The notes below the pieces were generated by a model that saw only the letters and a program-made list of their open reading frames with translations, did not search any database and was not told where the DNA came from. From Actinopolymorpha cephalotaxi (GTDB lineage: Bacteria > Actinomycetota > Actinomycetes > Propionibacteriales > Actinopolymorphaceae), in assembly GCF_013408535.1 (NCBI RefSeq), contig NZ_JACBZA010000001.1, positions 6,222,850 to 6,286,849 on the forward strand: DNA of 64,000 nt. Direction: 5' to 3'. A program made the translations under genes and the position numbers. The number at the start of each line of letters is the position of its first letter. Positions within the stretch are counted from its first letter, which is position 1. Positions 1 through 64,000 of this stretch are shown one piece after another.

Positions 1-216
1 GCCGTCGAGTACTAGGAAGGTTTCCTCATCGGCGTCGTGCAGGTGGAGCGGCGACATGTATCCCCGCTCACCTTCGTGCTCCAGGATCGCGAAAGCGCCG
101 TCGGTGTCCGGCGCGGTGGCCCGCATCCGGACGAGGCCACCGAGGAAGGAGACGGCGGACTGGCTGTCCGGATCCGTGACGACCGGCCGGCTGAACGCAC
201 CACTCACATAGGTCAT
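1..216 (-). CDS. Cupin-domain protein, N-terminal part (runs off the left edge)
   Basis: Reading the minus strand from an ATG at 216 gives 72 codons that stay open to base 1, so the gene continues beyond the window. The translation starts MTYVSGAFSRPVV and holds the first half of a cupin motif near residues 55 to 72: SPLHLHDADEETFLVLDG, with the metal-binding HxH and the Glu in their usual places. Cupins of this type bind a metal and serve as small enzymes or sensors of the quercetinase/mannose-isomerase fold. Substrate cannot be told from this half. It lies downstream of the 54-residue ORF at 289..453 on the same strand. Confidence 0.75.
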   Translation of the reverse strand, partial: MTYVSGAFSRPVVTDPDSQSAVSFLGGLVRMRATAPDTDGAFAILEHEGERGYMSPLHLHDADEETFLVLDG

Positions 217-288
217 GGGCACAATCAAGCTCCCGCCGTGGTCGTTGTCAACGACGCTTCCCCAAGGGGCGACAACCGGCAGCAGGCG

Positions 289-453
289 TCACGTGAGGAC
301 CCGCTCAGTGGGTTCGTCAGCGGGTCCGGCCCAGACCTCCACGGCCTTCTGTGTGATCCAGTACAGGGTGAAACCGCCGATCACGATGGACTCCTCCACG
401 AAGATCCAGTGCTCCATGCCGCCCCGCTTCCCGGCGATCCAGACGATCGCCAT
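289..453 (-). CDS. Small hypothetical protein, 54 aa
   Basis: An ATG at 453 opens a 54-residue frame starting MAIVWIAGKRGGMEHWIFVE and ending at 289. It contains a short hydrophobic stretch (IVIGGFTLYWI) but no recognised domain. The frame stays open upstream to the edge of the IS5-family element at 487, and no Shine-Dalgarno site precedes the ATG, so this may be the 3' end of a gene cut by the insertion. The two sides of the insertion do not read in one frame when the element and one CTAG copy are removed. I cannot assign a function. Confidence 0.4.
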   Translation of the reverse strand: MAIVWIAGKRGGMEHWIFVEESIVIGGFTLYWITQKAVEVWAGPADEPTERVLT

Positions 454-482
454 ACGCGGGCCGCTGGTCGGGGTTCTGCGGA

Positions 483-1389
483 CTAGGGCGTGTCTCCCAG
501 TTCGCGTAGCCAGGTGATGATCGCGCCGAGTACGACGCCGCCGCGGTAGGTCAGGGCGAGCTTGTCGTACCTGGTGGCCAAGCCTCGCCACTGCTTCAGG
601 ACGTTGAAAGAACGCTCGATGACGTTGCGCCCCTTGTACGCCTCGGCGTCGAACGCCGGTGGTCGGCCACCCTTGGAGCCCTTGCGTTTGCGGTGTCCTG
701 TCTGGTCGGACGGTTCGGCGATCACCGCGGTGATGCCACGGGAGCGCAGCAGCGCCCGGTTGCCGCGGGAGGAGTACGCCTTGTCCGCCAGGACCGCGTC
801 GGGTCGGGTCCGCGGGCGCCCTCGACCCTGCCTGGGTACGCGAATCGCCTTGAGCAGGTTCGCGAACATCGGCGAGTCGTTGGCCTGGCCGGGCCCGAGC
901 AGCAGCACGAGCGGGCGGCCCTTGCCGTCGCACAAGTGGTGAATCTTCGTGCTCAGGCCTCCGCGGGAGCGGCCGATGGCGTGGTCAGCCGGCTCGATCC
1001 GCAGATTCGTGTGATTCGACAGTTCCCCCTGTGCCAGTGGCGGGCCTGGTCAGGTTGGTGCCGTGCTGGTGCGCGCGGTTGATCGTCGAGTCCACGCTGA
1101 CCGACCAGTCGATGTCACCGGCCGCGTCGGCGTGCGCGAGCAGCGCGGTGTGGATCCGGTCCCAAGTGCCGTCGCCGCAGAACCGGCGATGCCGCTTCCA
1201 GACCGTCTGCCACGGCCCGAACCGCTCCGGCAGGTCACGCCAGGCGATGCCGGTCCGGAACCGGTACACGACACCCTCGACGATCCTGCGGTGGTCCCGA
1301 AACCTGTTGCCCCGCTTGCCGTCCGAGGACGGCATCAAGGGCTCGATCAGCTCCCACTGGGCATCGGACAGCACGGCTGAACGCGACAT
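483..1389 (-). CDS. IS5-family DDE transposase, two overlapping frames joined by -1 frameshift
   Basis: The first frame (985..1389, 134 aa) starts MSRSAVLSDAQWELIEPLMP, the usual DUF4096-type head of IS5 transposases, and contains the first catalytic Asp in VSVDSTINRA. The second frame (ending at 483) carries the remaining catalytic residues in VLADKAYSS (Asp) and NVIERSFN (Glu). A run of five G on the coding strand (plus bases 1025..1029) sits where the protein must change frame; slipping back one base there gives the expected fused reading QGELSNHTNLRIEPADHAIG. This matches the programmed -1 frameshift known in many IS5 members. The stop codon TAG lies in the CTAG target duplication, outside the element proper, so it depends on the insertion site. 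Confidence 0.85.
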
Positions 1390-1435
1390 CGGTCAACCAT
1401 CGCAGCCCGGAAGGCCGACATTCGGGAGACACGCC
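487..1435 (-). mobile_element. Complete IS5-family insertion sequence
   Basis: The ends are inverted repeats of 12 identical bases (GGCGTGTCTCCC at 487, its complement ending at 1435). Both ends are flanked by the same 4 bases, CTAG, at 483..486 and 1436..1439, which is the target duplication expected for this group. The element is 949 bp and carries one transposase split over two frames. Intact ends, matching duplication and complete DDE residues suggest recent arrival and possible activity. Confidence 0.9.
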
Positions 1436-1483
1436 CTAGCTGGCCTTATGCGAATCGATGCCGATGACGACGTCGTGGTCCAT
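1436..1483 (-). pseudogene. 5' stub of an IS110-family transposase
   Basis: An ATG at 1483, preceded by GAGAGGAAA, reads MDHDVVIGIDSHKAS and then meets a TAG made by the CTAG target duplication of the IS5 element. The sequence matches the start of IS110-type (DEDD) transposases, whose first catalytic Asp sits in a VxxGIDxHK motif. The rest of the gene is not found on the far side of the IS5 element, so only about 15 codons survive. The next 200 bases up to 1687 show nothing recognisable. Confidence 0.55.
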
Positions 1484-1687
1484 GTCCAGGTTTCCTCTCG
1501 CGACACCAGATGGGAGCGCGAAGGGCAGACTGACGTCCGGCGCAGCAGACAGGCCGTAGCTCGCTAAGCCGATGGAGCCAGCACCCGAAGACGGCTGAAA
1601 CGGTGTAGTCATTGGCCCCATCGGTTGCCTCTACCTTTGGGAGCGCGTCGGCTGGTGGCGCTTCGGCCGCCTCGTAAATCGCTCGGG

Positions 1688-2428
1688 TTACTCGGCTGAG
1701 CGGACCCCGATGTTGAAGATGTAGCTTCGCCGCGGTCGGTCGGCCGAGTGGTTCGCACCGGTGAAGTGTGGGGTTCCGGGCGCATGCATGGTGCAGCCGC
1801 CGGACGGGATCTCGGCCACGACGACGCGGGAGAGATCGAGCTGAGCGGTGGGATCGGTGAGGGCGAGCAACCTTCCCTCGTCTTCGGAGCTGCCCGAGGC
1901 CACATAGTGCTGGAGGAGCGGACCCTGGTGGCGCCCCGGTATGAACTGCATGCAGCCGGTCTGGGTATCCACATCGTCCAGGGGCACCCAGAACTGGATG
2001 GATCGATCGTGCATCTGCGTGCCGGTGTCGACGAACGGCATGGCGCCGTACGCATAGTCCTGATGCCATGGTGTGACGTGCGGGTGCCCGGGCGGCTTGT
2101 AGATCAACATGTCGAAGGTCCGTACCAACTGATCGGTTCCGATAAGTTGCTGGGCCACCACGAGTGCATTGTCGACGGCGGGATTGCGGTCGAAGAGTGG
2201 GTGTGCCTGCGCCGGCCGCATGACTTGGCAGGTGATGCCTCCGAGCATCCGGTCGGAAGGGTTGGCGTCCTGACGGGCCAGGAGGTCGTCGTACGCAGTG
2301 CGCAGTGCGGCCGTCGTCGCCGGTCCGATGAGGCGGTCGACCACGAGGAAGCCGTCGCTCTGTCACGAAGCGACCTGCTCACCGCTCAGACAAGGGGGCT
2401 CGTCCGTGATCGACGCTGGTGAACTCAC
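1688..2428 (-). pseudogene. Phytanoyl-CoA dioxygenase family protein, broken by a nonsense codon
   Basis: This is a paralogue, the same length (741 bp) as the intact gene at 37907..38647, and aligns without gaps. The GTG start at 2428 follows the same AAAGGACC ribosome site. At the position where the intact copy has TGG (Trp, in QVASWHRDG) this copy has TGA, so translation stops after about 22 codons. Downstream the frame is open for 218 residues and retains the Fe(II) ligands HQD (in TPWHQDYAYG) and the distal His and Arg region (TPHFTGANHSADRPRR). A GTG at 2344 could restart translation, but that product would lack the first conserved segment. PhyH enzymes hydroxylate small substrates with Fe(II) and 2-oxoglutarate. 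Confidence 0.8.
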
Positions 2429-2735
2429 TCTGCGGTCCTTTCGCTGGTCTTGGTGACCTGTGCCCGGGTGGGACCTTGGTCGTGGCTGGCGGAGGGCCGG
2501 CAGGTGGAGTCTTTCGGCGTAACGATCGTCCGCCACGACAAGCGCATGTTGGGATTGAATCTCAACGACCTGTCCATCTTCCAGTACGACGGGCATTCGC
2601 CCGGTCCTACTGTCGAGAACCGGTCGGACGCCCGCACTGTGGCATCCGGCGCTCGCCGCCGATCTCGAATCGGAAGGTGCCAGCCAGAGCGAACGACTGC
2701 TGGCCCACCGCCCGCCCGTCGCGGCGCCTGCTTGG

Positions 2736-2981
2736 TCAGGTGGTGCGGCCGATGTGGATTACGAGCACGGTGACGGTGTGGTCTTCGATCTCGTAGACGA
2801 TGCGGTAGGGGCCGATCCGTACTCGGAACGCGGGTCCGATCCTGGTGACGTAGGGCGGGTAGGGGTTGGCGGTGAGCTCGTCGAGCACGGTGAAGACTTG
2901 ACCCACGCCGGCCGGGTCGTCGTCGAGGTACCCGGCGAGACTGTTCAGCGCGTTCTCGCGCCAGTCGAGGGTGTAGGTCAC
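2736..2981 (-). CDS. RelE/ParE-family toxin
   Basis: 81 residues starting (GTG) VTYTLDWRENALNSLAGYL and ending IGPYRIVYEIEDHTVTVLVIHIGRTT. The pattern of an alpha-helical N-terminus, a central RIGPAFRVRIGPYR strand pair and a closing VLVIHIGR strand is that of RelE/ParE toxins, which cleave ribosome-bound mRNA or poison gyrase. The GTG start overlaps the antitoxin stop (GTGA), so the two are translated together. Basic residues typical of the RelE active face are present. The copies at 5833 and 6693 are remnants of the same pair. Confidence 0.85.
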   Translation of the reverse strand: MTYTLDWRENALNSLAGYLDDDPAGVGQVFTVLDELTANPYPPYVTRIGPAFRVRIGPYRIVYEIEDHTVTVLVIHIGRTT

Positions 2982-3265
2982 TCCGAGAGCCCGAGCCGGC
3001 GCTTGGCCTGCTCGTGGGGGACGGTCCGCAGGGTGCCGTTGGCTTTCTCGAGCTGATACTGGGTGATCGCGAGCCGGTCTTCGAGGTCTTCCAGTTCGGC
3101 GGCGCTGATGATCGCGGCCGCGGCTTGGCCGTGGTCGGTGATGATGACGCGTTGGCGGGTGTGCGCGGCGCGTCGTACGAGGCTGCCGAAGCGGGTCCGT
3201 GCGTCGGTGATGGTGACGACCTCGGCGGAGGCGTCGGGTGTCGGCTCGGGCAGACCGTGGCTCAT
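2978..3265 (-). CDS. Phd/YefM-family antitoxin
   Basis: 95 residues when started at the ATG at 3265 (MSHGLPEPTPDASAEVV); a GTG at 3292 would add nine residues. The segment VTITDARTRFGSLVRRAA and the following VIITDHGQAAAAIISAAE are the signature of Phd/YefM DNA-binding antitoxins. The C-terminal part (LEKANGTLRTVPHEQAKRRLG) would wrap the toxin. Antitoxins of this family repress their own promoter; the bases just upstream (3262..3292) are rich in TGTCA/TGACA half-sites that could be the operator. The gene ends in a 4-base overlap with the toxin. Confidence 0.85.
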   Translation of the reverse strand: MSHGLPEPTPDASAEVVTITDARTRFGSLVRRAAHTRQRVIITDHGQAAAAIISAAELEDLEDRLAITQYQLEKANGTLRTVPHEQAKRRLGLSE

Positions 3266-3558
3266 GACACACAAGTGTGCACTACCTGACACTTGATGCC
3301 GGTGCCGACGGCGGCGTGTCGGCGCCGATGGCTGGCGCCGTCAGCCTGGACGTCGGAGCCGGCGAGGGCCGGTGCCGGAGGGGGTACGCACGCCATCGCC
3401 GCGACGGTAGCGGTCTGGGTGGGTCGCACGGTGGGGTCAAGCGCCAGTCCGGTGGCGTCCGGCGGGCTGCGGCTGGTCGGGTCATGGCACGGCGAATACG
3501 CGGCGAAGGGGTTGGCCGGTGCGGTGAATCTGCTGGTCGCAGGGGCTGTTGGAGATTG

Positions 3559-3617
3559 CTTGAAACCGCTAAGGCAGGACCCACCTGTCTTCATGGGTTC
3601 GAATCCCATGCCCTCCG
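3559..3617 (+). other. 3' half of a tRNA-Ser gene (candidate attachment-site scar)
   Basis: From the anticodon loop CTTGAAA (anticodon TGA) onward the sequence is a good tRNA-Ser 3' half: a long variable arm (GGCAGG/CCTGTC pairing with one G-U), a T-arm ATGGG-TTCGAAT-CCCAT, an acceptor strand GCCCTCC and discriminator G at 3617. The 5' side is wrong: no GGAGGGC acceptor partner, and the five bases before the loop do not pair with those after it. A fragment starting exactly at the anticodon loop is what tyrosine-recombinase elements leave at one end after integrating into a tRNA gene. The rest of 3293..3679 shows no gene. Confidence 0.65.
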
Positions 3618-3679
3618 CTTCAGCGGTATAGCTGCCCTGGCCTCCGGGCTCGGCGGGCAGACCGCGCTTCATGCCCGCG

Positions 3680-3714
3680 TCGGTAGTCCAGATCGAAAGC
3701 TTTATCGGTAGTCC
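3680..3714. promoter_or_regulatory. Direct repeats upstream of the XRE regulator
   Basis: The decamer TCGGTAGTCC occurs at 3680 and again at 3705, a 25-base period, 32 to 66 bases before the ATG of the helix-turn-helix regulator. Identical repeats this close to a regulator start are candidate sites for that regulator or its promoter. No partner copy was found before the neighbouring reductase. Confidence 0.35.
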
Positions 3715-3745
3715 CTGCTGACCGTGGGCGCGGTTAGATCGAGTC

Positions 3746-4588
3746 ATGACGTCCACGGAGCTCGGAATACAACTGCGTGCCTGGCGTGACCGCCTGGCGC
3801 CCGACGACGCCGGCCTGCCCAGCCAGCCACGGCGGCGAGCCTCCGGCCTCCGTCGCGAGGAGGTCGCCGCCCTGGCAGGGGTTTCGGCGGACTACTTGGT
3901 GCGGCTCGAGCAGGGCCGCGCACGCAATCCCTCTCCGCAGGTGGTGCAGGCGCTCGCCCAGGCGCTCCAGCTCGACCATGAGGAGTCAGATCGGCTATAC
4001 CGGATGGCCGGGCACTTCCCGCCCACCTCCGGGCGGATGGTCCGCCAGATCACCCCGAGCGTGCTTCGTATCGTGGATCGGCTCGGCGAGACGCCGGTGA
4101 CGGTGATCGACGCGGCGTGGGAGACGGTCGTGCAGAATCGGGCGGCGGACGCCTTGTTCGGCGACGTTTCGCACCTGGAGGGACGCGGCCGCAACCGGGC
4201 CTGGCGGACGTTCATGGACGTCCCCGGTATGGGCACCCTGGAACCGCAGACTCGCTCCATGGTGGAGCGCGACGTCGTCGCCGACCTGCACGCGGCGCTG
4301 ATCCGGCTGCCCGACGACCCGGACCTCGTCTCGCTGGTCGCCGACTTGCGCGAGCAGAGCCCACGCTTCGCCGAGTTGTGGGACACCACCCCGGCCAGGG
4401 TGCGCGGTGCCCAGCGCAAGACTCTCGACCACCCGGTCGTCGGGCGGATGACCGTCGACTGCGACGTCCTTACGGTTCACGGCAGCGACCTGCAGATCGT
4501 GGTGTTCACGGCCGAGCCCGGAACTCCGGACGCCGACGCACTGACGAGGGCGATCCTCGCGGGATTCCAGGGCGTCTCGGTGGGCTGA
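3746..4588 (+). CDS. XRE-family regulator with MmyB-like ligand-binding domain
   Basis: 280 residues. Residues about 5 to 80 form a helix-turn-helix of the type RRRASGLRREEVAALAGVSADYLVRLEQGR, followed by the NPSPQVVQALAQAL helix. The remaining 190 residues (FPPTSGRMVRQITPSVLRIVDRLGETP onward) match the MmyB-like, PAS-like domain that binds small hydrophobic ligands in this actinobacterial family. These proteins commonly control a neighbouring oxidoreductase gene; here the aldo/keto reductase follows tail to tail with adjacent stop codons. Its start has no clear ribosome site, so leaderless translation is possible. Confidence 0.9.
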   Translation: MTSTELGIQLRAWRDRLAPDDAGLPSQPRRRASGLRREEVAALAGVSADYLVRLEQGRARNPSPQVVQALAQALQLDHEESDRLYRMAGHFPPTSGRMVRQITPSVLRIVDRLGETPVTVIDAAWETVVQNRAADALFGDVSHLEGRGRNRAWRTFMDVPGMGTLEPQTRSMVERDVVADLHAALIRLPDDPDLVSLVADLREQSPRFAELWDTTPARVRGAQRKTLDHPVVGRMTVDCDVLTVHGSDLQIVVFTAEPGTPDADALTRAILAGFQGVSVG

Positions 4589-5485
4589 TCAGTGCCCCTC
4601 GACCGGCTTGGATCGAACCCGGTCGAGCGTTTCCAGGTCCTCGGCCTCAAGCTCGATGTCGATCACGGCCATGTTCTCCTCCAGGTGGGCGACCGAGCTG
4701 GTGCCTGGGATGAGCAGCAGGCCGTCGTACTGCGCAAGCGCCCAGGCCAACGCGACCTGGCTCGGCGTGACGCCGTGTTTCGCCGCAACTGTGCTCACGT
4801 GCGGGTCGACGGCCAGTGCTTTGGGCCCGCCACCTCCGAAGGCGGAGCCGAGTGGGAAGAAGGGCACGTAGGAGACGCCGTGCTCGCGGCACAGCTCCAG
4901 TACGGGCTCGTCGCTGCGGTCGAGGATGCCGAACGGGTTTTGCACCCCGCCGATCCCAACCGTGTCGATTGCCTTACGCACGGTCTCCGCGGTGACGTTG
5001 GAGACCCCGATCAGGTCGATGTCGCCGGCCTCGCGGAGCTCGGCGAGCGCCCCCAGCTGGTCGGCCAGGTCTGGCTCGCGGGCGTCCGGCTCGCTGCGCT
5101 CGAACCGGCGCAGGTTCACGAGATCGATCCGGTCGACGTCGAGTGCCTTGAGGTTTTCACGGACCTGGTGCTTGAGCTCATCAGGCTCCGCCGCCCGGAT
5201 CCAGCCACCGTCCGAGTCGCGCACCGCCCCGACCTTGGTCACGAGGCGCAAGTCGCCAGGGTAGGGATGCAGCGCCTCCCGGATCAGCTCGTTGACGACG
5301 TCGGGTCCGTAGAACTGCGCGGTGTCGATGTGGTCGACGCCGAGCTCCACCGCACGCCGCAGGACCGCGAGCGCTCCGTCACGGTCCTTGGGTGGCCCGA
5401 ACACCCCGGGGCCGGCGAGTTGCATCGCGCCGAAACCGATGCGGTGAACGGGCTTGTCTCCGAGAAAGGACATGGATTCAGTCAT
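4589..5485 (-). CDS. Aldo/keto reductase
   Basis: 298 residues from the ATG at 5485 (MTESMSFLGDKPVHRIGFG); another ATG lies at 5473. The NADPH-dependent AKR barrel is complete: GVDHIDTAQFYG holds the catalytic Asp and Tyr, LRLVTKVG the Lys, and the usual catalytic His of the fourth motif is replaced (VNLRRFERSE), which is common in the YakC/pyridoxal-reductase-like branch. The C-terminal LIPGTSSVAHLEEN motif binds the cofactor phosphate. Stop codons of this gene and the convergent regulator are adjacent (4586..4591). Substrate unknown. Confidence 0.88.
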   Translation of the reverse strand: MTESMSFLGDKPVHRIGFGAMQLAGPGVFGPPKDRDGALAVLRRAVELGVDHIDTAQFYGPDVVNELIREALHPYPGDLRLVTKVGAVRDSDGGWIRAAEPDELKHQVRENLKALDVDRIDLVNLRRFERSEPDAREPDLADQLGALAELREAGDIDLIGVSNVTAETVRKAIDTVGIGGVQNPFGILDRSDEPVLELCREHGVSYVPFFPLGSAFGGGGPKALAVDPHVSTVAAKHGVTPSQVALAWALAQYDGLLLIPGTSSVAHLEENMAVIDIELEAEDLETLDRVRSKPVEGH

Positions 5486-5832
5486 GTCGCCACGCTGCCT
5501 CGGCCGCCACGACCGGACGAGAGGACCTCTTGTCCTAGGAATCGGAGTACCACCTTGGACCATCCGATCATCGGCTGCTTGTTCCATTGACCCAGGACCG
5601 GCGCCTGGCCAGGCTCGGTCCCGCGTCGACGCACCCGCCCGCGATACCCGGGTAGATCGCAGACTGCGTATTCGTGACGCCCATCCTCTCCGCGGAGTGG
5701 GCCTACGCCAGGACCGCGCGTGGGCAGGCCGCCAGTGATCCGCGACGCTGGCACCGGCTACGACTACGACGACATCGTCCGGCTGCTGCCCTGAGGACCC
5801 ACCACAAGCCGGCCGGTGTGGCGCCTGCTCGG
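5486..5832. other. Intergenic stretch upstream of the reductase
   Basis: No coding frame here looks real on either strand. It contains the reductase promoter region with the imperfect inverted repeat at 5532..5560. A short plus-strand tail reading GYDYDDIVRLLP and a stop at about 5793 could be the end of a lost gene. It then runs into the second toxin-antitoxin remnant. Confidence 0.5.
5532..5560. promoter_or_regulatory. Imperfect inverted repeat before the aldo/keto reductase
   Basis: GTCCTAGG (5532..5539) and CCTTGGAC (5553..5560) are inverted repeats with one mismatch, separated by 13 bases, about 50 to 75 bases upstream of the reductase start. Position and symmetry suit an operator; the regulator is not known, with the adjacent MmyB-type protein the first candidate. 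Confidence 0.35.
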
Positions 5833-6201
5833 TCAGGTGGTGCGGCCGATGTGGATTACGAGCACGGTGACGTGTGGTCCTCGATCTCGTAGACGATGCG
5901 GTAGCGCCCGATCCGCTATCGAAGTGCCGACCCGATCTTGGTGGCGTAGGGCGCGTAGGGATTGGCGGTGAGCTCATCGAGAACCGTGAAGACTTCACCC
6001 ACGCCGGCAGGATCATCGTCGAGATATCCGGCGAGGCTGTTCAGCGCGTTCTCGCGCCAGTCGAGGGTGTGGGTCACTCGGTGAACCCAAGTCTGCGCTT
6101 GGCCTCCTCGTGCGGGACGGTCCGAAGGGTGCCGTTGGCTTTCTCGAGCTACTGGGTGATCGCGAGCCGGTCTTCGAGGTCTTCCAGTACGGCGGCGCTG
6201 A
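5833..6201 (-). pseudogene. Second, decayed copy of the toxin-antitoxin pair
   Basis: The stretch aligns with 2736..3105. The toxin part (5833..6077, 245 bp against 246) has TAG in place of a Val codon after KIGSALR and a one-base deletion near its end. The antitoxin part (6074..6201) lost one codon's worth of bases, turning TAC CAG into TAG (ITQ-stop-LEKANG), and is cut off at 6201, losing its DNA-binding half. The GTGA junction is preserved. Neither product can be made whole. Confidence 0.85.
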
Positions 6202-6258
6202 TGCCCCCACCAGGGCGTATGGACGACGTGCTGTCGCTGTGACCCGTAGATTCGGGCG

Positions 6259-6582
6259 GTGCCCTGGTTCTGGCTTCCGATCATGTGGCTCGGCGCGACT
6301 GCAATCTGCGGCCAGGTTCTGCTCTTGGGCGATCGGCAACGATCGCTACGCCAGCGGCTTGGCGAGATCGGGGAGGGCGGGAGTGCGTGGGGGCTCGCCC
6401 TCGTTGCCGTCATTGTCGGAGGTGTGGTCGGCGCGACCATCGGCGCTACCGGACCGGGTGTTGGGGACAGTGCCGCCGCCGGCATGGGCGCAGGCTTCCT
6501 TGCCTGGACAGGCGGGGTTGCCTTCGCTCTCATCTCGTCCAAGCGCGACAGGAGGGGCGGCGACCACCGAGCCGACGAGTGA
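6259..6582 (+). CDS. Small membrane protein, 107 aa
   Basis: A GTG at 6259 opens MPWFWLPIMWLGATAICGQ. The protein has three hydrophobic segments, about residues 3 to 23, 43 to 65 (GLALVAVIVGGVVGATIGATG) and 75 to 93 (GAGFLAWTGGVAFALI), and a charged tail SSKRDRRGGDHRADE. No family recognised. It sits between two toxin-antitoxin remnants, with no clear ribosome-binding site, so it may be orphaned or poorly expressed. Confidence 0.5.
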   Translation: MPWFWLPIMWLGATAICGQVLLLGDRQRSLRQRLGEIGEGGSAWGLALVAVIVGGVVGATIGATGPGVGDSAAAGMGAGFLAWTGGVAFALISSKRDRRGGDHRADE

Positions 6583-6633
6583 CGTTCCCACCTCGCCCTC
6601 CTCGCAGGCCGTTCTCCGGCGTCGACCGAGCCC

Positions 6634-6667
6634 ATCACTACGGGAGGAACGATGCTCCCGTAGTGAT
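6634..6667. repeat. Perfect 13-bp inverted repeat
   Basis: ATCACTACGGGAG at 6634 pairs exactly with its complement ending at 6667 across an 8-base loop. It lies at the truncated edge of the third toxin-antitoxin remnant. It lacks a T-run on either side, so it is a weak terminator candidate; it could instead be the end of a small mobile element or the scar of a rearrangement. Confidence 0.5.
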
Positions 6668-6692
6668 CGTCGCGGCGTCTGCCCACGGGTCG

Positions 6693-6890
6693 TGCGTCGT
6701 GCACGCCGGTCGGGTCGTCATCGAGGTATCCGGCCGGGCTGTTGAGGGCGTTCTCGCGCCAGTCGAGGGTGTAGGTCATTCGGCGAATCCGAGCCTGCGC
6801 TTGGCCTACTCGTGCGGGATGGTCCGCAGCGTGCCGGTGGCCTTCTCGAGCTCATACTGGGCGTTCGAGGACTTCCAACTCCGGGAGTGT
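6693..6890 (-). pseudogene. Third, truncated toxin-antitoxin copy
   Basis: The start of the toxin (ATG at 6779, MTYTLDWRENALNSPAGYL) is kept for about 28 residues and then breaks off at about 6693. The antitoxin C-terminal part (6776..6890, YELEKATGTLRTIPHE) is kept but a TAG replaces the codon before AKRRLG. Both outer ends are missing, so the junction in the middle of the operon is all that remains. Confidence 0.8.
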
Positions 6891-7012
6891 GTGGGTTCGC
6901 CTCGGGCAGACCGCCCATCGCGCTGGCCGCACGGGTGGGCGGGGACCAAGCCTGGGACGAGTAGCACGGTGAGGCCCGTGAGGGCCAAGGCGTTCCGGAT
7001 GGAAGTCATCAC
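6806..7012 (-). pseudogene. Chimeric ORF: signal-peptide start joined to antitoxin remnant
   Basis: An ATG at 7012 (next at 7009) reads MTSIRNALALTGLTVLLVPGL, a convincing signal peptide, followed by a few residues of unknown protein and then the third antitoxin remnant (QYELEKATGTLRTIPHE, stop at 6806). It appears to be the start of a secreted-protein gene whose body was lost when the toxin-antitoxin fragment was joined to it. A functional product is unlikely. Confidence 0.4.
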
Positions 7013-7167
7013 ACCGCCTGTTACGGACGGGGCGTAACCGAGAGGCTAGGCCCTCCTCGCTCGGCGTCCATAAAAGGTCCGCACCAGATCCGGGTATCGC
7101 CGTTGACGTCCGTACGACACGTGTTTACGGTCACGACCACAAGACTCCCGAGGTGGAGGGCGCGAAC

Positions 7168-9243
7168 ATGCGAACCCGACCCTGGCACCGGTTGCTGATC
7201 GTAGGACTGGCCCTGGTGGCCGGTCTGTCGGTGACGGCCGCCGTCACACCGACCACGCCGCAGTGGTGGAACCGCGGCACGATTCCGCTCTACTCGACGA
7301 CGGCGGCGGGCGGCGAGACCGCCCGGATGCCGGATGGCACCGTGCGCACGTACCTCGCCTTCAGCGGCAAGCCTGCCTACCTCGCCGAGATCGACACGTT
7401 GACCTCGAAGGTCATGAGAATGCTGCGCCTCTACGTCCCCGGAACGCCGTCCGGCGAGGTCCCCGCCGACGCCGGCGCCCAGGGCGCGTGGGGTGTGTCC
7501 ATCGACAAGCGCGGCACGGTGTACGTCAGCACGTACGGCTTCGGCCACGTGTATCGACTTCCCTGGAAGGCGGATGCAGTCGAGGACCTCGGCCGTCCGT
7601 CACCCCGGACGAGCTTCACCTGGGAGGGTGACACCGACGAGCGCGGCGTCTTCTACTTCGGCACGACCGAGGGCTTCGGCCCCGCTCCGCTGCCAGGCGG
7701 CCGGCTGTTCTCCTGGGATCCGGCCACCCGGAAGTACCGCGACTACGGCGACTGGGGCTCGAAGTACTTGTACGTAAGGTCGGTCGAAGCGCACGGCGGC
7801 AAGATCTACGCCGGCCTCGGGCAGACGACCGCGCTCTTCCAGGTGGACCCCAGGACCGGCAAGCGGGTCGAGATCCCGCCGCCGCCGGGGATGCCGACGG
7901 ACAAGTACACGTACCAGATGGAGGACGAGGCCGGCTACCTGTACCTGCTGTTCGCCGGCGGGACGACCGCACAGGTCGGCTGGGTGCTCGACCTGAAGAC
8001 GCTGAAGTGGAAGTACGAGATCCCCGGTTACATGGGACAGACGATCTCCCAGGCTGACGATCAGGGACGGGTGTACCTGCTCGTCGACGGCGAGCTGACC
8101 CTGTTCGACCCGCGGAGCGGGACGATGACGAAGACGGGCTTCAAGGGCGGGCCCGAGCAGGCCGACAAGGGCGGCCTCGGCGCCGGCAAGGGGGTCGCGC
8201 GGGCGGTCGACAAGCGGGTCGGTCACGAGCTGATCTACGGCGCGACCGGTGGCGGTGACCTGTGGCGCTACGACCCGGCGACGAAGACCGGGACGTTCCA
8301 GTACGCCGAGGGGCTTGTCGGTACCCCGACCGCCCCGCGCTCGTTGGCGAAGGGCCCGGACGGCCGGATCTACGCCGGCGGATACTTCCAGGGCGGCCTG
8401 GTGGCGTACGACCCGGCGACGACGAAGTGGACCGAGTACGTCTTCAAGCATCAGATCGAGGGGATGTCCGCGCACAACGGGAAGATGTACTTCGGCGTGT
8501 ACCCGAATGCCCAGGTGTGGGAGTACGACCCGGCGCTGCCGTTCGGCGACACGAACCCGAAGAAGCTGTTCGAGCTCAAGGACTTCGGTCAGGAGCGACC
8601 CTGGACCGTGGTCAGCGCGGGCAAGTACGTCGCGATCGGCACGTCGCCGAAGAACAGCCAGGACAACGGCGCCGTCACGTTGTACGAGCCCGCGACCGGG
8701 GAGCACCGCACCTGGAACTCCGGCCTGGTCGACGGCGCCAACCAGATTTCGACGCTGACATACCGCGACGGCGTGATCTACGGCGGTTCGCTCGGCTGCT
8801 GCAACCTTTCCGACAACTCCAAGCATCCGGGGCAGGTCTTCGCGATGGACGCCTCGTCGGGCCGGGTGTTGTGGAGGTCGACGCCGCTTCCGGACGAGCA
8901 GGGCGTGAACGGGCTGACGTTCGACGGGCAGGGCCGGCTGTTCGGGATGACGTACGGGACGGTGTTCGAGATCTCGCCTATCGACGGTGCGTTGGTCCGA
9001 TCGGTGAAGGAGTTCGACTACGACTGGTCCGTGGTGACGAACTTCCAGCCGCGGGCAGTGAACATGGAGTACGACCCGGGCGACGGCGCGATTTACGCGA
9101 CCAACGGACGCACCCGGAGAATCGATCCGGACACACTGGTCGACGTCGGACCGAACTACGCGACGAGCTTCGCCGCGATCTCACCGGGACCGAACAAGTT
9201 CTACGTGCAGAACGGCCTACTCCTCGAGGTCAAGTGGTACTGA
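7168..9243 (+). CDS. Secreted beta-propeller protein
   Basis: 691 residues. The ATG at 7168 is chosen because GGTGGAGGG lies 7 to 14 bases upstream; the GTG at 7153 is part of that site. A signal peptide (RLLIVGLALVAGLSVTAAVTP) is followed by repeated blade motifs such as LFSWDPATRKYRDYG, LWRYDPATKTGTFQY, LVAYDPATTKWTEYV and VTLYEPATGEHRTWN. These YDPxT repeats are typical of SMP-30/PQQ-like propellers that line a sugar- or polymer-binding cavity outside the cell. A cysteine pair occurs in GGSLGCCNLS. No catalytic motif is clear, so binding or lyase activity on a polysaccharide is only a guess. Confidence 0.8.
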   Translation: MRTRPWHRLLIVGLALVAGLSVTAAVTPTTPQWWNRGTIPLYSTTAAGGETARMPDGTVRTYLAFSGKPAYLAEIDTLTSKVMRMLRLYVPGTPSGEVPADAGAQGAWGVSIDKRGTVYVSTYGFGHVYRLPWKADAVEDLGRPSPRTSFTWEGDTDERGVFYFGTTEGFGPAPLPGGRLFSWDPATRKYRDYGDWGSKYLYVRSVEAHGGKIYAGLGQTTALFQVDPRTGKRVEIPPPPGMPTDKYTYQMEDEAGYLYLLFAGGTTAQVGWVLDLKTLKWKYEIPGYMGQTISQADDQGRVYLLVDGELTLFDPRSGTMTKTGFKGGPEQADKGGLGAGKGVARAVDKRVGHELIYGATGGGDLWRYDPATKTGTFQYAEGLVGTPTAPRSLAKGPDGRIYAGGYFQGGLVAYDPATTKWTEYVFKHQIEGMSAHNGKMYFGVYPNAQVWEYDPALPFGDTNPKKLFELKDFGQERPWTVVSAGKYVAIGTSPKNSQDNGAVTLYEPATGEHRTWNSGLVDGANQISTLTYRDGVIYGGSLGCCNLSDNSKHPGQVFAMDASSGRVLWRSTPLPDEQGVNGLTFDGQGRLFGMTYGTVFEISPIDGALVRSVKEFDYDWSVVTNFQPRAVNMEYDPGDGAIYATNGRTRRIDPDTLVDVGPNYATSFAAISPGPNKFYVQNGLLLEVKWY

Positions 9244-9342
9244 GCTCACAGCGACAGCAACAGGACGCAGCCGACCGGCAAGGAGCCAACGGAGCACTAG
9301 CGTGGGGACACGAGCGGTCTTCGCTGCTGAGGGACGTTTTCT

Positions 9343-11724
9343 TCACTTGAGGTAGGTGAGTCCGTCGGTGGTGATGGCGGGTCGGCCGCTTGTGCCGACG
9401 ACGACGATTTTGATCTTGTGGGTGGCGCTGGTGGTCCAGGTCTTGGTCCAGATGGCGTTGCGGTACGTGGTGGCCTTTGAGTAGAGGTCGACGGTGGTGG
9501 TCTTGATGCCGTCGACGTAGACGTAGGCCTGCCCGGAGCCGGTGGCGCGGGAGACGATCCAGGCGGCGGATCGGCCGGTGAAGGTCCAGGTGAGGCTGGA
9601 ACCCTTGGTGGAACTGGTGTAGGAGGTGCCGCCGAGGTAGTTGGTGGACGTCTTGCTGGTCCACGTTCCTGTCCTGGTTGCGGCGGTCTGCTGCAGGATC
9701 ACCGGTGTGCGGGTGACGGAGGCGGTGGTGGTGTTGCCGGCGTAGTCGTTCGCTTTCATCGTCCAGGTGGTGGCGCCCCCGGACTTGGCGGTGAAGTTCC
9801 AGCCGGTGGTGGCCGGCGCGAAGGTGGCGGTGCTGGGTGCGGTGAGTTGGACGTTCTTGAGCACGGCGTTGTCGGTGGCTTTCCAGGCCAGTTTGACCGG
9901 TACGGCGGTGGTGTTGACGGTGCCGGTACGCAGCGACAGCGCTGGTTTGGTGGTGAACGTCGGCGTCGTGGTGTCACCGACGACCGTCACGGCGGTCGTC
10001 GTCGCTGTCTTGTTGGACTGGTGGACGGCCCGCACCTGCAATTGATGGCGTCCGGCCGGCACGGTGGTGGAGGCGGAGGTGGCGGCACCCGCGGCGGTGG
10101 CCTTGACCGCGCCGTCGAGGAGTAGCTCGTACCGCTTGATCAGGCTGACGGGGGTGGTGGCGGTCCAGTGGGCTGTGATGGCGCCCTTGGTGTAGTAGGT
10201 CGTCCCTGACGTGCCGGTGCCGCTGATCGAGGTGACCTTGAGACCTTGGACCGGGCCGGATGCCCAGCTGCGGATGGTGGCCAGTTCGGCGTACAGGTTG
10301 CTGCCGGGGCATTCGGTGTTGTTCACGTCGCGGTGGCCGACGATGCGGGGGAAGGTGTAGCTGCTGCCGTTGGTGAAGTAGCGGCTGTAGTAGCTGTGCA
10401 GGTTCGTGTCGCCGGCGACCATGGTGGTGGTGCCGGCCGGGTCGGCGCCGTACTGGCCGAGTTTCCACGCCGCGAGCCGGGCGATCGAGGTCACCATCGA
10501 GGTGGTGGGTGCGACGTCGTTGTAGTTGCCGAGGGTGGCGATGCCGGCGGTCTGGCTGTTCCAGCCCCGGGCATGCGCGCCGTAGACCGGCCGGTCCACT
10601 CCGCCCTTGCGGCCTTCGAAGATGGTCCCGCACTTGTCGATGAGGAAGTTGTAGCCGATGTCGCGGTAGCCGCGGCCTTCGACGTCGTAGCTGTAGATGC
10701 CGCGGACGATCGCTGCCGATTGTGAACAGGTGTAGCTGTTGGTGCCGGCGGTGTGGTGCACCACGACAGCGTTGATCTCGCCGGGCAGGTAGACCGGATC
10801 GTCCGGGCTGAGCGTCTCATCGGCGTTCCAACCGGCCCGGCTGGTGATCGGCGGCTGCGGCACCGTCGACGGCGGCGCCGGCGGGACGGTCGCCGTTGGT
10901 GTCGGGGTCGGCGTTGGTGTAGGGGTCGGTGAGGCGGTGGGGGTCGGTGTGCTGGTCGGGGTGTTGGTCGGCTCGCTGGTAGCGGTGGGTGTCGGGGACG
11001 GTGTTGGGGTGGGCTCTGGTGCCGGTGTGCTGGTGGGGGTCGGTGTGCTGGTCGGGTCGGGGCTGGGCGAGGTGCTGATGGTCGGTGCCGGGGTGTCGGA
11101 TGGGGTGGGTGAATCTGTCGGGGTGGGATCGGCCAGCACGTACGCGGCCGGCTTCACTCCGGGGTTGCGAGGGGTGCTGGGGCCAACCATGTCCAGTCGC
11201 AGCCCGTGCGGCATCCGCGCTGTCGCCGACCGGCCGGTGGTGGCGGCAGAGTTCGGAACAGCCCGCACCTGCACACCGTCGGAGGGTCCGACCCAGATCG
11301 GGTCGGTACCGCCGCGCACATGGCGACCGACATCGCCGGAGCCGGCGTCGGTGTCAGCGTCGTCGGCGTTCAGCGTCTGCCAGGTCGACCAGGCCCCGGT
11401 CGAGATGCCACGGGTGCGCACCTGGATGGTGCCGCGTACTGCCGCGTCCTGATCCGCCCAGGTGACGCCGAGCATGCTGAACGGTTCGGTACGTCGCTGG
11501 GGCACCACCGCTGTTCCGCGGGTCGACGACGTCAACGCCACGGATCGCACCTGGGCCGCGATCGGCGCGTGTGACGTCTCGACGAGCTGCGGCGTCTGAC
11601 CGAGCAGCTGAGGTTGCCAACCACCGTGTCCCGCCAGTACCAGTGCCCCCACCAGTACCAGCACCCCCGTCAGGCCTGTCCCCGCCATCCAGGCGGATCC
11701 CCACCACACCCGACGCGATCTCAA
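9343..11724 (-). CDS. Secreted peptidoglycan amidase (PGRP family) with Pro/Thr linker
   Basis: About 793 residues. Start is uncertain: the TTG at 11724 has AGGA six bases upstream and leads straight into the membrane signal (WMAGTGLTGVLVLVGALVLAG); ATG at 11787 and GTG at 11748 are longer options. A jelly-roll-like domain (residues about 40 to 190) is followed by an 85-residue Pro/Thr/Ser linker, then an N-acetylmuramoyl-L-alanine amidase domain with zinc ligands in AVVVHHTAGT and GHRDVNNTECPG and the YNFLIDKCGTIFEGR core. The C-terminal 270 residues are Ig-like (KATDNAVLKNVQL, WTMKANDYAGNTT) plus a closing domain of the GTWTSKTSTNYLGG type. It should cut or bind cell wall outside the cell. 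Confidence 0.88.
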   Translation of the reverse strand: MRSRRVWWGSAWMAGTGLTGVLVLVGALVLAGHGGWQPQLLGQTPQLVETSHAPIAAQVRSVALTSSTRGTAVVPQRRTEPFSMLGVTWADQDAAVRGTIQVRTRGISTGAWSTWQTLNADDADTDAGSGDVGRHVRGGTDPIWVGPSDGVQVRAVPNSAATTGRSATARMPHGLRLDMVGPSTPRNPGVKPAAYVLADPTPTDSPTPSDTPAPTISTSPSPDPTSTPTPTSTPAPEPTPTPSPTPTATSEPTNTPTSTPTPTASPTPTPTPTPTPTATVPPAPPSTVPQPPITSRAGWNADETLSPDDPVYLPGEINAVVVHHTAGTNSYTCSQSAAIVRGIYSYDVEGRGYRDIGYNFLIDKCGTIFEGRKGGVDRPVYGAHARGWNSQTAGIATLGNYNDVAPTTSMVTSIARLAAWKLGQYGADPAGTTTMVAGDTNLHSYYSRYFTNGSSYTFPRIVGHRDVNNTECPGSNLYAELATIRSWASGPVQGLKVTSISGTGTSGTTYYTKGAITAHWTATTPVSLIKRYELLLDGAVKATAAGAATSASTTVPAGRHQLQVRAVHQSNKTATTTAVTVVGDTTTPTFTTKPALSLRTGTVNTTAVPVKLAWKATDNAVLKNVQLTAPSTATFAPATTGWNFTAKSGGATTWTMKANDYAGNTTTASVTRTPVILQQTAATRTGTWTSKTSTNYLGGTSYTSSTKGSSLTWTFTGRSAAWIVSRATGSGQAYVYVDGIKTTTVDLYSKATTYRNAIWTKTWTTSATHKIKIVVVGTSGRPAITTDGLTYLK

Positions 11725-11981
11725 GTTGTGTCCTGTCTTCAGTGCCACTCCCGCACCATGCAGACGTGGCAAACGTTGCCGAAGCATGAGCCGGGCTCGG
11801 CAAAGCCGGCAGGGTTCGAGCGAACGTCAGCGGCCGGAGCAGACCGTACTGCAATGCACCAGTTTCGCGCTATATCGCCGTACGGGCCGGTCGGGCTGCC
11901 TGGCAGCGCCCAAGCCGTCGCGACCGACGCCCAGCGGACGGCGGGCCAGCTGCCGCTGTTCGCCAATGGCGGCGGTGACTT

Positions 11982-12203
11982 CTACGTCCCCGACTCTTCG
12001 GTTCTGAGGGACTGGGACTCCTTGTCGCTTGAGGCTGAAGGAGTGGTCGAGTTGTGGTTGGTGCCCTTGGCTCGCGAGGATCGGCGACGATGTGAGCGGG
12101 CTGTCTCGTCGTCGTTCATGGCGGACATGGCTGTTTGCATCGCCTCGCAGAGGCTCTTCTGGGCCTCGTCCAGTTGCCCGAGGACGTGGTCGGGGTCGTT
12201 CAT
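11982..12203 (-). CDS. Small hypothetical protein, 73 aa
   Basis: An ATG at 12203 opens MNDPDHVLGQLDEAQKSLCE, a charged helical protein ending in a Ser/Thr-rich tail. The frame remains open for some 40 codons upstream (…AVVTTYWAKLAY before the Met) without a good start, so this may be the C-terminal remnant of a longer gene. No ribosome site and no known domain. Confidence 0.35.
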   Translation of the reverse strand: MNDPDHVLGQLDEAQKSLCEAMQTAMSAMNDDETARSHRRRSSRAKGTNHNSTTPSASSDKESQSLRTEESGT

Positions 12204-12332
12204 GTACGCGAGCTTGGCCCAGTACGTGGTGACGACTGCCTGAACCCCCCATCCGAATGCCCAGGGATCGCGCCGTAGGCAGGCCCTACCGGCGGCATGT
12301 GGCGTGGTCCGCAGGCTCGGGGGCGGATCAGG

Positions 12333-12689
12333 TCACCACCAGGTCGTGCAGCGACAGGATGTAACCGCATACAGGGCGAGGCAGGCAACAACCGCTGCGG
12401 TCACGATCGACGCCCTCCCGAGGTGCCCATGGCGAACTCGCAAGCCTCGCCGCGCTCGCCGCGAGGTGCGAAGCCATTCAATACAGCCGTAGCCGGCCAG
12501 AACCAGCACCGGAACAACCACCGCGACGGTGAGCGCCGGAGCATCCTTGAGCCCAACGCCCACGAGTGCGACCAGGCCACATGCGGCGAGCATGACCGCC
12601 CCTTCGCCCAGCCCGTCGAGCACCCACTCGCCGGCGACCACGAACCACGCCAACATCCGGGAGTCTCCACCGGGAGCGCGGTGCTTCAT
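12333..12689 (-). CDS. Small three-helix membrane protein
   Basis: 118 residues from the ATG at 12689 (MKHRAPGGDSRMLAWFVVAG). Three hydrophobic segments are evident: about residues 13 to 48 in two passes (WVLDGLGEGAVMLAACGLVALVGVGL) and ALTVAVVVPVLVLAGYGCIEW, with a final VTAAVVACLALYAV near the C-terminus. Basic residues between the last two (RTSRRARRGLRVR) suggest a cytoplasmic loop. No family assigned and no clear Shine-Dalgarno. Confidence 0.45.
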   Translation of the reverse strand: MKHRAPGGDSRMLAWFVVAGEWVLDGLGEGAVMLAACGLVALVGVGLKDAPALTVAVVVPVLVLAGYGCIEWLRTSRRARRGLRVRHGHLGRASIVTAAVVACLALYAVTSCRCTTWW

Positions 12690-12782
12690 AGCTGAGAAGG
12701 TGACACAGGGAAGCGGCCGCCGACAAGCGGCCGCACCACCTTCTCCTCGCAGGTCAGTCTCCGCTAGGGATGTCAACGGCGT

Positions 12783-12971
12783 CTATGGCGTCACTTCGTG
12801 ACCGGCTCCGCCGGCCTGAACCCTTTCGCTGCGGTCTGTGATCTGGCCGGTTGGGACGACGTCGGGTAGCTGTGGCCGATGGCTGGACCTTCGCCGGTGA
12901 AGGAGCATGACTACTCCCAGGACCGCTGCGGCCGATCCGGCGGCAGCCCATGGCAGTGCGTGGGAACGCAT
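12783..12971 (-). CDS. Small single-pass membrane protein, 62 aa
   Basis: ATG at 12971, with AGAGGG about 12 bases upstream, reads MRSHALPWAAAGSAAAVLGV. One membrane helix (residues about 8 to 24) is followed by a basic, Pro-rich tail (LLHRRRSSHRPQLPDVV). Same strand as the neighbours at 12333 and 13231. The 260 bases between it and the next gene hold only weak short frames, for example 13083..13226 (47 aa, starting MRAIALALTGTGERDEAD four bases after the upstream stop). Confidence 0.4.
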   Translation of the reverse strand: MRSHALPWAAAGSAAAVLGVVMLLHRRRSSHRPQLPDVVPTGQITDRSERVQAGGAGHEVTP

Positions 12972-13230
12972 CGTGTCGTTGGCCCTCTCGCACGCGGTGA
13001 CGCCCGGCTCCTGGTGAGGTTCAGCCCTGGGGGTCAGAGCGGACCAGCGCGATCATCGCGGCCACTGCCCGCCGGGTGCCGTTCACGTTCTCAACCTCGC
13101 CACGTTTCCCACCGACCGGACCACATGCACCGACCATGCCGGTCGGCGAGTGACGGTGATCGTATCCCGCAGATCTGCTTCGTCGCGTTCGCCCGTGCCG
13201 GTAAGGGCCAAGGCGATGGCCCTCATCGCA

Positions 13231-14244
13231 TCAGCTCGCTGTCCTTCGTACGAATCCTTCGAGCGAGGCGGTGAGCTCGTCGCGGTTCTCCCGGTAGCGA
13301 AGGCAGTACTCGGTGGGGTGCCAACCCGACTGCTGCCACGCGCTTGGTTGCTTGATCGGGAAGCAGGCGTCGTCACGGCTACCGTCGACGAGCCCGGAGA
13401 ACCACTCGTGCGTCACCATCGGTTCGTAGAAGGTGACGTCTCGGTTCCATACGCCGTAGATGAACGTGTGGGTGAACCGCTGGCCGTGGAATTCCGGTCC
13501 TGTCCTGTCGATGAGGTGGTTGCCCATGGCGGGGGCCACCGCGTCGAGATCCTCGAAGTCGGTCGGGAAGTACTTCGGCGCGGGGAGGTTCTTTCCGAGC
13601 TGGTAGTCGTCGCAGTTCACCAGCTCACCGCACGGTCCCGTCCTGATCTTCAGCCGCTCGGACTCGGCGTTCAGGTAGAAGTGGATGTCGAAATGCGGCA
13701 GGTCGTAGACGAGCGGTGGTCCGTGCCCGTGCGGATTCCAGTTCACCAGCAGGTAGGTGAGCGGACTGTCGACCGTGTTCCTGAAGCTCGTGCTGAGACT
13801 CAGCGCGTTCTCGTACCCGTTCGAGCACTCCGTCATCGGGTCGACGCTGCCGTTGCCGTCCTTGTCGTAGCACCACTTGCCGTCGGTCGGCGGGTCCTCG
13901 GGGAGGCCTTGCAGCGTACGCGCGGGGAACACCAGCCCAACCGCCGTGGGTATGCCGTGTTCGGCTTGCGAGTACGCCGTGAGCCGGCCGTTGCCGAGTG
14001 GCGCAGACTCGCCGTACGACGCACACGGGCCGAGGTAGGACGCCGTCGTCTCGACCAGCTGATCGGCGAGCGGTGCGGACACGTGAACAGTCGCCTCGAG
14101 ATGCGGACGCGTCAATGGTGCGAAGCACAGGGCGACGAGCTGGTGTGTGCCCGAGGCGGCAGCAGTGGGCGCCCCCGCCCCCACCGCCACCGCGCAGAGC
14201 GTGAGCGCAGCCGCAAGTACGGCCGCTGGTTTCCGCAACTTCAT
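13231..14244 (-). CDS. Secreted protein with TTHB210-like (DUF5602-type) domain
   Basis: 337 residues from the ATG at 14244, which has GGAGGAG eight bases upstream. A signal peptide (AAVLAAALTLCAVAVGAGA, then AAASGTHQ) leads to a mature protein with six or more cysteines and the motif LPHFDIHFYL near the middle, characteristic of the TTHB210-like family of extracytoplasmic proteins of unknown function. A later GNHLIDRTGPEFHGQRFTHTFIYG block carries further conserved His residues, consistent with metal binding. No enzyme activity is established for the family. Confidence 0.75.
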   Translation of the reverse strand: MKLRKPAAVLAAALTLCAVAVGAGAPTAAASGTHQLVALCFAPLTRPHLEATVHVSAPLADQLVETTASYLGPCASYGESAPLGNGRLTAYSQAEHGIPTAVGLVFPARTLQGLPEDPPTDGKWCYDKDGNGSVDPMTECSNGYENALSLSTSFRNTVDSPLTYLLVNWNPHGHGPPLVYDLPHFDIHFYLNAESERLKIRTGPCGELVNCDDYQLGKNLPAPKYFPTDFEDLDAVAPAMGNHLIDRTGPEFHGQRFTHTFIYGVWNRDVTFYEPMVTHEWFSGLVDGSRDDACFPIKQPSAWQQSGWHPTEYCLRYRENRDELTASLEGFVRRTAS

Positions 14245-14492
14245 GTCAGCTCCTCCTGCCAACGAATCGCGGTTGGCCGCATCGCCGGACGTCGATCGAC
14301 CCGAGCCCAGTCTCGGTGTCCCGGCGCGGCGCCGGCAGTCGATTCGGCCTCAATCGAAATGAGGCCCCACGGGGTGCCCCGCGTGGTGGGGGAATTACGG
14401 CGCGTGGTCTCGACGTATCCCTCCCGCCCAGTGAGTCGTCGTTGATGCAGGAGCCGGACCGGCGGCCGCGTCACTGGTGTTACCTTGCGCCG

Positions 14493-16100
14493 GTGACAGA
14501 CCTGGAGTGGTTCCTCACCGCTGACGAGCGGGGCAACCACGCCACCGAACTCGACCGGCGCCGCGGCGATGGGGCGCCGGCATGGTCCGACGGGAACACG
14601 GTCACACCGCTGGTGCACGGCGCGACCTACTTCGCCCGGCTCGTCGAGGTCGTCACAGCCACCGAGGCCGGCGACGTCATCATGTTCACCGACTGGCGCG
14701 GCGACCCCGACCAGCGTCTGGACGAGCAGGGCGCCGAGGTGGCGCGCGTGCTCTGTGAAGCCGCCGGCCGCGGTGTGATCGTCAAGGGCCTCGTCTGGCG
14801 TTCGCACTGGGACCGGTTGGCGTTCAGTGCGGCGGAGAACCGGTATCTGGGCGAGGACATCAACGCCGCGGGCGGTGAATGCATCCGCGACATGCGGGTG
14901 CGTCCGGGCGGCTCTCACCATCAGAAGTTCGTCGTCGTCCGGCACGTCCGGCACCCCGAGCGGGACGTCGCGTTCGCCGGCGGTATCGACCTGTGCCACA
15001 GCCGGCGCGACACCATCGAGCACGAAGGCGATCCGCAGCGGCAGCCGATGAGCGCTGTCTACGGCCCCCGTCCACCGTGGCACGACCTGCAGTTGGAGAT
15101 CCACGGGCCGGCGGTGGGGGATCTCGAGTTCAGTTTTCGGGAACGCTGGAACGACTCCACACCGGTCAGCCTCAACCCCGCCTACCGGGTGGCCGACGTA
15201 CTGCGGCGCGACGACGATGACGACCCGTCCACCCTTCCCGCGCAGCCGTCCGACCCGTCACCGGCGGGCACCCACCTGGTGCAGGTGCTGCGCACCTATC
15301 CGGCGCGGCGCCCCCGCTACCCGTTCGCTCCGGACGGGGAACGCAGCGTCGCCCGCGGCTACCGGAAGGTCCTCGCCCGCGCGCACAGGCTCATCTACGT
15401 CGAAGACCAGTACCTGTGGTCGGATGACGTTGCCTCCTGCTTCGCCGACGCCCTCGCCGCCAACCCCGAGTTGTTGCTTGTCGCGGTGATCCCCCACTAC
15501 CCCGACCAGGACGGCAGGCTGAGCCTCCCGATGAACCTGGTCGGACGTCAGCAGGCGCTCGACCTGATCAACGCGGCCGCTCCCGGGCGCGTCGGGGTGT
15601 ACGGGATCGAGAACCACCACGGCAACCCCGTGTACGTCCACGCCAAGGTGTGCGTCGTCGACGACGTGTGGGCCTCGGTCGGCTCCGACAACTTCAACCG
15701 CCGCTCCTGGACGCACGACTCCGAGCTGTCCTGCGCGGTGATCGACCGGGTCCGCGACGACCGTGAACCGCGCGTCGTGGATCGTTACGGTGACGGCGCC
15801 CGCGCCTTCGCCCGTGATCTTCGCCTGGAACTCGCCCGCGAACACCTCGACCGCGACCCCGGTGACGATGCCGACCTGATCGATCCCAAGTCGTTGTTCG
15901 CCGCCTTCACCGACTCGGCGCAGCGGCTGCAGCGCTGGCACGACGGCGAACGCTCCGGCTCGCGGCCACCCGGCCGGCTGCGGCCCTACCAGCTGCCGCG
16001 GCTTTCCCCCGCGACCATGAGGTGGGCCGGCCTGGCGTACCGCACCGTCGCCGACCCCGATGGCCGCCCGTGGCGCCTGCGCCGGGCACACAGGTACTGA
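14493..16100 (+). CDS. Phospholipase D-family protein
   Basis: About 535 residues from the GTG at 14493; a TTACCTTGC element just upstream suggests leaderless start, while ATG 14445 or 14316 would lengthen it. Two HKD-type motifs are present: HHQKFVVVRH (first half) and HAKVCVVDD (second half, with SVGSDNFNRRSW behind it). The second fits HxKx4D exactly; in the first the Asp position is Arg, as in a known actinobacterial subgroup. GGIDLCHSRRD follows the first motif as in eukaryote-type PLDs. The fold hydrolyses or transfers phosphodiesters, probably phospholipids, through a His-linked intermediate. No signal peptide is obvious, so it may act in the cytoplasm. Confidence 0.85.
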   Translation: MTDLEWFLTADERGNHATELDRRRGDGAPAWSDGNTVTPLVHGATYFARLVEVVTATEAGDVIMFTDWRGDPDQRLDEQGAEVARVLCEAAGRGVIVKGLVWRSHWDRLAFSAAENRYLGEDINAAGGECIRDMRVRPGGSHHQKFVVVRHVRHPERDVAFAGGIDLCHSRRDTIEHEGDPQRQPMSAVYGPRPPWHDLQLEIHGPAVGDLEFSFRERWNDSTPVSLNPAYRVADVLRRDDDDDPSTLPAQPSDPSPAGTHLVQVLRTYPARRPRYPFAPDGERSVARGYRKVLARAHRLIYVEDQYLWSDDVASCFADALAANPELLLVAVIPHYPDQDGRLSLPMNLVGRQQALDLINAAAPGRVGVYGIENHHGNPVYVHAKVCVVDDVWASVGSDNFNRRSWTHDSELSCAVIDRVRDDREPRVVDRYGDGARAFARDLRLELAREHLDRDPGDDADLIDPKSLFAAFTDSAQRLQRWHDGERSGSRPPGRLRPYQLPRLSPATMRWAGLAYRTVADPDGRPWRLRRAHRY

Positions 16101-16149
16101 CCGCCGCCGGTCGGCCGATCGTCAGCTCGCGGTCCTGCTTTCAGGGCCC

Positions 16150-16194
16150 TTGACATCCTCGTCCCCGCCGTCATACTTAGGCGCATGGCTAAGT
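16150..16194 (+). promoter_or_regulatory. Promoter and inverted repeat of the ArsR-family gene
   Basis: TTGACA (16150..16155), an 18-base spacer and TACTTA (16174..16179) form a strong promoter ending five bases before the ATG at 16185, so the transcript is probably leaderless. ACTTAG (16175..16180) and CTAAGT (16189..16194) are a perfect inverted repeat that overlaps the -10 box and the start codon, an ideal place for the ArsR-type product to repress its own gene. Confidence 0.65.
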
Positions 16195-16541
16195 GTTCGG
16201 ACGGGAACGACGGTGACGCCGAGCTCGACCGGATGTTCCGCGCACTGGCGGACGGCACCCGCCGGGCGATGGTCGCCCGGCTGGCCAACGGGCCGGCCTC
16301 GGTGAGCCAGCTCGCCGAACCGTTCGGCATGGCGCTGCCCACCGTCGTCCAGCACCTCCGGGTGCTCGAGGAGGCGCGGATCGTGTCGTCGGAGAAGGTC
16401 GGCCGGGTGCGTACGTACCAACTCGTCCCCGACGCGCTGGTCCCGGCCAACGCCTGGATCGTGGCCCACCGCCGCCCGCAGGAACGCAAGCTCGACCGCC
16501 TGGGCGACTACCTCACAAACCAGCACACACAGGAGGACTGA
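16185..16541 (+). CDS. ArsR-family winged-helix regulator
   Basis: 118 residues. DRMFRALADGTRRAMVARLANGPASVSQLAEPFGMALPTVVQHLRVLEEARIV is a full ArsR/SmtB winged helix. It lacks the metal-binding cysteines of classic metal sensors (only one Cys, near the N-terminus), which fits the subgroup that pairs with SRPBCC/AHSA1 proteins. The stop is followed at once by the SRPBCC gene with its own AGGAGG site, so the two are one operon. Confidence 0.9.
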   Translation: MAKCSDGNDGDAELDRMFRALADGTRRAMVARLANGPASVSQLAEPFGMALPTVVQHLRVLEEARIVSSEKVGRVRTYQLVPDALVPANAWIVAHRRPQERKLDRLGDYLTNQHTQED

Positions 16542-16542
16542 C

Positions 16543-17034
16543 ATGACCGACCGCACCCAGACCCACGCCACGTTCGTGCTCGAGCGCGAGTACCCCGTTC
16601 CCGTCGACCGCGTGTGGGCCGCCTTCGCCGACCCGAAGATCAAGCGCAAGTGGTTCGGCAGCGACGAGTTCGTCGACGTCGAGTACACCGACGACTTCCG
16701 GGTAGGCGGCGAGGCGACCGACGAGGGACGTCACGGCGAGGGCGGTCCGCTGTCGCAGTTCCGCGCCACCTACACCGACATCGCTGCCAACGAACGGATC
16801 GTCTACACCTACGACATGTGGCTGGACGGGGCGCACGCCTCGACGTCGATCACGACGATCCGGCTCGAGCCCACCGACGGCGACGCGGGCAAGGGGACCC
16901 GGCTCACCTACACCGAGCAGGGCGTCCACCTCGACGGCGTGCACGGCCCCGGGCCCGACGCCGCGGCCGGTCGCGAGGCCGGCACCGCCGACATGCTCGA
17001 CGCGATGGGAAAGCTGCTTGCCGGCGTCAGCTGA
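16543..17034 (+). CDS. SRPBCC (AHSA1-like) protein
   Basis: 163 residues with a strong AGGAGG site. The START-like fold is shown by FVLEREYPVPVDRVWAAFAD, KRKWFGSDEFVDVEYTDDFRVGGEA and the long C-terminal helix MLDAMGKLLAGVS. AHSA1-like proteins of this kind bind hydrophobic ligands in a deep cavity and are usually found next to an ArsR regulator, as here. The specific ligand is unknown. Confidence 0.9.
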   Translation: MTDRTQTHATFVLEREYPVPVDRVWAAFADPKIKRKWFGSDEFVDVEYTDDFRVGGEATDEGRHGEGGPLSQFRATYTDIAANERIVYTYDMWLDGAHASTSITTIRLEPTDGDAGKGTRLTYTEQGVHLDGVHGPGPDAAAGREAGTADMLDAMGKLLAGVS

Positions 17035-17109
17035 TCCCGTCCGCCGAGGCGGGTGCACGACCGGCGGCCGGTGCGCGAACAGAGGAAGCGGCGGCCGACG
17101 GTGTGCTCG

Positions 17110-17970
17110 TCAGATTCGGGCGAGGAAGTTCCTGATCAGGCTGGCGACCTCGTCGCCCGCGCTCTCGAGCAGGAAGTGACCGCCCTGGAGAAGGTGTACC
17201 TCCGCGTCCGGGAGGTCCTTCCTGAACGCCTCGGCTCCCGCCGGACCGAAGATCTCGTCACCTTCGCCCCACACCGCCAGCAACGGCACCTGGGATGAAC
17301 GGAAGTACTCGTGCAGCCTGGGGTAGACAGGCAGGTTCGAGGCGTAGTTCGCGAAAAGGTCCAGCTGTATGAGGTCGTTGCCCGGACGGGAAACCATGTG
17401 GAAGTCGTGGAACCAGGCGTCGGGATCGAGAAGCGACGTGTCCGGTACGCCTGTGACGTACTGCCACTTGATGCCTTCGAGACTCAGTGCGACCCGTACG
17501 CCTGCCTCGGTCTCCTCGTTCTGCTCCTTCGCCCAGGCCCACACGCCCTCCCAGAAGGACTCGACGAAACCGTCGTCGTAGGCGTTTCCGTTCTGGCTGA
17601 TGATCGCGGTGACCGACTCGGGGCGAGCCAGCGCGAGTCGCCAGCCGATCGGGGCGCCGTAGTCCTGGACGTACATCGCGAAGGAGGTCACGCCCAGCTC
17701 GTCGAGCAGTGCGAGGGTCAGGTCGGCCAGCGCGTCGAAGGTGTAGGTGAAGCTGTCCCTCGCCGGCGCCGAGGAGTGACCGAAGCCGAGATGGTCGGGG
17801 GCGATGACGTGGTAGTCGCCTGCCAGGGAAGGGATCAGGTTACGAAACATGTGGGAGCTCGTCGGAAAGCCGTGCAGCAGCACGACCGTCGGTTTGCCGG
17901 CCGGGCCTGCTTCGCGGAAGAAGAGCTCCTGGCCCTGCACCGTCTTCGAACGGTAGTGGATCTCGGCCAT
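17110..17970 (-). CDS. Alpha/beta hydrolase, haloalkane dehalogenase/epoxide hydrolase type
   Basis: 286 residues; AAAGGGG lies about seven bases before the ATG at 17970. VVLLHGFPTSSHMFRNLIP gives the oxyanion hole, YVQDYGAPIGW the nucleophile as Asp (not Ser), AVWGEGDEIFGPAG the acidic residue region and LQGGHFLLES the catalytic His. Asp nucleophiles define dehalogenases and epoxide hydrolases. The cap domain (residues about 130 to 210) is Trp-rich (FWEGVWAWAKEQ). Its upstream DNA has the same GGTTAG motif as the CGNR/RclA-like promoter region, suggesting shared control. Confidence 0.85.
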   Translation of the reverse strand: MAEIHYRSKTVQGQELFFREAGPAGKPTVVLLHGFPTSSHMFRNLIPSLAGDYHVIAPDHLGFGHSSAPARDSFTYTFDALADLTLALLDELGVTSFAMYVQDYGAPIGWRLALARPESVTAIISQNGNAYDDGFVESFWEGVWAWAKEQNEETEAGVRVALSLEGIKWQYVTGVPDTSLLDPDAWFHDFHMVSRPGNDLIQLDLFANYASNLPVYPRLHEYFRSSQVPLLAVWGEGDEIFGPAGAEAFRKDLPDAEVHLLQGGHFLLESAGDEVASLIRNFLARI

Positions 17971-17974
17971 GACG

Positions 17975-18004
17975 CTAACCCCTTTGGATGTTTATGATGG
18001 TTAG
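17975..18004. promoter_or_regulatory. GGTTAG/CTAACC motifs before the hydrolase
   Basis: CTAACC at 17975..17980 (inside the ribosome-binding region on the coding strand) and GGTTAG at 17999..18004 lie just upstream of the hydrolase start. The same hexamer occurs three times in the divergent region at 20528..20609. Confidence 0.35.
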
Positions 18005-18171
18005 ATCGGTACCGGCAACGTAGCCCCGGTACTTCTGATCTGTCAACGCCGGCTGGTGCCGCGCGGCCGAGCGCTTCTGGCGGTCGGCCGCCTCGTTGCC
18101 GTACGGATCCGAAGGTGCCGTCGTGGATGCCTCGGAGTTACGGTGATGAGCGGACACGAAGGGAATCCCGG

Positions 18172-19911
18172 ATGGCGACAGTTCGCGTGACGTCGCTCAA
18201 CGTCGGTAGGCCGAAGAAGGTCGACTGGGACGGTCGCCGGGTGTTCACGGGTGCCTGGAAGGCGCCGGTGAACGACCGGCGACGCGTCACCCGCCTCAAC
18301 GTGGACGGCGACGGGCAAGGCGACCTTGACGGCCACGGCGGTCCCAACCGGGCGGTCCTCGTCTACCAGGAGCAGGCCTACGAGTTCTGGCGGAGCTTCC
18401 TCTCGCGCTCGGACCTGTCGGCGGGAAGCTTCGGCGAAAACCTCACACTCGACGGATATCCGGACGATGAGGTCTGTATCGGGGACCAGTACCGCATCGG
18501 AACCGCGATGTTCGAGGTCAGCCAGCCTCGTGTCACGTGCTTTCGGGTCGGGCTGCGCAACGACGAACCCCGCCTGGCAGCGCTGATGGTGGCCCACCGG
18601 CGCCCCGGCTTCTACATGCGGGTCCTGGACGAGGGCGAGATCGGGGCGGGCGATCAGGTCGAGCTGGTCAGGAAGGATCCGGCCGGCCTCAGTGTGGCCG
18701 ACGTCGACGCCCTGCTCTACCTGCCGAACCCCGACCGGGCCCGGCTGGCGATCGCCGGCGGCCATCCGGCTCTGAGTGCGGGCTGGCGCGATTCCTTCGC
18801 CTCGATGCTGGAGGAGGACCTTCAGGTCGGGACCGGCCTTGCCTGGAAGGGATTCCGGTCGCTGCGGGTCGCCCGCGTCGCTCGGGAGACGCCCAGCGTC
18901 TCGTCGTTCTACCTGACCGATCCGGAGGGCCTCGACTTACCGGGTGCTCGCGCGGGGCAGTACCTCACCATTCGGATCCCGTCCGCTGGTTCGAACAACG
19001 GCTTGGTCCGCAACTACTCGCTCTCGGCGCCTGCTGTCGGGTCGGCGTACCGCGTCAGTGTCAAGAAGGAGCCGGGCGGAGCCTTCAGCAACCTGTTGCA
19101 CGAGACGGTACGAGAAGGAGATCTGCTCGACGTCGCGGTTCCCCGGGGGTCCTTCGTCCTGCGGCCGAAGGCGCGTGCGTACGTCTTCGTCTCGGCCGGA
19201 ATCGGGATCACGCCCCTGCTGCCGATGCTCGCCAGGCTTCGTGACATGAATCCGAACGCGAGAGTGTGGTGGCTCCACAGCACGCGAACTCTCGAGGAGT
19301 ACCCGCTCCTCGCCGAGGTCGAGGACCTGGTCGCCCACAGCGGTGCCATGGTGAAGGTCCGGACGTGGGTGACACGCGGGGACGTCCGCGGTCCTCAGGC
19401 GACGGGCAACCTGGGCTTGCGGCAAGGTCGGCTTGCGCCACAGTCGATCGCCGACCTCGGGGTCCCGCGAGACGCGTTGGCCTACGTCTGTGGACCATCC
19501 GCGTTCATCGAGTACGCCACCGCCGCTCTCGTCGCCGCGGGCGTCGCGAGCACCAACATCGCATCCGAGCTTTTCGGCGCCGGTGCCGCACTGAATCCCG
19601 GAGTCGTCGCCTCGGGCCCGTCTCGCCGGCCGCACCTGCCCGAAACGCTCGGCACCGGCCCGATGGTGACGTTCGCTCGCAGCCAGCTGCAGGTGCCGTG
19701 GGACTCGAACCGCGGGAGCCTGCTCGAACTCGCCGAGGCCTGCGACGTGCCGACCCGCTGGGTGTGCCGGACGGGGGTCTGCCACACGTGCGTGACGCCC
19801 CTGGTCTCGGGAGAACTCGCCTACATCGAGGAGCCACTCGTCCCGCCGGAGGATGGCGAGGCGCTCATCTGTTGCTCCAGGCCGGCGTCGGAAGTCGTTC
19901 TCGACCTCTGA
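18172..19911 (+). CDS. MOSC domain - flavin reductase - 2Fe-2S ferredoxin fusion
   Basis: 579 residues; the ATG at 18172 has AAGGGAA upstream. Residues about 1 to 220 are a MOSC domain of the YiiM type: GDLDGHGGPNRAVLVYQ, FGENLTL and the conserved Cys in PRVTCFRVG, which would hold the molybdenum cofactor. Residues about 225 to 460 are a ferredoxin-NADP reductase-like module: RNYSLS for flavin, VSAGIGITPLLPML for NAD(P)H. The last 80 residues are a plant-type ferredoxin with CRTGVCHTC and a fourth Cys in ALICCSRP. MOSC YiiM proteins reduce N-hydroxylated bases and similar compounds; here the whole electron chain is in one chain, so NAD(P)H, flavin, Fe-S and Mo centre could work without partners. 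Confidence 0.88.
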   Translation: MATVRVTSLNVGRPKKVDWDGRRVFTGAWKAPVNDRRRVTRLNVDGDGQGDLDGHGGPNRAVLVYQEQAYEFWRSFLSRSDLSAGSFGENLTLDGYPDDEVCIGDQYRIGTAMFEVSQPRVTCFRVGLRNDEPRLAALMVAHRRPGFYMRVLDEGEIGAGDQVELVRKDPAGLSVADVDALLYLPNPDRARLAIAGGHPALSAGWRDSFASMLEEDLQVGTGLAWKGFRSLRVARVARETPSVSSFYLTDPEGLDLPGARAGQYLTIRIPSAGSNNGLVRNYSLSAPAVGSAYRVSVKKEPGGAFSNLLHETVREGDLLDVAVPRGSFVLRPKARAYVFVSAGIGITPLLPMLARLRDMNPNARVWWLHSTRTLEEYPLLAEVEDLVAHSGAMVKVRTWVTRGDVRGPQATGNLGLRQGRLAPQSIADLGVPRDALAYVCGPSAFIEYATAALVAAGVASTNIASELFGAGAALNPGVVASGPSRRPHLPETLGTGPMVTFARSQLQVPWDSNRGSLLELAEACDVPTRWVCRTGVCHTCVTPLVSGELAYIEEPLVPPEDGEALICCSRPASEVVLDL

Positions 19912-19925
19912 TCCGGCACGCCGTC

Positions 19926-20516
19926 TCAGTTCCTCTTGGCGTTGGCGCGCTCGTAGTGCCGGCGGGCCTTCATCCGGTTGCCGCAGACAGCCATCGAGCA
20001 CCAGCGAGCTGTGTTCGCCTTGCTGTGATCGATGAGGAACAGCTGACATTCGGTGTTCTCGCATGCGCGAAGCCGGCCTGGGCGTTCGTGCTGCAGACGG
20101 CTCCAGGCAAGTATCGACCGCATGCCCACCTCGTGGTCGGGGTCGGTGAGAATCTCCCACCGAATCCCGATGCCGTCGCTGGCGGGGCGCGGGCGGACGC
20201 CGGCTCGGTCCAGCCAGCTGCTCACGGCCGAGGCGTCGAGCCGCCCTCGCACAACGTCGGCCAGGACATCTCGAACGTCCTTGACCACCTCGCGCTCGAC
20301 CTCGGACCCCGTTCGGCCGTAGGTGGCCAGCCAGTTCGCGGCCTTGTCGTCATCGGCAAGCTCGTCGGTCGGCACCCCGTTGATCACCGGGCAGGAGTTG
20401 AGCACTGCCAGCAGCAGCGCCTCCTCCTCCTGCGCCCCGGCCGCCGGACCGCGCGCACCCGTGTGCCGGTCACGGCCCTTCGCAGCGGCCCCCGGTGTCC
20501 GGACAACGAGCTCCAT
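19926..20516 (-). CDS. CGNR zinc-finger regulator
   Basis: 196 residues. The C-terminal CENTECQLFLIDHSKANTAR followed by WCSMAVCGNRMKARRHYERA is the CGNR zinc finger with all four Cys and the namesake motif. The N-terminal 140 residues correspond to the ABATE (stress-induced ligand-binding) domain. CGNR proteins are transcription factors of actinobacteria. It diverges from the RclA-like flavoprotein and is convergent with the MOSC fusion, making it the likely controller of the cluster. Confidence 0.9.
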   Translation of the reverse strand: MELVVRTPGAAAKGRDRHTGARGPAAGAQEEEALLLAVLNSCPVINGVPTDELADDDKAANWLATYGRTGSEVEREVVKDVRDVLADVVRGRLDASAVSSWLDRAGVRPRPASDGIGIRWEILTDPDHEVGMRSILAWSRLQHERPGRLRACENTECQLFLIDHSKANTARWCSMAVCGNRMKARRHYERANAKRN

Positions 20517-20527
20517 TCAGGACCTAC

Positions 20528-20609
20528 CTAACCGCTGTCGTGTTCTTGACAAGTTAGAGACTACCGCACTACGGTCAGGCTAACCCTTGTAACGCAGCTT
20601 AGTGGTTAG
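20528..20609. promoter_or_regulatory. Divergent promoter region with repeated CTAACC/GGTTAG
   Basis: CTAACC occurs at 20528 and 20580, and GGTTAG at 20604, with a further GTTAG at 20553. A promoter for the rightward flavoprotein gene is visible: TTGACA (20546..20551), 18-base spacer, TACGGT (20570..20575). The motifs bracket it on both sides, as expected for a repressor or activator site. They also occur near the hydrolase at 17975..18004. Confidence 0.5.
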
Positions 20610-20672
20610 TCGTGGCAGCACGAGGCCCGGCGAAAGACGACGCATCGTCGCTTCAGGAAGAGGGCAACCACC

Positions 20673-22058
20673 ATGGGATCCACCAGCACACTCACAGCCG
20701 ATCTGTTGGTCATCGGGTTCGGAAAGGGAGGAAAGACCGTCGCTCACGCGGCGGCGGACGCGGGCCATCGCGTCGTCATGGTCGAACAGTCCGAGAACAT
20801 GTACGGCGGCACGTGCCCGAACGTCGGCTGCGTGCCGACCAAGATGCTGGTTCACTTCGCGAGCGGGAAGCGACTGTCCGATGACGCGCAGGACTACTTC
20901 GCGAACTCGATAGAGCAGGTCCGCGCCCTGACCAGTGCCTTCCGCGCCGGCAATTTCGAGGGACTCAACGGCAAGGCCTCCGCGACCGTGCTCACCGGCA
21001 CCGCCGCCTTCACCGACCCGCACACGGTCACGGTCGGCGAAGGAGCGGACGCGATCGACGTGACCGCGCCGACCATCCTCATCAGTACCGGATCAGAGCC
21101 GGTCGTCCCTGCGATCCCCGGCCTGAAGTCGAGTTCCCACCTGGTCAGCAGCACAGACCTCACCCGGAACGCCGCCCTGCCCGAACGGCTGGTCGTCATC
21201 GGTGGTGGCTATCTGGGGCTCGAGTTCGCCTCGATGTACCAGAACTTCGGCAGCGAGGTGACCGTGGTCGAGTCGGCCGACCGTCTTCTGCCCCGCGAGG
21301 ACGAAGACGTGGCGCAGTCGGTCACGAACGTGCTGCTCGGCGACGGAGTGGAGATCGTGACGGGCGCGGCGATCACCGAGATACACGACAAGGGCGCGGT
21401 CTCGACGGTCACCTACGTCAAGGGCGGGGAGACCTGCACGGTGGAAGGAAGCGCGCTGCTCCCCGCCACCGGACGCCGGCCGGTGACGGCGGACCTGCGT
21501 CTGGACGCGGCCGGCGTGCAGACGAGCGCGAACGGCGCCGTTCGGGTCGACGCACAGCTACGGACCAGCCAGCCGCACATCTTCGCGCTCGGCGATGTCA
21601 ACGGGGGACCCCAGTTCACCTACATCGCGCTCGACGACGCGCGGATCGTCATCGATCAGCTCTATGGAGACGGGAAGCGCACCACCGACGACAGGGTTGC
21701 CGTACCCCACACCTTGTTCGTCTCGCCGGCCCTGGCCACCGTGGGCCTGACCGAAACGGAGGCCAGAGCGCGAGGGTTCGAGGTGAAGGTCGCGCGCCAG
21801 AACGTCGCGGACATCGTTGCGATGCCAAGGGCCTACGCGGTGGAGGAGACCCGCGGCCTGATGAAGTTCGTCGTCGACGCCGACAGCGACCTCGTGTTGG
21901 GCGCGGCCGTTCACAGTGTCGACGCTCAGGAGATCATCAACACGGTCGCGCTGGCCATCCGGCACGACGTCACGGCCACCGAGCTCCGGAACGCGATCTA
22001 CACCCACCCCAGTTCGACGGAGGCGATGAACGAGGTCTTCGACAACATCGTGGGTTGA
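20673..22058 (+). CDS. RclA-like pyridine nucleotide-disulfide oxidoreductase
   Basis: 461 residues; GAAGAGGG precedes the ATG. The N-terminal FAD fold (LLVIGFGKGGKTVA), the redox-active CxxxxC (GGTCPNVGCVPTKMLVH), the NAD(P) fold (VVIGGGYLGLEFA), the ATGRRP and ALGDV FAD motifs and the C-terminal dimerisation domain with THPSSTEA are complete. The TKxLVH context and lack of an N-terminal metal-binding domain favour RclA, a flavoprotein that reduces Cu(II) and protects against hypochlorous acid, over mercuric reductase. The usual C-terminal His-x4-Glu active pair is altered to HPSSTE. Divergent from the CGNR regulator. Confidence 0.88.
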   Translation: MGSTSTLTADLLVIGFGKGGKTVAHAAADAGHRVVMVEQSENMYGGTCPNVGCVPTKMLVHFASGKRLSDDAQDYFANSIEQVRALTSAFRAGNFEGLNGKASATVLTGTAAFTDPHTVTVGEGADAIDVTAPTILISTGSEPVVPAIPGLKSSSHLVSSTDLTRNAALPERLVVIGGGYLGLEFASMYQNFGSEVTVVESADRLLPREDEDVAQSVTNVLLGDGVEIVTGAAITEIHDKGAVSTVTYVKGGETCTVEGSALLPATGRRPVTADLRLDAAGVQTSANGAVRVDAQLRTSQPHIFALGDVNGGPQFTYIALDDARIVIDQLYGDGKRTTDDRVAVPHTLFVSPALATVGLTETEARARGFEVKVARQNVADIVAMPRAYAVEETRGLMKFVVDADSDLVLGAAVHSVDAQEIINTVALAIRHDVTATELRNAIYTHPSSTEAMNEVFDNIVG

Positions 22059-22076
22059 CGTTCACGGCAGCCGGGT

Positions 22077-23276
22077 TCATCGCCTGCTGATCCGCCGCTC
22101 GTTGAGTGGATCGTCTCGGACGCCGGGGCGCAGTCTCACTCCATGTCCTGGTGCCGTCGGCGCGACGACCTCCCCATCGTTGATCTCGGGCACACCCTCG
22201 ACGAGTTCGGCGTACCAGGTGCGCAGGAAGGCCCGAACCGTCTCCTGAACAAGGCCGTTGGGCGCCGAGAGCACCAGATGGACGCAGGCGGCGAGGGTGG
22301 CGGGACCCGTGCAGTCGTGCGGGGCAACGGGAATCCCGTAGGTGTCGGCGAGTGAAGCGACCTTGCGGGCTTCGGTGAGTCCGCCGGTCCACTGGACGTC
22401 GACCGTCGCCACGTCGACCGCCCCTGACGCCAGCAGCGGCAGGAAGCCCCGTCGTCCTACGACGGTCTCGCCGGTGGCGATGGGTACGTCGGCTTCCGCT
22501 GCGAGGGCGGCCAGTGCGTCGGCGGCGTCGGGCCGGATCGGGTCCTCGACCCAAAAGGGCTGATACGGCGTGAGGGCGTGGATGATGGTGGCGGCGGCCG
22601 GACGGCTCCACAGTCCGTGGAGTTCGACCATCAGGTTCATCTCGTTACCGACTTCGCTCCGGATCGCGTCGATGACCCTGATGCCGTCGGCGAGGTCGCC
22701 GGGCGAGATGTGGGTTCCGCCCGTGGCCTCGGCCGCACGGTCGAACGGCCACACCTTCATGCCGCGGATGCCTTCGCCGTACAGTTCGCGGGCCAGTTCG
22801 GCCGGTCGGGTCAGGAAGCCGTCGAGGTCTTCGAGCGACCGATCGGCACCGTCTCGGCGTACGCCCCAGTTGTCGGAGTTCTGGCGGGTGCTGGTGCTCA
22901 CGTATCCGGGTCCGGCACAGGTGTTGTAGATCGGCAACCAGGCGCGGACGGGTCCGCCGAACAACGCCACCAAGGGCAGGCCGGCTCGTTTGCCCAGGAG
23001 ATCCCACAGGGCCAGGTCGATCGCGCCGTTTCCGCGTACCTCGGCTCCGGCGCCCTGGAATCCGGTGTACGGAGTCAGGGCCTTCGCGATGCGCTCGGGC
23101 GCGCAGTCGGGCTCCGTCAGGAGAACCTCCGCTGCCGACTCGTGGATGTAGGCCTCGACGGTCCGTGACCCGAAGAACGCCTCGCCGAGACCGACGTTGC
23201 CGTCACCGTCATGGAGAAGTACGAAGAGCAGGTTCGGCTGGATCGCCGGACGGATGGTCTCGATGGTGGTGATCAC
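22077..23276 (-). CDS. Enolase-superfamily sugar-acid dehydratase (mandelate racemase/muconate lactonizing type)
   Basis: 399 residues. The capping N-terminus (IETIRPAIQPNLLFVLL) and barrel motifs are complete: GIRGMKVWPF for the Lys strand, VELHGLW (metal ligand plus His, as in galactonate dehydratase, where it reads DFHGR), PFWVEDPIRPD, IATGETVVGRRG for the other metal ligands, and PHDCTGPATLA for the closing catalytic His. Such enzymes remove water from aldonic or uronic acids. It is the last gene of the leftward importer operon, ten bases after the permease, so its substrate is probably what the transporter brings in. Confidence 0.88.
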   Translation of the reverse strand: MITTIETIRPAIQPNLLFVLLHDGDGNVGLGEAFFGSRTVEAYIHESAAEVLLTEPDCAPERIAKALTPYTGFQGAGAEVRGNGAIDLALWDLLGKRAGLPLVALFGGPVRAWLPIYNTCAGPGYVSTSTRQNSDNWGVRRDGADRSLEDLDGFLTRPAELARELYGEGIRGMKVWPFDRAAEATGGTHISPGDLADGIRVIDAIRSEVGNEMNLMVELHGLWSRPAAATIIHALTPYQPFWVEDPIRPDAADALAALAAEADVPIATGETVVGRRGFLPLLASGAVDVATVDVQWTGGLTEARKVASLADTYGIPVAPHDCTGPATLAACVHLVLSAPNGLVQETVRAFLRTWYAELVEGVPEINDGEVVAPTAPGHGVRLRPGVRDDPLNERRISRR

Positions 23277-23285
23277 GCTTTCTCC

Positions 23286-24191
23286 TCATCCCTTGACGGC
23301 GCCGAGGGTCAGGCCGCTGATCAGCTGCTTGCGGAGTGCGATGAACAGCGCGACGGTGGGGATGGCGGCGATGACCGATCCGGCCAGGATCACCCCGTAG
23401 TCCGCCGTGTAGGCGCTGGTGAGCGAGTTCAGCCCCAGCGGCAGGGTGTACTTGTTGGCGTCGGCGATGACGATCAGCGGCCACATGAAGTTGTTGTAGC
23501 TGGTGAGGAAGAGCCAGACCGCGAGTGCGCCGAGGGCGGGGCGGAGAACGGGCAGGACGATCCGGAAGAAGATCGAGAGCTCGCCGGCGCCGTCGATACG
23601 GGCGGCCTCGATCATCTGGGTCGGCACCGCCTGGACGATGAACTGGCGCATCATGAAGATCCCGAAGGCGGGCGCGAGCCACGGCAGGATCAACGCGACG
23701 TAGCTGTTGCCGAGGCCCATCCCGGCGATCTGGACGAACAGCGGGATCACCAGCACCGTGACGGGGATCATCATCGAGGAGAACATGATGTCGAACAGGA
23801 TCTGGCTGCCACGGAAGCGGAACTTCGCGAAGGCGTAGCCGCCCATCGTGGAGAAGATCACCGAGATCGTCGTACTCACCAACGCGGTCCACAGGCTTGT
23901 CCAGAGCCACTTCGGCAGCGAGATGTCGGTGAACACCGTGACGTAGTTGGCGAACGTCGCATGCTTCGGGATCAGGTGTGGCGGGATCGCGAAGATCTCG
24001 TCGATGCTCTTGAACGAGCCGGAGACCGCCCAGACCATCGGCAGGACCGAGCCCAGCAAGACGATGGCCAGGCCGAGATACAACAGGGCCCGCCGCGCCG
24101 CACGCCCTCGCCCTCCCGCGCTGCCCGGCGAATTCGGGTGTGGCCGATCGGCGCGGGGCGTGGTGTGAGTGGAGACGTCGGTGACGCTCAT
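23286..24191 (-). CDS. Sugar ABC transporter permease (MalG-like)
   Basis: 301 residues, six membrane helices. The EAA loop that docks the ATPase is AARIDGAGELSIFFRIVLPVLRP. The ATG at 24191 overlaps the stop of the other permease by four bases (ATGA). N-terminal 30 residues are hydrophilic and Pro/Arg-rich. It belongs to the carbohydrate uptake transporter-1 type; no ATPase gene is nearby, so a shared MsiK-type ATPase encoded elsewhere is probable, as is usual in actinobacteria. Confidence 0.92.
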   Translation of the reverse strand: MSVTDVSTHTTPRADRPHPNSPGSAGGRGRAARRALLYLGLAIVLLGSVLPMVWAVSGSFKSIDEIFAIPPHLIPKHATFANYVTVFTDISLPKWLWTSLWTALVSTTISVIFSTMGGYAFAKFRFRGSQILFDIMFSSMMIPVTVLVIPLFVQIAGMGLGNSYVALILPWLAPAFGIFMMRQFIVQAVPTQMIEAARIDGAGELSIFFRIVLPVLRPALGALAVWLFLTSYNNFMWPLIVIADANKYTLPLGLNSLTSAYTADYGVILAGSVIAAIPTVALFIALRKQLISGLTLGAVKG

Positions 24192-25153
24192 GCCCGATCC
24201 TCTCGTCCGATTCCGAAGAAGTGCCGGCTGATCCGGGTCGCGATGAAGAGGACGACGAACAACAGGAAGCTCGCCGCGGCGGCATAGCCGAGTTGCTCGC
24301 GGGTGAACGCGGCACGGTAGATGAAGTAGGCGATGCTGAGGGTCGATTCCCCAGGACCGCCCTTGGTCAGGATGAAGGGTTCCTCGAAGATCTGTGCGGC
24401 TCCGATGAACGACGTGATGCCGACGAACGCGGTCACCGGCGCGAGCATCGGCAACGTCACGTTGCGGAACTTCTGTACGACACCACCGCCGTCGATGTCG
24501 GCGGCCTCGTAGAGCTCGGGCGGGATCGACTGCAGCCCCGCCAGAAAGTAGATCACCAGGTAGCCGGTGTAGCGCCAGATCAGCAGGATGATGACGGTGA
24601 CCTTGGCCCACACGGCGTCACCCAACCAGTCCACCGGACCGATGCCGAAGAGGATGTTGAGCGTCGAGTTGACCAGCCCGGCCTGGGAGTCGAAGAGAAT
24701 CGTGAAGACGAGGGCGACCACGACGGGCGACAGCACGAACGGAAGGAAGAACGTGACCCGGAACAGGTCACGCAGCCTGAGTCGCTTCGCAGCCAGGCCG
24801 GTGGCGATCAGCAGCGCCAGGGGCACGATGACGAAGATGCTCGCCGCCACGTACCAGAAGGTGTTCACCGCCGCCGTCTGGAAGCTCTGGTCGGAGAAGA
24901 GCCGCACGTAGTTCTGCAGGCCGACCCAGCGCATCGGCCCGATCCCGGTCCAGCTGTGCAGGCTGATCCACAGGGCGACGACTGTCGGGATGAGCAGAAA
25001 GACGGCGTAGAGGACGAAGAACGGCGACAGGAAGGCGTACGGAGTCCACCGCGGGTACTGGCGAGAGGGTCGACGTCGCGATGGTTCCTGAGCCGGAGCC
25101 GATGCCGCGGGGCGGCGTGAGCGGGCGACACGCACCGAGTTGTCAGACGTCAT
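24188..25153 (-). CDS. Sugar ABC transporter permease (MalF-like)
   Basis: 321 residues. Membrane segments begin at PYAFLSPFFVLYAVFLLIPTVVALW; the EAA loop is EAADIDGGGVVQKFRNVTLPMLAPV, and the partner motif FILTKGGPGEST follows. It lies ten bases after the binding-protein gene and is coupled to the second permease. Together with the lipoprotein it forms the leftward importer. Confidence 0.92.
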   Translation of the reverse strand: MTSDNSVRVARSRRPAASAPAQEPSRRRPSRQYPRWTPYAFLSPFFVLYAVFLLIPTVVALWISLHSWTGIGPMRWVGLQNYVRLFSDQSFQTAAVNTFWYVAASIFVIVPLALLIATGLAAKRLRLRDLFRVTFFLPFVLSPVVVALVFTILFDSQAGLVNSTLNILFGIGPVDWLGDAVWAKVTVIILLIWRYTGYLVIYFLAGLQSIPPELYEAADIDGGGVVQKFRNVTLPMLAPVTAFVGITSFIGAAQIFEEPFILTKGGPGESTLSIAYFIYRAAFTREQLGYAAAASFLLFVVLFIATRISRHFFGIGREDRA

Positions 25154-25162
25154 GTCGGCTCC

Positions 25163-26521
25163 TCACCGGGCCATCTGGGAACGGATCGAGTCGGCCGCGT
25201 CGCGGACGGCCCGCTCCGGGGACTGGATTCCCCGCATGGTCTCCGACAGCGCGATCGTCATACGCGCGTTCATCACGTCCCAGTACGGACTGGTCACCAT
25301 CGTGGGGGTGTCCTCGACGATTTGCCCGTAGACGTCGAACGGTCGTTGCCCACCGAGGTACTTGGACTCGTACTTACGCAGGCGTGCGTCCTGCCAGGCG
25401 TTCTTCATGGTCGGCAGATAGGACGCCTTGAGGAAGCGCTGCACCTGTCCTTCCCGGGTGCAGTAGGCCTGTTTCAGCAGGTCGAGCGCGGCGGTGGTTC
25501 CCGGCTGGTTCTTGGTCACGCCGAAGCCGGTTCCGCCCCACACCGCCGTCGCATGGCCGGTTGTGAAACGGGGGAACGGGCGGATCCGCCATCTGCCGCT
25601 CAGCTTGGGTGCGTTGAGTTGCAGTACGAAGGGCTGGAACCAGTCCGGCATGATGTAGCCGATGACCTGCCCGGCGTTCATGGCCGCCACGCCGGCCGCG
25701 CCGTAGAAGTTGGACAGGTCCATGAACGCGCCGGACTGCACCCCGCGCCGCAGCAGCTTCAGCGCGTCGACGGTGTGCGGGTTGTCGACCTGCAGACTGC
25801 CGTCGGCTCCGAAGCACTGCCCGCCCTGCTGCAGCATCAGCATCGTCATCCAGGTGATGTCGTTCGAGCTGACGGCAGCCACCGCGACGTCGTGATCCCG
25901 GTGTGCTTTCGCTCCGATGGCGAGCAGGTCGTCCCAGGTCTCGAAGTCGGTGCTCAGGCCGTACTTCTTCCAGAGGTCCTCGCGGTAGTAATACACCCCC
26001 ATGCACATGTCGGAGTCCAGCCCGTAGACCGCGTCACCGGAGCTGTAGGGAACGATGCGGGCCTTGTAGAAATCCCTGTCCAGATGGGGGATCTCCTTGC
26101 GCAGATCGACTGCGAACTGGCCGCCGATGTCGTCGCGTTGGAGGCGGGAGAACTGACTGATCTCGAAGCCGGGCATGTCTGGCAGTCGCGTTCCGGACAT
26201 GTACGAGGTCAGAAGCTTGGTGACCACCTGGTCGGTGGACTGGATCAGCGAACTGATCCGGTAGTCGAAGCGCTTGTCCGGCCGTTGGTTCAACTGCTTG
26301 GCCCAGTAGGTGAAGTAGGCCGGGTAGTTCGGATCATTCGTCCAGACCTGCAGGTCGACCGGGCCCGACGATTTCGGAGTCTGCGCCTCGGAACGGCCAC
26401 AGCCGGTCAATCCCACCCCCGCGCCGATGGCCGCCCCACCGGCGGCGGTCAGAAAGCCTCGGCGAGTCATCGAGCCGGCACCGGTCCGGACACTGCTGGA
26501 TTGCGGGTGGGTATGAGCCAC
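25163..26521 (-). CDS. Sugar-binding lipoprotein of ABC transporter
   Basis: 452 residues from the GTG at 26521, which has GGAGGA six bases upstream. The twin-arginine lipoprotein signal is MTRRGFLTAAGGAAIGAG with lipobox LTGC about 40 residues in. The mature part has the family-1 binding protein pattern: VDLQVWTNDPNY, VYGLDSDMCMGVYYYREDLWKKYG, and the closing NARMTIALSETMRGIQSPE. First gene of the leftward operon, divergent from the FadR-type regulator, which probably controls it. Confidence 0.9.
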   Translation of the reverse strand: MAHTHPQSSSVRTGAGSMTRRGFLTAAGGAAIGAGVGLTGCGRSEAQTPKSSGPVDLQVWTNDPNYPAYFTYWAKQLNQRPDKRFDYRISSLIQSTDQVVTKLLTSYMSGTRLPDMPGFEISQFSRLQRDDIGGQFAVDLRKEIPHLDRDFYKARIVPYSSGDAVYGLDSDMCMGVYYYREDLWKKYGLSTDFETWDDLLAIGAKAHRDHDVAVAAVSSNDITWMTMLMLQQGGQCFGADGSLQVDNPHTVDALKLLRRGVQSGAFMDLSNFYGAAGVAAMNAGQVIGYIMPDWFQPFVLQLNAPKLSGRWRIRPFPRFTTGHATAVWGGTGFGVTKNQPGTTAALDLLKQAYCTREGQVQRFLKASYLPTMKNAWQDARLRKYESKYLGGQRPFDVYGQIVEDTPTMVTSPYWDVMNARMTIALSETMRGIQSPERAVRDAADSIRSQMAR

Positions 26522-26540
26522 TGCTGCTCCTCCAAAACAG

Positions 26541-26570
26541 ATGATGATTCGATGATCAGATGATCGTAAG
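26541..26570. promoter_or_regulatory. Candidate operator for the FadR-type regulator
   Basis: The divergent region repeats GATGAT four times in 26541..26566, and 26550..26566 is nearly palindromic (CGAT and ATCG arms with mismatches only at three symmetric positions). It lies between the -10 regions of the importer operon and the regulator, the usual place for a GntR-family site. Confidence 0.45.
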
Positions 26571-26615
26571 GTAAGCAGAGTTGGGTGTCGAGAGCTCACA
26601 AGGGGAGGTGGGACG

Positions 26616-27371
26616 ATGCCGCCGAGAGTGATTCCCGTGGGATCGAATTCCGGCAGAAGACCGGTGGCTCGGCCGCAACGTTTCGGTGATGTCGTTGCCG
26701 AAGAACTCGTGCGTTCGCTTGCCCGAGGAGATGTGGCGGCAGGTGAGCGGCTACCTCCGGAGCCGAAACTGCAGGAGGAGTTCGGGGTCAGCCGCACGGT
26801 GTTGAGGGAGGCGCTCAAGTTCGTCGAGAGCCGCGGCATGATCAGCATCCGGCAGGGGCGTGGCGCGGTGGTGCAACCGACGGACGCGTGGAATCTGCTG
26901 GACCCCCTCGTACTGTCCGCCACGTTGGAGACCCACCCCACACCTGAGGTGTTCGAGCACCTGATGGATGTCAGGGAGCTCCTCGAACCCGCTCTCACCA
27001 GGTCGGCTGCCTCCCGGATCGGTGAGGAGGACCTCCGTCGGTTGGGTGAACTACTACTGCACATGGCCGAGGAGGTCGCCGACTCCGAGCAGTATCTGCT
27101 GCACGATGTCGAGTTTCACGCCGTCATCAACCGCAACGGGGACAACCTGATCGCGCGATCGATCCTTTCCTCGATCGAGCTGCCGCTGCGCACGAGCCGG
27201 AGGATGACGAACACCAACCCCGGTGCTCTGGCAAGAGCGCAGGAAGACCATCAAGCCGTCTACGACCTGCTGCGCGCCGGGGACGGCGATGGCGCGGCTG
27301 ACGCCATGCGTACTCACCTGTCCACGTCGCGGGACCAACTACTTCGGCGATGGTCGTCGAGCGCCGGGTAA
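26616..27371 (+). CDS. FadR-subfamily GntR regulator
   Basis: 251 residues. The winged helix AGERLPPEPKLQEEFGVSRTVLREALKFVESRGMISIRQGRGAVV is a textbook GntR domain. The C-terminal FCD domain (residues about 90 to 235) carries the metal/ligand residues in DVRELLEPALTRSAA, HDVEFHAVI and the final EDHQAVYDLLRAGD. FadR-type regulators of this kind sense sugar acids or other carboxylates. Flanked on both sides by importers, it may switch both. Confidence 0.92.
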   Translation: MPPRVIPVGSNSGRRPVARPQRFGDVVAEELVRSLARGDVAAGERLPPEPKLQEEFGVSRTVLREALKFVESRGMISIRQGRGAVVQPTDAWNLLDPLVLSATLETHPTPEVFEHLMDVRELLEPALTRSAASRIGEEDLRRLGELLLHMAEEVADSEQYLLHDVEFHAVINRNGDNLIARSILSSIELPLRTSRRMTNTNPGALARAQEDHQAVYDLLRAGDGDGAADAMRTHLSTSRDQLLRRWSSSAG

Positions 27372-27462
27372 TGCGCTTGGGGCGTTGTGGACAACAAATC
27401 CGCGGCAGCGACGTGCCGGAAACGGGCGTACGAAGCTGGCCAATATTGCCGTCGCCGAGTCA

Positions 27463-27491
27463 TTGACAGCGCATTTGGCCTGTAGCAAACT
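27463..27491 (+). promoter_or_regulatory. Promoter candidate for the rightward importer
   Basis: TTGACA (27463..27468), 17-base spacer, CAAACT (27486..27491). It precedes the small ORF at 27538 and the binding-protein gene at 27749. Confidence 0.4.
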
Positions 27492-27537
27492 TCCGGCACC
27501 GCGGTTACATCGTTGAATTCCGATTCAGGAGTCGCCG

Positions 27538-27678
27538 GTGACTGTGCCCTCCACGATCGATCCAGCCTTCTCCGTAGGACCAGTCGATTTCTTCCGCGAC
27601 CATGTCGCCGCCCTGGTTCGCGAACTCGGTGCGAGCGTCCCCGGGACGCCGTCCGCGTCCTCGCCAGCAACCAGGTGA
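27538..27678 (+). CDS. Short ORF (46 aa) with strong ribosome site
   Basis: A GTG at 27538 follows AGGAG at six-base spacing and reads VTVPSTIDPAFSVGPVDFFR, ending at 27678. No known domain. The strong translation signal and position between promoter and importer suggest either a leader ORF or the head of a gene whose body was deleted; the next 70 bases are non-coding up to the AAAGGA site of the binding protein. Confidence 0.35.
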   Translation: MTVPSTIDPAFSVGPVDFFRDHVAALVRELGASVPGTPSASSPATR

Positions 27679-27748
27679 ACGTCACCCTGCCGCCGGCGTC
27701 GTGCCCCGGCATTCGACTCGCAGCCGCTGACCCTTCGAAAGGACAACG

Positions 27749-29083
27749 ATGACCACTGCTGATCCGGTGCGGTTCAGTCGCCGGACCCTGCTCGGCGCCG
27801 CCGCCTCTGTCGGCGCCGGACTCACCTTGTCCGGCTGTGGTGGCAGTCACGGTCCGGGTCAGGAACCCGCGCAGGGCAAGGGCGGTGCCGAGGGCTACAA
27901 CGGGCCTGCCGTGACCTTGCAGTACTGGAACGGCCTCACCGGCGGCGACGGCCCCGTGATGAAGAAGCTGGCCGCGAAGTTCATGGCCGCTCACCCGAAG
28001 ATCAAGATCACCACCACGTCGATCGCCTGGGCGGACCTCTTCCAGAAGCTGCCGGCCGCGGTGCAGAGTGGTCGCGCCCCGGACATCTGCCTGATGCACA
28101 CCGCCGACATCGCCACCAACGCCGCCCGCCGCGTGGTCCAGCCGCTCGACGACGTGGTGAAGGGTCTCGGGCTCACCGCTGGCGACTACGCCGAGCTGGT
28201 CTGGAAGGCGACCTTCTACAAGGACCAGCAGTACGCCATCCCGCTGGACATCCACCCGGCAGGCCTCTACTACAACAAGAAGGTGCTGACCCAGGTTGGC
28301 GCCGACCCGGCCAAACCGCCGACCACCAAGGACGAGTTCATGGCGGTGCTGGACAAGTGCAGGTCCAAGAACGTCAAGGGCTACTGGGTGAGCGCCCTGA
28401 GCATCGGCGGCCTGGTGGCGCAGTCGATGATCTTCCAGAACGGCGGCTACATGATCAACGACGACGGCACCAAGACCGGCTTCGGCGATCAGCCCGCGAT
28501 CGACTCGATCAGCTACTTCAAGAGCCTGATCGACGACGGCTACTCGCCGAAGAACGCCGCCGCCGACGGCGACTGGGTCTCCTTCAGCAACAACAAGGCC
28601 GCCTTCATGATCGTCGGTCCGTGGATGGTCACCCCGTGCAAGGAGGCAAAGGGCCTGGACTGGGGCTGTGCGCCGATCCCGGTGTTCGGTTCGGCGCAGC
28701 AGACGTGGGCGGGCTCGCACTGCTTCACGTTGCCGCGCCAGGCCAACCAGGACAAGAACAAGGCGGCCGCGGCGCGTGTCTTCGTCAACTGGATGAGCCA
28801 GAACTCCGTCGGGTGGGCCGAGGCTGGCATGGTGCCGGCGCGCAAGTCCGTCCGCGAGTCGCCGGAGTTCTCCAAGTACACCGATGTGAAGCAGTTCGAG
28901 AAGATGATCGACTGGGCCCACTTCCCGCCCAACGTGCCGGGCGCCGGTGACACCGATCCCGAGTGGAGCAAGGCCGTCAGCCTCGCGGTGACCGGGAAGA
29001 AGCCGGTCGCGCAGGCCCTGCAGGACGCGGCCCAGAAGGGCGACCAGATCCTGACCGCGAACAAGAAGAAGTACAGCGGATGA
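27749..29083 (+). CDS. Sugar-binding lipoprotein of second ABC transporter
   Basis: 444 residues. Twin-arginine lipoprotein signal FSRRTLLGAAASVGAGLTLSG, Cys at about 32, with AAAGGA before the ATG. The family-1 solute-binding fold is clear from LQYWNGLTGGDGPVMKKLAAKF, YAIPLDIHPAGLYYNKKVL and AAFMIVGPWMV. A patch of aromatic residues (WNGLTGG, PLDIHP, FQNGGYM) would face the sugar. First of three genes read as one operon. Confidence 0.93.
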   Translation: MTTADPVRFSRRTLLGAAASVGAGLTLSGCGGSHGPGQEPAQGKGGAEGYNGPAVTLQYWNGLTGGDGPVMKKLAAKFMAAHPKIKITTTSIAWADLFQKLPAAVQSGRAPDICLMHTADIATNAARRVVQPLDDVVKGLGLTAGDYAELVWKATFYKDQQYAIPLDIHPAGLYYNKKVLTQVGADPAKPPTTKDEFMAVLDKCRSKNVKGYWVSALSIGGLVAQSMIFQNGGYMINDDGTKTGFGDQPAIDSISYFKSLIDDGYSPKNAAADGDWVSFSNNKAAFMIVGPWMVTPCKEAKGLDWGCAPIPVFGSAQQTWAGSHCFTLPRQANQDKNKAAAARVFVNWMSQNSVGWAEAGMVPARKSVRESPEFSKYTDVKQFEKMIDWAHFPPNVPGAGDTDPEWSKAVSLAVTGKKPVAQALQDAAQKGDQILTANKKKYSG

Positions 29084-29111
29084 GCAGACGAGGCGATCGG
29101 GAGCCGCGACC

Positions 29112-30011
29112 ATGAGCCGGACCGGGTTGCGGCACCACCGCCCGCTGACGCCATACCTGTTCGTCGCACCGTACGTCGTGCTGCTGTTGGCCTTCGTGGT
29201 GGGACCCGCGGTCTTCGGCGTCTGGATGAGCCTGCACAACTGGGACTTCATGCTGCCGGGCAAGCCATGGGTGGGTTTGCAGAACTACCTCGACCTGCTC
29301 GACTCCAGCTCGGTGATCTTCCATCCGTTCTGGAACGGCATGAAGAACACCTTCCTGTTCGTGCTGATCAGCGTGCCGTTCCTGGTGACGATCCCGCTGG
29401 GGTTGTCGCTGCTGCTCAACCAGAAGTTCGCCGGCCGCACGTTCTTTCGTGCGGTCGTGTTCACGCCGTTCGTACTCGGGGTCGCGGTGGTCGGCCTGCT
29501 CTTCGGCTACCTCTTCGACCCCGAGGTCGGGCTGATCAACGGCATCCTGAGCGGGGTCGGGCTGCCGAAGGTCGCCTGGCTGACCACTCAGCCGCAGGCC
29601 TGGATCACGATCGTGGTCACGACGATCTGGTGGACGATCGGCTTCAACGCGGTGATCTTCCTTGCCGGGTTGCAGGGTCTGCCCGGAGAGCTGTACGAGG
29701 CGGCGGAGCTTGACGGCGCCGGCCGGTGGGCGAGGTTCCGGCACGTGACCGTGCCGGGCCTGCGCAACATCTTCCTGTTCGTGGTGACGACGACCATCCT
29801 GGCCAGCGCGAACCTGTTCGGACAGCCGTACATCCTGACCAGAGGCGGCCCGGGCGACAGCACCACGACGGCGATCATGGCGATGACCAACGAGGGCCTG
29901 CGCGGCTTCCGGATGGGCACCGCCGCGGCGATGAGCTACGTGCTGGCGCTGGCCCTGACGTTCATCTCCATCGCCAACTTCCTGATCATGCGGGAGCGGA
30001 AGCCGTCATGA
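29112..30011 (+). CDS. Sugar ABC transporter permease (MalF-like), second importer
   Basis: 299 residues, GGGAG before the ATG. Six membrane helices; the EAA loop is YEAAELDGAGRWARFRHVTVPGLRN and the ILTRGGPGDSTTT motif follows. Its stop overlaps the next start (ATGA), so the permeases are made together. Confidence 0.93.
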   Translation: MSRTGLRHHRPLTPYLFVAPYVVLLLAFVVGPAVFGVWMSLHNWDFMLPGKPWVGLQNYLDLLDSSSVIFHPFWNGMKNTFLFVLISVPFLVTIPLGLSLLLNQKFAGRTFFRAVVFTPFVLGVAVVGLLFGYLFDPEVGLINGILSGVGLPKVAWLTTQPQAWITIVVTTIWWTIGFNAVIFLAGLQGLPGELYEAAELDGAGRWARFRHVTVPGLRNIFLFVVTTTILASANLFGQPYILTRGGPGDSTTTAIMAMTNEGLRGFRMGTAAAMSYVLALALTFISIANFLIMRERKPS

Positions 30012-30916
30012 CGATGACCAAGTTGATCACCAGCGGCCCATCCGGCTCCGCGTCCACCGAACTCGGCCGGCGAGCTCACCAGCGGGGCTACTCCCGAAGC
30101 AGGGTAGGGCCGCTGACGTACGTCGCGATGACAGTGATCTCGCTGATCTTCGTGCTGCCGTTGCTGTGGATGGTGCTCACGACGTTCAAGACCGAGTCCG
30201 ACGCCCGTTCGATCCCGATCCGGGTGCTGCCCAGCGAGTGGACCCTGCGGGCGTACAGGGTGATCTTCGACGACGCCGCGAACCCTGTCTACACGTGGTT
30301 GTTCAACTCGCTGATGGTGTCGGTGCTGCACATGCTGCTCACCCTGGCGGTGGCGTCGGCGGCGGCCTACGCGCTGGCCCGGATGCAGTTCGCCGGCCGT
30401 AACCTGCTGTTCGGCGTACTCATCGCCACGCTCTTCGTTCCCGGCTTCATCTTCTTCATGCCGAACTACCTCACGATGAGCACGCTCGGCTGGCTGGACA
30501 GCTACTGGGCACTGGTGGTGCCGGGTGCGGCCGGCGCGTTCGGCGTCTTCTTCCTCCGCCAGTTCTTCCTGTCGATCCCTCGCGAACTGGAGGAGAGCGC
30601 CCTGATCGACGGCGCGAACTCGTGGACGATCTTCACCCGGATCGTGCTGCCGCTCTCGAAGCCCGGGCTGGTGACGCTTGCGGTGCTGAGTTTCCTCGGT
30701 GCGTGGAACGACTTCATCTGGCCGGTGTTCGTGCTCTTCAGTCCCAACAAGATGACGCTGGCACCCGGCCTCGCCACCCTCCAGGGGGCCTACACCACCG
30801 ACTATCCGGTGGTGATGGCCGGAGCGACCGTGGCCGCCGTCCCGGTGCTGATTCTCTACGTCGTGGTGCAGCGTTACGTGATCGAGGGCGTCGCCAACAG
30901 TGGGCTGAAGGGCTGA
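30008..30916 (+). CDS. Sugar ABC transporter permease (MalG-like), second importer
   Basis: 302 residues from the ATG at 30008. Hydrophilic N-terminus of about 35 residues, six helices, EAA loop ESALIDGANSWTIFTRIVLPLSKPG. End of the rightward importer operon; as for the first importer, no ATPase gene is present and a shared one must be supplied from elsewhere. Confidence 0.93.
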   Translation: MTMTKLITSGPSGSASTELGRRAHQRGYSRSRVGPLTYVAMTVISLIFVLPLLWMVLTTFKTESDARSIPIRVLPSEWTLRAYRVIFDDAANPVYTWLFNSLMVSVLHMLLTLAVASAAAYALARMQFAGRNLLFGVLIATLFVPGFIFFMPNYLTMSTLGWLDSYWALVVPGAAGAFGVFFLRQFFLSIPRELEESALIDGANSWTIFTRIVLPLSKPGLVTLAVLSFLGAWNDFIWPVFVLFSPNKMTLAPGLATLQGAYTTDYPVVMAGATVAAVPVLILYVVVQRYVIEGVANSGLKG

Positions 30917-30986
30917 TCCCCCGAAGCTCCGCGGGTGCTCGCTATTCGGGTTGCGGCCTCGCTGTCCGGCGCTCCAAGGTGTGTTC

Positions 30987-31502
30987 ATGTTGATCCGACG
31001 CGAGACGGCGGCCGACGTGCCTGCCGTAGGGGCTGTCACGGGAGCCGCGTTCGCCAAGCCGGACACGCCGGCTCCTGTCGAGGTGAGAATTCTCGACGGG
31101 CTACGCGCCAGCCCCGCCTGGCTGCCGCCGCTGTCCCTGGTGGCGATCGGCGCACAGGAGGAGGTCCTCGGGCACGCGGTGTGCACCCGGGGGTACGTCG
31201 GCGCAGTGCCTGCTCTTGGCCTCGGCCCGATCAGCGTGCACCCCGACCACCAACGTCGCGGCGTCGGGCTTGCCCTCATGCACGCTCTGCTGGGTGCGGC
31301 GGATGCTGTCGGCGAACCATTCGTCGCCCTGGTCGGCAACCCGGTCTACTACGGCCGATACGGCTTCAGCACCGGCACGGACTTCGGGATCGCGCCACCG
31401 GATCCCGCCTGGGGGGAGGCCTTTCAGGTACGCACGTTGACCGCGTACGAGCCCACGGTCCGGGGCACGTTCACGTTCGCCGAGGCCTTCGACGTGGCGT
31501 GA
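30987..31502 (+). CDS. GNAT N-acetyltransferase, YhbS-like
   Basis: 171 residues from the ATG at 30987 (MLIRRETAADVPAVGAVTG). GLGPISVHPDHQRRGVGLALMHALL is the acetyl-CoA-binding motif A with the P-loop QRRGVG, and VGNPVYYGRYGFSTG is the YhbS-type beta-bulge. YhbS-like enzymes transfer acetyl groups to unknown small substrates. Converges with the kinase fusion gene. Confidence 0.88.
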   Translation: MLIRRETAADVPAVGAVTGAAFAKPDTPAPVEVRILDGLRASPAWLPPLSLVAIGAQEEVLGHAVCTRGYVGAVPALGLGPISVHPDHQRRGVGLALMHALLGAADAVGEPFVALVGNPVYYGRYGFSTGTDFGIAPPDPAWGEAFQVRTLTAYEPTVRGTFTFAEAFDVA

Positions 31503-31527
31503 CCCGCGGATCGCACCGGCTGGGTAG

Positions 31528-32748
31528 TCAGCCGGGGACGTGCTCTGCCCGGCCGCCGATGCTCGACGTCAGGGCACGTGAAATCGCGCGGCGCATGCTG
31601 GCCGCGGACTGGTAGCGGCGGTCGGGATCCTTCTGCAGGGCGCGCAGCACGATCGCGTCGTACTCCGGCGGGAGGCCCGGAAGGAGAACCGACGGAGCGA
31701 GCGGTTCCTCGTGCATGTGGCGGCAGGCGACTTCGTACGGAGTGGGGCCCGTGAACGGAGGAACTCCGGTGAGCAGTTCGTACAGCACACAGCCGACCGC
31801 GTAGATGTCACTGCGGTTGTCGATCGGACGTCCGGCAGCCTGTTCGGGAGACAGATACTGGGCGGTGCCGACTATCGCGGCCGGGTCGGTCAGGCGGCCG
31901 GTCTGCTCGGTGGGAGAGCAGGCGATACCGAAGTCCATCACCTTGATGGCGCCCGACGTGGTGACCATGATGTTGCCCGGCTTGACGTCTCGATGGACTA
32001 TGCCGTGCCGGTGGCTGGCCTGGAGCGCGTCCAGGACGTCGATGAGGATCTCCAGGCTGCGCCCGGGCCGAAGCGGGCCGCTTTCGGCGGCCACCTCCTT
32101 GAGGGTCGTGCCCTCGATCTGCTCCATGACGATGAACGGAACGTCGACCCCTCCGTGGTGGGTCGTACCGGTGTCGTGGACGGCGACGATGGACGGGTGG
32201 CTGAGGGCGGCCGCCAACCGCGCCTCGCGACGAAAACGTGCGAGGAACTCCGGCTGTACGGCGAGGTGGCTGCGCAGAATCTTGACGGCCACCGACCTGC
32301 CGAGGAGGTTGTCCGCGGCGTCCCACACTTCGGCCATCCCGCCGTGGCCGAGCAGCCCGCGAAGTTCGTACCGCCCGTCGAGCGGCCGGTCGACGGGCTT
32401 CCGTTCCTCCCCGGCGTCCGCGTCACCGGCATCGCCGTCCTTCGAGACGAGTACGGTCCGGTCGGCGGCGGCCAGCGGCGTGGCGCCGCGCATCGCGCCG
32501 ACCGGCATGCCGGCAACGTCTTCTTGACGCCCCCAGTCCAGCCGGCTGACCACCTCGGCGAACCGGATGTAGGTGTCGATGCTCGCGATCACCGCACGCG
32601 TCTCGAGTGCGAGGAGTTCGGCGCCGACGACCGCCACCCGCAGGTTCGCTTCGATGACGATGCCCTTGTGGAGCACGGCTTCGACGACCTCGGCGAGCCT
32701 GTGTGGTCGGGGCGCGCGGCTGATGTTCTGCGCGTACACGGCAGCCAT
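31528..32748 (-). CDS. GvpA-like gas-vesicle domain fused to a Ser/Thr protein kinase
   Basis: 406 residues from the ATG at 32748; GGAGGT lies six bases upstream. Residues about 18 to 68 ([20 protein letters not shown], then [20 protein letters not shown], then [10 protein letters not shown]) match the gas-vesicle shell protein GvpA almost along its whole core: helix, two strands, helix. A linker (70 to 122) leads to a PknB-like kinase, 127 to 395: Gly loop [16 protein letters not shown] Lys in VAVKIL (about K156), HRDVKPGNI (about 252 to 260), DFG (272 to 274), [11 protein letters not shown] and [15 protein letters not shown]. All catalytic residues are present. There is no membrane helix or PASTA domain. 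No other gvp gene lies in the window, so the shell domain is likely used for self-assembly, targeting or sensing rather than flotation. Function is inference. Confidence 0.9.
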
Positions 32749-33105
32749 GAGTGCGACCTCCAACGGCCTATGTCACTCCGGACCGCTCCCCGAACGGCTC
32801 GGGTCGAATCAACGTGTGCTCACCCTTCCACATGATCAAGAAAACACCCATAGGGGTTGGATCACGCGTGGGCACCGGCACGCAGAGCGAGTGCGCCGGC
32901 GGCAGACCTCTCCGGCGGGTGAGATCGGACCTGTCAATGGCTGCTTGACGCAGAGCAATCGATCGGTCGCGGGGAAGCGATGTGGTGGCCGAGTCCGGAA
33001 CCTTACCGGCCAAGATCTGACATTTTCGGTAAAGATGCCATTCGCACGACCGTCGCGGGGGCGTGTCCCCACATTCCGCGCAACCCCAACCCATGAGGTG
33101 ACGGC
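32749..33105. other. Divergent regulatory region between the GvpA-kinase and the peptidase
   Basis: About 360 bases with no convincing gene on either strand; the minus frame that crosses it overlaps the opposite genes and has no domain. It must hold both promoters. I saw no riboswitch consensus. Confidence 0.5.
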
Positions 33106-33177
33106 GTGAAAGATCACAACGACGTTCTGCGTACGAGCTTGTTCTACGGGGGTTTACGCACCGAGCTCGTTCGATGA
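33106..33177 (+). CDS. Leader ORF (23 aa) coupled to the M23 peptidase
   Basis: A GTG at 33106 has GAGGT six bases upstream and reads VKDHNDVLRTSLFYGGLRTE, ending LVR, with stop TGA at 33175..33177. The peptidase ATG at 33174 overlaps this stop (ATGA) and has no ribosome site of its own, so translation of the peptidase probably depends on ribosomes finishing the leader. The peptide has no known domain; it may serve only for coupling or attenuation. Confidence 0.5.
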   Translation: MKDHNDVLRTSLFYGGLRTELVR

Positions 33178-34094
33178 CCCGGCGGAGACCGGCTCCCGCC
33201 CACAGAGGTAAGCGGAAAGTGCTGTTTGCCGCGACCGCCGGGGCAAGCGTCGCGCTCGCGGCCGGCGGCGCCTTCACTTACTCGCACGTGTTCGCCTCCG
33301 TCGAGCCGCAGGCGAAGGTGCTGTACGAGCCGACCCCGAGCCAGCGAGTCGTCACCCACCGCCCGAATCGGGGTGGGGTGCGCGCCCCGCTGCCGACCGT
33401 GACGGAGATGGCGATGGCGAGCACGCTGCCCCCGACTCCCACGCCCACACCTACTCGTACGGCCAGGCCCACATCGAAGCCGACCAGGACCGCAACCCCC
33501 ACACCGAAACCCAGGCCGAAGCCGAAAGCGGTCTCCAGGCCCCAACCCAAGCCCCAACCCAAGCCCCAGCCCAAGCCGAAACCGCAACCGAAGCCGGCGG
33601 CCGCGCCCGTCCGGCTGGCCGACGGCAGGCCGAACTTCCAGCTGCCGTTCAGGTGCGGGCAGCGCTGGCGCGCCACGACCTACGCGGGTCACAACCCCGA
33701 GCAGGGCAAGATCGACTGGTTCTACCAGGACGGGACCACGCGCGGACAGGACGTCCTCGCGTCCGCGCCGGGTGTCGTCGACCACATCTCACCCAACTCC
33801 GGGCTGATCGAACTGGACCACGGCGGCGGCTGGTACTCGGTCTACATCCACATGCCCACCTTCGCTGTCAGCGAGGGCCAGAAGGTCGCACAGGGCCAGA
33901 AGATCGGCGAGGTCGGCTCGGTCAACACCGATGTCGCCCACCTGCACTACGAGCAGGTCTTCGACGAGAACGGCGACGGTCGCGGATCGACGCCGGACGA
34001 GATCCAGATCCCGCTGATCATCCAGGGCACGAAGTACGCGCTCACGGAGTCCACGGACGACGTGGTGGTCACCAGCAGGAACAACTGCGGCTGA
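33174..34094 (+). CDS. Secreted M23-type peptidase-like protein
   Basis: 306 residues. A Tat-like basic start (MTRRRPAPAHRGKRKVLFAA) and membrane signal lead to a low-complexity linker: Thr/Pro (PPTPTPTPTRTARP) then Lys/Pro repeats (KPQPKPQPKPKPQPKP). The C-terminal half is lysostaphin-like: QDVLASAPGVVDHISPNSG, YSVYIHMPTFAVSEGQKVAQGQKIGEVG and the HLHYEQ motif. The usual first ligand HxxxD is replaced by GHNPEQGKIDWF, so zinc binding is likely but not certain. It would cleave peptidoglycan cross-links or bind the wall. Confidence 0.82.
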   Translation: MTRRRPAPAHRGKRKVLFAATAGASVALAAGGAFTYSHVFASVEPQAKVLYEPTPSQRVVTHRPNRGGVRAPLPTVTEMAMASTLPPTPTPTPTRTARPTSKPTRTATPTPKPRPKPKAVSRPQPKPQPKPQPKPKPQPKPAAAPVRLADGRPNFQLPFRCGQRWRATTYAGHNPEQGKIDWFYQDGTTRGQDVLASAPGVVDHISPNSGLIELDHGGGWYSVYIHMPTFAVSEGQKVAQGQKIGEVGSVNTDVAHLHYEQVFDENGDGRGSTPDEIQIPLIIQGTKYALTESTDDVVVTSRNNCG

Positions 34095-34109
34095 GACAGC
34101 GCGCTTTGC

Positions 34110-35114
34110 TCATGGACGGGTGCGGGCCCAGGCGAGGACGTCGTACGGGTGGGGAAGCCGGTGCTCGCTGACGGCGTTCAGCCGTCCCATCTGCTCGTCG
34201 GTGAGTGACCAGCCGGCAGCCGCGAGGTTGTCCTCCAACTGTTCCAACGTGCGTGCACCGACGATGGGTGCGGTCACTCCGGGCCGCTGTGACACCCACC
34301 GCAGCGAGACCTGGGCGATCGACCTTTCTGTCTCCCGCGCGATCTCTTCCACGACGTCGAGCACCCGCCAGGTGTGCTCGGTGCCGTAGTGGTTCCAGAT
34401 CGGGTCGCCGCTGTCGTTCAGCCGCTCGATGCGGGTGGCGTGCGGCGGTGCCTGCATCCCCCTTCGGTAGCGGCCCGAGAGAAAGCCCATGCGTAAGGGA
34501 CTCCAGGCGATCAGACCCAGGCCCTCGGACAGGCAGAGGGGTATCAGCTCCCACTCCGCGTCACGATCGAGCAGGTTGTAGAGCGGCTGCAGGCAGACGT
34601 ATGCCTCCCAGCCGCGCTGGCCGGCGAGATCGATCGCCTTCTGCAGTTGCCAGCCCGGGTAGCTGCTGGCCCCGACGAAACGCACCTTGCCGCTCCTCAC
34701 GAGCATGTCCAACGTGGAGAGGGTCTCTTCCAGTGGCGTGTTCTCGTCGAGGACGTGTGTCTGGTAGAGGTCGATGTAGTCGGTACGCAGGCGACGAAGG
34801 CTCGCCTCGACCGCCGCAATGATGTGCTTACGCCCGCCCCCGCGGTCGTTGGGTCCGGATCCCACGCGGTGGTAGACCTTCGTCGCGATCACCAGGTCGT
34901 CTCGCGACTGCCGCGCCATCCAGCGGCCGAGAATCTCCTCCGACCTCCCGTCGGCATAGCCGTTGGCGGTGTCGACGAATGTCCCGCCGGCTTCGGCGAA
35001 GGTGTCGAGCATCCGGTGCGCCGTCTTCTCGTCGGTCTCGTTTCCGAACGTCATGGTGCCGAGGCACAGTTCGGACACTCGCAGGCCGCTACGGCCGAGA
35101 AAGCGTTGTTCCAT
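34110..35114 (-). CDS. Aldo/keto reductase (AKR11/12-like)
   Basis: 334 residues from the ATG at 35114 ([24 protein letters not shown]). Catalytic set: [14 protein letters not shown] (Asp, Tyr), LVIATKVY (Lys), [13 protein letters not shown] (His). C-terminal [14 protein letters not shown] binds NADP(H). Divergent from a LysR-type gene 88 bases away, the classic arrangement in which the LysR protein controls the reductase. Confidence 0.92.
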
Positions 35115-35202
35115 GCGTGGTGACGCTATGCGCAGCCGGCTCATGCGTCCAATGCAAAGTAGTGGACAATCTTGATACCTGTACGGCATCATTCGTCGCG
35201 TC

Positions 35203-36102
35203 GTGGAACTTCACCAGCTTCGCTCGTTCGTCGCCGTGGCCGATGGCATGCATGTCGGCCAGGCGGCGCGACGCCTGCACGTTGCCCAGCCCACCCTCAG
35301 CCGCCAGATCGCCGCGCTCGAACGCGATCTTGGGGTCGAGCTGTTCAGTCGGGCACGGCGACGGTTGGCGTTGACGTCTGCCGGTGAGGTGTTCCTCGCC
35401 GAGGCTCGCGAGATCCTGCAACGGGCCGACAAGGCGAAGCGCGACGCCCAGCGGGCGGCGCGCGGTGAGGTCGGCACCCTGCGGCTGGGATACGTCCAGT
35501 CCGCCACCTACGATGCCCTGCCCCGGATCGCCGGACCGTTTCGATCCCAGAGCCCCGGCATACGACTTGACGTACAAGCCATGACCACGCTTCGACAGAT
35601 CGCGGCGCTACGCGCTGGAACGCTCGATGTCGGACTGCTTCGGCCGCAGCAACCGTCCGCCCGGAAGCATCCGGGCGTCCTCGACGGCCTACGGACGAGC
35701 GTCCTCTCCCACGACGACATGCTCGCGGTGTTGCCGGCCGGCCATCCTCTCGCCGACCAGGACAGGATCGCGCTCGCCGATCTTCGCGGTGAGGCGTTCT
35801 TGCTCTACGCCGCGGAAGCGGGCTCCAGCGGGTACGACGTGATCGTCGAGGCCTGCCTGCGAGCAGGCTTCATGCCCGATGTCGTACAACATCCCAAGGA
35901 CGCCGCGACTCTCGTCGCGCTCGTCGCAGCGGGCCTCGGCATCTCGATCATGATCAGCCCGGGCCCGCCGATCGATCCCGCACTCATCGCCTTCCGACCG
36001 CTTGCCGACGACCTTCCCACCTGGGACCTCGCCCTTGCGTGGTCACCCGACAACCCGTCGACGGCACTCGCGCGGTTCCTTACCACCCAGGGCCTTGGCT
36101 GA
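35203..36102 (+). CDS. LysR-family regulator
   Basis: 299 residues from the GTG at 35203 ([20 protein letters not shown]). The helix-turn-helix [34 protein letters not shown] is standard for the family. The effector domain (90 to 295) has [17 protein letters not shown] and the hinge [13 protein letters not shown]. Divergent from the aldo/keto reductase; the intergenic region is only 88 bases, so one binding site could act on both. Confidence 0.92.
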
Positions 36103-36199
36103 GCACCGGCGCGAGCCTCGTAGCTGCTGACCTACGATGTGACACGCCAGCGCGATCATCGTCCGCGCGCTGTCCGCCGGCGAGGGAGCGACAACCATC

Positions 36200-37891
36200 A
36201 TGGGCAGGACATCGACCGAGTGGTCCTTCGTCACCACCGACTCGCTGGAGAAGGTCTACACCGACGGCGATCCGCGTCCACTCGACCGGTCCATCTCGCA
36301 GAGCCTCTTCCTCGGTGAGACCGGGTCCGTGCAGGTCGCGTTCAGGCCGCCGCTCGACGGACGTTCTCCGGACCTTCGGCCGATCGTCTTCGAACTGTCA
36401 GGAGACGCGAGCCGGTTCGCGACCCTGCACACGGTCGAACTCGTCCCCTGCACCACCATGGCCTATCCGGGACTCCACGACGATCGGTACGACCGGGAGG
36501 CACCAGGCCTGTATCCGGATCTGCTCCGACCGGTGGTGGACGGCGAGGTCATGCCGTTGTTCGGTTACTGGCGAGCAGTGTGGATCGACGTGCGGGTGGA
36601 CGACGCGGCGGATGCCGGAGTTCACGACCTGACGATCTCGGCGCGCACCGCCGACGGCGATCCGCTCTTCGAGGACGCGGTCGAGTTCGAGGTCTTCCCG
36701 TACGAGCTTCCGCCGCTGGACATCGTCAACACTCACTGGTTCCACTGCGACGGACTGGCGCACTACTACGACGTGCCGGTCTTCGGCGAAGAGCACTGGA
36801 ACGCCATCGACAACTTTCTCGGCCGGGCGGCCGAGATGGGTGCGACGTCGGTGCTCACCCCGGTGTGGACCCCGCCGCTGGACACCGCGCGCGGCACCAC
36901 CAGAACGCCTGTGCAGCTTGTCGACATCAGCTACTCCGACGGACGGTACTCGTTCGGCTTCGACAAGCTCGGCCGCTGGCTGGAGCTGTGCCGCAAGCAC
37001 CGGTTGGCACAGGTCGAGATCGCGCACTTCTTCACCCAGTGGGGAGCCGAGGCGACTCCGGCGATCTACGTCGAGGAAGACGGCACGACCGTGCACAGGT
37101 TCGGCTGGCATGTGGCCGCCACGGACCCGGCATACCGCGAGTTGCTCTCGCAGCTCGTGCCGGAGCTGCGGGAGTTCCTGGCCGCGCAGTGGTCCGGCGA
37201 GGTTATCTACCACGTGTCCGACGAGCCGCACGGGGAGAAGGCGCTTGCCACCTACGAGGCTGCGCGCGCGGTGATCGCCGACCTGCTCGCCGGCTGCACC
37301 ATCGTGGACGCCCTCAGCGACTTCGCCTTCTACCAGAACGGCGTGGTGCCGATTCCTGTGGTGGCCACCAACGCGATCGGGCCCTTCCTGGACGCGAAGA
37401 TCGACGACCTGTGGGTGTATTACTGCGTCTCCCAGCAACGCGACGTCGCCAACCGCTTCATCGGCCTGCCCTCGCTGCGTAACCGCGTCCTCGGGCACCA
37501 GCTGTTCGCGTTCGACGTGGCGGGCTTCCTGCACTGGGGTTTCAACTTCTACAACACGGTCGGTTCACGCGCGCACGTCGATCCCTTCCAGGACACCTGT
37601 GCCGGTGGAGGTTTCCCGGCCGGCGACCCCTTCATCGTCTATCCGGGTCCGAACGGTCAGCCGCTGGACTCGATCAGGTTCAAGGTGTTCGCGGCGGCCA
37701 TGCGGGACCACCGGGCGATGCAGGCGCTGCGCGACGTCGCGGGCAAGGATGCGGTGATGCGCCTCATCGACACCGACGGCAACGGCGGGCCGCTCAGGTT
37801 CGACGCGTACAGCTACGACCCGAACCACTACCGGCGTACGCGCGAACAGATCAACCGGCTGGTCGCGGCCGCCATGGCCGGACCGAAGTAG
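36200..37891 (+). CDS. GH123-like (DUF4091) glycoside hydrolase
   Basis: 563 residues, no signal peptide. An N-terminal beta-sandwich (to about 175) precedes a TIM-barrel region. The motif VIYHVSDEPHGEK carries the adjacent Asp-Glu pair (about D341, E342) that in GH123 N-acetyl-beta-galactosaminidases acts as stabiliser of the acetamido group and acid/base. DUF4091 at the C-terminus (LHWGFNFYNTVG, DSIRFKVFAAAMRDHRAMQ, LRDVAGKDAV) confirms the family. It should work inside the cell on imported amino-sugar oligosaccharides. It is followed convergently by the PhyH dioxygenase. Confidence 0.82.
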   Translation: MGRTSTEWSFVTTDSLEKVYTDGDPRPLDRSISQSLFLGETGSVQVAFRPPLDGRSPDLRPIVFELSGDASRFATLHTVELVPCTTMAYPGLHDDRYDREAPGLYPDLLRPVVDGEVMPLFGYWRAVWIDVRVDDAADAGVHDLTISARTADGDPLFEDAVEFEVFPYELPPLDIVNTHWFHCDGLAHYYDVPVFGEEHWNAIDNFLGRAAEMGATSVLTPVWTPPLDTARGTTRTPVQLVDISYSDGRYSFGFDKLGRWLELCRKHRLAQVEIAHFFTQWGAEATPAIYVEEDGTTVHRFGWHVAATDPAYRELLSQLVPELREFLAAQWSGEVIYHVSDEPHGEKALATYEAARAVIADLLAGCTIVDALSDFAFYQNGVVPIPVVATNAIGPFLDAKIDDLWVYYCVSQQRDVANRFIGLPSLRNRVLGHQLFAFDVAGFLHWGFNFYNTVGSRAHVDPFQDTCAGGGFPAGDPFIVYPGPNGQPLDSIRFKVFAAAMRDHRAMQALRDVAGKDAVMRLIDTDGNGGPLRFDAYSYDPNHYRRTREQINRLVAAAMAGPK

Positions 37892-37906
37892 TGGTCTTGG
37901 CACGGT

Positions 37907-38647
37907 CTACTCCGCGGAGCGGACCCCGATGTTGAAGATGTAGCTTCGCCGCGGCCGGTCGGCCGAGTGGTTCGCACCGGTGAAGTGCGGGGTCCCGGGC
38001 GCATGCATGGTGCAGCCGCCGGCCGGGATCTCGGCCACGACGACGCGCGAGAGATCGAGCTGAGTAGTGGGGTCGGTGAGGGCGAGCAACCGTCCCTCGT
38101 CTTCAGGGCTGCCCGATGCCACGTAGTGCTCGAGGTGCGGTCCGTCGTGGCGCCCCGGAACGAACTGCATACAGCCGGTCTGGGTGTCCACATCGTCCAG
38201 GGGCACCCAGAACTGGATCGACCGATCGTGCATCTGACTACCCGCGTCGGCGAACGGCATGGCGCCGTAGGCGAAGTCCTGATGCCACGGTGTGACGTGC
38301 GGATGCCCGGGCGGCTTGTAGATCAGCATGTCGAAGGTTCGTACCAGCTGATCCGTTCCGAACAGTTGCCGGGCCAGCACGAGTGCGTTGTCGACGGCCG
38401 GGTTGCGGTCGAAGAGCGGGTGTGCCCGCGCCGGCAGCATGACTTGGCGGGTGATGCCGCCGAGCATGCGGTCCGAAGGGTTGGTGTCCTGACGGGTCAG
38501 GAGGTCGTCGTACGCACCGCGCAGTGCGGCCGTCGTCTCCGGTCCGATGAGGCGGTCGAGCACGAGGAAGCCGTCGCGATGCCATGACGCGACCTGCTGA
38601 CCGTTCAGAAAGGGGGTCTCGTCCATGGTCGGCGCTGGTGAACTCAC
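37907..38647 (-). CDS. Phytanoyl-CoA dioxygenase family protein (intact copy)
   Basis: 246 residues from the GTG at 38647, which has AAAGGA seven bases upstream; ATGs further up lack a site. Fe(II) ligands HQD (TPWHQDFAYG) and the distal His (GTPHFTGANHSADRPRRSYIF) with the 2-oxoglutarate Arg are present. PhyH enzymes hydroxylate small molecules; substrate unknown. The broken copy at 1688..2428 aligns over its full length and beyond. The regulator gene ends 120 bases upstream on the same strand, so the two are one unit. Confidence 0.9.
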   Translation of the reverse strand: MSSPAPTMDETPFLNGQQVASWHRDGFLVLDRLIGPETTAALRGAYDDLLTRQDTNPSDRMLGGITRQVMLPARAHPLFDRNPAVDNALVLARQLFGTDQLVRTFDMLIYKPPGHPHVTPWHQDFAYGAMPFADAGSQMHDRSIQFWVPLDDVDTQTGCMQFVPGRHDGPHLEHYVASGSPEDEGRLLALTDPTTQLDLSRVVVAEIPAGGCTMHAPGTPHFTGANHSADRPRRSYIFNIGVRSAE

Positions 38648-38768
38648 TCCGCGGTCCTTTCGCTGGTTTTTGCGCCCGGTACCCGGCCGGACCTTGGCCG
38701 CACGCTCATGACGGGATCCGATCTGCGTGACCTGTCCATCTTCCAGTACGACGGGCATTCAGCCCTTC

Positions 38769-39269
38769 CTACTGTCGGGAACCGGTCGGAGACCCGGTCT
38801 CGCGTTCGGCCGCCTGGAGTCGCCGCCACTTGACCATCGACTGCTTCATCTCCTCGCGGAGGAACGCGAAGAACCGGCTGGTCTCGTCCATCCGCCGCCC
38901 TGCGGGGGAGTCCGGACCCAGGACCGCGATGCCCTCGTCGGCGCCGGCCTGCACCTGGACCAGTACGGGGTCGGACTGACTGATGAAGTGGCTCCAGGTG
39001 TGCTCGTGGATCCGGCAGAAGTCGTGCCGGCTGCCGGGCTCGCGGCCGCGTTCGACCAGCCGCACCTGCACGAGGTACTTGACCGCCCCCGAGATCGCGG
39101 ATGCGCCGACACCCAGGCGTTCGGTGAGCTCGGCGGCCGACAGCCTGCCGGAGTCGGCGACCATCAGCGCGGCGTACACCCGCGCGGCCATCCGGGGCAT
39201 GCCGGATTCGACCATGATCTGCGCGAACCGTTCCCGGAAGACGACGACGTCGGCCTCGTCCGCACTCAT
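38769..39269 (-). CDS. GbsR/MarR-family regulator
   Basis: 166 residues; AAGGAGG stands eight bases before the ATG at 39269. The winged helix is GMPRMAARVYAALMVADSGR, then LSAAELTERLGVGASAISGAVKYL, and RLVERGREPGSR forms the wing. The C-terminal helices (SRFFAFLREEMKQSMVKWRR) dimerise. The gene lies upstream of the PhyH gene and faces the methyltransferase gene across a perfect palindrome at 39323..39343, which is probably its own site. Confidence 0.88.
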   Translation of the reverse strand: MSADEADVVVFRERFAQIMVESGMPRMAARVYAALMVADSGRLSAAELTERLGVGASAISGAVKYLVQVRLVERGREPGSRHDFCRIHEHTWSHFISQSDPVLVQVQAGADEGIAVLGPDSPAGRRMDETSRFFAFLREEMKQSMVKWRRLQAAERETGSPTGSRQ

Positions 39270-39322
39270 CGCCGCACCTCCTTCCCTTGGTCTCGACCAT
39301 CGACAGACTGATCGTGTCACGG

Positions 39323-39343
39323 ACTTCACGAAATTCGTGAAGT
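39323..39343. promoter_or_regulatory. Perfect 10-bp-arm palindrome, candidate operator
   Basis: ACTTCACGAA and TTCGTGAAGT flank a single central A, a flawless inverted repeat between the divergent regulator (start 39269) and methyltransferase (start 39362). Size and symmetry match sites of dimeric MarR/GbsR-type proteins. It sits 19 bases before the methyltransferase start, within its promoter, so binding should repress it. Confidence 0.7.
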
Positions 39344-39361
39344 AAGAGTAGCGTCACTGGC

Positions 39362-40177
39362 GTGAACGACACCGAACTCGTCGGCGTGCAGAAGACCCTC
39401 AGCCCCATCCTGCGGGCCAAGGCACTGGACAACCGACTGCCGGACCCGATCCTCGGCGACAAGTACGCCGAGCAGGCGATGCGGGGGCTCGACCCCGACT
39501 ACGACAAGCGCAGATTCGGCACCAGCCAGATGGGCTTGGCCGCCGTCGTACGCGCGAAGGCCCACGACGACTGGGCCCGAAGCTTCCTCGCCGACCACCC
39601 CGATGCCGTGGTCCTGCACCTGGGCTGCGGCCTGGATGCGCGGGTGTACCGGATCGATCCGCCCGCCACCGTCGAGTGGTACGACCTGGACTACCCGTCC
39701 ACCATCGAACTACGGCAGCGATTCCTGCCGCCGCGCGAGCACTACAACCTGATCGGCTCCAGCGTCACCGACCTGGCCTGGCTGGACCGCATTCCCCGCG
39801 GCCGGCCGGTGCTGATGATCGCCGAGGGGCTCGTGCCGTACCTCACCGAGGCCGAGGTCCGGCGGTTGGTGACCAGCGTGGTCGACGCCTTCCCCATGGG
39901 TCAGATCCAGCTCGACCTGGTGTCGGTCATGGGATGGCGAACGTCGAAGTGGGACCCCACCCTGCGCAGGTACGGCACCCGCTTCCACAGCGGTTTCGAC
40001 GACCCGGCCGCGTTGGCCGACTGGCACCCGCGGCTGGAGTACGTCGACGAGGCGCCGATGAACGACTCGCCGGTGCTGATGGCCAAGGCGCCCGCGAGCG
40101 TACGCCGGATGTACCGCCTCCTGAACCTGCTGCCGGGCATGAAACGGTCCGTCCGCATCGTACGATTCCGCTTCTGA
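39362..40177 (+). CDS. Class I SAM-dependent methyltransferase, LCM family
   Basis: 271 residues from the GTG at 39362. LSPILRAKALDNRLPDPILGD is the typical head of leucine carboxyl methyltransferase-like enzymes, VVLHLGCGLDARVYRID binds SAM, and EWYDLDYPSTIELR plus AEGLVPYLTEAEV complete the family pattern. In actinobacteria such enzymes methylate carboxyl or hydroxyl groups of secondary metabolites. Likely regulated with the PhyH gene through the shared palindrome. Confidence 0.88.
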   Translation: MNDTELVGVQKTLSPILRAKALDNRLPDPILGDKYAEQAMRGLDPDYDKRRFGTSQMGLAAVVRAKAHDDWARSFLADHPDAVVLHLGCGLDARVYRIDPPATVEWYDLDYPSTIELRQRFLPPREHYNLIGSSVTDLAWLDRIPRGRPVLMIAEGLVPYLTEAEVRRLVTSVVDAFPMGQIQLDLVSVMGWRTSKWDPTLRRYGTRFHSGFDDPAALADWHPRLEYVDEAPMNDSPVLMAKAPASVRRMYRLLNLLPGMKRSVRIVRFRF

Positions 40178-40201
40178 CACGCCGACAGTAGGCTCCGCTC
40201 C

Positions 40202-40678
40202 GTGAGGCACGTGCCTGTGCTGCGGCTGACGGTGGCGGCCTGTCTTCTCCTGGGCCTGTCCTCGTGCTTCATGGCGGATCCCATGCCACCTCAGATCGGC
40301 GTTGCGAGGGGCCCGGACGGACTCGAGGTGCACGCCGGGACCTGCTCCGACGACAGCCTCGAGTCCGTGCGCGTGTATCTCGGAGACAGCGACACGAGCA
40401 GGCTCCTGTGGTCCGGCGTACGACCCGAAACCGCAAGCGCCAAGCGTGGCACGGTTCTCCTCGGCAACTCAGCGGCCTTCGGGCGAGCCAAGGGATCCAT
40501 GCAGGCTTCGAACGACCAGCTCATCTCGATCGAAGTGGATTCACGCCTCTCCACCACCGGAACAGCTTTCCGGCCCGACAAGATCCCGTTGACGCGGAAA
40601 GCCGGGACCTTCTGGGTCTACCCGTGGAAGCGTGCGTACTCTGCTGCGGCGATCGATCGGCAGAGTGGGTGCCGATGA
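40202..40678 (+). CDS. Hypothetical lipoprotein
   Basis: 158 residues from a GTG at 40202. LRLTVAACLLLGLSSC is a lipoprotein signal with Cys at about 22. The mature part has a PDGLEVHAGTCSDDSLESVRVYLG segment with two further Cys in total. No family recognised. The stop is eight bases from the end of the convergent DUF1479 gene. Confidence 0.6.
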   Translation: MRHVPVLRLTVAACLLLGLSSCFMADPMPPQIGVARGPDGLEVHAGTCSDDSLESVRVYLGDSDTSRLLWSGVRPETASAKRGTVLLGNSAAFGRAKGSMQASNDQLISIEVDSRLSTTGTAFRPDKIPLTRKAGTFWVYPWKRAYSAAAIDRQSGCR

Positions 40679-40686
40679 GTAGCCCC

Positions 40687-41973
40687 CTAGTCGAGGCCGA
40701 GGCCGCGGCGACCTGTGTGGTTGAGGTCGTCCGGTGAGAAGCGGTTGGCCCAGGTGCGTTCGTAGTGCTCGTCGGGGAAGTCGCTCGGGCTCGAGCCGCT
40801 GAGGAACGCCTCGCGCACCTGCACCGCGTACTCCTCGTTGCGGGGACACCATGGCGCGGCGGGGATGTAGATGACGTTGCCCCAGCCCTTCTGGTCCGTG
40901 ACCGGCGCGACGCTGTGGATCATGTCGCAGTGCCACCACACGGAGTCCCCGGCCCGCACGTCCGGAATGCCGGTGAGTGCGTCCATCAGCAGCGGGTGCC
41001 ATTTCTCGCTGACAGGAAAGACCTGGTTGACAGTGACGCCGCACATGTCGTCCTCGGGTACGTCGGGCAGCAGCGGCCGCAACATGAGGTACGCCATCGC
41101 GCCGGCGATCGGCACGGTGTGCAGGACGCCCTGGTCGTGCTCCATGTCGGACAGGGCGGTCCAGCCCTGGAAGGTGCGGAACGCCGAGCACATCGTGCTG
41201 CCGGGGTACTGCTTGCCGACGGTCCGGTTCGCGGCCTGCCACGGGTCGTACTGCTCGACATTCCCGTCGAACAGGGGCGCGAACGCCTGCTGGTTGGCCC
41301 GCGTCATCCACAGGTCGAGCGTGCCCGGGTCGAGGTGGGCGCCGAGCCCGCCGGAGTCGGTGCCCGGCGGCCGGCGCCGGATCCGGTCGGGGTAGAGCGA
41401 GTCGCGGTCGGGGTCGAACCACTGAACGCCGTCGGAGGTGTGCGTCCACTGGTGGTTGAGGAACGACTGGACGCGCGCCATCCGGGCGCTCTGGCGGGCC
41501 TGCATCTGGGCCGGGGACCAGTAGATCGGGTAGATCTCGGGCTTGGATCCGACGCTGCCGAAGAAGTCGTCCCCGGGGCCGCGGTAGTCGGCGAAGAAGT
41601 TGTTGCCGTCGACGTACTCGACGATCTCGCGGTCCCACGTCAGCGCCTGCTCGCGCTCGAAGTGGCCGCGTACGACCAGGCATCCGCGCCGGCGTAGCTG
41701 AGCCACCTGCTCGGGCGAGACCGTTCCGGCGGCGATGTCGGCGTAGTCGACGACGGGCCAGATCGGCTCGCCGTTCCGGCGCTCGGCGGCGATCTGCTCG
41801 ACCTCGGCCCGGATGTGGTCCTCGACGACCGCGAAGATCTCCTCGACGGTACGGCCGGACGCGGCGATGCGCGCACGCAAGGCCGCCTTGACAGTGCGGA
41901 TCGCGCCCGGAAGGTCGTCCGGCGTCTGGTCCCAGTGGGGAAGCGCGGGCAGGGTGACAGGGTTCGCCGACAT
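40687..41973 (-). CDS. DUF1479 (YbiU-type) Fe(II)/2-oxoglutarate oxygenase
   Basis: 428 residues from the ATG at 41973 with AAGGAG five bases upstream. The long N-terminal helix region (residues 1 to 90) precedes a double-stranded beta-helix: LGAHLDPGTLDLW gives the HxD pair and WWHCDMIHSVAP the distal His. DUF1479 proteins are related to phytanoyl-CoA hydroxylase and are about 420 residues long, as here. Substrate unknown. Divergent from a ROK-family regulator, likely its controller. Confidence 0.88.
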   Translation of the reverse strand: MSANPVTLPALPHWDQTPDDLPGAIRTVKAALRARIAASGRTVEEIFAVVEDHIRAEVEQIAAERRNGEPIWPVVDYADIAAGTVSPEQVAQLRRRGCLVVRGHFEREQALTWDREIVEYVDGNNFFADYRGPGDDFFGSVGSKPEIYPIYWSPAQMQARQSARMARVQSFLNHQWTHTSDGVQWFDPDRDSLYPDRIRRRPPGTDSGGLGAHLDPGTLDLWMTRANQQAFAPLFDGNVEQYDPWQAANRTVGKQYPGSTMCSAFRTFQGWTALSDMEHDQGVLHTVPIAGAMAYLMLRPLLPDVPEDDMCGVTVNQVFPVSEKWHPLLMDALTGIPDVRAGDSVWWHCDMIHSVAPVTDQKGWGNVIYIPAAPWCPRNEEYAVQVREAFLSGSSPSDFPDEHYERTWANRFSPDDLNHTGRRGLGLD

Positions 41974-42050
41974 GGTCACTCCTTCTAGTCACGGCTCCTT
42001 ACTTGAACGGAACTGTAGGCGCGCGGAGCTTTCCAGGCAAGATCCCTGTC

Positions 42051-42056
42051 TAGAAT
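42051..42056 (+). promoter_or_regulatory. -10 box of the ROK gene, leaderless
   Basis: TAGAAT ends four to six bases before the GTG start (42061 or 42063), leaving no room for a ribosome site. This is the actinobacterial leaderless arrangement. Confidence 0.55.
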
Positions 42057-42062
42057 GACCGT

Positions 42063-43229
42063 GTGGATCCCGCCAAGCCGTCGCCCGAGTTGCTGCGTGG
42101 GCTGACCGACGAGCACGTGCTGTCGGCCCTGATGCGGCGGCGCCGGATGACGCGTGCCGAGCTGGCCGCCGAGACCGGCCTGTCGAAGCCGACCGCAGGG
42201 GAGAGTGTGCGCCGGCTTGTGGAGCTGGGGCTGGTGGTGGACACCGGTGAGCGGAGCGCTGGCGGACGTGGCCGCGGCCGGGTCGGGTCGTACTACGCAC
42301 TCGCCGCCGACATCGGCGCGGCCCTGGCGATCAGCATCGCGCCCGAAGGGATCGTGGTCGAGGGCGTCGACGCCTACGGCGAGACCCAGGTGCGGGCCGA
42401 GGAGATGGTCGACAGGCCGGCCGGACCGGAGACCGTTGCCACAGCGGTGGTCGCGGCGGCGGAGCGGGCCCGGGCTCGCGTCGAGGGGCCGGTCCGGATC
42501 GCGGTCGTCAGCGCGGCGGGCCCGGTCGATCGTTCCACGGGCCGCCTGGTCCACGTCGCGGACGAGCCGTTCCTGATCGGTGCGCTCGATCCGGCCGAGA
42601 TTCTCGCGCCGTACGTCAGTGGGCCGGTCGTCGTCGACAACGACGTGAACTGGGCGGCGCGGGCCGAGCTCGACCACCATCGCCGCCACGGCGATCCGCT
42701 GCTGCGGGACTTCGCCTACGTCTTCCTCGGCGAGGGACTCGGCTGCGCGATCGTCAGCGACGGGCAGGTGAGGAAGGGCCACACCGGCATGGCGGGCGAG
42801 ATCTCCCATGTCGTCACCACCGGGAGAGACGGCCGCGCCACCCAGCTGATCGACGTCTTCGAACAACTCGATGTACGCCAGCCCGGGTCGACCGCCATCG
42901 ACGTCGACCGGCTGATGGCCGCCATCGCCGACGATGCCGACGACGGTTCCGCAGTACGCCGGACGCTCGGGCAGGCCCTCGGCGGAACCCTCGCAGCCGT
43001 CGCTGCCCTGGCCGATCCCGAAACCGTCATCGTCGGTGGCTCGTGGGGAACGCATCCGGTCGTACTCGAGACCATCGTCGCCGCGGCCGGCGAGCTGCCC
43101 CGGCCCGTCGCAGTCAGGGCCGCGCACCTCACGGCCGAGCCCTCGCTGACCGGTGCGCGCGCGGAAGCGCTCAGCCGCCTGCGCAGGACGATCGTCGACG
43201 CCGCCACGACCAGCAGTCGAGATGGATAA
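42063..43229 (+). CDS. ROK-family regulator
   Basis: 388 residues. An N-terminal winged helix (HVLSALMRRRRMTRAELAAETGLSKPTAGESVRRLVELGLV) is joined to a ROK sugar-kinase fold. The ATP/sugar motifs are partial: VVDNDVNWAARAE, FLGEGLGCAIVSDGQVRKGHTGMAGEISH; the zinc-type CxCGxxGC motif is missing, so a regulator rather than a kinase. GTG start, leaderless. Divergent from the DUF1479 oxygenase. Confidence 0.9.
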   Translation: MDPAKPSPELLRGLTDEHVLSALMRRRRMTRAELAAETGLSKPTAGESVRRLVELGLVVDTGERSAGGRGRGRVGSYYALAADIGAALAISIAPEGIVVEGVDAYGETQVRAEEMVDRPAGPETVATAVVAAAERARARVEGPVRIAVVSAAGPVDRSTGRLVHVADEPFLIGALDPAEILAPYVSGPVVVDNDVNWAARAELDHHRRHGDPLLRDFAYVFLGEGLGCAIVSDGQVRKGHTGMAGEISHVVTTGRDGRATQLIDVFEQLDVRQPGSTAIDVDRLMAAIADDADDGSAVRRTLGQALGGTLAAVAALADPETVIVGGSWGTHPVVLETIVAAAGELPRPVAVRAAHLTAEPSLTGARAEALSRLRRTIVDAATTSSRDG

Positions 43230-43270
43230 GAGTGTCGCCAGGTCGTACCGCCCTGGCTACATTTCGATCC

Positions 43271-43978
43271 ATGATCAGGATTGGCCGGAGGGCGATCGCG
43301 TTACCGGCGGTCGTCGGCGTCCTGATCGTCGCGGGTGGAGCTGCCCTCGTTGCCACGTGGCCTGCTGCCGAGGACCGCTATTACGCCTCGAATGAGCGGT
43401 GGTTCGCACGCGACGTCGAGTCCGCCGACAACTACTATCGGTTTCCGGATGTCGAAGCCGCGGCCAGGAACTCCGACGTGATCCTCTTGGGTCACATCAC
43501 CGGACTTCAGCCGACCCGAAAGTTCCGCGGGGAAGTCGCGACCGATGTGATCGCCTACGGCGGATATGTGGTGGCGGTCGACGAGATCATCTCCGGGACC
43601 CTGACCGAGCCCGGTGCCGACAGCATCGTCGTCGAAGTCTTCAATCAGGACTACGACCTGGTGAAGGATCTCAAAGAGGGCAAGGCCGTGCTGCCAAAGG
43701 GGCAGGCGCTGTGGCTGCTGCGGTCGAACAAGAAGATCCTCGACGCCCAGGTCGCGTACCTGAAGAAGAAGGGCAGGTACACCGATCAGTTCGGAAAGGA
43801 CGCCGCGGCGGCGGCACCCTTCTACCAGCCCGTCGGGATCTACCAAGGCGTGTTCATGCAGGGAAGCGCCCACGTCGAGAGCCTGTTCGACCCTGATCGC
43901 GACACCGGCGTCGCCGTCGACGTCGCGCGTTGGGCCAAGTTGAGCGACCTCGTGTCACACGTCCGGTCCCTCGGCTGA
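43271..43978 (+). CDS. Hypothetical membrane-anchored protein
   Basis: 235 residues from the ATG at 43271; TACATT just upstream suggests a leaderless start. One N-terminal membrane segment (ALPAVVGVLIVAGGAALVATW) and an extracytoplasmic part with the pattern AAARNSDVILLGHITGLQPTRKF and VVAVDEIISGTLTEPGADSIVVEVF, resembling small beta-barrel adaptors seen in many secreted actinobacterial proteins. No named domain. The 250 bases after it contain only an imperfect hairpin (about 44070..44097). Confidence 0.6.
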   Translation: MIRIGRRAIALPAVVGVLIVAGGAALVATWPAAEDRYYASNERWFARDVESADNYYRFPDVEAAARNSDVILLGHITGLQPTRKFRGEVATDVIAYGGYVVAVDEIISGTLTEPGADSIVVEVFNQDYDLVKDLKEGKAVLPKGQALWLLRSNKKILDAQVAYLKKKGRYTDQFGKDAAAAAPFYQPVGIYQGVFMQGSAHVESLFDPDRDTGVAVDVARWAKLSDLVSHVRSLG

Positions 43979-44180
43979 CGAACTCTGTTCGGTCGCGGCG
44001 GGTGAAGGTGGCCCGGGCGCACGCCCCTGGCGCTCCTCCAGGCCGGGTCGCCGTGCCGCAGCGATGTCGAGGGAGGACGAGACATCCTCTCCCTCGTCGA
44101 ACCGTCGATCGAACTCGTCAGCTCTCATAAGGCCCTGTCTTCCACAAACCGGAAACGACGAACCTCGGCGTCGGCGGGGC

Positions 44181-44213
44181 GGTGTCAGGGCGGTGTCAGG
44201 TCTGCGTCAGGGC
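44181..44213 (+). repeat. Three head-to-tail 11-bp repeats before the hydrolase
   Basis: GGTGTCAGGGC, GGTGTCAGGTC and TGCGTCAGGGC follow one another without gaps, 20 bases before the ATG at 44233. An 11-base period puts every repeat on the same face of the helix and is the pattern bound by OmpR/PhoB-type and SARP regulators. Confidence 0.5.
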
Positions 44214-44232
44214 TAGCGCGGATGGTGGCCGC

Positions 44233-45057
44233 ATGACAACAAAGAGCACGTCCTCGATCAGGTCGCAGTGGACCGGCATGGTGGCGGTCGACGACACGGC
44301 CCTGGCGGTCACCGACTCCGGCGGTCCCGGTATTCCCGTGGTCTACCTCAACGGCCAGTTCGCCACCCAGGGCTACTGGCGGCGGGTCATCGCCGACCTC
44401 GGAACGGACTGGCGGCACATCACCTACGACGAGCGGGCCCGCGGCAGGAAGTCGGGGCGTTCGACGGACTACTCCTTCGAGGCCGCCGTCCGCGACGTCG
44501 ACGCCGTTCTCGCGGCCAGGGGCGTGGACCGGGCGCTCGTGGTGGGCTGGTCCTACGGCGCGGTCGTCGCGGCGCACTGGGCCGCACGTAATCCCGACCG
44601 CACGCTGGGCGCGGTTCTGGTCGACGGCGCGTTTCCGTACGACTGGCTGGACGACGCGATGGAGCAGCGGATCCGGAAGCTGTTCCGTCGGATGGGCTGG
44701 TTCACGCCGCTGCTGCGCCCGACCGGCCTCACCCCGCGGATGTCCGCGGACCAGCAGGCCGACAGCAACATCGAGCTCGGCAGGCTCTCCCGGGAGCGGG
44801 AGCTTGCGGCCGTACTCGACAACCTCACTGTCCCGACCCGATACGTGATTGCTTCCGGTACGTCGTTCGGAAGCAGGGGCGACGAGCAGGAACGCATCCG
44901 CGCCGGCCTCGACGGGGTGTTCGAGCGCAACCCGAACATCCGGCTCGGCGCGAAGGTCGCCAGCAACCACGGCGCCATCCTGCGCAAGGACTTCCCGGCG
45001 ATCGCCGAGGCCGTACGCGACGTCGCCGCCGACTCGCGTACGAACTCACACGACTGA
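44233..45057 (+). CDS. Alpha/beta hydrolase
   Basis: 274 residues from the ATG at 44233. VVYLNGQFATQGYWRRVIADL (oxyanion region), VVGWSYGAVVAAHWAAR (Ser nucleophile in GWSYG), and KVASNHGAILRKDFPAI (His) outline the fold. In place of the common HG before the oxyanion loop it has NG. Substrate unknown. It is followed after 13 bases by the small zinc-ribbon-like membrane gene. Confidence 0.82.
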   Translation: MTTKSTSSIRSQWTGMVAVDDTALAVTDSGGPGIPVVYLNGQFATQGYWRRVIADLGTDWRHITYDERARGRKSGRSTDYSFEAAVRDVDAVLAARGVDRALVVGWSYGAVVAAHWAARNPDRTLGAVLVDGAFPYDWLDDAMEQRIRKLFRRMGWFTPLLRPTGLTPRMSADQQADSNIELGRLSRERELAAVLDNLTVPTRYVIASGTSFGSRGDEQERIRAGLDGVFERNPNIRLGAKVASNHGAILRKDFPAIAEAVRDVAADSRTNSHD

Positions 45058-45070
45058 AGGAGACGTTGTC

Positions 45071-45361
45071 ATGGAGCTGATCGTCGGAGCCGTCATTCTC
45101 CTGGCGGGAATCCTGATCGGCCGTTTCCTGCCCGGCCTGGGCCGACCGCGGCAGAGCGCGCTGGCGGAGGTCAAACCCTTGTGTGGGTGCGGGCACGCGT
45201 CCTCTTTCCACGAGGAGAGAGGACGGTGTCACGCACTCAACGAGGTGGCCCGATGGGACGGCGGACGGTGGGCCGGGATCGAGTCCGTTCCGTGCAACTG
45301 CCGGAAGTACACCGGACCGGAGCCGCTCCCGGCCTTCTACGCTCCGGAGCTCACCGAGTAG
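45071..45361 (+). CDS. Small membrane protein with Cys/His cluster
   Basis: 96 residues; GAAGGAG precedes the ATG at 45071. A single N-terminal helix (ELIVGAVILLAGILIGRFLPG) is followed by a soluble part with LCGCGHASSFHEERGRCHAL and SVPCNCRKYTGP, five Cys and several His that could bind one zinc. The layout suggests a membrane-tethered zinc-ribbon protein. Its end overlaps the convergent GNAT gene by 11 bases. Confidence 0.6.
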   Translation: MELIVGAVILLAGILIGRFLPGLGRPRQSALAEVKPLCGCGHASSFHEERGRCHALNEVARWDGGRWAGIESVPCNCRKYTGPEPLPAFYAPELTE

Positions 45362-46340
45362 TCGCGGTACGCCACCAGAGTGTGAGCTCGCGAGCCGGCT
45401 CGCCGTGGGTGCCGGTCGGCAGGACGGCCGCGTTCGTGAACCCGGAAGCGGCCAGCGGCCGTTCGTACGCGCCGATGTCGGCCGTGGCTACAAACACGAC
45501 CGGCCGCTGCGGCCAGTCGATCCTGTCGAGGAGATCGCCGAGGAGGTGCTCGAACCCCGGAAGCACGTGGAGGTCGAGGAGCCACGCACCGCCGAGCGTG
45601 AGTGGGCTGGGAACCACGTGGCACCACCCGGCGATCCCGCCGTCAGGGCCCTCCGCAACCTGCGATTGCGCTCCCGCAAGCTGCAGTTGACCCAGCAGTT
45701 CGAGGAAGCTGCCCTCGGCGCTCGCGTGTTCGTCGATGCCCAGCGCCGGCGACCTCGGCGTCAGCTCTCCGGCGAGGAGTTCGTGCGCGAGGGTGAAGCA
45801 GACCGCACCCCAGTCGTCCCACCTGGTCGGCCGGATCGACGCGTCACCCGCGGGTGCCGGGCTGGGGTCGCTTCTGGGCTTCGTGAACCAGAACATCTGT
45901 CCCGACTCCGGAACCGCGGACCGGAACCCGAAGGAGCCGTAGATCTCGTACGGCTTGGAGCCGAAGCCGGTCGACAGGGTGAGGTGCGTGAACCCCAGCG
46001 CCCGGACGTCGTCCATCTGCACGGCCATGAGCTGCCCGTACGCGCCGCGACGGCGCCACTCCGGAACCGTGTAGACGTGGCCCAGGACACCGAAACCACG
46101 GGCACCCGAGACCATGACATGCGTGACCGGTTCGCCGTCGACACAGCCGACGTAGAAGTAGGTCCGCAGGCCGTCCAGTGGCTGGTCGAGCGCGCGGTCG
46201 ATGTGGCCGTCGTAGGGCGGACCCTTGTGCCGAAGGAACGACCTCAGCCGATCCGCCCAGTCCGGGTCCGGGGCCTCGACCACCGCGAGTTCGAGCGCCT
46301 CGCCGCTCGTCAGCTTTCCGGTTCCCAGGGGGCGGTACAT
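45351..46340 (-). CDS. GNAT-family protein with two acetyltransferase-like domains
   Basis: 329 residues from the ATG at 46340, which has GAGGAGGT upstream. The N-terminal half has an acetyl-CoA motif VYTVPEWRRRGAYGQLMAVQMDDV and YEIYGSFGFR; the C-terminal half (from IRPTRWDDWGAVCFTLAHELL) is a degenerate second copy without a clear P-loop. Tandem GNATs are common in actinobacteria. Substrate unknown. Confidence 0.78.
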   Translation of the reverse strand: MYRPLGTGKLTSGEALELAVVEAPDPDWADRLRSFLRHKGPPYDGHIDRALDQPLDGLRTYFYVGCVDGEPVTHVMVSGARGFGVLGHVYTVPEWRRRGAYGQLMAVQMDDVRALGFTHLTLSTGFGSKPYEIYGSFGFRSAVPESGQMFWFTKPRSDPSPAPAGDASIRPTRWDDWGAVCFTLAHELLAGELTPRSPALGIDEHASAEGSFLELLGQLQLAGAQSQVAEGPDGGIAGWCHVVPSPLTLGGAWLLDLHVLPGFEHLLGDLLDRIDWPQRPVVFVATADIGAYERPLAASGFTNAAVLPTGTHGEPARELTLWWRTATTR

Positions 46341-46486
46341 GTCGCGGGGGACCTCCTCGGTCACAGTCGGCTCGCACACCGTGCAGTCGCGCCGCGGTCG
46401 CTGTCAACGGCCGCAGCCGTCGTCGGCCGACCGAATCAGGGCGGCTGCCGGGACGGCCACGCGACCCGTGGACCAGGATGCCGGGC

Positions 46487-47065
46487 ATGAGCGAGACAGA
46501 CAACGTGAGCGTGCGGATGGTCCGGGACGACTTCGCCGATGTCCCCCAGCACGAGCTGCCGGCGGGCTACCGGTTCCGTACGTACGAGGTGGGCGACGAA
46601 CGGACCTGGACGGACCTGCACGTCGCGGCCGAGCCGTACATCGACGTGCGGCCGGACCTGTTCGTACGGGAGTTCGGCACCGACCCCACGGTGCTGTCCG
46701 AGCGGATGTTCTTCGTGGAAACGCTCGAGGGTGAGCCGGTGGGAAGCATCACCGCCTGGTGGGACCAAGATCGCCACAACCCCGGGGAACGCGGGCGCAT
46801 CCACTGGGTCGTGGTGCACCCCGCCCACCAGCGCCGCGGCCTGAGCAAGCCGATGTTGACACGGGCGATGCAACGGCTCGCACGCAGCCATCCCAGCGCC
46901 GTGCTGGGAACGTCGTCGGGGCGTACGTGGGCGCTCAAGGTCTACCTGGACTTCGGCTTCCACCCGGATCCGGACGAGCTGGCGAGCAGCCCCGAGGTCG
47001 CGGCGGGGTGGCAGGGCGTACAGGCCCGGCTACACCATCCCCTGCTGGCGGCCTACCTCCGCTGA
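46487..47065 (+). CDS. GNAT N-acetyltransferase
   Basis: 192 residues from the ATG at 46487 (AGGA about 12 bases upstream); an ATG at 46478 is possible. IHWVVVHPAHQRRGLSKPMLTRAMQRLA is the acetyl-CoA P-loop (QRRGLS), and SSGRTWALKVYLDFGFHPDP the C-terminal core. It diverges from the tandem GNAT gene. Substrate unknown. Confidence 0.85.
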   Translation: MSETDNVSVRMVRDDFADVPQHELPAGYRFRTYEVGDERTWTDLHVAAEPYIDVRPDLFVREFGTDPTVLSERMFFVETLEGEPVGSITAWWDQDRHNPGERGRIHWVVVHPAHQRRGLSKPMLTRAMQRLARSHPSAVLGTSSGRTWALKVYLDFGFHPDPDELASSPEVAAGWQGVQARLHHPLLAAYLR

Positions 47066-47115
47066 GGCCTCCGGCCGCGTCGGGCAGCGCGGCGGCAATT
47101 TAGTCTGGGGAACGC

Positions 47116-47141
47116 TGTCGATTCCGGGCCGGCCGTACGAC
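47116..47141 (+). promoter_or_regulatory. ECF42-type promoter before the DGPF gene
   Basis: TGTCGA (47116..47121), 16-base spacer and CGAC (47138..47141), then the DGPF gene 45 bases on. TGTCGA at -35 and CGA(T)C at -10 is, as I recall, the target motif reported for ECF42 sigma factors, which usually drive their own DGPF partner genes. Confidence 0.6.
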
Positions 47142-47186
47142 GTAGGGGCGTACGGACAAAACCGACCAGCCGAACGGAGACCTCCC

Positions 47187-47543
47187 ATGGCTCAGTACGC
47201 CATCCTGATCTACGCCAACGACTCGGCCCACGGCCCGGAAGGCACCGCCGAGGAACTCGCGGCGCACGACCGGCACGCGGAGGAGCTGATCAGCTCCGGG
47301 GCGATGCTCGTTGCTGCCGCGCTGCAGACGCGGGACACCGCCACGTCGGTCCGCGGCGACACCGTGACCGACGGGCCGTTCATCGACGCCAAGGAGGTCA
47401 TCGCCGGCTTCTGCATCGTCGAGGCGCCCGACCTGGACGCGGCCCTGAAGATCGCCCGGAGCAACCCCGCCACCCAGCAGGGCGGCGGAGTCGAGGTACG
47501 CCCGGTCGAAGGCATGTTCGTCAAGGCCCAGACCGGGGCATGA
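47187..47543 (+). CDS. YCII-related (DGPF) protein
   Basis: 118 residues. The namesake motif is VTDGPFIDAKEVIAGFCIVEA, the fold that of dimeric ferredoxin-like YCII proteins. DGPF proteins accompany ECF42 sigma factors in most actinobacteria, although their biochemical role is unsettled. The stop overlaps the sigma gene start (ATGA). Confidence 0.92.
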   Translation: MAQYAILIYANDSAHGPEGTAEELAAHDRHAEELISSGAMLVAAALQTRDTATSVRGDTVTDGPFIDAKEVIAGFCIVEAPDLDAALKIARSNPATQQGGGVEVRPVEGMFVKAQTGA

Positions 47544-48841
47544 GCCGAGCCCGCATGACCGACCCGGCAGACGTCGAGGCCGCGGTCGTCGACGCGCACC
47601 GTCGCGGTTGGGCCCTGGTGCTCGCCGCGACGGTGCGGGTCGCCCGCGACCTGGACCTCGCCGAGGAGTGCGTGCAGGAGGCGTACGCCGCGGCGCTGGA
47701 GACCTGGGCGCGCGACGGTATCCCGGACAACCCGGTGGCCTGGCTCACCACCACGGCCAAGCGGCGCGCGATGGACGCGGTACGCCGCGAGCGGGTGTTC
47801 CGATCCAAGCTGCCGTTGCTGGTGGAGCCCGAGGAGTCGGAGGACTCGGTGGACGAGGCGGCGATGGGTGAACAAGGGGAGTCCACCGCGGACCATCCGG
47901 AGGACGTCGTACCCGACGAACGGTTGCGGCTGATCTTCATGTGCTGCCACCCGGCTCTGGCGCAGGACGCTCAACTGGCGCTCACCCTGCGGCTGGTGTG
48001 CGGGGTACCGACCGGCGACATCGCCCGGGCGTTCCTGGTGTCGGAGCCGACGATGGCCGCCCGGCTGACCCGGGCGAAGAAGAAGATCTCGGCCGCCCGC
48101 ATCCCCTTCCGGGTGCCCGAGGCGGCCGAGTTGCCGGACCGACTGCGCGCGGTGCTCGGGGTGATCCACCTGCTCTTCACCGCCGGCCACACCGCGCCGT
48201 CGGGCGACTCGCTGGTGCGTACGGACCTCGTGGACCAGTCGCTGCGGCTGACCCGGATGCTGCGCAACCTGATGCCCGACGAGCGGGAGGTGTGGGGGCT
48301 GCTGGCCCTGCTGCTGGTGACCGATGCCAGGCGGGCCACCAGGGTCGACGACCAGGGCCGGCTGCTGCGGTTGGAGGACCAGGACCGCTCACGGTGGGAC
48401 CGCACGGCGATGGCCGAGGCGCACGACCTGATCGTGGACGGCCTACGCGGTGGGCGGCCGGGCCGCTATGTGCTGCAGGCCGCGATCGCCTCGCTCTACG
48501 CCGAGGCGCCGACCTATGACCGGACGGACTGGCAGCAGATCCTCACGCTGTACGACGCCCTGCTGTCGGTGTGGCCGTCCCCGGTGGTGGCGCTGAACCG
48601 CACCGTGCCGCTCGCGATGGTCAGCGGACTCGCGCGGGCGTTGGCGGAGGTCGAGGAACTGGAGAAGGACGGCCGGCTGGCGGGTTATCAGTACCTCCCG
48701 GCGATCCGGGCGGATCTCCTTCAGCGGCTGGGCCGTGACGAGGAGGCCGCGGCCGCCCACCGGGAGGCGCTGGAGCTGACCAGGAACGAGACCGAACGGG
48801 AGTTCCTGGCCGGCCGCATCGCCGACTCTCATCGACCGTAG
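47540..48841 (+). CDS. ECF42-group RNA polymerase sigma factor
   Basis: 433 residues, more than twice a plain ECF factor. Region 2 (DLAEECVQEAYAAALETWAR, NPVAWLTTTAKRRAMDAVRR) and region 4 (LTLRLVCGVPTGDIARAFLVSEPTMAARLTRAKKKI) are complete. The C-terminal 230 residues form the TPR-like extension of ECF42, including YDRTDWQQILTLYDALLSVWPSPVVALNRTVPLAM. In this group the extension is required for activity and no anti-sigma factor is encoded nearby, as here. Its likely target is the promoter at 47116. Confidence 0.93.
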   Translation: MSRARMTDPADVEAAVVDAHRRGWALVLAATVRVARDLDLAEECVQEAYAAALETWARDGIPDNPVAWLTTTAKRRAMDAVRRERVFRSKLPLLVEPEESEDSVDEAAMGEQGESTADHPEDVVPDERLRLIFMCCHPALAQDAQLALTLRLVCGVPTGDIARAFLVSEPTMAARLTRAKKKISAARIPFRVPEAAELPDRLRAVLGVIHLLFTAGHTAPSGDSLVRTDLVDQSLRLTRMLRNLMPDEREVWGLLALLLVTDARRATRVDDQGRLLRLEDQDRSRWDRTAMAEAHDLIVDGLRGGRPGRYVLQAAIASLYAEAPTYDRTDWQQILTLYDALLSVWPSPVVALNRTVPLAMVSGLARALAEVEELEKDGRLAGYQYLPAIRADLLQRLGRDEEAAAAHREALELTRNETEREFLAGRIADSHRP

Positions 48842-48932
48842 GGCTCCCGGGTCGCCGGGTCGCCGGCTTCGTGGTGCCGGCCGCGCGGATACTCGGGTGC
48901 GGACCCGGGCGGCAACTTCTAGGGTGGCGCCC

Positions 48933-49604
48933 ATGCCGCCGCCCGACACCGCCGTGTCCTCGTATCCCCCGTTGAACGTGCAGGTGCACACGCCCCGGCT
49001 CTCGTTGCTGGGGGCGACGGACGCGCTGCTGGAACGGCTCGTCCCGACGGTCCGCAAGGGAGTGGCCACGGAGCCGCCCTGGCCCTTCGACGACCCGATG
49101 TCGTTGTACGAGGACGAACCGGATCGGACCTGGGCCTGGCTCCGCCGAGTGTGGGCCGGCCGCGGACGGGTCGACGACAACTTCTGGCGGCTGTACTTCG
49201 TCGTGGTCGTCGACGGCCAGGCGGTCGGCATGCAGGACCTGATCGGGTCCGACTTCGCCACCTTCGGAACGGTCACCACTTTCTCCTGGCTCGACCCGGA
49301 CCTGCGCGGCCGTGGCCTGGGCAAGGAGATGCGCCACGCGATACTCCACCTGGCCTTCGACGGAATCGGGGCGCGGGAAGCGGGCAGCGACGCGTTCTTC
49401 GACAACCAGGCCTCGAACCGCGTCTCCCAGGCACTCGGCTACGAGCGCAACGGGATCGACCGGGCCACCCGCCGCGGCGAGGCCGCCGAACTCCTCCGCT
49501 GGCGGATCACCCGCGAGCAGTGGGCGAAGGGACGGCGCGACGACATCACCCTCGCCGGCGTCGCCGAGTGCCTGCCCGTCCTGGGGATCCCCAGCCCCGC
49601 GTGA
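48933..49604 (+). CDS. GNAT N-acetyltransferase, RimJ/RimL-like
   Basis: 223 residues from the ATG at 48933, with TAGGGT just upstream (leaderless likely). VHTPRLSLLGATDALLERLVP starts the domain; TTFSWLDPDLRGRGLGKEMRHAILHLAF is the acetyl-CoA site, and ALGYERNGIDRATRRGEAAE the closing segment of the RimJ/RimL type. These acetylate protein N-termini or small molecules. Confidence 0.85.
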   Translation: MPPPDTAVSSYPPLNVQVHTPRLSLLGATDALLERLVPTVRKGVATEPPWPFDDPMSLYEDEPDRTWAWLRRVWAGRGRVDDNFWRLYFVVVVDGQAVGMQDLIGSDFATFGTVTTFSWLDPDLRGRGLGKEMRHAILHLAFDGIGAREAGSDAFFDNQASNRVSQALGYERNGIDRATRRGEAAELLRWRITREQWAKGRRDDITLAGVAECLPVLGIPSPA

Positions 49605-49785
49605 CCACTCGTCGACCGTTCGCCCAGACGCCGGCGATCAGAAGCTCGTACGGACACGGCTGCGGGCCTCCCACGGGCACGGCTCCGATTGCCGAGGTGG
49701 CACAAGACGGCCAGGAGTTGCCCTTGTGCGTCCAGCCCGGCCCCGACCATCGTCGGACGAGGGGTCGAGGACTGGGAGGCACGCC

Positions 49786-50835
49786 GTGGAAGGCCGAGCG
49801 CGGGTGGACGAGGAGTCAGGCGAGCTGAGTTTGTCTCCGTCGGACAACCACCGGTACCTGGTGCAGCACACGACCCCGGCCCTGCGGTTCAGCGGCGGTG
49901 ACGTGGCGGCCTGGCAGGAACAGCTCCGGCCCAAGCTGCGTGAGCTGCTCGGGATGCCGGAGCCTTCGGCGTTTCCCCTGCGGGCGCGGACGCTGTGGCG
50001 TAGCGAACTCGAGCTGGGCACGGTGGAGAAGGTGGTCTTCGCCGCGGAGCCGCACGCCGATGTGGTGGCGTACTTCTGTGTGCCGTACGACCGTCCTGCA
50101 CCCCACCCGACGGTGATCTGCCTGCAGGGGCACAGCACCGGGATGCACGTCTCGATCGCCCGCGAGCGCGACGACGAGAGCGCGCCGTTCGAGGTCGAGG
50201 GAGACCGCGACTTCGCGCTGGGCGCCCTGCGGCACGGGTTCGCCGCCTTGTGCATCGAGCAGCGCAGCTTCGGTCTGCGACGCGAGCAGACCCAGTCGGC
50301 CGTCTCCCCGCACGGGTGTCACGACGCCGCGATGCAGGCGCTGATGCTGGGGCGGACGCTGGTGGGCGAGCGGGTGTTCGACGTGGACCGCGGCATCGAC
50401 TACCTCGCCGCACGTGGTGACGTCGACCTGTCCCGGCTGGGGGTGATGGGCAACTCCGGCGGCGGCACCGCGACCATCTACGCCGCCGCGGTGCTCGATC
50501 GGGTGCGGTTCGCGATGCCGTCGTGCGCGTTCTGCACCTATGCGGACTCGATCATGAGCATCTACCACTGCGCGGACAACTACCTTCCCGGTCTGCTCCG
50601 GTGGGCCGAGGCGGCCGACGTCCTCGGGCTGTTCGCGCCCAAGCCGCTCGTCGTGGTCGCCGGCCGCGACGATGCGATCTTCCCGTTGACTGGTGTGCGC
50701 AGGGCGTACGACGACCTGCGGACGATCTACGCCGCGTCGGGAGCCGGCCAACAGTGCCGGCTGGTGATCGGTGACGGCGGACACCGGTTCTACGAGAAGC
50801 AGGCGTGGCAGGCCCTGCTGGATGTTCTCCGATGA
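49786..50835 (+). CDS. Alpha/beta hydrolase (acetyl xylan esterase/dienelactone hydrolase-like)
   Basis: 349 residues from the GTG at 49786, which has GGGAGG six bases upstream; longer frames lack a site. ICLQGHSTGMHVSIAR gives the oxyanion loop, LGVMGNSGGGTATIYAAAV the Ser nucleophile, VVVAGRDDAIFPLTGVRR the Asp and DGGHRFYEKQAW the His. Such enzymes remove acetyl or other ester groups from carbohydrates. It overlaps the first sulfatase by four bases, so it should act on the same substrate, perhaps deacetylating a sulfated glycan. Confidence 0.85.
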   Translation: MEGRARVDEESGELSLSPSDNHRYLVQHTTPALRFSGGDVAAWQEQLRPKLRELLGMPEPSAFPLRARTLWRSELELGTVEKVVFAAEPHADVVAYFCVPYDRPAPHPTVICLQGHSTGMHVSIARERDDESAPFEVEGDRDFALGALRHGFAALCIEQRSFGLRREQTQSAVSPHGCHDAAMQALMLGRTLVGERVFDVDRGIDYLAARGDVDLSRLGVMGNSGGGTATIYAAAVLDRVRFAMPSCAFCTYADSIMSIYHCADNYLPGLLRWAEAADVLGLFAPKPLVVVAGRDDAIFPLTGVRRAYDDLRTIYAASGAGQQCRLVIGDGGHRFYEKQAWQALLDVLR

Positions 50836-52358
50836 CGGCGAAGAGGGACCGGCCCAACGTGCTGGTCGTGATGAGCGACGAGCAGCGCTGGGACTCGTTC
50901 GGACATGCGGGCAACCCCGCCGCCCACACGCCTCACCTGGACGCGCTCGCCGAGCAGTCGACGATCTTCGAGGGTTGCTACACGCCGTTCCCACTGTGCT
51001 GCCCGTCGCGGGCCAGCCTGTGGACCGGACGCATGCCCCGGCACCACCACGTACTCGGCAACTGGCGGGCCGTCAACCCCGACTTGCGCGACGCCGGACT
51101 GGGGCGCGCCTTTCAGGACGCCGGCTACCACACGATGTACTGCGGCAAGTGGCACGTACCGGGGACGACGCCGGCGCGGATGGGGTTCGCCGACCAGGTG
51201 GCCATCCCCGCCGTTCTCGACGGCCGGGACCGGGGCCGCTACATCGAGCCCTACCGCGAGTACGCCACCGCGCAGGGGTTCGAGCTCGTCGAGGGCAACA
51301 TCGAGAACCTCACACCCGCCGACGTGGGAACCCTGCGGACGGCACCACATCGCGGCACCGCCGAGATCCCGGTGGAGCACTTCCTGGAGACCTGGCAGAC
51401 CGGGCAGTTCCTCGGCGCGCTCGGGGATGCCCCGGACGACCGGCCGTGGTTTGCGGTGTGCTCCTTCAACGCGCCGCACTTCCCGATGATCGTGCCGGCG
51501 CCGTACGACACGATCATCGACCGCGGGCGGGTCGAACTACCGCCCAGCTTCGCGACCGGGCCGGACACCAGGCCACGCGAGGTCGCGCAGTCCGGATTCG
51601 CCCGCAGGTACGCCGATCTCGACGAGGCAGGCTGGGTCGAGCTCGTCGCGCACTACCTCGGCCTCGGCGCCCTGGTGGACGCACAGGTCGGCGCCATCGT
51701 CGAGCACCTTCGGCGTACCGGCCAACTGGAGCGGACGATCGTCGTCTACACCTCCGACCACGGCGACCTTCTCGGTGCGCATCGCCTGATGGAGAAAGGA
51801 CATCTCCTGCACTACGAGGAGGCCCTGCGGGTCCCGCTGATCATCCGCCATCCGGACGTGGGCGCCGCGACCTCGACCGGCAACCTGGTGTCCGTGGTCG
51901 ACCTCGCGGCCACTCTGACCGAGCTGGCCGACGTCGCCCGGGACGAGGACGACGACGGGATCTCCTTCGCCGGCATGCTCGGCCGGCGGGCGGCGGCGCC
52001 CACCCGGGCGTACGTCACCGCGGAGACCGTGCTCTACGGCATGAACTCCGACGCGCGCGGTGAGTACACCGACCCGGCCGACTGGAACGCCACGACCGAC
52101 GCGCTCAACGTCTCGGTCCGCACCGGGACGTCTCGTTACATCCACCGCTCCCACGACGTCGACGAACTGTACGACCACACCACCGATCCGCACGAACAGC
52201 GCAACGTCGCGGCCGACCCGGCGTACGAACCCGAACGGCTGAGGCTGCGGCGCGTGCTGGCCGAGGAGATCGAGGACGTGTTCCCGCAGGTGGCGGCCGA
52301 ACTGTGTCAACCGCGGCTTGACGGCACGCCAGAGGACAGGAGACCGAGTTCACCATGA
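50832..52358 (+). CDS. Type I sulfatase
   Basis: 508 residues from the ATG at 50832 (overlaps the upstream stop as ATGA). NVLVVMSDEQRWDS provides metal ligands, and PLCCPSRASLWTGR holds the formylglycine motif CxPSR with Cys about 56 to be oxidised. VVYTSDHGDLLGAH supplies the remaining Asp-His metal ligands. There is no signal peptide, so it works in the cytoplasm on imported sulfated sugars unless exported otherwise. Coupled to the next sulfatase by another 4-base overlap. Confidence 0.92.
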   Translation: MTAKRDRPNVLVVMSDEQRWDSFGHAGNPAAHTPHLDALAEQSTIFEGCYTPFPLCCPSRASLWTGRMPRHHHVLGNWRAVNPDLRDAGLGRAFQDAGYHTMYCGKWHVPGTTPARMGFADQVAIPAVLDGRDRGRYIEPYREYATAQGFELVEGNIENLTPADVGTLRTAPHRGTAEIPVEHFLETWQTGQFLGALGDAPDDRPWFAVCSFNAPHFPMIVPAPYDTIIDRGRVELPPSFATGPDTRPREVAQSGFARRYADLDEAGWVELVAHYLGLGALVDAQVGAIVEHLRRTGQLERTIVVYTSDHGDLLGAHRLMEKGHLLHYEEALRVPLIIRHPDVGAATSTGNLVSVVDLAATLTELADVARDEDDDGISFAGMLGRRAAAPTRAYVTAETVLYGMNSDARGEYTDPADWNATTDALNVSVRTGTSRYIHRSHDVDELYDHTTDPHEQRNVAADPAYEPERLRLRRVLAEEIEDVFPQVAAELCQPRLDGTPEDRRPSSP

Positions 52359-53992
52359 CCGGACGACCCAACGTGATCGTGATCCTCGTCGACGACATGG
52401 GCTACTCCGACATCGGCTGCTACGGCGGGGAGATCCCGACGCCGAACCTCGATCGGCTGGCGGCGGGAGGCGTCCGGCTGTCACAGTTCTACAACACGGC
52501 GCGCTGCTCACCGTCCCGAGCATCCCTGCTGACCGGCCTGCATCCGCACCAGACGGGCATCGGGATCCTCACCGAGGACCAGCGCCCGTACGGCTACCCC
52601 GGAACCCTCAACGACCGGTGCGTCACTCTGGCGGAGGTGCTGGGAGCCGGCGGGTACGCCACGTACATGAGCGGCAAGTGGCACCTGTGCGGGCAGGTGG
52701 ACCGGCCGCACGACGCGTGGCCTACCAGGCGCGGCTTCGACCGGTTCTTCGGCACCCTGACCGGCGCCGGCAACTACTGGAATCCCGGCACCCTGACCCG
52801 GGACGAGACGCCGGTCGAGGACCACGAACTCGAACCCGGGTTCTTCTACACGGACGCGATCGGTGCCGCGGCAGCCGACTTCGTGACGTCCCACAGCACC
52901 GGTGACGATGCCGGCCGGCCGTTCTTCCTCTACACCGCCTTCACCGCACCGCACTGGCCGCTGCACGCGCTCGAGGAGGACATCGAGGCGATGCGCGGCC
53001 GGTACGCCGAGGGCTGGGACGTGCTGCGCGAACGGCGTGCGGACCGGCTGGTCGACCTCGGCGTACTGGAAGCGGGCTGGAACCTGAGCGACCGTGACCC
53101 GGACGTGAAGCCCTGGAACGACACGGCAAACCAGAACTGGGAGCAACGCCGGATGGAGGTGTACGCGGCACAGGTGCACCGCATGGACGCGGCGGTCGGC
53201 CGCATCGTCGCCGCGCTGGAGGCCACCGGGCACCTGGACGACACGGTGCTGATGTTCCTGTCCGACAACGGCGGCTGCGCGGAGAACCTCGAGCCTGGCT
53301 GGACCGACGAGCTGGAGAACCGGCCGATCCATCTGCCCGCGCACACCCGCGCCGGCGGGCGGGTGTTCCGCGGCAACACCCCCGCGGTCGTGCCCGGGGC
53401 GGAGGACACCTACGCCAGCTACGGCACAGCGTGGGCCAACCTGTCGAACACGCCGTTCCGGGAGTACAAGCACTGGGTGCACGAGGGCGGGATCGCCACC
53501 CCGTTCATCGTGCACTGGCCGGCCGGGCGGCTCGCGCCGGGCACGGTGCGGCACGACCCGCACCAGCTACCCGACGTCATGGCCACCGTCCTGGACGTGA
53601 CCGGGGTCGACCATCCCTCCGGCCGTGCCTCCGGCCGCGACGGCCGTGACGTGCTTCCGCCCGAGGGCGTCAGCATGCTCCGCACCTGGCACGGCGACGG
53701 CAGGCGGGACTCCGTGGCCGAGCCCGAGCACACGTTGTACTGGGAGCACGAGGGCAACGCCGCGGTGCGGCAGGGCCGCTGGAAGCTGGTCCGGAAGTTC
53801 GGCCAGGACTGGGAGCTGTACGACCTGGACGTCGACCGGACCGAGCTGAACGACGTCGCCGGCCGGCATCCCGGCCTGGTCGACCGGCTCGGTTCGGCCT
53901 ACGCGGCGTGGGCCGGCCGATGCGGTGTCGTACCCCGGGAGCAGATCCTCGCCCGGCGTACGGCCGGTACCGCCGGTCCGGCCGGAGACTGA
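52355..53992 (+). CDS. Arylsulfatase-type sulfatase
   Basis: 545 residues. NVIVILVDDMGYSDIGCYGG gives the Asp-Asp metal ligands, FYNTARCSPSRASLLTGLHP the formylglycine motif with Cys 51, MSGKWHL the substrate-sulfate Lys/His, and VLMFLSDNGGCAEN the last ligands. It is closest to the PF00884 arylsulfatase A-like branch. No signal peptide. Third gene of a three-gene operon with ATGA overlaps; a matching formylglycine-generating enzyme must be encoded elsewhere. Confidence 0.92.
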   Translation: MTGRPNVIVILVDDMGYSDIGCYGGEIPTPNLDRLAAGGVRLSQFYNTARCSPSRASLLTGLHPHQTGIGILTEDQRPYGYPGTLNDRCVTLAEVLGAGGYATYMSGKWHLCGQVDRPHDAWPTRRGFDRFFGTLTGAGNYWNPGTLTRDETPVEDHELEPGFFYTDAIGAAAADFVTSHSTGDDAGRPFFLYTAFTAPHWPLHALEEDIEAMRGRYAEGWDVLRERRADRLVDLGVLEAGWNLSDRDPDVKPWNDTANQNWEQRRMEVYAAQVHRMDAAVGRIVAALEATGHLDDTVLMFLSDNGGCAENLEPGWTDELENRPIHLPAHTRAGGRVFRGNTPAVVPGAEDTYASYGTAWANLSNTPFREYKHWVHEGGIATPFIVHWPAGRLAPGTVRHDPHQLPDVMATVLDVTGVDHPSGRASGRDGRDVLPPEGVSMLRTWHGDGRRDSVAEPEHTLYWEHEGNAAVRQGRWKLVRKFGQDWELYDLDVDRTELNDVAGRHPGLVDRLGSAYAAWAGRCGVVPREQILARRTAGTAGPAGD

Positions 53993-53995
53993 TCG

Positions 53996-54436
53996 TCACG
54001 GCTCGAGGTCGGTCACACCCCTGCCGGTCGTGACGTCGAACGGCACCGAGGCCTGGTCGTGGGTGACCAGCCACTCGCCGCCGGACTTCTCGAAGCAGAA
54101 CGTGCCCCGGACCCACATGCCACTGGTCGTCGTGCCGTTGCCCAACGTGCCACTGAGGCGGCCGAAGCAGTGCCCGAACGCGACGTCCTCGCCCACGGTG
54201 ACCTTCAGATCGCGGACCTCGTACGCCACCTTCTCGAAGACCGTGAAAACCCGTGCCCAGTTGGCCAGCTTCGCGTCGATCCCCACGTGCTGCAGTGGTG
54301 GCTCCACGTCGAACGACACCACGTCGGTGGCGTAGATCCCCCGCAGGGCTTCGAGATCCTTGACCCCGATCGCCTCGACGACCTGGCCCATGCGCTGCCT
54401 GATCCTGGCCTCGTCCTGCTCGCGTTGCGTGGACAT
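53996..54436 (-). CDS. SnoaL-like nuclear transport factor 2-fold protein
   Basis: 146 residues from the ATG at 54436 with GAGGAG upstream. EARIRQRMGQVVEAIGVKDLEALRGIYATDVVSFDV is the typical head of the SnoaL_3/ketosteroid isomerase fold; TSGMWVRGTFCFEKSGGEWLVTHDQASVPFD closes it. These small enzymes or binding proteins act on diverse ligands. No operon partner. Confidence 0.85.
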   Translation of the reverse strand: MSTQREQDEARIRQRMGQVVEAIGVKDLEALRGIYATDVVSFDVEPPLQHVGIDAKLANWARVFTVFEKVAYEVRDLKVTVGEDVAFGHCFGRLSGTLGNGTTTSGMWVRGTFCFEKSGGEWLVTHDQASVPFDVTTGRGVTDLEP

Positions 54437-54575
54437 CGCGGTCGGCTCCTCCGCTCGGTGTGGCTGTCGGCGTTCCTCGCCGGTACGACGACACAGGACG
54501 GCCGAATGTGAGGTCCGCGTCCGCGAAGCCGGCTCGGGCCCGGCGGAAAGCCGACAGCCCGGCCGGCATGACGCA

Positions 54576-54605
54576 GGTGGTGGCGGGGACGTGCCCGCCA
54601 CCACC
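54576..54605 (-). terminator. Hairpin after the SH3-like gene
   Basis: GGTGGTGGCGGG and its exact complement around a 6-base loop, 29 bases past the stop at 54634. The stem resembles that of the hairpin at 56133, consistent with duplication of the gene together with its terminator. No long T-run, as is usual in GC-rich genomes. Confidence 0.6.
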
Positions 54606-54633
54606 GTGCCTCGAGGTTTCCTCAGCAGTGTCG

Positions 54634-55236
54634 TCAGCAGTACGGCGGGGCCGTACCGACGTTGGTGACGTACCGCGCGGCGACCCACTGGCCACCGCCG
54701 TCACCGGTGAGCTGGTACCAGCGGGGGTTTCCGTCGACCGACTGGCTGTCGACCTTGCAGACCAGCGCGAGGTATCCGCCGGCCGGAACCGACGACACGA
54801 CAGCGTTCGCCGTGTTCGGACCGCTGCGCACGTTCAGGGCCACCGCGGCCCGTCCGTCGTACTCGTTGCCGTTACCGCAGAACCGCGGCGCGGTCCCTAC
54901 GTTGGCGACATAGCGTGCGGTGACCCACCGGCCGGTGCCGAGCTTGTACCAGACGGAGTTGCCACCCACCGAAGGCCCGAAGACCTTGCACTGGAGCGTC
55001 ACCGTCGCCCCGGCCCGGAGCGTGCCGACGTCGGACGCGAACGTCGTCGGTGCGCTACGGACGTTGACGGTCGCGGTGACCCTGCCCTGGTACGTCGTCG
55101 CGGCCTGAGCTCCTGGCGCCGCGGCCAGCAGGACGGTCGAAACGAGTGCCGTCGCGGCGACGGTGACGATGCCACGGACGCCGCGCCTACCCATCCGCAG
55201 CCTGATGGCCGCGGCACGGATGCGACTCCTCATCAT
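54634..55236 (-). CDS. Secreted SH3-like protein, copy A
   Basis: 200 residues from the ATG at 55236 (AGAGAGG upstream). Signal peptide RGIVTVAATALVSTVLLAAAPGAQA, then two SH3-like domains with paired Cys: VNVRSAPTTFASDVGTLRAG, LQCKVFGPSVGGNSVWYKLG, and LNVRSGPNTANAVVSSVPAG, LVCKVDSQSVDGNPRWYQL, each ending in WVxARYVxNVGTAP. SH3b domains of this kind bind cell-wall peptides. Its leader matches that of copy C. Confidence 0.85.
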   Translation of the reverse strand: MMRSRIRAAAIRLRMGRRGVRGIVTVAATALVSTVLLAAAPGAQAATTYQGRVTATVNVRSAPTTFASDVGTLRAGATVTLQCKVFGPSVGGNSVWYKLGTGRWVTARYVANVGTAPRFCGNGNEYDGRAAVALNVRSGPNTANAVVSSVPAGGYLALVCKVDSQSVDGNPRWYQLTGDGGGQWVAARYVTNVGTAPPYC

Positions 55237-55477
55237 GTGCCTCTCTTTCTCGATGACTGCCGCACTTTGGCTGGATAGACGTGCGAGTGGCGGTGTTGGT
55301 TGTACGACTCCGCGAATGAGGGATCCCAACATCGGAGTCCGCGACCGGCGGCCGGCGCTGGTCCACGGCCTCGTCAAACCGTTCCTGTGACCCGGTTGTG
55401 CCGCCACGGCCCGGGGACCGTTCCTTCGCAGTCCGCGGGCGAGCTCGCCTTCGCGTACGACCTGAAAGGAACCGAAC

Positions 55478-56086
55478 ATGCCTGGACGTCGCACCATCCA
55501 GTGGGCGGCGATGGCCGCCGCCGTCGCGCTCACCACCGGCGGGCCCGTCGCGCTCGCGTCGGCCGCCACGCACGACGGCGCTCGACCGGAGGCGCAGGTC
55601 GCGGCGCACACCTCCCACCGTGACCGGCCCGGGTCCATGACGGCCGCACAGCGGGAGGTGATCCGCGAGGCGACCGCTCGCTACCGGAACGTCGACACCG
55701 CGGTCAGGGCCGGCTACGTGCCCACCGACGTCTGCGTGGCCGACCCGACGCTCGGTGGCATGGGCTACCACTATGTCAACCCCGGCCTTGCGGCAAACCC
55801 GAACGTCGACCCGACCCGGCCCGAGATTCTGGTGTATGCCCGCGACCACGACGGCCCACTGCGCCTGGCTGCGATCGAGTACTTCAAGGCCGACGCGGAT
55901 GGTGATCTCCGTACCGACGAGGACCGTCCGACGCTGTTCGGTGAGCTGTTCGACGGGCCGATGCCGGGGCACGAGCCGGGGCAGCCGGTGCACTACGACC
56001 GGCACGCCTGGGTCTGGCTTCCCAACCCTGTCGGCGAGCTCGCGCAGTACAACCCGCTCGTCACCTGCCCCGAGCCCAAGCCGTGA
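55478..56086 (+). CDS. Secreted hypothetical protein
   Basis: 202 residues; GAAAGGA precedes the ATG. Signal peptide (WAAMAAAVALTTGGPVALASA). A helix REVIREATARYRNVDTAVRAGY precedes GMGYHYVNPGLA and EILVYARDHDGPLRLAAIEYF, a pattern seen in a family of secreted actinobacterial proteins with no assigned role. A conserved Cys pair (VCVADP, VTCPEP) may form a disulfide. Confidence 0.65.
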   Translation: MPGRRTIQWAAMAAAVALTTGGPVALASAATHDGARPEAQVAAHTSHRDRPGSMTAAQREVIREATARYRNVDTAVRAGYVPTDVCVADPTLGGMGYHYVNPGLAANPNVDPTRPEILVYARDHDGPLRLAAIEYFKADADGDLRTDEDRPTLFGELFDGPMPGHEPGQPVHYDRHAWVWLPNPVGELAQYNPLVTCPEPKP

Positions 56087-56132
56087 CGGGGATCCTGCTG
56101 TAGTCCTCGCGCCCGATGGGTGGCGCACATGC

Positions 56133-56172
56133 AGAACGGTGGTGGCGGGCCGAGGCCCGCCACCACCGTTCT
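56133..56172 (-). terminator. Strong hairpin between convergent genes
   Basis: Perfect 18-base inverted repeat (AGAACGGTGGTGGCGGGC and complement) with a 4-base loop, followed by TTG on the plus strand. It lies between the convergent stop codons at 56086 and 56186 and could terminate in both directions. Its core repeats the hairpin at 54576. Confidence 0.75.
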
Positions 56173-56185
56173 TGCCGTGCAGCCG

Positions 56186-57000
56186 TCAGCAGGCCGGCGG
56201 TGCCGACCCGACGTTCGTCACGTACCGGGCGGCGACCCATCGGCCGCCGCTGTTGCTACCGCCCGTGAGTTCGTACCAGAGCGGGTTGCCGTCGACCGAA
56301 TCGCCGTTGACCTTGCAGACCAGGTTGTTGAGGTTCCCGCTGACCGACCCGACCTGTGGGTCCGCGGTGTCCGGGCCGCTGCGCACGACCAGGCTCGAGG
56401 TCGTGACCTGGCCTTTGTACAGGCTGCCGTTGCCGCAGAACGACGGTGACGCCGCTCCGTTGAGGTTGACGTAGTACGCGGTGACCCATTCGTCGTTGGA
56501 TTCCTTGTACCACAGCGAATTGCCGTTCACGGAGCCTCCGTACACCTTGCACCTGAGCGTGAGCACGGTGTTCGCCGGGAGGGTCCTGCCGAGGGTCGCG
56601 TTCAGCGAAGGTGCGCCGCGTTCGGTGAAGGCCGCACGGAGGTAGGGCTTGCCAGGGGGCGGAACGATGATGGGCGGGGGGCAGTACCTCGGCGCCGGGC
56701 CGACGTTGGCGACGTACCGCGCCGTGACCCACTGCCGGAAGCCGAGTTTGTACCAGAGCGAGTTGCCGTCGACGTTCTGTCCGACCTGCTTGCACAGCAA
56801 CGTGACGACCTGGTTCTCCTGGAGGCCGCCGACGATGACGGCTGCCGTCGTCGGTCCCCGCCGGACGTTGAGCGCGGCGAGGGTCCTGCCCTTGTAGGTC
56901 GTGTCCTCCGCGGATGGGGGACAGAAGGGCGGTGGTCCGGCCAGGTAGGCGTCCTGCCCGCCGCGGTAGTCGTGGACTGCGAAGACAGAAGGCGGGGGTA
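56186..57000 (-). pseudogene. SH3-like protein, copy B, missing its signal peptide and start
   Basis: Three SH3-like domains are intact from about 56910 down to the stop at 56186: LNVRRGPTTAAVIVGG, LLCKQVGQNVDGNSLWYKL, then LRCKVYGGSVNGNSLWYKES and LVVRSGPDTADPQVGSVS. The frame runs upstream to an ATG at 57127, but that N-terminus has no signal peptide. DNA at 57000..57110 resembles the noncoding leader of copy C (57880..57990), and sequence just before DTTYKGRT resembles the untranslated leader too. So a deletion removed the ribosome site, start and signal. It cannot be exported as written unless another start is used. Confidence 0.6.
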
Positions 57001-57156
57001 CCGGCCTTGACCGGCGACGATTTCCTGCCCGCGAGACCGCGACGAACCGAGATGGCGAAGGTCCCGCAGACCTCACCGCTCGACCCGGAAGCCGCCCGGA
57101 GCAGCGCGCCGGCCTTGTGGCGTACATCCGTTCAACGAGGTTCTGCCTGTGACTTT

Positions 57157-57789
57157 TCAGCAGTACGGCGGTGCCGATCCGACGTTGGACACGAACCGGG
57201 CGGCGACCCAGCGGCCACCGTTGGTGGCGTTGCCACCGGTGCGCTCGTACCAGATCGAGTTACCGTCGACGTTCTGGCTGACGACCTTGCAGACCAGGTT
57301 GGTGAGGTTCCCGCTGGCCCACGCGACCCTCGGGTCCTGGGTGTTGGGACCGTTGCGTACGGCCAGGCTCGATATCGTGACGTGACCTTTGTAGAGGGTG
57401 CCGTTACCGCAGAAGGGCGGCGCCCCGTTGAGGTGCACGTAGTACGCGGTGACCCATCTGGCGTCGGCCACCTTGTACCACAGGTAGTTGCCGTGAACGG
57501 AGTCTCCCCAGACCTGGCACCGGAGTCTGATCACCGTTCCTTCCTTGAGAAGGGTGACGCCGGGGGCGTACTTCGTCGGTGCGATCCGGGCGGTGAAGTC
57601 CTTGCGCATCGTGCCGTTGATCGTGGCTGTCGTGACCGCCGTGGCGGTCCTGGCGGTCGTGACCGCCGTGGCCTTCGCCTGTGGCGCGGGCGCCAGCACC
57701 GCCGCCGAGACCGCGATCGTCGCCGCGACGGTGAGGGCGCCACGGATGCCGCGGTTTCGTCGGAGGGCTGTACCTAAGCGGCTACTCAT
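57157..57789 (-). CDS. Secreted SH3-like protein, copy C
   Basis: 210 residues from the ATG at 57789 (GAGAGGAAC upstream). Signal peptide ALTVAATIAVSAAVLAPAPQAKA, then two SH3-like domains: ARIAPTKYAPGVTLLKEGTV, LRCQVWGDSVHGNYLWYKV, and LAVRNGPNTQDPRVAWASGN, LVCKVVSQNVDGNSIWYER, closing WVAARFVSNVGSAPPYC. Most similar to copy B downstream of it. The three paralogues probably arose by tandem duplication and may bind the cell wall. Confidence 0.85.
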   Translation of the reverse strand: MSSRLGTALRRNRGIRGALTVAATIAVSAAVLAPAPQAKATAVTTARTATAVTTATINGTMRKDFTARIAPTKYAPGVTLLKEGTVIRLRCQVWGDSVHGNYLWYKVADARWVTAYYVHLNGAPPFCGNGTLYKGHVTISSLAVRNGPNTQDPRVAWASGNLTNLVCKVVSQNVDGNSIWYERTGGNATNGGRWVAARFVSNVGSAPPYC

Positions 57790-58049
57790 CTTGTTCCTCT
57801 CGCTGACTGCCGCACCTTCGGCTGGCAGACGTACTGCCCCGCGGCGACAGTTGTTCGGTTGTGCACATGCAGGAATCGGGGTCAGGGGTTAACCGGCGAC
57901 AATTTCCTGCCCGCGGGACTGCCCCCCGAACCGGCGGTGTCGAAGGTCCCGTGCGGACATCACCGCTGGACCCTGGATCGACCGGACCGGAGTCGGGTGA
58001 CCTTGGAGTGAGCTCATGTTCCACTCGGACTCGCGCAGGGCGGTGACGC

Positions 58050-59252
58050 GTGATCAGCGGACACATCCTCGTCGGCCTCGACCGTTCGTCGTCGAGCAGA
58101 CATGCGCTGCAGTGGGCCGTCGCGGAGGCGAACCGACTGGAGGCGGCGGTCGAGCCGATCCACGTCGAGTGCGAAGCCGACGTCGACGCGCTCCTCGCCC
58201 GGTCGCTCGACGCGGCGCTGCTGGTGCTCGGGCGGTTGCCCGAGACCGACGTACTCGACTCCTCGACGACAAGTCGCTGTCTTCGCCTGGCATCGTGCCC
58301 GGTCGCGGTCGTACCCGATGTTCTGGTGCCGGAGCAGGCCGACGTGGCCGCCGACGGGCCGCAAGGCTGGATTGACAGCCTTGGTGAACGGCCCGTACGG
58401 GAGGTGATGAGCACCGAGGTGCTGGGAGTGGACTCCGCGACGGACGTGGAGACCGCGTGGCGGATGATGCTCGGTGCCGGGTTCGCCCACCTACCGGTGA
58501 TGGAGCAGGGGCGATGTGTCGGCGTCGTTCATGAGGCCGATCTCCTCTGGAGGATGCACGACTGGTCGCGTCGCGGCCGGGCGGTCCTGGTGGCCGACGT
58601 GGCCCGGATGCCGGCGCCGACCGTGTCGAAGGACCTGACCGTCGGAGAGGCCGCGGAGACGTTGCGCGGAAGTGTCGGCGACGCGGTCGTGGTGATCGAC
58701 GGGGAACAGGTCGTGGGAATGCTGACCGCGCACGACCTCCACGCGGCGCTGTTGCGGCGGCCGGTGCCGTCGCGGGGACCGATCGTCGTCGGCGTCGACG
58801 GGTCGGCGGGCTCGCGGTACGCGCTGACGTGGGGACTTCGGTACGCCGGGGAAGCGAACCGTGGCGTCCTCGCGACGTCGGTCAGCCTGCTCGCCCCGCG
58901 GCCGGCGTACCGCACGGTTCCGGCACCGCGGGAAGAAGTCGCCTCCTCCGGCGGTGCGCACAAGGAGGTGCTCGACGCCGCCCTCGATCAGGCGGTGCCG
59001 TCGGAGACGCCAGTGCGTTCCATGGTGGTGTACGGGCAGCCCGGTCCCACGCTGGGTGCGCTGTCCGCCCACGCCGCCGCCCTGGTCATCGGCAGCCACG
59101 GAGCGGGCGCGTCGCCTGAGTCCCTGCTCGGTTCGGCCAGTGCGTACTGCGTCCGCAACGCGCGCTGCCCCGTGATCGTGATCCCGCCCTCGCTGGTCGC
59201 GCGGGAGTCTGCGCACCCGGCGACCTCGAGGTCCGCCCCCTTCCCGAGCTGA
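58050..59252 (+). CDS. USP-CBS-CBS-USP fusion protein
   Basis: 400 residues from a GTG at 58050. A short first universal-stress domain (1 to 92, ILVGLDRSSSSRHALQWAV) has a reduced nucleotide loop. Two CBS motifs follow: VREVMSTEVLGVDSATDVETAW (about 115 to 165) and VARMPAPTVSKDLTVGEAAETL (about 185 to 232). The second universal-stress domain (245 to 385) is complete, VVGVDGSAGSRYALTWGLRYA and VIGSHGAGASPESLLGSASAYC, with the G2xG9xG(S/T) ATP-binding loop. CBS pairs bind AMP/ATP, so this is likely an energy- or stress-sensing protein. It is not in an operon. Confidence 0.88.
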   Translation: MISGHILVGLDRSSSSRHALQWAVAEANRLEAAVEPIHVECEADVDALLARSLDAALLVLGRLPETDVLDSSTTSRCLRLASCPVAVVPDVLVPEQADVAADGPQGWIDSLGERPVREVMSTEVLGVDSATDVETAWRMMLGAGFAHLPVMEQGRCVGVVHEADLLWRMHDWSRRGRAVLVADVARMPAPTVSKDLTVGEAAETLRGSVGDAVVVIDGEQVVGMLTAHDLHAALLRRPVPSRGPIVVGVDGSAGSRYALTWGLRYAGEANRGVLATSVSLLAPRPAYRTVPAPREEVASSGGAHKEVLDAALDQAVPSETPVRSMVVYGQPGPTLGALSAHAAALVIGSHGAGASPESLLGSASAYCVRNARCPVIVIPPSLVARESAHPATSRSAPFPS

Positions 59253-59532
59253 CGAATTCCCGCCGGTGGACGCTGTGGTGGTTTGACGGACGTTTTACGA
59301 GGCGACCCTAGGTTCGCTCCCGGCAAATCCAGGGGACGGCGATGCCACCGGGCGAGGGCGGAACCAAGCATTGCCCAGGTGCCTGATCCCGGACGCGGGA
59401 CAGCCGCGTGATTCGAAGCACCATCCGACTCCTCGCAAGTGCGGTGGCGGCAACACCCAGGGCTCGGTCGGATCGGACTCACCATCGTGTAGCCGCATCT
59501 CGCGGGGGGCCGCGGGAGGCATTGGGGGCGGA

Positions 59533-61605
59533 ATGAAATCGGTCGGGAAACTCGGGTCTCAGCTGTTGGTGAGCCTCCTGATGGTCGTCAGCTTCGTGGT
59601 CCTGACGGACGGGACGGCATCGGCTCACCGGGACGGCTGCCACCGATGGCACTCGTGCCCGTCCGACAGCGGGTCCTATGTCTGCGGCGACCTCGGCTAC
59701 ACCAGCGAGTGCCCCAAGGAGGCTCCGGATGTGGAGGTCCCGGAGTTCGATCCGGTTCCGGAGGTCGACGACGACCCGCCTGTAGCACCCGACCTGGCGG
59801 AACCTGTTTCCGGTAAGGGCGGGAAGGTCTCGATCGCGGTCTCCGCCGAACGAGGCTCGAGCATCGTCGTCAAAGGCGAGGACGGCAGCGTCGTCGCGAG
59901 GGGAACGGGAACCGGTCGCCCCTCGAAGATCACCTTCACGGCGCCGACCGGTGAGCACACCTACACGGCGGAGGCGACCGACTCGAGCGGAAACACGAGC
60001 GAGGCGTCGAGCCCGGCAAGCATCACGGTGGACGCGGACAAGCCGGAACTCGGTCCGGTCACCGTGACCGCGGCCCGGCCCGAAAAGCTCTTCTCCCGGA
60101 TCGCCTTCGCGACGGAGGTCGGTGCGAAGTGGACCGTCACGGTCGCCGGAAGCTCCCAGCGGGCGCAAGGTGTTGCCGAGGGACAGGTTCAGGCTGATCT
60201 GTGGCTTCCCAACGGGACCTATGCCGTTCAGGTTGCGGCTCGCGACGCGGTAGGGAACGTCTCGACGGCGAAGCAGAGGCTCGTCGTCTCCGTGCCTGCT
60301 CCCGCCGTGGAGATCCGTCGTACCACCGTCGACAAGGTCGTGCCGGCAGTCTTCGAGGTCGCTGGTTCGCCGAGAAGCCAGGGGACGGTGGTCGTTCCGG
60401 GTGCAGATCCTGCTCGGTTCAAGATCGGGCCGGACGGTCGGGCCGCAGTGTCGATGAAACTGGAGGACGGCAGGTACGCGCGTGCGACCGCGCAGCTCAC
60501 CGACTGGCAGGGACGGAAGGCATCGGCGGCAACCGGCCCCTTCGTCATCGACACCACGCCTCCACGCCTGAGCTACAAGGTCGACCCGGAGTCGGCCAAG
60601 AAGGGCGTGCTCGCACTGAAGGTGGCGACAGAGCGGAACGCCCACGTCGAGCTCAGCGGAACTCTCGGCGGGAGCCGGCTACGCCTGAACCTCAGGCCGG
60701 ACGCCGCGGGTGTCGCGAAGGTCAACCGGAGCAGTGAAGCCGGTGAGTACAAGCTGACGCTGTTCGCGGTCGATGCCGCAGGAAACTCCACGACCACACC
60801 AGTGCCGGTCAGCATCGAAGCCCCGCTCACGCTGGGCGGGATCCTGGCACTACTGGTGCTGATGGCACTGGTGCTCCTCGGGATCGTGCTGCTCTGGTCG
60901 CGCCGGGCCAGGTGGGCAGCGTGGCGCGAGAAGCGTCGGCAGGCGGCGGCTCAACGTGCCCAGCGGAGAGTGGAAGAGGCCACCCGCGAGGCCTACCGCA
61001 GAGCGCTTTCGGACTACGAAGCCGCGCGTCACTCCTACGTGGCCGAGGAGAACGCCTGGGTGCAGCGCAGAAGGCAGCTGAGCAGCCTCCTCGAGACTGC
61101 GAAGTACGAGAACGGGTCGCCCTCCAACCATGCGGTGGACAAGCTGCGCAGCGGAGAACGCGTGCTGCTGACCACCACCGTCGCCATGCTCGAGGAGCGC
61201 CGGAAGCAGGGCAGCAAGTACCTCGCGGAGACGGGCTCGGGGCGCGTGGTCGTGACGGATCGACGGGTGGTGTTCGAGGGCCAGAAGAAGCGTGAATGGG
61301 CGTTCGACAAACTCGAATACACCCACTCCGCGGGACCGAACGCCCTCCTCATGAAGGTCGCCAACCGACAGGCCCTGTCGGGGATCCGGTTCGTGTCCGA
61401 CGTAGAACGCAACAGGCTTCTCCTGGAGATCGCCGTCGCCGACTTCTCCGGCCGACGTCATGAGGTGATTCGCCGCGTGGAAGGCGAGCTTGCGGCACAC
61501 GACAGAACGCGTCCGCAGGAGCCGATCCGGCCCGAACCTCCCCTGACCCCCGGTCTGGAGGAGCCGAGGAACGACCGCTACTCCGAGGCCCAGGCCTTGA
61601 GGTAA
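59533..61605 (+). CDS. Single-pass membrane protein: Cys-rich motif, Ig-like repeats and intracellular PH-like domain
   Basis: 690 residues from the ATG at 59533 (GGGGGCGGA upstream). Signal peptide LLVSLLMVVSFVVLTDGTASA is followed by a small Cys motif DGCHRWHSCPSDSGSYVCGD known from secreted actinobacterial wall proteins. Residues about 90 to 425 contain several Ig-like repeats (HTYTAEATDSSGNTSEASS, YAVQVAARDAVGNVSTAK, KLTLFAVDAAGNSTTTPV). A membrane helix (about 432 to 456) precedes a basic coiled coil (RRARWAAWREKRRQAAAQRA) and a cytoplasmic PH-like domain (VVVTDRRVVFEGQKKREWAF). It looks like a sensor or anchor linking wall to cytoplasm. The 280 bases upstream have GC-rich hairpins, but I could match no riboswitch. 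Confidence 0.8.
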   Translation: MKSVGKLGSQLLVSLLMVVSFVVLTDGTASAHRDGCHRWHSCPSDSGSYVCGDLGYTSECPKEAPDVEVPEFDPVPEVDDDPPVAPDLAEPVSGKGGKVSIAVSAERGSSIVVKGEDGSVVARGTGTGRPSKITFTAPTGEHTYTAEATDSSGNTSEASSPASITVDADKPELGPVTVTAARPEKLFSRIAFATEVGAKWTVTVAGSSQRAQGVAEGQVQADLWLPNGTYAVQVAARDAVGNVSTAKQRLVVSVPAPAVEIRRTTVDKVVPAVFEVAGSPRSQGTVVVPGADPARFKIGPDGRAAVSMKLEDGRYARATAQLTDWQGRKASAATGPFVIDTTPPRLSYKVDPESAKKGVLALKVATERNAHVELSGTLGGSRLRLNLRPDAAGVAKVNRSSEAGEYKLTLFAVDAAGNSTTTPVPVSIEAPLTLGGILALLVLMALVLLGIVLLWSRRARWAAWREKRRQAAAQRAQRRVEEATREAYRRALSDYEAARHSYVAEENAWVQRRRQLSSLLETAKYENGSPSNHAVDKLRSGERVLLTTTVAMLEERRKQGSKYLAETGSGRVVVTDRRVVFEGQKKREWAFDKLEYTHSAGPNALLMKVANRQALSGIRFVSDVERNRLLLEIAVADFSGRRHEVIRRVEGELAAHDRTRPQEPIRPEPPLTPGLEEPRNDRYSEAQALR

Positions 61606-61633
61606 TGGTCGACCGGCCGCAAGCAGCCTCCGG

Positions 61634-62737
61634 TCAGCCTTGAGCGCCGATGTCGATCCGGGTGCGGCCGTCGGCAAGCGGGACGAACTTCCAGTCCTCG
61701 GGAAGCCTGACCTCGTACCTCTCGTCCACAACGGTGTTGTACAGCGACACGCTGCGCGGCGTGACTTCGAAGCGAAGGTCGACGTGCCGGCCGAACCGTG
61801 CCCGGCGCAGGTCGAGCGGCCCCTCGAAGGACATGCCGCACAGGTCGGCATCCCCGGTGAACTCCGCGCCCTCGAAGCTCACCGGCCCGGTCGCCGCCGC
61901 GCCCTGGAAGTCGGCCACAGAACCGAACCTCGCACCGGCGAACGACGCCCCCTCGGCGAAAACCGCCTGCCTGCACAGGAACCGCCCAGCCGGATCCTCG
62001 ACCCCACACACCAGCAGGGAGAACGACGCGAACCCCGCAAACTCGCACCCGCTGAAATCCGCGTCCCCGGCCAGCGTCGCGGAGTGCAAGGCGAGCTTGC
62101 CGAACCTCCGTCCGGCGGGTGCGAAGGCCTCCAGCCACGCACCGGTCAGGTCGAGGTCGAAGGACGGGCCGGGAGCGCCGGTCGCCGGCAGCAGGTCGAT
62201 GACGAGTCGCTGAGCGGTCAGCCGTACCTGCCGTTCATGTCGCTTCTGCCGCCCGTCCTCACCGACCGTCTCCGGCTCAGGGTCAACGCCGACGCCGTGC
62301 CAGGGGCGCCGCAGGTAGGCGCACAGGACGTCCAGCACCGTCTGGGTGTATTCGGGGCGGCTTCGGGCGAGACCCGCGAGTACGTGCAGCGCACCCACCC
62401 GCACCTGGTCGGCCTCACCACCGAGAAGCTCGACCGCCTTCGCGAAGCGCTCGTCACTCACCCGTTCCCGGTCGCGTTCGTCCTGCAGGAGCGCGAGTTC
62501 GAAGCGTTCACGTTCGGTCTCCTGCCGGTGCTCCTCCACCTGCCGGCGCCGGTCGTTCAGCCACAGCGCGTAGAGCGCGATGACCGAGCCGGCCGCCACC
62601 CCACCGGTGCGCAGCGCGTCGGCACGAGTGGCCGTCGCATCGGTGAGCAGCCAGCCGCTGATCGCCAGCAGCAACACGACCGCCAGCACGAACGTCCACA
62701 GCAGCGGCGACCTCCACCACGGGCGAGGATCAGTCAC
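61634..62737 (-). CDS. Pentapeptide-repeat membrane protein
   Basis: 367 residues from a GTG at 62737 with TAGATT seven bases upstream (leaderless); a longer frame to 62836 exists. Two N-terminal helices (LLWTFVLAVVLLLAISGWLL and GGVAAGSVIALYALWL) precede a charged helical region (RRQVEEHRQETERERFELAL) and a segment found in many pentapeptide-repeat proteins (RFAKAVELLGGEADQVRVGALHVLAGLAR). The C-terminal part has irregular A(D/S)F repeats: GDADFSGCEFAGFASF, EGASFAGARFGSVADFQGA, VSFEGAEFTGDADLCG. Function unknown; such proteins form right-handed beta-helices. Confidence 0.85.
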   Translation of the reverse strand: MTDPRPWWRSPLLWTFVLAVVLLLAISGWLLTDATATRADALRTGGVAAGSVIALYALWLNDRRRQVEEHRQETERERFELALLQDERDRERVSDERFAKAVELLGGEADQVRVGALHVLAGLARSRPEYTQTVLDVLCAYLRRPWHGVGVDPEPETVGEDGRQKRHERQVRLTAQRLVIDLLPATGAPGPSFDLDLTGAWLEAFAPAGRRFGKLALHSATLAGDADFSGCEFAGFASFSLLVCGVEDPAGRFLCRQAVFAEGASFAGARFGSVADFQGAAATGPVSFEGAEFTGDADLCGMSFEGPLDLRRARFGRHVDLRFEVTPRSVSLYNTVVDERYEVRLPEDWKFVPLADGRTRIDIGAQG

Positions 62738-62905
62738 GACCCGGAATCTATCGGAGCGGGCACGGGATCGGACATGCCGACGCAGGCGCGGAACGGCCGT
62801 CCAGGTCAGGTCACCGCGCTCGACACCACTCTTCATGATCTTTAGGTTGCGACGGGGCCGAGTCGCCGGTGACCGGCCCCATCAAACCGAGGGGATCGCA
62901 AATCC

Positions 62906-64000
62906 ATGGTGTCTCGTCGTCGCTTCCTCACGCTGTCCGGTGGCCTCGCCGGTGCCGCCGCCTTCACCCCGTGGGTGGGTACGGCCACCGCCGGCGCCGC
63001 GCCGATCAGCGCCCAGTCCGCGTCGGCCGCGCTGACAGCGCCGATCGCGCTGACAGCCGCGGATGCGGCGAAGAACCCCGGTCTCGCCTGGCCCGCCGGT
63101 CAGGTGCTGCCGACGTTCCCGCAGCCGGAGCACCTCGACGTCGCCGACGTCCGGAAGCTGTCCGGCGACGACCAGGCGCTCCTCAACACGCTGCAGGGCA
63201 TCGTCAATCGCGTACGACCCCGGGTGTACTTCCTCGTCGACGACAGCAGCGACGCGGCCTGGCTCGCAACCCTCGGCCTGCCGACGACGAAACACGACGA
63301 CCCGATGAGCCTGGTCGCGGCCTATCGCTCGGAGATAAGCGGCGCCGTCGTCTACGACCGCGACGCCCCGGACTCCGTCAACGTCGCCACCACCCTGGCC
63401 GGGCTGAAGAACGCCGTCATCGCGAGCCCCGAACAGGTGGAGAAGTACGACCTGACGATCGTGGAGGACCTGCGCGGCCGGTTCACCGACGACCCGCTGG
63501 CGACCTACCGCTGGCAGCTGGAGCACCTGTGGCCTCAGTGCACCCACCGGCTGCTCACCGGCGTACCCCCGACCCGGACGGCCGCGGTGCCGGGCGTGAA
63601 GTGGACCGAACTCGCCCGCGAGACGAACCCCGTGCGCGACAACTCCAACCGCAAGGTCTACGAACTCGACCTCTCACCGGTGCTCGGCGGTGAGGGCGTC
63701 TACCTGCGCTTCCAGGACGCGTTCGGCAACGACGGCTGGGGGCCGTCGGTCCAGCACGTGACGATCCTCGCCGACGGCAAGCAGATCGCCGACTTCGACA
63801 CCGCGACGGACGCGGAGACGCCATACATCTTCGACGCGGACGGGTCCGCGGTCGCCGACGGGCACCGCTTCTGCGACGGTGGCTCGTACTGGATCTACCG
63901 CTTCGCGCCGCCCGCCGGCACGACCACGCTGACCGCCAAGGTCGACATGTGGAACCAGTACCTCGTCACAGCCACCGACCAGGCGCCGACGCGCGTCGAG
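62906..64000 (+). CDS. GxGYxYP-domain protein, N-terminal part (runs off the right edge)
   Basis: From the ATG at 62906 the frame stays open for 365 codons to base 64000. The start MVSRRRFLTLSGGLAGAAAF is a Tat signal. DQALLNTLQGIVNRVRPRVYF is the hallmark opening of GxGYxYP proteins, putative secreted glycoside hydrolases. After residue about 235 a beta-sandwich insert begins (VYLRFQDAFGNDGWGPSVQH, ADGKQIADFDT). The catalytic GxGYxYP part itself lies beyond the edge. Confidence 0.8.
   Translation, partial: MVSRRRFLTLSGGLAGAAAFTPWVGTATAGAAPISAQSASAALTAPIALTAADAAKNPGLAWPAGQVLPTFPQPEHLDVADVRKLSGDDQALLNTLQGIVNRVRPRVYFLVDDSSDAAWLATLGLPTTKHDDPMSLVAAYRSEISGAVVYDRDAPDSVNVATTLAGLKNAVIASPEQVEKYDLTIVEDLRGRFTDDPLATYRWQLEHLWPQCTHRLLTGVPPTRTAAVPGVKWTELARETNPVRDNSNRKVYELDLSPVLGGEGVYLRFQDAFGNDGWGPSVQHVTILADGKQIADFDTATDAETPYIFDADGSAVADGHRFCDGGSYWIYRFAPPAGTTTLTAKVDMWNQYLVTATDQAPTRVE

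Follow-up and report, generated by a model that had tools for sequence, protein, structure and literature searches.

A GvpA-derived domain fused to a PknB-type kinase in Actinopolymorpha: a candidate soluble kinase clustered by gas-vesicle-type assembly

A single gene on the minus strand of the Actinopolymorpha cephalotaxi window (the 64,000-nucleotide stretch of contig NZ_JACBZA010000001.1 that was analysed) encodes a 406-aa protein in which a domain derived from GvpA, the usual wall-building protein of gas vesicles, precedes a PknB-type Ser/Thr kinase (31528..32748). The gene was identified from its open reading frame, from Pfam matches and from orthologs in three more genomes. Both halves belong to known families and their joining is a new variant; searches of an open-access library brought up no title or abstract opening that describes a GvpA-kinase fusion. 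The reading favored here, at somewhat less than even confidence, is that of a soluble kinase clustered by a GvpA-type assembly domain, the protein probably joining GvpA polymers as a minor subunit.

In the whole protein, Pfam placed Gas_vesicle (PF00741) at residues 18-55 (E 1.4e-9, 38.3 bits against a cut-off of 25) and Pkinase (PF00069) at residues 127-381 (E 2.7e-43, over the cut-off). Residues 1-120 alone scored 41.6 bits with PF00741 (E 1.4e-10) against the same cut-off of 25. The first-pass annotation had described one 406-residue gene joining a GvpA-like domain to a kinase and had proposed an HMM comparison of the N-terminal part with the GvpA family; with both families above their Pfam cut-offs, the description was borne out. 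The GvpA-derived domain, delimited by Pfam, phmmer, alignment and tree, spans residues 9-70 with the Pfam core at 18-55 (32539..32724, minus strand). It is followed by a fast-evolving linker, residues 71-125 (32374..32538, minus strand), of 55 residues compared with 67-77 in the three orthologs, and by the kinase domain, delimited by Pfam and a PknB alignment, at residues 126-396 (31561..32373, minus strand). A ribosome-binding site read from the sequence, GGAGGT (32756..32761, minus strand), lies 7 nt upstream of the ATG start.

The search of related genomes that had been suggested found the fusion in three more Actinopolymorpha genomes, making four of the six in the genus (G000, G003, G004 and G005; A. 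rutila is a carrier) among eight genomes of the family. The fusion orthologs were 76-88% identical in aligned pieces. Because three further genomes carry the fusion in one frame, the worry that a frameshift or assembly artefact had joined two genes is gone; with four one-frame copies in two different neighbourhoods, that explanation has virtually no chance of being correct. The G005 ortholog has an assembly gap inside the kinase part, away from the Gvp-kinase junction. In this copy (L012, L061) the kinase stretch just before a run of X is repeated after it, which is probably an assembly error. No PF00741 place coincided with a kinase match in G001 (130 contigs, 95% complete) or in G002, and zero PF00741 places were present in G006 and G007. 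Eight PF00741 matches were counted in each of the four carriers, nine in G002 and three in G001; G002 lacks the fusion but possesses GvpA of the parental type.

Within the limits of the sequence searches, the fusion appeared limited to Actinopolymorpha and was not found elsewhere. An order-level search of 391 genomes at E 1e-102, which admits near copies only, returned four genomes with the fusion. A contig search with residues 1-120 returned 17 loci, one of which was the fusion (L039, A. rutila), and the Gvp-motif frames of the other 16 were short. Samples of the class (394 genomes) and the phylum (396 genomes), which overlap and are not exhaustive, were also searched. In the class sample, of the 15 listed non-fusion rows with frames of at least 290 aa, the 13 examined were plain GvpA, with G541 and G558 outside these 13 and all five rows of at least 350 aa among them. 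In the phylum sample a kinase motif was present in none of the seven rows examined, out of 12 other rows with frames of at least 350 aa; one of the seven, G769, had no Gvp motif either. None of the best 25 of 43 plasmid records was named a kinase, H1, H2 and H13 of those being without annotation.

A second kind of Gvp fusion was seen in other Actinomycetota, in which frames of about 250-390 aa (L100, L101, L102, L103 and L107) combine an N-terminal Gas_vesicle domain with a GRAM/PH-like part. Two of these five frames were scanned: L101 exceeded the cut-offs of both Gas_vesicle (E 5.5e-17) and GRAM (E 2.7e-6); L107 matched Gas_vesicle (E 1.4e-9), with GRAM below cut-off. In a distant genome, an open frame of 863 aa (L099) also matched the profile of the fusion domain, though weakly (E 8.6e-4), and showed no Gvp or kinase motif by patterns.

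The relationship of the N-terminal domain to GvpA was also evident in phmmer comparisons with the PDB, in which residues 9-72 matched GvpA 7r1c (E 1.1e-14) and residues 15-68 matched GvpA 8gbs (E 6.5e-14). Two NCBIfam GvpA models scored the fusion below cut-off (NF006872, 84.2 against 151; NF006874, 66.3 against 100), as they did an 83-aa piece of the genome's own GvpA (140.1 and 98.2, respectively). Numbered as in Anabaena GvpA, the residues R31, E38 and E/D43 are retained in four of four fusions; these are named as rib electrostatics in a report on GvpA (PMC9994262). In contrast, D21, an aromatic residue at 29, I37 and I/V46 were found in 21/21 GvpA-clade domains compared and in 0/4 fusions, the GvpA-clade and J/S-like classes of this comparison having been defined from motif patterns rather than from the tree. 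The homology claimed for the domain stood, and "shell protein plus kinase" proved too simple because the fused domain has diverged from GvpA and no longer has residues conserved in 21/21 of the GvpA domains compared.

Residue 29 is polar in the fusion and likewise in 29/29 J/S-like domains. Position 46, Ala in the fusion, was Leu in 22, Ala in five, Ile in one and Val in one of these 29 domains; of the Ala46 domains, the three examined are those of GvpA-GRAM proteins. Ala37 of the fusion was absent from all 50 other domains compared, including every J/S-like one. In the numbering used here, I37 presumably corresponds to GvpA I34. The GvpA substitution I34M is reported to give very long, thin vesicles (PMC4390858). 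The RAAIA motif is described, for haloarchaeal proteins, as confined to GvpJ and GvpM, with RVVAA at that place in GvpA (PMC8716928); the fusion reads RAVIA at this site. As judged by residues, the fusion domain truly resembles minor shell proteins at position 29 and does so in part at position 46. An N-terminal RAPRP segment is common to the fusion and the genome's own GvpA.

In a tree of 74 Gvp domains, which has only 67 columns and many unresolved forks, the four fusion domains fell together (100/99) and were nested in an Actinopolymorpha GvpA group, with enclosing groups of 9 rows (95/79) and 16 rows (99/82, one long-branched Streptomyces row included). Their tree neighbour was a GvpA beginning ...INRAPRPSSLADVLE. 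Over the core, the fusion domains shared 35-39 of 53 residues with one own GvpA and 33-38 of 53 with another; with Anabaena GvpA they shared 30-33 of 53. Pooled pN/pS, from pairs that are not independent and with modest synonymous change, was 0.46 for residues 1-72 (bootstrap 0.29-0.75), 0.89 for the linker (0.69-1.16) and 0.30 for the kinase (0.22-0.39). The value for the Gvp part was below that of the linker in 99% of resamples, and single pairs in the Gvp part ranged from 0.30 to 0.83. These ratios indicate purifying selection on the Gvp part. For one plain GvpA, all six pairs of the four carrier genomes were 100% identical across 63 core residues, and the fused Gvp copies differed by 14-26% among the same carriers. 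Because the plain GvpA is unchanged over these residues, the fused domain has far more freedom to vary than shell GvpA yet is constrained.

The kinase half aligned collinearly with PknB 6b2p (phmmer, E 3.1e-91). Every catalytic motif is in place (K156, E175, D254, N259 and D272), as had been stated on first inspection. The PknB alignment located the ATP-binding Lys156 at 32281..32283, the catalytic Asp254 of HRDVKPGN at 31987..31989 and the DFG Asp272 at 31933..31935, all on the minus strand; Lys156 aligns with K40 of PknB. The kinase is complete by motifs and is predicted to be active. Activation-loop T287 is present, and the second activation-loop Thr is replaced by Pro289. At residue 289 (window 31882-31884) all four orthologs have Pro (LTDPAA) where PknB has Thr, and one Thr remains. 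Also retained are the N-lobe positions R126, L149 and D192, presumably equivalent to the PknB N-lobe dimer residues R10, L33 and D76. N-lobe dimerisation is reported to activate PknB and PknD, and local concentration perhaps does so too (PMC3601408).

The fusion was said to have no membrane helix and, indeed, it has zero hydrophobic stretches above the threshold that detects one in 25/26 related kinases. No PASTA family is among its Pfam matches, the protein stops about 10 residues past the kinase, and the NCBIfam PASTA-kinase model scored 397.4 bits, below its cut-off of 450. The kinase domain is 59-60% identical to L013 and L019, which, like L027, are kinases of the neighbouring group with a membrane helix and PASTA-type repeats as read by eye. 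In a quick tree the kinase halves of the fusions formed one clade (100) near PASTA kinases; the fork (85) is shown open and has a long-branched row as its neighbour.

The absence of any other gvp gene from the window was upheld, as one of the eight PF00741 places of the genome falls there, the fusion itself. A search of the remaining genome, also suggested at the outset, located seven further PF00741 genes, all outside the window, in two regions near 2.75-2.76 and 3.56 Mb; by our labels three are GvpA-like and four J/S-like. The GvpF/L (four), GvpG, GvpK and GvpO families are also represented, and other Gvp genes coexist with the fusion in all four carriers. The three plain GvpA proteins of the genome have long charged Ser/Arg-rich tails, which would lie outside a shell. 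Protein pairs with long charged tails adjoin gvp genes at three places (L056:13129-17765, L056:4437-6484 and L058:12659-14619), and one member of each pair has a polyketide-cyclase/lipid-transport (SRPBCC-type) domain. The L058 pair comes after GvpG, as gvpY and gvpZ are described to do in Streptomyces coelicolor (PMC5839063). According to the same report, no soil bacterium has ever been found to contain gas vesicles, and the buoyancy of Streptomyces is unaltered when the gvp clusters are lost (PMC5839063). PF00741 matches occurred in at least 92 of the 394 genomes sampled from the class.

Structure prediction was made for monomers, with no GvpA control. The AlphaFold model of the full protein (mean pLDDT 71.4) has a low-confidence helix, with residues 25-60 below 50; the domain alone (83.2) was predicted as a confident single helix over residues 15-76, not as coil-alpha-beta-beta-alpha. 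The long-helix outcome may be a reflection of the missing polymer, yet it lends no support to a GvpA fold. In GvpA polymers the reported spacing is 12 angstrom between subunits along a rib and 48.8 angstrom between ribs (PMC9994262). Each subunit thus occupies about 586 square angstrom, whereas a 30-kDa globule needs about 1,320, so that in one layer at most about 44% of subunits could carry a kinase. A shell of fusion protein alone is sterically unlikely because the globule outsizes the per-subunit area. The C-terminus of GvpA is described as flexible, outward and mutation-tolerant, and fluorescent-protein fusions to GvpA as not tolerated (PMC10961726); wall-forming regions of GvpA are reported to tolerate few mutations (PMC10185304).

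Upstream of the gene lies a conserved block, TTGATCATGTGGAAGGGTGAG, a possible promoter or operator (32819..32839, minus strand), of which 11 bases, TGATCATGTGG, are identical in four of four orthologs. The block is kept in G004 although the gene sits elsewhere there. The window's neighbourhood is common to G003 and G005 and different in G004, and thus no operon partner is implied. The only exact match to the block pattern in the genome was the fusion's own. No shared regulation with the gvp clusters was found: the pattern with up to three mismatches gave five genomic matches, one of them exact, compared with five for a reversed control. A SigB-like reading (GTTT-N14-GGGTG in the window) was rejected, being inexact in the other three orthologs and expected roughly once on each strand of 64 kb.

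The proposed mechanism begins with a gvpA of the genus's own cluster, which would have been duplicated and joined ahead of a PASTA-PknB-group kinase without membrane helix or sensor. The N-terminal GvpA-type domain would then act as the assembly module of a soluble kinase, and the fusion, as a minor subunit, would enter or cap the ends of GvpA polymers made from the cell's own gvp clusters. Since the GvpA C-terminus points outwards, the 55-77-residue linker would hold the kinase domains on the outer face of the polymer, and the packing limit of about 44% is compatible with a subunit that is minor and has a long linker. Crowding could lead to N-lobe dimerisation and then to autophosphorylation, as is thought for ligand binding or localisation of membrane PknB, with the Ser/Arg-rich tails of neighbouring GvpA as plausible substrates. 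A bolder version, which we consider rather unlikely, would make GvpA polymers of this soil genus signalling scaffolds with a shell-built kinase minor subunit, its activity set by polymer growth or state, that phosphorylates the outer GvpA tails.

Arguing for the minor subunit are the domain scores, the nesting among the genus's own GvpA, purifying selection and the retained rib residues and RAPRP segment, together with the outward GvpA C-terminus, polar 29, Ala46 and the kept N-lobe positions. The other GvpA-like, J/S-like, GvpF/L, G, K and O genes, and the eight PF00741 places per carrier, point the same way. Against it, D21, aromatic 29 and I37 are changed in 4/4 and the J/S likeness is partial; few mutations of the GvpA wall, and no fluorescent-protein fusions, are reported as tolerated; AlphaFold predicted a helix; the gene lies outside a gvp cluster, with an upstream block that has no exact second genomic copy; no gas vesicles are reported from soil bacteria; and G002 has the parental GvpA without the fusion. 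The diverged positions, fixed in all four orthologs, could set the domain apart from shell GvpA, and together with the separate locus and its own upstream block would suit a Gvp domain that assembles with itself into an oligomer or filament without any part played by the gvp clusters, with kinase clustering as its sole role. We regard this as unlikely, though deserving some weight, given that the domain retains the rib residues and the N-terminal segment, that a large homopolymer with a kinase on each 12-angstrom subunit would be crowded and that all four carriers keep seven other PF00741 genes.

GvpF/L proteins bind GvpA monomers, and the genome has four GvpL/F-family genes. The Gvp domain could therefore be a docking tag for GvpF/GvpL-type accessory proteins that brings the kinase to the gvp machinery outside the polymer, consistent with the lost GvpA positions; the conserved rib-contact residues speak against this reading, which is quite improbable. 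A reading in which only the soluble kinase matters, its Gvp part being a remnant in decay, is very improbable. The changed key positions, and the 14-26% difference among fused copies against 100% identity of the plain GvpA over 63 core residues, would be expected of decay, but several of the changes are fixed in 4/4 and the pN/pS of 0.46 (0.29-0.75) fell under that of the linker in 99% of resamples.

If the signalling-scaffold version is true, the gvp genes of non-floating actinomycetes would have a function beyond buoyancy; the fusion suggests that gas-vesicle-type walls may have a second use in signalling. The fusion, naturally occurring and under selection, offers a handle on the role of gvp clusters in soil actinomycetes and, were the kinase shown to be carried on a shell, would go beyond a variant of known families. 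In it a GvpA-type subunit may naturally carry a large domain, something that fluorescent-protein engineering is reported not to have achieved (PMC10961726). It may also show a route by which a receptor-type kinase becomes soluble, a polymer domain replacing the sensor.

Compared with GvpA itself (PF00741; 7r1c, 8gbs), the fusion is homologous over residues 9-72 and keeps R31/E38/E43, KGIVI and the TYxRFAE helix, but bears a kinase, is without D21, aromatic 29, I37 and I/V46, and is encoded outside any gvp cluster. With the minor shell proteins GvpJ, GvpM and GvpS it shares polar 29 and Ala46, as in RAAIA, whereas it groups with GvpA in the tree, its R31 and TYxRFAE helix are GvpA-like, and 22/29 J/S-like domains have Leu46 where the fusion has Ala. 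The GvpA-GRAM/PH-like proteins resemble it in combining an N-terminal Gvp domain with another C-terminal domain and in having polar 29 and Ala46; they differ in carrying a GRAM/PH-like part instead of a kinase and in belonging to a different Gvp subgroup by sequence. Among the PknB/Stk1 PASTA kinases, to which its kinase stands in a neighbouring clade with the N-lobe dimer positions kept, the fusion is set apart by the missing membrane helix and PASTA repeats and by the change of the second loop Thr to Pro.
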